Positions 1 to 8,227 of a DNA stretch of 8,227 nt are shown here, piece after piece. Position 1 is the stretch's first letter, and each line of letters begins with the position of its first letter. The position numbers and the translations under genes were made by a program. Under the pieces are notes generated by a model. The model was given only the letters and a program-made list of their open reading frames with translations, was not told where the DNA came from and ran no database searches. The stretch comes from Phycisphaerales bacterium. Its GTDB lineage: Bacteria; Planctomycetota; Phycisphaerae; Phycisphaerales; UBA1924. The stretch covers positions 1-8,227 of the forward strand of contig JAIEQQ010000263.1 of NCBI GenBank assembly GCA_019747615.1, read 5' to 3'.

Positions 1-1
1 C

Positions 2-595
2 GGCAACTCCGGCGGCACGTTCAGCAACTGGAATCGCTTCAACACGTTCTGCCCGCCGCCGGTGGCGTCACCCGCGACCGTTACGACCAACGTGTGCATC
101 GGCGACGCCGTGAGCTTCACCGGCGCGAGCACCGGCGGCACGTACCAGTGGCGCAAGGACGCGGTGGCGATCCCCACGACCGGCCCGGGCTCGAATCCCT
201 CAGCAGCGACGCCGACGCTCTCGCTGAGCGCCGCGGCGCTCGCAGACGCCGGCTCGTATGACTACGTGATCACCTCGTCCTGCGGCAGTTCGCTCACGGT
301 TGGCGCGTACACGCTGACGGTCAACCTCTGCCGCTGCAACCCCGCCGACATCGCCTTCGATGACGGCTCGCCGCTGCCGCCGATCGGCACCCCCGGCAGC
401 GACAACAACGGCGTCACCGAAGGCGATTACAACCTCTTCTTCGCAACATACTTCGACGCCGGCGCCGCCTGCGACATCGCCAACGACGACGGCTCGCCGC
501 TCCCGCCCTTCGGCATCCTCGACACCAACAACGGCGTGACCGAGGGCGATTACAACCTGTTCTTCGCGATCTTCTTCAACGGCTGCGCGCTGTAA
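2..595 (+). CDS. Secreted Ig-like protein with duplicated NNGVTEGDYN tail, 5' partial
   Basis: The reading frame is open from the window edge, so the start lies upstream; 197 residues are visible. A Pro-rich linker (residues 17-20, CPPP) leads into one Ig-like domain at about 24-110, with the core Trp in 'TYQW' near residue 50 and 'DAGSY' near 82-86. The usual Tyr-x-Cys at the F strand reads YDY; a Cys lies about seven residues later. Residues 111-197 form a duplicated tail: 'CNPADIAFDDGSPLPPIG...NNGVTEGDYNLFFATYF' and then 'CDIANDDGSPLPPFG...NNGVTEGDYNLFFAIFF', ending GCAL. The same tail closes the next gene, so the two are probably paralogous cell-surface or extracellular proteins. The tail resembles a degenerate duplicated dockerin or F-hand module, but the spacing is not canonical. 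A GTG at 62 could be read as a start, but it falls mid-protein in a frame that is already open. The function of the whole protein is unknown. Confidence 0.85.
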   Translation, partial: GNSGGTFSNWNRFNTFCPPPVASPATVTTNVCIGDAVSFTGASTGGTYQWRKDAVAIPTTGPGSNPSAATPTLSLSAAALADAGSYDYVITSSCGSSLTVGAYTLTVNLCRCNPADIAFDDGSPLPPIGTPGSDNNGVTEGDYNLFFATYFDAGAACDIANDDGSPLPPFGILDTNNGVTEGDYNLFFAIFFNGCAL

Positions 596-599
596 GGCG

Positions 600-641
600 A
601 GCGTTGAGCGTTGAGCGCTGAGTGCTGAGCGCTGAGTGGGA
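600..641. repeat. Heptamer tandem array, AGCGYTG type
   Basis: Starting five bases after the stop codon at 593-595, the units are AGCGTTG, AGCGTTG, AGCGCTG, AGTGCTG and AGCGCTG (600-634), followed by a drifted unit AGTGGGA (635-641). The period is exactly 7. Related units recur at 3745-3785. Confidence 0.85.
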
Positions 642-644
642 AGG

Positions 645-672
645 CACTGGGGACTGGGCAATGGGCACCGGG
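645..672 (+). repeat. Heptamer array CAMYGGG x4, G-quadruplex motif
   Basis: Four heptamers in a row are CACTGGG, GACTGGG, CAATGGG and CACCGGG. They place four GGG runs (649-651, 656-658, 663-665, 670-672) with three loops of four bases each. This is the standard G3N4 x3-G3 pattern for an intramolecular G-quadruplex on the plus strand, and hence in any plus-strand transcript. It lies about 50 bases after the upstream stop codon. Formation in the cell is inferred. Confidence 0.8.
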
Positions 673-790
673 CGTCGGTGCTGGTTGGCGTTCGCTTTGA
701 CGCTCAGTCGCTCGGCCTTCTGCTGCGGGCTGAACGCTGGTCTCCTGCGTTGATCGCTGTGTGTTGGGGTGAGGCCGGAGGCCCGGTGCC
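664..790. repeat. Distant 10-bp inverted repeat
   Basis: GGCACCGGGC at 664-673 is the exact reverse complement of GCCCGGTGCC at 781-790, with 107 bases between the arms. The left arm overlaps the last G-runs of the quadruplex motif, so the two structures would compete. A 10-bp match can arise by chance in GC-rich DNA, so the significance is uncertain. Confidence 0.4.
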
Positions 791-908
791 GCGGTGGTTT
801 TCAATTGCCGTTTAGCGTTTTTTGCGGTAGTCTCTGGTCTACGGCGCACGGGTTCGTGGGATCAACCGGTTTCGGTTCCCGCGCCGCCGTTCTCGTGGAG
901 TGCTTCAA

Positions 909-3737
909 ATGCTCAGCATCCGTCTGTCGTCGTTGATGTTCGTCGCCGCGGTGGTTTTGGCTCTGGCACCCAGCGCGGCCCGGGCTCAGTGCAACTTCCT
1001 CACGAACCCGCTCAGCCAGGCGGTCTGCCCCGGCGCCAATGTCACATTCACCGCCAGCGCGTTCAACATCAGCGGCAGTCCGACTTATACGTGGTTCCGC
1101 GGCGCGACCGCCGTGGGCTCGGGCTCGACGCTGACGCTCACGAACGTCGATGCGGCAGACGCAGGCTCGTACACCTGCCGCGTGAGCTTTGGTGGGCCGT
1201 TTCCGTGCACCAACACATCCAGCGCCGCGTCGCTCACGGTGCGCACGTTAGCCGGGATCTCGTCCCAGCCAGCCGGCGAGGGCCCCTGCGTCGGCGGGAG
1301 CTTCACGCCATCGGTCACGGCCTCGGGCACCGGCCCGTTCACGTATCAGTGGCGGCGCGGCACCACCAACCTCGCCAACGGGGGACGCATCAGTGGTGCC
1401 ACCTCCCCGAACCTTACCATCAGTGGGGTTGTCGCCGGCGACGCGGCGTTCAACTACAACTGTGTCGTCACCGGGCCGTGCAACTCCGTCACGTCGAGCA
1501 ACTGCATTCTCCTCGTCTTCTCCCCGCACGCCATCAGCTCCCAGCCGGCCAGCCTCAGCCGCTGCGTGGGCGAGTCGGCCTCGTTCACCGTCGGCTTCAC
1601 CGGCTCTCCTTCGAGCTTCCAGTGGAGGCGGGGCACCACCAACCTGACCAATGGCGGCAACATCTCCGGCGCCAACCTCGACGTCCTCACCATTAACCCC
1701 GTCACCCCAGGCGACGATGCCAGTAACTACAACTGCGTCATCACTGGGTCGTGCGCGGCGACCGTCACCAGCAACAACGTTGACCTGAATGTCCAGTCGC
1801 CGGCGGGGTTTACCGCCTATTCCTCGTCCACCGGCTCGGGGATCGTCTGCCAAGGCTCGAACATCAATCTCCAAGTGCTCACGACGGGCACGATCACCGG
1901 CCATCAGTGGCGCCGCGGCACGACGCCCCTGGTCAACGGTGGACGCATCTCCGGGGCGAACACCGCCACGCTCACAATCACCAACTTCCAGCCCGGCGAC
2001 GCCGGAAACAACTTCAACTGCGTGCTGACCAGCCCCTGCGGCGGGCTCACCGCGCCCAACGTCGAGCTCATCAACCGTGTGCCGGTCAACATCGCCGTGT
2101 CCCCGGCCAACGTCATCACCTGCCCCGGGGGCCCGGTTGGGTTGACGGTCTCCGTCACGGGCACGTCGCCGATCTTCCAGTGGCGGAGGATCGGCGCGCC
2201 CTCGCCCCTGGCCGATGGTCCGGGGATCAGCGGCGCGACGACCAACTCGCTCACCCTGGGTGGGACGGGGCTGGTGCAAGGCGACTACGTCTGCGACGTG
2301 ACCAACTCTTGCGGCACGCAGACCTCCACCGCCGCCACGATCACCGTGCGGTCCATCGCGATGACCACGCCACCGGCGGCAGGGACGACCGTCATCATTC
2401 CCAATGGCTTCGTCCTCACCGGCACCGCCACGACCACCCCCGCCAGCGCGATCACCTATGTCTGGAAGCGCAACGACGTCGGCATCTCGTCCGGCGGGCG
2501 CTTCAGCATCTCGCCCGACGGGCGCACGCTCACCGTGCTCTCGACCATCCCCGACGATCTCAATGCGGCCTTCGGATTGACCGCGACGGACATCTGCGGC
2601 AACAGCGTGACGAACACCGTGCCGGTCTTCGCCGTCACCACCACCGAGGCGGAGCCGAACAACACCAAGGCCACGGCGAATCTTCGCAGCCTCGGCGCGG
2701 GCAACTCGATCAGCGGCACAACGACGGCAGCGACCGATGCGAACGATTACTTCCGGTTCATCCTGCCGCAGGACTCGGGCATCTCGCGCTGGCAGCTCGC
2801 GGTCGTGAGCGGGAACCAACTGCTCCGGCTGCGCGGGCTCGGGCAGGCGGCCGGCGTGCCGCAGGTGGCCACCGACACAGTCTTCCAATCTGTCTCCTCG
2901 AGTCAGCCGCTGGTGTGGTACACCAGCGGCGCCGCCACGCCACAGCTCTATGTCTCGGTAGAGGCTGCCCCGGGTACGGGCCCGACGCCGTACGTCCTGC
3001 AGCTGACGCGCACGGACGTGACGCCCGATGTCTTCCCGGTGGTCATCCCGCCCGGCTCGGTCAGGTTCACCACAGAGGGAGCTGTTTCGACCCCGGATAC
3101 CGAGATCTGGCTCTACGACGCGCAGTTCAACGCGATCGAAGGCGCCGGGAACGATGGCGACCCGATCAGCAGCATCTTCAACGTTGTGCTGAATCGGACA
3201 CTTGCCGCCGGTGACTATTACATCGCCCACGCTCGGTTCAACACGTCCAGCAGCCTCCCCAACCCGCCCGACGATTTCTACCGCGGCAATGATCTCTTGG
3301 AGTTCCCCGGCGTCATCGCGTGCAACACCAACACGCCCCCCGCAAGCCTCACCTTCCGCGCCGGGCCCGCCGCGGGCACGCTCACGACCTTCACACCCAC
3401 CGTTCCGGCCGGTGCGTTCTCCATCGCCTGGACGAAGGTCACCATCGGCAACCCACGCTGCAACCCCGCGGACATCGCCTACGACACCGGCGAGCCGCTG
3501 CCGCCGATCGGCCCCACCGGCCCATCGCTTGTGAACAACGGCGTGACCGAGGGCGACTACAACCTCTTCTTCGCCAACTTCTTCGACGCCAACCCCGTCT
3601 GCGACATCGCCGCGGACGCAGGCGAACCGCTCCCGCCCTTCGGCAACGGTGGCATCGACCCCTTCGTCAACAACGGCGTAACCGAAGGCGACTACAACGT
3701 GTTCTTCAGCATCTTCTTTAGCGGCTGCGCGTTCTGA
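909..3737 (+). CDS. Large secreted multi-Ig-domain protein with PPC-like domains and duplicated tail
   Basis: The product has 942 residues. The ATG at 909 is chosen because GGAG (897-900) sits 8 bases upstream; an in-frame GTG at 900 is less likely. A signal peptide covers residues 1-26 (hydrophobic 9-20, cleavage after ARA). Six Ig-like domains follow at about 27-112, 113-205, 206-297, 298-391, 392-482 and 483-579. Domains 2-4 share 'QWRRGTT.L.NGG.ISGA' (from 147, 238 and 333) and 'NCV.T..C', which suggests internal duplication. Residues 580-700 begin EAEPNNTKATANL and contain DANDYF, as in bacterial pre-peptidase C-terminal domains. Residues 707-844 contain 'DTEIWLYDAQFNAIEGAGNDGD' in two parts and 'LAAGDYYIAHARF', resembling DVUA0089-type domains. 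Residues 850-942 are the duplicated NNGVTEGDYN tail shared with the gene upstream. No catalytic domain is visible. An adhesive or structural extracellular role is inferred. Confidence 0.9.
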   Translation: MLSIRLSSLMFVAAVVLALAPSAARAQCNFLTNPLSQAVCPGANVTFTASAFNISGSPTYTWFRGATAVGSGSTLTLTNVDAADAGSYTCRVSFGGPFPCTNTSSAASLTVRTLAGISSQPAGEGPCVGGSFTPSVTASGTGPFTYQWRRGTTNLANGGRISGATSPNLTISGVVAGDAAFNYNCVVTGPCNSVTSSNCILLVFSPHAISSQPASLSRCVGESASFTVGFTGSPSSFQWRRGTTNLTNGGNISGANLDVLTINPVTPGDDASNYNCVITGSCAATVTSNNVDLNVQSPAGFTAYSSSTGSGIVCQGSNINLQVLTTGTITGHQWRRGTTPLVNGGRISGANTATLTITNFQPGDAGNNFNCVLTSPCGGLTAPNVELINRVPVNIAVSPANVITCPGGPVGLTVSVTGTSPIFQWRRIGAPSPLADGPGISGATTNSLTLGGTGLVQGDYVCDVTNSCGTQTSTAATITVRSIAMTTPPAAGTTVIIPNGFVLTGTATTTPASAITYVWKRNDVGISSGGRFSISPDGRTLTVLSTIPDDLNAAFGLTATDICGNSVTNTVPVFAVTTTEAEPNNTKATANLRSLGAGNSISGTTTAATDANDYFRFILPQDSGISRWQLAVVSGNQLLRLRGLGQAAGVPQVATDTVFQSVSSSQPLVWYTSGAATPQLYVSVEAAPGTGPTPYVLQLTRTDVTPDVFPVVIPPGSVRFTTEGAVSTPDTEIWLYDAQFNAIEGAGNDGDPISSIFNVVLNRTLAAGDYYIAHARFNTSSSLPNPPDDFYRGNDLLEFPGVIACNTNTPPASLTFRAGPAAGTLTTFTPTVPAGAFSIAWTKVTIGNPRCNPADIAYDTGEPLPPIGPTGPSLVNNGVTEGDYNLFFANFFDANPVCDIAADAGEPLPPFGNGGIDPFVNNGVTEGDYNVFFSIFFSGCAF

Positions 3738-3744
3738 AAGGCGG

Positions 3745-3785
3745 AGTGCTGAGCGATAGCGCTGAGTGCTGAAGGCTGAAGGCTC
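3745..3785. repeat. Heptamer array, AGTGCTG/AAGGCTG type, between convergent genes
   Basis: The units are AGTGCTG, AGCGAT (one base short), AGCGCTG, AGTGCTG, AAGGCTG and AAGGCTC. The array starts seven bases after the plus-strand stop codon (3735-3737) and ends ten bases before the end of the minus-strand gene at 3796. The last units grade from the AGCGYTG family toward the AAAGCTC family seen at 4882-4930. Confidence 0.75.
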
Positions 3786-3795
3786 CCCGCCCCCC

Positions 3796-4089
3796 TCACG
3801 CGCTCAAGTCGATGTGCGGCTTCTCGTCGTCGGGCTTTGGCGTTGGTGGCGGCGCGTGGCGGCGGCGGTCGTCCGCCGCTTCCTCTTGCCCCTCGCCCGC
3901 GAGCCGCTTGCTCAGCTCCACCGAGTCGGTGGACTCGACCGTGTCGATCAGCTCGCGATCGCTCTCAGCCCCAGTCGCGGCACCGATCCGGCGTGACGCC
4001 TTCGGCTTCGTCCGGTCCACGTCGCGCGGACTCGGGACGCCGCTCAAGTTGGATGGGCCAAACATGGTCACAGGAGAAAGATCGGTCAT
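3796..4089 (-). CDS. Small hydrophilic protein of unknown function
   Basis: The minus strand encodes a 97-residue protein starting MTDLSPVTMFGPSNL and ending PHIDLSA. It is rich in Asp, Glu, Lys and Arg, has no hydrophobic segment and looks largely disordered; the middle reads 'ESDRELIDTVESTDSVELSK' and the end is Pro/Asp/Lys-rich. Codons are mostly G- or C-ended, and the composition is that of a real protein rather than an antisense shadow. The frame stays open upstream to 4218, but that part (Arg/Ser-rich) looks non-coding, so the ATG at 4087-4089 is preferred although its ribosome binding site is weak. The 'DSVELS' stretch loosely recalls the N-terminal region of FlgM-type anti-sigma factors, but the conserved C-terminal half of that family is absent, so no function is assigned. 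It is convergent with the Ig protein (58-bp gap) and divergent from the lipoprotein gene. Confidence 0.6.
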   Translation of the reverse strand: MTDLSPVTMFGPSNLSGVPSPRDVDRTKPKASRRIGAATGAESDRELIDTVESTDSVELSKRLAGEGQEEAADDRRRHAPPPTPKPDDEKPHIDLSA

Positions 4090-4235
4090 CGGCCGCCGGT
4101 TTCTCAAGGAATCCGATGAGGACGGGCGGGCGCTATTGTCCGAAACCGCGTCAGTGGGCCCAGAATCGGCCCATCGTGCCCTCTGTCGCGTTCCGCTCGC
4201 TCGTCCCTCGATGTGCATTCACCACGGAGCTTCCG

Positions 4236-4808
4236 ATGACACTCGTTCCCGCCGCCCGCGTCGCGTCTGCCCTGATTGTGCTGTCGGCCTTTGTCGGGCT
4301 CGCCGGATGTCGCTCGGCAGAGAAGCTCGAGCCCGCACCGGCGGCGCTCGTCTTGCCTGACTCGGCCAAGCCCGATGCGAAGCTCGCGCCACTGGCCTTC
4401 ATGGCCGGCAGTTGGGTCTGCGTGAACCCCAACAAGACCGTCAACGAGGAACACTGGATGCCCGCGCGTGGCAGCGTCATGATCGGCACCTTCCGCCAGG
4501 TCCGTCGCGACGGCAAGTGCTCCTTCGTCGAGGTCTCACAGATCGCCCTTGACGGAGATGAGATCGTGCTTCGTCTGCGGCACCTTCACACGAAGCTGGA
4601 AGTCCCGCCCGAGCGCGCCGAGATCTCGCTCTTCAAGATCAAGTCCATCGCGCCCAATCGCGTCGAGTTTGTCGGCACCGGCGACGCCGAGGGCGTGCTC
4701 GGCGTGGTGTACGAACGCGTGAACGCGACGACGCTGACGCAGACGGTGTCGTTCGATCCGGCCAAATCGAAGGAGAAGCCGTTCACGTCGACGTACACGC
4801 GGCAGTGA
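4236..4808 (+). CDS. Lipoprotein resembling DUF6265 family
   Basis: The product has 190 residues. The ATG at 4236 follows GGAG (4226-4229) with a 6-base spacer. Residues 1-24 form a lipoprotein signal peptide with the lipobox LAGC, so Cys25 would be lipidated after cleavage by signal peptidase II; the +2 residue is Arg. After a Pro/Ala-rich linker (26-50), the domain begins 'LAPLAFMAGSWVC' (50-62) and continues with 'NEEHWMPARGSVMIGTFRQV' (70-89). This matches the usual pattern of DUF6265-type proteins: a 'FLAG.W' opening, then 'EE.W.....G.M.G..R'. The rest is predicted beta-rich and ends 'FTSTYTRQ'. The family has a lipocalin-like look but no established reaction. The frame continues upstream to 3837, but that region overlaps the minus-strand gene and reads as low-complexity noise. 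The gene stands alone, divergent from the 97-residue gene; no clear promoter is seen in the 146-bp gap. Confidence 0.85.
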   Translation: MTLVPAARVASALIVLSAFVGLAGCRSAEKLEPAPAALVLPDSAKPDAKLAPLAFMAGSWVCVNPNKTVNEEHWMPARGSVMIGTFRQVRRDGKCSFVEVSQIALDGDEIVLRLRHLHTKLEVPPERAEISLFKIKSIAPNRVEFVGTGDAEGVLGVVYERVNATTLTQTVSFDPAKSKEKPFTSTYTRQ

Positions 4809-4815
4809 GCGGGGC

Positions 4816-4839
4816 AGTGGCAGAGTGGCAGAGTGTGGG
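4816..4839. repeat. Octamer repeat AGTGGCAG x2 plus drifted unit
   Basis: AGTGGCAG occurs at 4816-4823 and 4824-4831, followed by AGTGTGGG. It begins eight bases after the lipoprotein stop codon. The same unit in another phase (AGAGTGGC/AAAGTGGC) recurs at 5941-5972. Confidence 0.7.
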
Positions 4840-4859
4840 GCAGGCGTCCCGCCTGCCTC
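4837..4859. repeat. REP-like GC-rich hairpin between convergent genes
   Basis: GGCAGGCG (4839-4846), a 3-base loop TCC, then CGCCTGCC (4850-4857) give a perfect 8-bp stem. It extends to about 10 bp with one G-T pair and one G-C pair. There is no T tract, so it is not a textbook intrinsic terminator. It could act as a bidirectional transcript end or be a dispersed REP-type palindrome. Confidence 0.65.
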
Positions 4860-4881
4860 ACGCAGACTCACGGCGAATCCC

Positions 4882-4946
4882 AAAGCTCAAAGCTCAAAGC
4901 TCAAAGCTCAAAGCTCAAAGCTCAAAGCTCAAAGCAGCAAAGCAGC
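4882..4946. repeat. AAAGCTC x7 then AAAGCAGC x2 tandem array
   Basis: Seven exact copies of AAAGCTC (4882-4930) are followed directly by two exact copies of AAAGCAGC (4931-4946). The array lies between two convergent genes, the lipoprotein ending at 4808 and the hydrolase ending at 4983. The array at 7547-7585 uses the same two units in the opposite order. The perfect copies imply recent expansion. There are no spacers, so this is not CRISPR. Confidence 0.95.
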
Positions 4947-4982
4947 ACATCGGATGGGTCCGTTCTTGTTCGCGTGGCGTGG

Positions 4983-5888
4983 TCACGCGTGAGACATTTC
5001 GGGCGCGCGCCGGCGGCGCGAGTGCGCGAGGATGCCGAAGGCCAGTGCGAAGGCCGCGCCGGGCGCGGGGATGATTTGGTTGGCGATGACTTGGTAGCCC
5101 GCCGCGGTGGGGTGGACGTTGGGCTGTGTCGTGGTCTGGTCCAGCAACATGTTGGTCAGCGTGGCCTCGTTGCCGAGGAACGCACTGGCGGTCTCGACGT
5201 ATCGGGCGCCAATGCTCGCGGCCGAGGCCTGGATGATCTGGTTCAGCGCGTTGACTGCGCCGGCGGTGAACGCGGGGTTGGGGTTGCCGGGGAGGATCGC
5301 GAACGGGTCGTAATAGCCCACGGCGATGATGTCCGCAGTGGGCAGGGCGGCGCGGAGGCTGGCGTAGATCGTGCCGATGTTGGTTTGTGCCGTGTTCAGC
5401 GCGCCAAACACCAGCGCCGCCTGCGTCGTCTCGGGCAGGCTGATGAAGCCGGGCAACTGCACGACGCCGAGCAGGTCGTTGGCACCCAGCGAGATGGTGA
5501 CGCGTTGCACGGGCGCGCCGTTCAGCGCGGCCTGCGTGATCGTGCTGGTGATGAAGTTCGCCTGCGTCGTCAGCCCCGGGAACGGCGGGTAGTTCGTGTT
5601 CAGCGCGCGGGCCGGGTTCGAGAGGTTTGAGAAACTCGTCGAGTCATCGCCGAAGATCGACGCGTTCACGACGGTCGGGCGGAGGCCGGCGTTCTGCGTC
5701 GCGAGGTAGTCGGCGTAGAGCGAGACGTAGCCGCGGTCGCCGTTGGATGGCTGGGTGTACGACGCGCCGTTGGTGATCCCGAAGCCGACGGAGTCGCCGA
5801 TGGCGAGATAGGTGTACGGCGTCTGGGCGACGGCGCTGGAGACAAGTCCGGCGACAACGACAAACGACAGAGCAAGCTGGCTGCGCAT
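4983..5888 (-). CDS. Secreted SGNH/GDSL-family hydrolase with PEP-CTERM-like tail
   Basis: The product has 301 residues. The ATG (5886-5888) is preceded on the minus strand by AGGAG with a 7-base spacer, which sets the start. Residues 1-21 are a signal peptide ending AVA, with Gln22 first in the mature protein. Block I is 'LAIGDSVGFG' (28-37) with the nucleophile Ser33; block II has Gly80 in 'NASIFGDDS'; block III is 'LGAND' with Asn137; block V is 'NVHPTAAGY' with His259. These are the four SGNH residues, so an esterase or lipase acting on acylated substrates outside the cytoplasm is likely. The Asp normally three residues before the His is Pro256 here; Asn257 and Asp250 are nearby. The end, 'IIPAPGAAFALAFG' plus RRRR (273-294), is a PEP-CTERM-like anchor, with an unusual seven-residue extension (APEMSHA). 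Substrate unknown. Confidence 0.9.
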   Translation of the reverse strand: MRSQLALSFVVVAGLVSSAVAQTPYTYLAIGDSVGFGITNGASYTQPSNGDRGYVSLYADYLATQNAGLRPTVVNASIFGDDSTSFSNLSNPARALNTNYPPFPGLTTQANFITSTITQAALNGAPVQRVTISLGANDLLGVVQLPGFISLPETTQAALVFGALNTAQTNIGTIYASLRAALPTADIIAVGYYDPFAILPGNPNPAFTAGAVNALNQIIQASAASIGARYVETASAFLGNEATLTNMLLDQTTTQPNVHPTAAGYQVIANQIIPAPGAAFALAFGILAHSRRRRAPEMSHA

Positions 5889-5940
5889 CTCAACACTCCT
5901 TCGGGTTGGCCCGCCGAGAGAGAGGCGGGGAGCGGATTGT

Positions 5941-5972
5941 AGAGTGGCAAAGTGGCAAAGTGCCAGAGTGGG
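5941..5972. repeat. Octamer array AGAGTGGC/AAAGTGGC in a divergent promoter region
   Basis: The units are AGAGTGGC, AAAGTGGC, AAAGTGCC and AGAGTGGG. It sits about 50 bases upstream of the hydrolase start. On the minus strand it abuts a -10-like hexamer TACAAT (plus-strand 5936-5941), so the repeats would occupy the -35 and upstream region of that gene. No good -35 hexamer is seen at 16-18 bases. Confidence 0.7.
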
Positions 5973-6017
5973 GGCCGGCGTGGCTTGGTTTTGCCGCAGA
6001 TGTCTGTGCCATTTCCG

Positions 6018-6045
6018 TTGACGTCTCGCTGATGGGGTGTATATT
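6018..6045 (+). promoter_or_regulatory. Sigma-70-like promoter for the DUF642-type gene
   Basis: TTGACG (6018-6023) and TATATT (6040-6045) each match the consensus hexamers at five of six positions, with a 16-base spacer. Transcription would start near 6052 and leave a leader of roughly 80 bases before the ATG at 6131. This is the clearest promoter in the window. Confidence 0.6.
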
Positions 6046-6103
6046 GACTGACCGTCGCGATAACTCGCGGCCACTCACAAACACCAGACAATACCCGAGG
6101 AGG

Positions 6104-6128
6104 GAGAGACCACACCCAGGAGTCTCTC
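6104..6128 (+). promoter_or_regulatory. Leader hairpin overlapping the ribosome binding site
   Basis: GAGAGAC (6104-6110) pairs with GTCTCTC (6122-6128) around an 11-base loop that holds most of the AGGAG ribosome binding site (6118-6122). The stem ends two bases before the ATG at 6131. It could modulate translation, but 7 bp is modest and the effect is inferred. Confidence 0.4.
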
Positions 6129-6130
6129 GC

Positions 6131-6820
6131 ATGTTCGCCCTCGCATCCCGCCGTCGCCTTTCTCCCAACTTCACCGCCGCTCGCCCCGCGATGCTGGCTT
6201 GCGTTGCCGCCGCGATCGGCGGGCTGGCGGCCTCGGCCCATGCGACTGTGACCAATGGCTCGTTCGAGTTGCCGCCTGTCACCCCGGGCACGTTCTCCGT
6301 GTTTGGCGGCGGATCGACGAGCATCACCGGCTGGACGGTGGTGGGGGGCAACGTGGCGGTGATCAGCGCGTCGTACGTTGAAGGAGGGGTCACCTTCAAC
6401 GCGCAGAGCGGTGCACAGTGGCTGGACCTGACCGGGACCGGCTCGAACTCATTGAGCAACGGCGTGTCGCAGGACGTGGCCACCACGATCGGGCAACTCT
6501 ACCGGCTGTCGTTCTACGTCGGCTCGGCGACTGACAACAACTCGTTTTCCGCATCGACGGTGGACCTCAGCATCGGCGGGGGTGGCCGCGCGAGCTTTAC
6601 GAACCCCACCGCGCCGCGAACCACGATGGACTGGCAGTTGTTCACGGCCGACTTCACCGCCACCAGCACGCTGACGAACATCACGTTCTTCAACGGCAGC
6701 GCGCCGAACAACAACCTCAGCGGCCTTGACAACGTGACGCTGGCGGTGATCCCGGCGCCGGGCGCGGCGGCATTGCTGGGTCTCTGTGGGTTGCTCGCGG
6801 CGCGTCGTCGTCGAGCGTGA
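6131..6820 (+). CDS. DUF642/choice-of-anchor-like secreted protein with PEP-CTERM-like tail
   Basis: The product has 229 residues. The ATG at 6131 has AGGAG (6118-6122) with an 8-base spacer. A long signal peptide (1-38, Arg-rich n-region with RRR at 7-9, hydrophobic 21-36) ends AHA. The mature part opens 'TNGSFELPPVTPGTF', then 'ITGWTVVGGNVAVISASYV' (65-83), 'AQWLDLTGTG' (95-104), 'GVSQDVATTIGQLYRLSFYVG' in two adjoining parts (111-131) and 'GLDNVTL' (198-204). This is the motif order of DUF642 and choice-of-anchor C proteins, a galactose-binding-like beta-sandwich family associated with cell-wall carbohydrates. Residues 207-228, 'IPAPGAAALLGLCGLLAARRRR', are a PEP-CTERM-like sorting tail: a Pro-rich motif, a membrane segment and a basic cluster. 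A surface or matrix location with glycan binding is inferred. It is divergent from the hydrolase and probably has its own promoter at 6018-6045. An upstream in-frame extension to 5906 is not credible. Confidence 0.88.
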   Translation: MFALASRRRLSPNFTAARPAMLACVAAAIGGLAASAHATVTNGSFELPPVTPGTFSVFGGGSTSITGWTVVGGNVAVISASYVEGGVTFNAQSGAQWLDLTGTGSNSLSNGVSQDVATTIGQLYRLSFYVGSATDNNSFSASTVDLSIGGGGRASFTNPTAPRTTMDWQLFTADFTATSTLTNITFFNGSAPNNNLSGLDNVTLAVIPAPGAAALLGLCGLLAARRRRA

Positions 6821-6901
6821 GTCGAATGCGGATCGGCGTCAGCGTCATCATCCATGGCGTTCCGTCGGTAAGCTGTCCCTAGGAGTGTCTCGCGGCCGAA
6901 G

Positions 6902-7540
6902 GTGCGTGGCGTGGCCGCGGGCCTGACGGCGTCGGCCGCCTATGCCGGCGACCCGAGCCCGTTCCTCACCGGCTTCCTGCTCTACCGCAGCAACGCCGAC
7001 GGTTCGGCCAACAACAACCCCGCCTATTTCTACACCACCAACGGTAACATCGGCGCTGCTCGCCAGACGCTGACACCCTCCATCGGGCCCGCGCAGACCG
7101 TGGGGATCAGCTTCTTGCTGACGCCAGGCGCAAACACGTTCACGTTCGCGACCAACTTTCCGGTCGACCCCGGTCTCTTCGCCGGCGTGCAGCTCTACTT
7201 CAACACGACGGGAACACCCTTTCAGCCGATCGGTGCAGGCGTCGCGCCTGACCTGGCGGCCTTCGTCGGGACCAGCTCGCCTTCGCCGCTGGCCAACCCG
7301 GCGGCCGGGGCGGGCATCATCGACTTCGGAAACAGCTTCGGCCCGCTGGCTGCGTACAGCGGCGCGACCTCCGTGACCGTCGGCAACTGGGTGATCAGCG
7401 TCAGCGCGCTCAGCATCAACCGGACACCCACGGGCTCGATGACGCTCTCGGTCGTCGCCATCCCGAGTCCGGCCGCGGCGGCGCTGCTGGGTCTTGGCGG
7501 GCTGATGGCGGCGGGTGGGGGGCGGCGGCGGCGGCGCTGA
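6902..7540 (+). CDS. PEP-CTERM-like protein with truncated or degenerate N-terminus
   Basis: The product has 212 residues if started at GTG 6902; GTG 6911 is the only other near start. The body has no family that I recognise; it is Asn/Thr/Gly/Ala-rich and likely beta-structured, as in 'NTFTFATNFPVDPG' and 'VTVGNWVISVSALSI'. The end (187-212) is 'IPSPAAAALLGLGGLMAAGG' followed by Gly and five Arg, a PEP-CTERM-like anchor. The start is odd. Residues 1-15 look like only the back half of a signal peptide (VAAGLTASAAYA, then Gly16), with no basic n-region. An in-frame stop (6869-6871) blocks extension to the ATG at 6854. AGGAGTGTCTCGC (6881-6893) nearly matches the leader of the preceding gene, where ATG follows at once, but no start codon follows here. 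The start may have been deleted. Secretion is therefore uncertain. Confidence 0.7.
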   Translation: MRGVAAGLTASAAYAGDPSPFLTGFLLYRSNADGSANNNPAYFYTTNGNIGAARQTLTPSIGPAQTVGISFLLTPGANTFTFATNFPVDPGLFAGVQLYFNTTGTPFQPIGAGVAPDLAAFVGTSSPSPLANPAAGAGIIDFGNSFGPLAAYSGATSVTVGNWVISVSALSINRTPTGSMTLSVVAIPSPAAAALLGLGGLMAAGGGRRRRR

Positions 7541-7546
7541 GCGGGC

Positions 7547-7585
7547 AAAGCAGCAAAGCAGCAAAGCAGCAAAGCAGCAAAGCTC
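7547..7585. repeat. AAAGCAGC x4 then AAAGCTC x1 tandem array
   Basis: Four exact AAAGCAGC copies (7547-7578) are followed by one AAAGCTC (7579-7585). The array begins six bases after the stop codon of the preceding gene and lies between convergent genes. The units are those of the array at 4882-4946, in reversed order and different copy number. Confidence 0.95.
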
Positions 7586-7606
7586 AAACCTTGAAGCAGT
7601 AGAGCT

Positions 7607-7631
7607 CAGATTTCAGATTTGAAATTTCAAA
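7607..7631. repeat. AT-rich heptamers and a 14-bp perfect palindrome
   Basis: CAGATTT (7607-7613), CAGATTT (7614-7620) and GAAATTT (7621-7627) continue the 7-base period. They overlap the perfect palindrome TTTGAAATTTCAAA (7618-7631). This AT-rich island stands out in GC-rich DNA and ends six bases before the minus-strand gene end at 7637. Confidence 0.75.
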
Positions 7632-7636
7632 GGAGT

Positions 7637-8227
7637 TCAATGCCGTGCGCCGTTGAGTTTGGTGGGCGGTGCCTTTGCGCGCTGCGCGAGATGGGGCGGT
7701 GGGAGGAAGGGGAAGTTGACGATTTGGGGGCCGCGCGGTGGGGGCGGTGCCGGGGCGCGGGGTGCTGTCGCTGACCCTTGTGGCTTGGGGACTTGCGATC
7801 TGTCCTCGTGGGAATCGGGGGCGAGCGGTTGGTCGGCGGCACCGACCTGAGGACAGGTCGGTGGCACGGGGAGGGGCGCCGTTGGGTCGACGGCGAGGGT
7901 GCTTGCAGTTTGGTGAGGCCCGCCTTGGAAAGACGCGCCCCCTGGTGCTGATGGCGCGGGGAGTTTGGTGCGGAGTTCGCGGAGGGGTGTGGTGGCGGCG
8001 CGGCGGCCGCTGATTTCGTCGAGGTTGAAGGCGGCGATGTGGGTGAGGCGGGCGAGGGCGTTTTCGCGGCGGACGGGAGCCGCGGCGTCGTGGCGGATGG
8101 CGGAAATGACGCGGAGGGCGTCGAGCTCGGCCTGGGCTTCGGGCGATTCGAGAAGTTGCTGGAACGCGACGTACGTGAGCTTGAACTCCGCGGCGATCTC
8201 AGGGATCGTGCGCTCGGAGCGGACGAG
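7637..8227 (-). CDS. Helix-turn-helix-like protein with Pro-rich tail, 5' partial
   Basis: The minus strand is open from the window edge to a TGA at 7637-7639, giving the last 196 residues. Visible residues 1-95 are helical: 'RTIPEIAAEFKLTYVAFQQL' (6-25) looks like a helix-turn-helix ('..IAAEF.L....F..LL'), followed by 'SPEAQAELDALR' and a helical block with 'RRENALARLTHIAAFNLDEI'. Codons are mostly G- or C-ended, as in the neighbouring genes. Residues from about 98 on are low-complexity, rich in Pro, Ala and Gln, and probably disordered. The tail coding region includes a 24-bp palindrome (7840-7863), encoded within 'VPPTCPQVGAAD', which may be an inserted REP-like element. A DNA-binding or phage-terminase-small-subunit-like role is possible, but no family can be named from this fragment. 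The gene is convergent with the PEP-CTERM-like gene ending at 7540. Confidence 0.7.
   Translation of the reverse strand, partial: LVRSERTIPEIAAEFKLTYVAFQQLLESPEAQAELDALRVISAIRHDAAAPVRRENALARLTHIAAFNLDEISGRRAATTPLRELRTKLPAPSAPGGASFQGGPHQTASTLAVDPTAPLPVPPTCPQVGAADQPLAPDSHEDRSQVPKPQGSATAPRAPAPPPPRGPQIVNFPFLPPPHLAQRAKAPPTKLNGARH
7840..7863. repeat. REP-like palindrome inside a coding region
   Basis: CACCGACCTG (7840-7849), loop AGGA, CAGGTCGGTG (7854-7863): a perfect 10-bp stem. It lies in the low-complexity tail of the minus-strand gene and keeps its frame open. Confidence 0.75.

Follow-up and report, generated by a model that had tools for sequence, protein, structure and literature searches.

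The window, as we call the whole 8,227-nucleotide stretch analysed here from a contig of a Phycisphaerales bacterium, carries the following genes and repeat features.

900-3737, plus strand: gene for an Ig-domain protein with a GC-type dockerin-like end (dockerin match below the cut-off), upstream of the 3745 array
4233-4808, plus strand: gene for a DUF6265 protein, upstream of the 4816 and 4881 arrays
4983-5888, minus strand: GDSL lipase/esterase gene, whose protein is nearest, among the matches listed, to those of genome G005 (96% identical) and the Phycisphaerales genome G002 (61%), a comparison of one protein only
6902-7540, plus strand: gene for a protein that matches no family, upstream of the 7545 array
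599-636, plus strand: period-7 array, 5.4 copies of AGCGTTG, AGCGCTG and AGTGCTG units in sense orientation, 3 bases past the TAA ending at 595
643-673, plus strand: degenerate GGCACTG-type array of period 7, next after the 599-636 array, 4.4 copies, 79% matches (Tandem Repeats Finder)
3745-3784, no strand assigned: degenerate array, delimited by reading, across much of the 58-base convergent gap 3738-3795
4816-4835, plus strand: period-8 array of AGTGGCAG, 2.5 copies, 7 bases past the stop ending at 4808 (Tandem Repeats Finder)
4835-4857, plus strand: GTGG-tagged REP-like hairpin, GGCAGGCG TCC CGCCTGCC
4881-4935, plus strand: perfect period-7 array of CAAAGCT, 7.9 copies (Tandem Repeats Finder)
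4930-4947, plus strand: short period-8 array of CAAAGCAG, 2.2 copies, continuing the 4881-4935 array (Tandem Repeats Finder)
5943-5971, plus strand: period-8 array of AGTGGCAA, 3.6 copies, in the divergent gap 5889-6130 (Tandem Repeats Finder)
7545-7583, plus strand: perfect period-8 array of AAAGCAGC, 4.9 copies, 4 bases past the stop ending at 7540
7606-7631, no strand assigned: weak period-7 run of TCAGATT/TTTGAAA type, lag score 10, at the far edge of the convergent gap that holds the 7545 array

An initial annotation of this DNA had reported arrays with periods of 7 and 8, and these were recovered by both Tandem Repeats Finder and a lag-match scan. At periods of 4 to 20 and a score of at least 12, the lag scan returned only periods 7, 8, 14 and 16, which are 7 and 8 and their doubles, while shuffled versions of the window (200 each at order 1 and order 3) gave at most 0.02 arrays per period, confirming the report. 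At a score of at least 10, one period-6 and one period-15 run join in, and Tandem Repeats Finder adds five weak rows with periods of 3, 10, 12, 15 and 18, all within predicted genes. Rfam and tRNA scans of the window gave no matches, a terminator-like scan found 2 sites against 5.6 expected, and a promoter-like scan found 1 against 0.4 expected.

The initial annotation further described arrays that begin 5-10 bases after a stop codon or fill convergent gaps, and this description holds in part. Three clear arrays begin 3-7 bases past a stop (those ending at 595, 4808 and 7540), and a fourth, which follows the stop at 3737, starts with degenerate units. There the lag-7 run covers 3761-3784 with a lag score of 11, marginal taken alone, and the earlier start at 3745 takes in the degenerate units. 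AGTGCTG-like units in this array point outward from the plus-strand stop, with polarity assigned from the unit families of relatives, and CAGCCTT units (the reverse complement of GCTGAAG) point outward from the minus-strand stop. The 4881 array stands in a convergent gap 72 bases past its stop, behind another array and the hairpin. The array that departs from the description is the one at 5943, which lies in a divergent gap with no stop preceding it; it lies 54 bases out from where the minus-strand GDSL gene starts, points outward, and can be aligned in G005. The 7606 run is marginal taken alone.

Array position and unit polarity in relatives

Position and polarity were tested in five samples of planctomycete relatives (G005, G015, G002, G149 and G123), in which starts and stops were predicted with our own simple codon model and arrays of periods 7, 8, 14 and 16 were counted in the gaps. 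The G015, G149 and G123 stretches were partly picked where arrays had already been reported, so their array densities are not representative and the position tests are conditional on arrays being present. Pooled over the five samples, 55 of the 185 arrays in intergenic DNA begin no more than 10 bp past a stop, compared with 10.1 expected and a maximum of 19 in 300 simulations, which is the enrichment at gene 3' ends that the initial annotation had set as a check. The excess remains among arrays that have no stop trinucleotides on the gene strand (43 of 134), ruling out stop codons within the arrays as the cause of stop proximity. Two further samples outside the pooled count, G054 with 4 arrays and G049 with 1, have 0 of 4 and 1 of 1 within this distance. 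The predicted excess in convergent gaps was also observed in G005, where these gaps hold 21.6% of arrays compared with 12.7% expected (15 of 1000 simulations were as high); divergent gaps hold 11.4% compared with 30.7% expected. In the G005 sample, intergenic arrays most often have period 7 (46 intergenic arrays, 2 in predicted genes) or 8 (23 and 2), and both periods are rare in the predicted genes of the G005 and G002 samples.

Gene edges that carry arrays in G005 are also marked by short G-runs. Of 32 array-bearing stops, 44% have GGG within the first 6 bases, compared with 9% of 374 others; of 21 array-bearing starts, 52% have it, compared with 13% of 423 others. The run is missing at array-bearing stops of G015 (9% of 11, compared with 10%) and in G002 (0 of 5). 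A general G-skew of gene edges was considered and rejected, since array-free gaps have none at stops and, outside starts, a weak one over the first five bases.

Array units tend to point away from the gene edge closest to them, that is, in sense orientation after stops and antisense before starts. Among classified arrays in the tandem gaps of G005, the stop side holds 24 sense and 5 antisense arrays and the start side holds 17 antisense and 2 sense arrays. The earlier characterization of arrays lying just after stop codons is therefore a partial rule: the stop-side excess stands, but the rule is incomplete because arrays also adjoin start codons in reverse orientation (17 of 19 in these gaps). 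When arrays were assigned to 11 labelled families, with the 14 of 88 G005 arrays that have no family left out of the labelled counts, 61 of 74 were outward, as were 36 of the 39 lying within 20 bp of an edge. Because the labels were drawn from stop-side arrays of G005, we added a label-free test and a test outside the planctomycetes. The label-free test gave 61 of 71 arrays outward in G005 (random mean 45.3, maximum 54 in 2000) and 19 of 21 in G015 (random mean 13.7, maximum 18). The G015 polarity, which includes an AGTGGC cluster with 13 of 13 outward, is partly that of inverted pairs. Polarity was not significant in G002 (2 of 3 label-free; 8 of 12 with fixed labels), G149 (7 of 10) or G123 (8 of 12).

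Outside the planctomycetes, A[AG]TGCTG arrays oriented by the G005 label are outward in 23 of 32 cases among the matches listed, and in 16 of the 19 within 30 bp of an edge, a count that is not one vote per genome. Other ARNGCTS units among the matches listed there are reversed in 26 of 35 cases, and 8 of 17 are outward within 30 bp of an edge, which is no bias. The ARNGCTS pattern gave 128 arrays among the matches listed, and removal of 32 in predicted genes and 23 at locus or gene-call edges left 73. By reading, AGTGCTG is outward in 7 of 7 arrays of a sample from Calothrix and in 9 of 10 of one from Chlorobiaceae; both genomes were picked through AGTGCTG arrays, and several of the arrays share one gap.

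G-quadruplex elements, as studied for GGGAATC in Xanthomonas and Nostoc, would account for some of these units, given that GGGCACT, GGGAATC and GGGATCGA have spaced G-tracts and that their families are the strictest in G005 (27 of 29 outward for GGCACTG, GGCAATC and GGGATCG). Families that lack G-tracts are looser (34 of 45), but they occupy the same G005 edges with the same lean, as in AGTGGCA (5 of 5), AAAGCTC (3 of 3), AGTGCTG (3 of 3), CAGCCTT (11 of 13), GAGTCGC (6 of 9) and AAAGCAGC (4 of 6), with CAAATGG and CAACTGA at only 1 of 3 each, and the outward AGTGGC cluster of G015 has no such tracts either. Since several unrelated units lean alike, many of them without G-tracts, quadruplex formation is highly improbable as the general reason, and polar birth or copying of arrays becomes a testable idea.

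The same data bear on the view that the arrays are neutral simple-sequence repeats, produced by slippage in place, with neither copying between loci nor a mechanism for polarity. If slippage acts wherever DNA is unconstrained, arrays would accumulate at 3' ends and be scarce near promoters, and their rarity in predicted genes of G005, their deficit in divergent gaps, the variable unit number between orthologs and the lack of significant polarity in three of five samples all agree with this. Mrazek and colleagues reportedly favoured, in 2007, the view that repeats of 5-11 bp are in general prone to expansion. However, arrays placed at random in these gaps do not reproduce the excess at 0-10 bp, and neutral slippage predicts neither polarity at both starts and stops in G005 and G015 nor the recurring unit words nor the edge G-runs of G005. 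We consider this explanation unlikely, while granting it a real share of the probability.

Unit words, inverted pairs and the hairpin

The arrays comprise several recurring unit families rather than one, and identical words recur at unrelated loci. The initial annotation had proposed a single drifting family; units do grade into each other as it described, but the families are several. Use of the 16 ARNGCTS variants is unequal over at least 118 loci, with AGTGCTG the commonest in 44 of 121 array sets; the pattern was chosen by us and the matches are those listed, so these figures make no claim about abundance.

Unit number differs at orthologous loci, as a comparison of close relatives suggested by the initial annotation was meant to reveal. 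The ortholog of the AGTGGCAG array at 4816 is two units longer in G005 than in the window, and the AAAGCTC array at 4881 has about 8 units in the window (7.9 copies), 2.9 copies in G005 and 76 bases (about 10.9 units) in G002. AAAGCTC begins 6 bases after the stop in G002 and 72 in the window, where the AGTGGCAG array and the hairpin stand before it. This case of apparent accretion at the edge is one locus, and it could be a loss in G002. Decay in 82 arrays hardly differs between the border side (0.295) and the interior side (0.330) and has no clear direction, so the arrays show no internal sign of growth at the edge.

The labile unit number also bears on the proposal that arrays are protein-binding or helically phased sites, for which the initial annotation had adduced that the period stays fixed while the sequence changes. 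Periods of 7 and 8 would be out of phase with the helix, so the helical part of the proposal does not seem to fit, and the diversity of the words and the adjoining of both stops and starts also speak against such sites, to which we attach almost no probability.

Where two arrays of the same unit share a gap, inverted pairs outnumber direct ones by 12 to 2 in the five samples, and 9 of the 12 inverted pairs are in G005 and G015. The sample from G015 contains full palindromes with AGTGGCNN arms:

L266, 3782-3919: full palindrome
L274, 10988-11132: full palindrome
L279, 2022-2133: full palindrome
L280, 7103-7236: full palindrome

Such pairs raise the possibility that arrays are selected as arms of RNA or DNA stem-loops, such as terminators or intercistronic hairpins. 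An outward partner stands at the far edge for 14 of 28 arrays in G015, compared with an inward partner for 1 of 28. For folding, we used gaps of 50-300 bases and at most the first 90 array-free gaps per genome. Fold z-scores below -3 are found in 44% of 16 array gaps in G015 compared with 17% of 90 others, in 16% of 50 compared with 7% of 90 in G005, in 23% of 13 compared with 10% of 59 in G123, and in 22% of 9 compared with 8% of 50 in G149. However, no array gap of 6 in G002 folds this strongly compared with 12% of 77 others, and the five gaps of the window score -2.3, -2.0, -1.2, -1.9 and +0.2. Outward far-edge partners are likewise few elsewhere (9 of 84 in G005, 5 of 28 in G123, 2 of 22 in G149 and 2 of 13 in G002, with 2, 2, 1 and 1 inward), and 39 same-gap pairs combine different families. 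Structure at RNA ends, another suggestion of the initial annotation, thus fits a minority of gaps by fold z-score but not most array gaps. We rejected inverted-repeat arms as a full explanation on the contrast between G015 and G005, and regard selection for stem-loops as quite unlikely to underlie the arrays.

The hairpin at 4835-4857 is present 12 times in the G005 sample, counting the ortholog of the window's, and has no copy in the G002 sample. Its GTGG tag, we presume, can stand for GTAG. A 7/8-mer run lies within 70 bases before 6 of the 12 G005 hairpins (AGTGGCA in 3, AGTGCTG in 2 and a GGCCGAG run in 1), as would be expected if the array were the 5' part and the hairpin the tail of a REP- or MITE-like element moved by a Y1 (REP-associated) transposase. 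A fixed order of array and tail would give polarity at gene edges, and every one of the five sampled array-rich genomes has at least one Y1_Tnp match. Yet by reading a shared tail occurs in some families only, half of the hairpins lack an array, and array richness is patchy (the three array patterns occur in 16, 23 and 6 of 150 relatives) whereas Y1_Tnp occurs in 108 of 150; the sole match in G005 is marginal (E 7.2e-6). These observations lower the standing of a Y1/RAYT transposase as mover without dismissing it, and leave the mobile-element explanation very unlikely.

Origin of the arrays and comparison with known systems

The reading that we prefer, at a probability of roughly 0.47, is that slippage-prone arrays of 7- and 8-mers arise at gene edges pointing outward and are copied from edge to edge; their function is unproven. 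New arrays, or modules of array plus hairpin, would be laid directly outside an ORF with the unit running 5' to 3' away from the gene, at a stop or a start. Replication slippage could then lengthen or shorten them by whole units, and point mutation would turn units into neighbouring ones. The same unit words might reach other gene edges by copying, perhaps through template switching or ectopic conversion, which in some genomes may be primed at the short edge G-run. Insertions would persist only where they miss ORFs, and where the facing edge gains an array of the same unit, an inverted pair able to fold would result. A dedicated function may not be needed. The shared generating mechanism suggested by the initial annotation is plausible. 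What the data show are the anchoring at edges, the polarity of units in the two rich genomes with the best sampling, length change by whole units, the recurring words and the surplus of inverted pairs; slippage as the cause, the way of copying and priming by the G-run are inferred. Neither an insertion nor a copying event was observed directly.

A bolder version, to which we assign a small chance, holds that the process is general among bacteria: the strand with the preferred unit would be made 5' to 3' away from the retained gene end, as if a 3' end just beyond the ORF were prolonged in repeated rounds of copying before being rejoined. The AGTGCTG word and polarity common to planctomycetes, cyanobacteria, Chlorobi and other phyla would then be the footprint of one repair or copying activity that adds intergenic DNA a module at a time, with the newest module next to the gene. 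Polar array birth or copying could account for the filling of intergenic gaps in some genomes; the arrays also provide variable loci for comparing uncultured planctomycetes.

The cyanobacterial heptanucleotide repeats known as STRR include CCCCAGT/CCCCAAT-type units. Like them, the present arrays are tandem, dispersed and intergenic heptamers, and CCCCAGT/CCCCAAT-like units occur in G005 (L126, 19767-19796); unlike them, they belong to a planctomycete lineage. To our knowledge, polarity and edge anchoring form no part of the STRR definition.

The TAACTGA direct repeats of marine Beggiatoaceae are abundant intergenic heptamers with a preferred orientation, some sets being split by related 7-mers (PMC4679880). 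They are described there as lying mostly upstream of starts in a single, forward orientation, and the most numerous class ends 1 nt ahead of the start, whereas planctomycete arrays anchor at gene edges, stops above all, and are antisense on the start side. GTAG-tagged REP elements are palindromes (PMC3733652); only the hairpin at 4835-4857, GTGG-tagged and repeated in G005, resembles them, and the arrays, being tandem, are not REPs.

The closest parallel is found in Rehm et al. 2015 (PMC4692102), who describe intergenic GGGAATC heptamers in Xanthomonas and GGGGA(C/T)T heptamers in Nostoc and mention heptanucleotide repeats for Calothrix PCC 7601. Most of those heptamers are found on the coding strand up to 50 bp from a stop, or on the non-coding strand in the 50 bp preceding an ORF, and Xanthomonas has convergent inverted pairs (70 in Xcc and 75 in Xac; few in Nostoc) and length differences at orthologous loci. 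The initial annotation knew of no described equivalent in this lineage. Among the best-ranked literature none was found for planctomycetes, but these heptamers are an equivalent outside it: the planctomycete arrays share with them intergenic 7-mers, sense orientation after stops and antisense before starts, inverted pairs, and even GGGAATC itself. They differ in that one genome holds 11 labelled families and further units, 7-mers and 8-mers alike, compared with the one G-tract family per genome studied by Rehm et al., and in having an edge G-run in some genomes and array-plus-hairpin modules. They also differ in that only part of the families has G-tracts that would allow a G-quadruplex: 29 of 74 classified G005 arrays belong to GGCACTG, GGCAATC or GGGATCG. 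Edge location and the strand rule are already described for G-tract heptamers (PMC4692102), and here many units behave alike, 45 of the 74 arrays being without G-tracts.

Arrays in the window and at gene 3' ends

Genes in the window code for an Ig-domain protein whose end is dockerin-like, for a DUF6265 and a DUF642 protein and for a GDSL esterase, and period-7/8 tandem arrays lie in the gaps between genes. When periods 4-20 were scanned, only 7, 8, 14 and 16 reached a lag-match score of at least 12, and the shuffle control yielded at most 0.02 arrays per period. Stops at 595, 4808 and 7540 are each followed, 3 to 7 bases on, by a clear array, and the 3737 stop is followed by a degenerate one. 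A distance of 72 bases separates the array at 4881 from its stop, and the array at 5943 lies in a divergent gap, 54 bases outside a start codon.

The neighboring genes at 2-595 and 900-3737 both encode proteins ending in the same twofold GVTEGDYN motif, a GC-type dockerin-like tail; the NCBIfam match for the 900-3737 protein falls below its cut-off. The translations of 4983-5888, 6131-6820 and 6902-7540 all end in PAPGAA/PSPAAA, a hydrophobic stretch and an arginine-rich tail, a tail type that we take to be PEP-CTERM-like.

The initial annotation had proposed that a single family of such arrays is placed just after stop codons. This was tested in samples from five array-bearing planctomycete relatives rather than in the window's own genome, using genes predicted with a simple codon model; the G015, G149 and G123 stretches were partly picked for containing arrays. 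Counting periods 7, 8, 14 and 16, we found that arrays are indeed concentrated at gene 3' ends, with 55 of the 185 pooled arrays starting within 10 bp past a stop compared to 10.1 expected.

Arrays within 10 bp past a stop codon in each sample
G005: 25 of 88 (5.1 expected)
G002: 6 of 14 (0.6 expected)
G015: 12 of 32 (2.2 expected)
G149: 4 of 22 (0.9 expected)
G123: 8 of 29 (1.6 expected)

Among pooled arrays lacking stop trinucleotides on the gene strand, the count is 43 of 134. Samples of two further relatives, G054 and G049, hold 4 arrays and 1 array, respectively. In the G005 sample (791 kb, 527 gaps), intergenic arrays number 46 for period 7, 23 for period 8 and 19 for period 14, with at most 9 for every other period, and predicted genes contain two arrays each of periods 7 and 8. 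The excess in convergent gaps that the initial annotation anticipated is also seen in G005, where arrays are under-represented in divergent gaps. Among the matches listed for the exact-pattern set, planctomycetes included, 21 of 73 intergenic arrays lie within 10 bp past a stop (3.4 expected; maximum 11 in 300 simulations), with a further 32 arrays in predicted genes and 23 unplaceable.

Unit polarity and G-runs at gene edges

When arrays are read in the sense of the neighboring gene, a given unit tends toward one strand beside stops and the opposite strand beside starts. In G005 tandem gaps, we counted 24 sense and 5 antisense arrays on the stop side and 17 antisense and 2 sense on the start side; convergent gaps hold 16 sense and 2 antisense, and divergent gaps 4 of each. 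Of the 74 classified arrays, 61 have units that read outward, that is, 5' to 3' away from the closest gene edge; where that edge is at most 20 bp away, 36 of 39 do so.

Outward arrays by unit family in G005
GGGATCG: 9 of 9
GGCAATC: 11 of 12
GGCACTG: 7 of 8
AGTGGCA: 5 of 5
AAAGCTC: 3 of 3
AGTGCTG: 3 of 3
CAGCCTT: 11 of 13
GAGTCGC: 6 of 9
AAAGCAGC: 4 of 6
CAAATGG: 1 of 3
CAACTGA: 1 of 3

Since these family labels were derived from the same G005 data, we ran a label-free consistency test, which gave 61 of 71 for G005 (random mean 45.3, maximum 54 in 2000) and 19 of 21 for G015 (random mean 13.7, maximum 18). The values for G149 (7 of 10), G123 (8 of 12) and G002 (2 of 3) did not reach significance; under the G005-derived labels, 8 of 12 G002 arrays are outward.

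Outside planctomycetes, among the matches listed for exact-pattern loci, the outward orientation is seen for 23 of 32 A[AG]TGCTG arrays (16 of 19 with an edge within 30 bp). Arrays of the other ARNGCTS units have the reversed orientation in 26 of 35 cases, with no bias within 30 bp of an edge (8 of 17 outward); these counts are not independent votes because several loci come from one genome. By reading, all 7 AGTGCTG arrays of a Calothrix sample are outward, as are 9 of 10 from a Chlorobiaceae sample; several of these arrays lie in a gap with another.

Array-bearing edges in G005 often open with a G-run: GGG falls within the six bases next to the gene at 44% of the 32 stops with arrays versus 9% of 374 without, and at 52% of 21 starts versus 13% of 423. 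Array stops in G149 behave likewise (40% of 10 versus 10%), those in G123 show a weak excess (33% of 9 versus 18%), and those in G015 (9% of 11 versus 10%) and G002 (0 of 5) show none.

Orthologous loci, inverted pairs and hairpins

The GDSL protein, by which alone the window was placed among its relatives, is 96% identical in G005 and 61% in G002 (Phycisphaerales bacterium bin_9_GBBB08, reached via locus L064). G005 matches window 3795-5957 in three pieces at 89-92% nucleotide identity. Past the DUF6265 stop, the window carries 2.5 units of AGTGGCAG, a hairpin and then 7.9 units of CAAAGCT. The G005 ortholog keeps this order with two additional AGTGGCAG units but 2.9 CAAAGCT units. In G002, a 76-base CAAAGCT-type array begins 6 bases past the stop, with neither a AGTGGCAG array nor the hairpin in between. 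The initial annotation had called for a comparison of copy number between close strains; across these three genomes the units at the locus are kept and their number varies. A simple reading is that a AGTGGCAG-plus-hairpin module was inserted between the stop and an older CAAAGCT array; its loss in G002 is a possible alternative.

On the far side of both the CAAAGCT array and the 5943 array, the window-G005 alignment deteriorates. Gap 3738-3795 is a synteny break: the window sequence upstream of the array is absent from that place in G005, which has a minus-strand ORF there (L125 13321-13956).

The hairpin and a dispersed G005 element are as follows.

4835-4857, forward strand: GTGG-tagged, REP-like hairpin GGCAGGCGTCCCGCCTGCC
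L125 5716-5921; L177 17645-17848; L169 13405-13657; L181 3048-3337: MITE-like element of G005 gaps, roughly 160 bp long and palindromic at its ends, CTCTCCCCCGC...CCTCCCCC

In the G005 sample, the GTGG-tagged hairpin occurs 12 times, and 6 of these copies are preceded within 70 bases by a 7/8-mer run. A separate window palindrome, GGCACCGACCTGAGGACAGGTCGGTGGCAC at 7838-7867, resembles a hairpin scattered over G005 gaps (e.g., L132 7670-7776 and L134 5437-5702).

Same-unit pairs within a gap are inverted in 12 cases and direct in 2 across the five samples, alongside 39 different-family pairs. An outward partner at the far gap edge accompanies 14 of 28 arrays in G015; the corresponding counts are 9 of 84 for G005, 5 of 28 for G123, 2 of 22 for G149 and 2 of 13 for G002. 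G015 also has full palindromes whose arms are built of AGTGGCNN units. A minority of the array gaps fold with markedly low energy; none of the six G002 array gaps or of the window's own gaps is among them. Structure is part of the picture and not the whole cause of the arrays.

Distribution, origin and known heptamer repeats

Among 150 relatives of G005, the AGTGGC pattern occurs in 16, GGSAWTC in 23 and CAAAGCTCAAAGCTCAAAGC in 6; most genomes have no match, and a few have tens to hundreds. A Y1 transposase domain is found in 108 of the 150, including all five sampled array-rich genomes, the G005 match being marginal. One relative, G126, has a long AGTGGCNN array on a short contig (G126:C144:4952-5213), and in that genome matches of the pattern number 27 forward versus 2 reverse.

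Because orthologs differ in unit number and slippage is the ordinary cause of such change, we propose that units would be gained and lost by slippage. Edge anchoring with polarity, recurring words and one apparent edge insertion suggest that arrays may be laid down outward from gene edges and copied from edge to edge. The data can be explained without a dedicated function, and hairpins may form as a by-product, put to use in some genomes.

A literature search confined to best matches, with subscription papers mostly outside its reach, returned no description of such arrays in planctomycetes. Rehm et al. 2015 (PMC4692102) describe the same edge and strand rule for the Xanthomonas heptamer GGGAATC and the Nostoc heptamer GGGGA(C/T)T, together with convergent inverted pairs and ortholog length differences for the Xanthomonas repeat. 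The planctomycete arrays share these properties, but differ from the heptamers described there in the number of units, the presence of octamers and the many units without G-tracts. On that comparison, we call them a variant of this kind of repeat.
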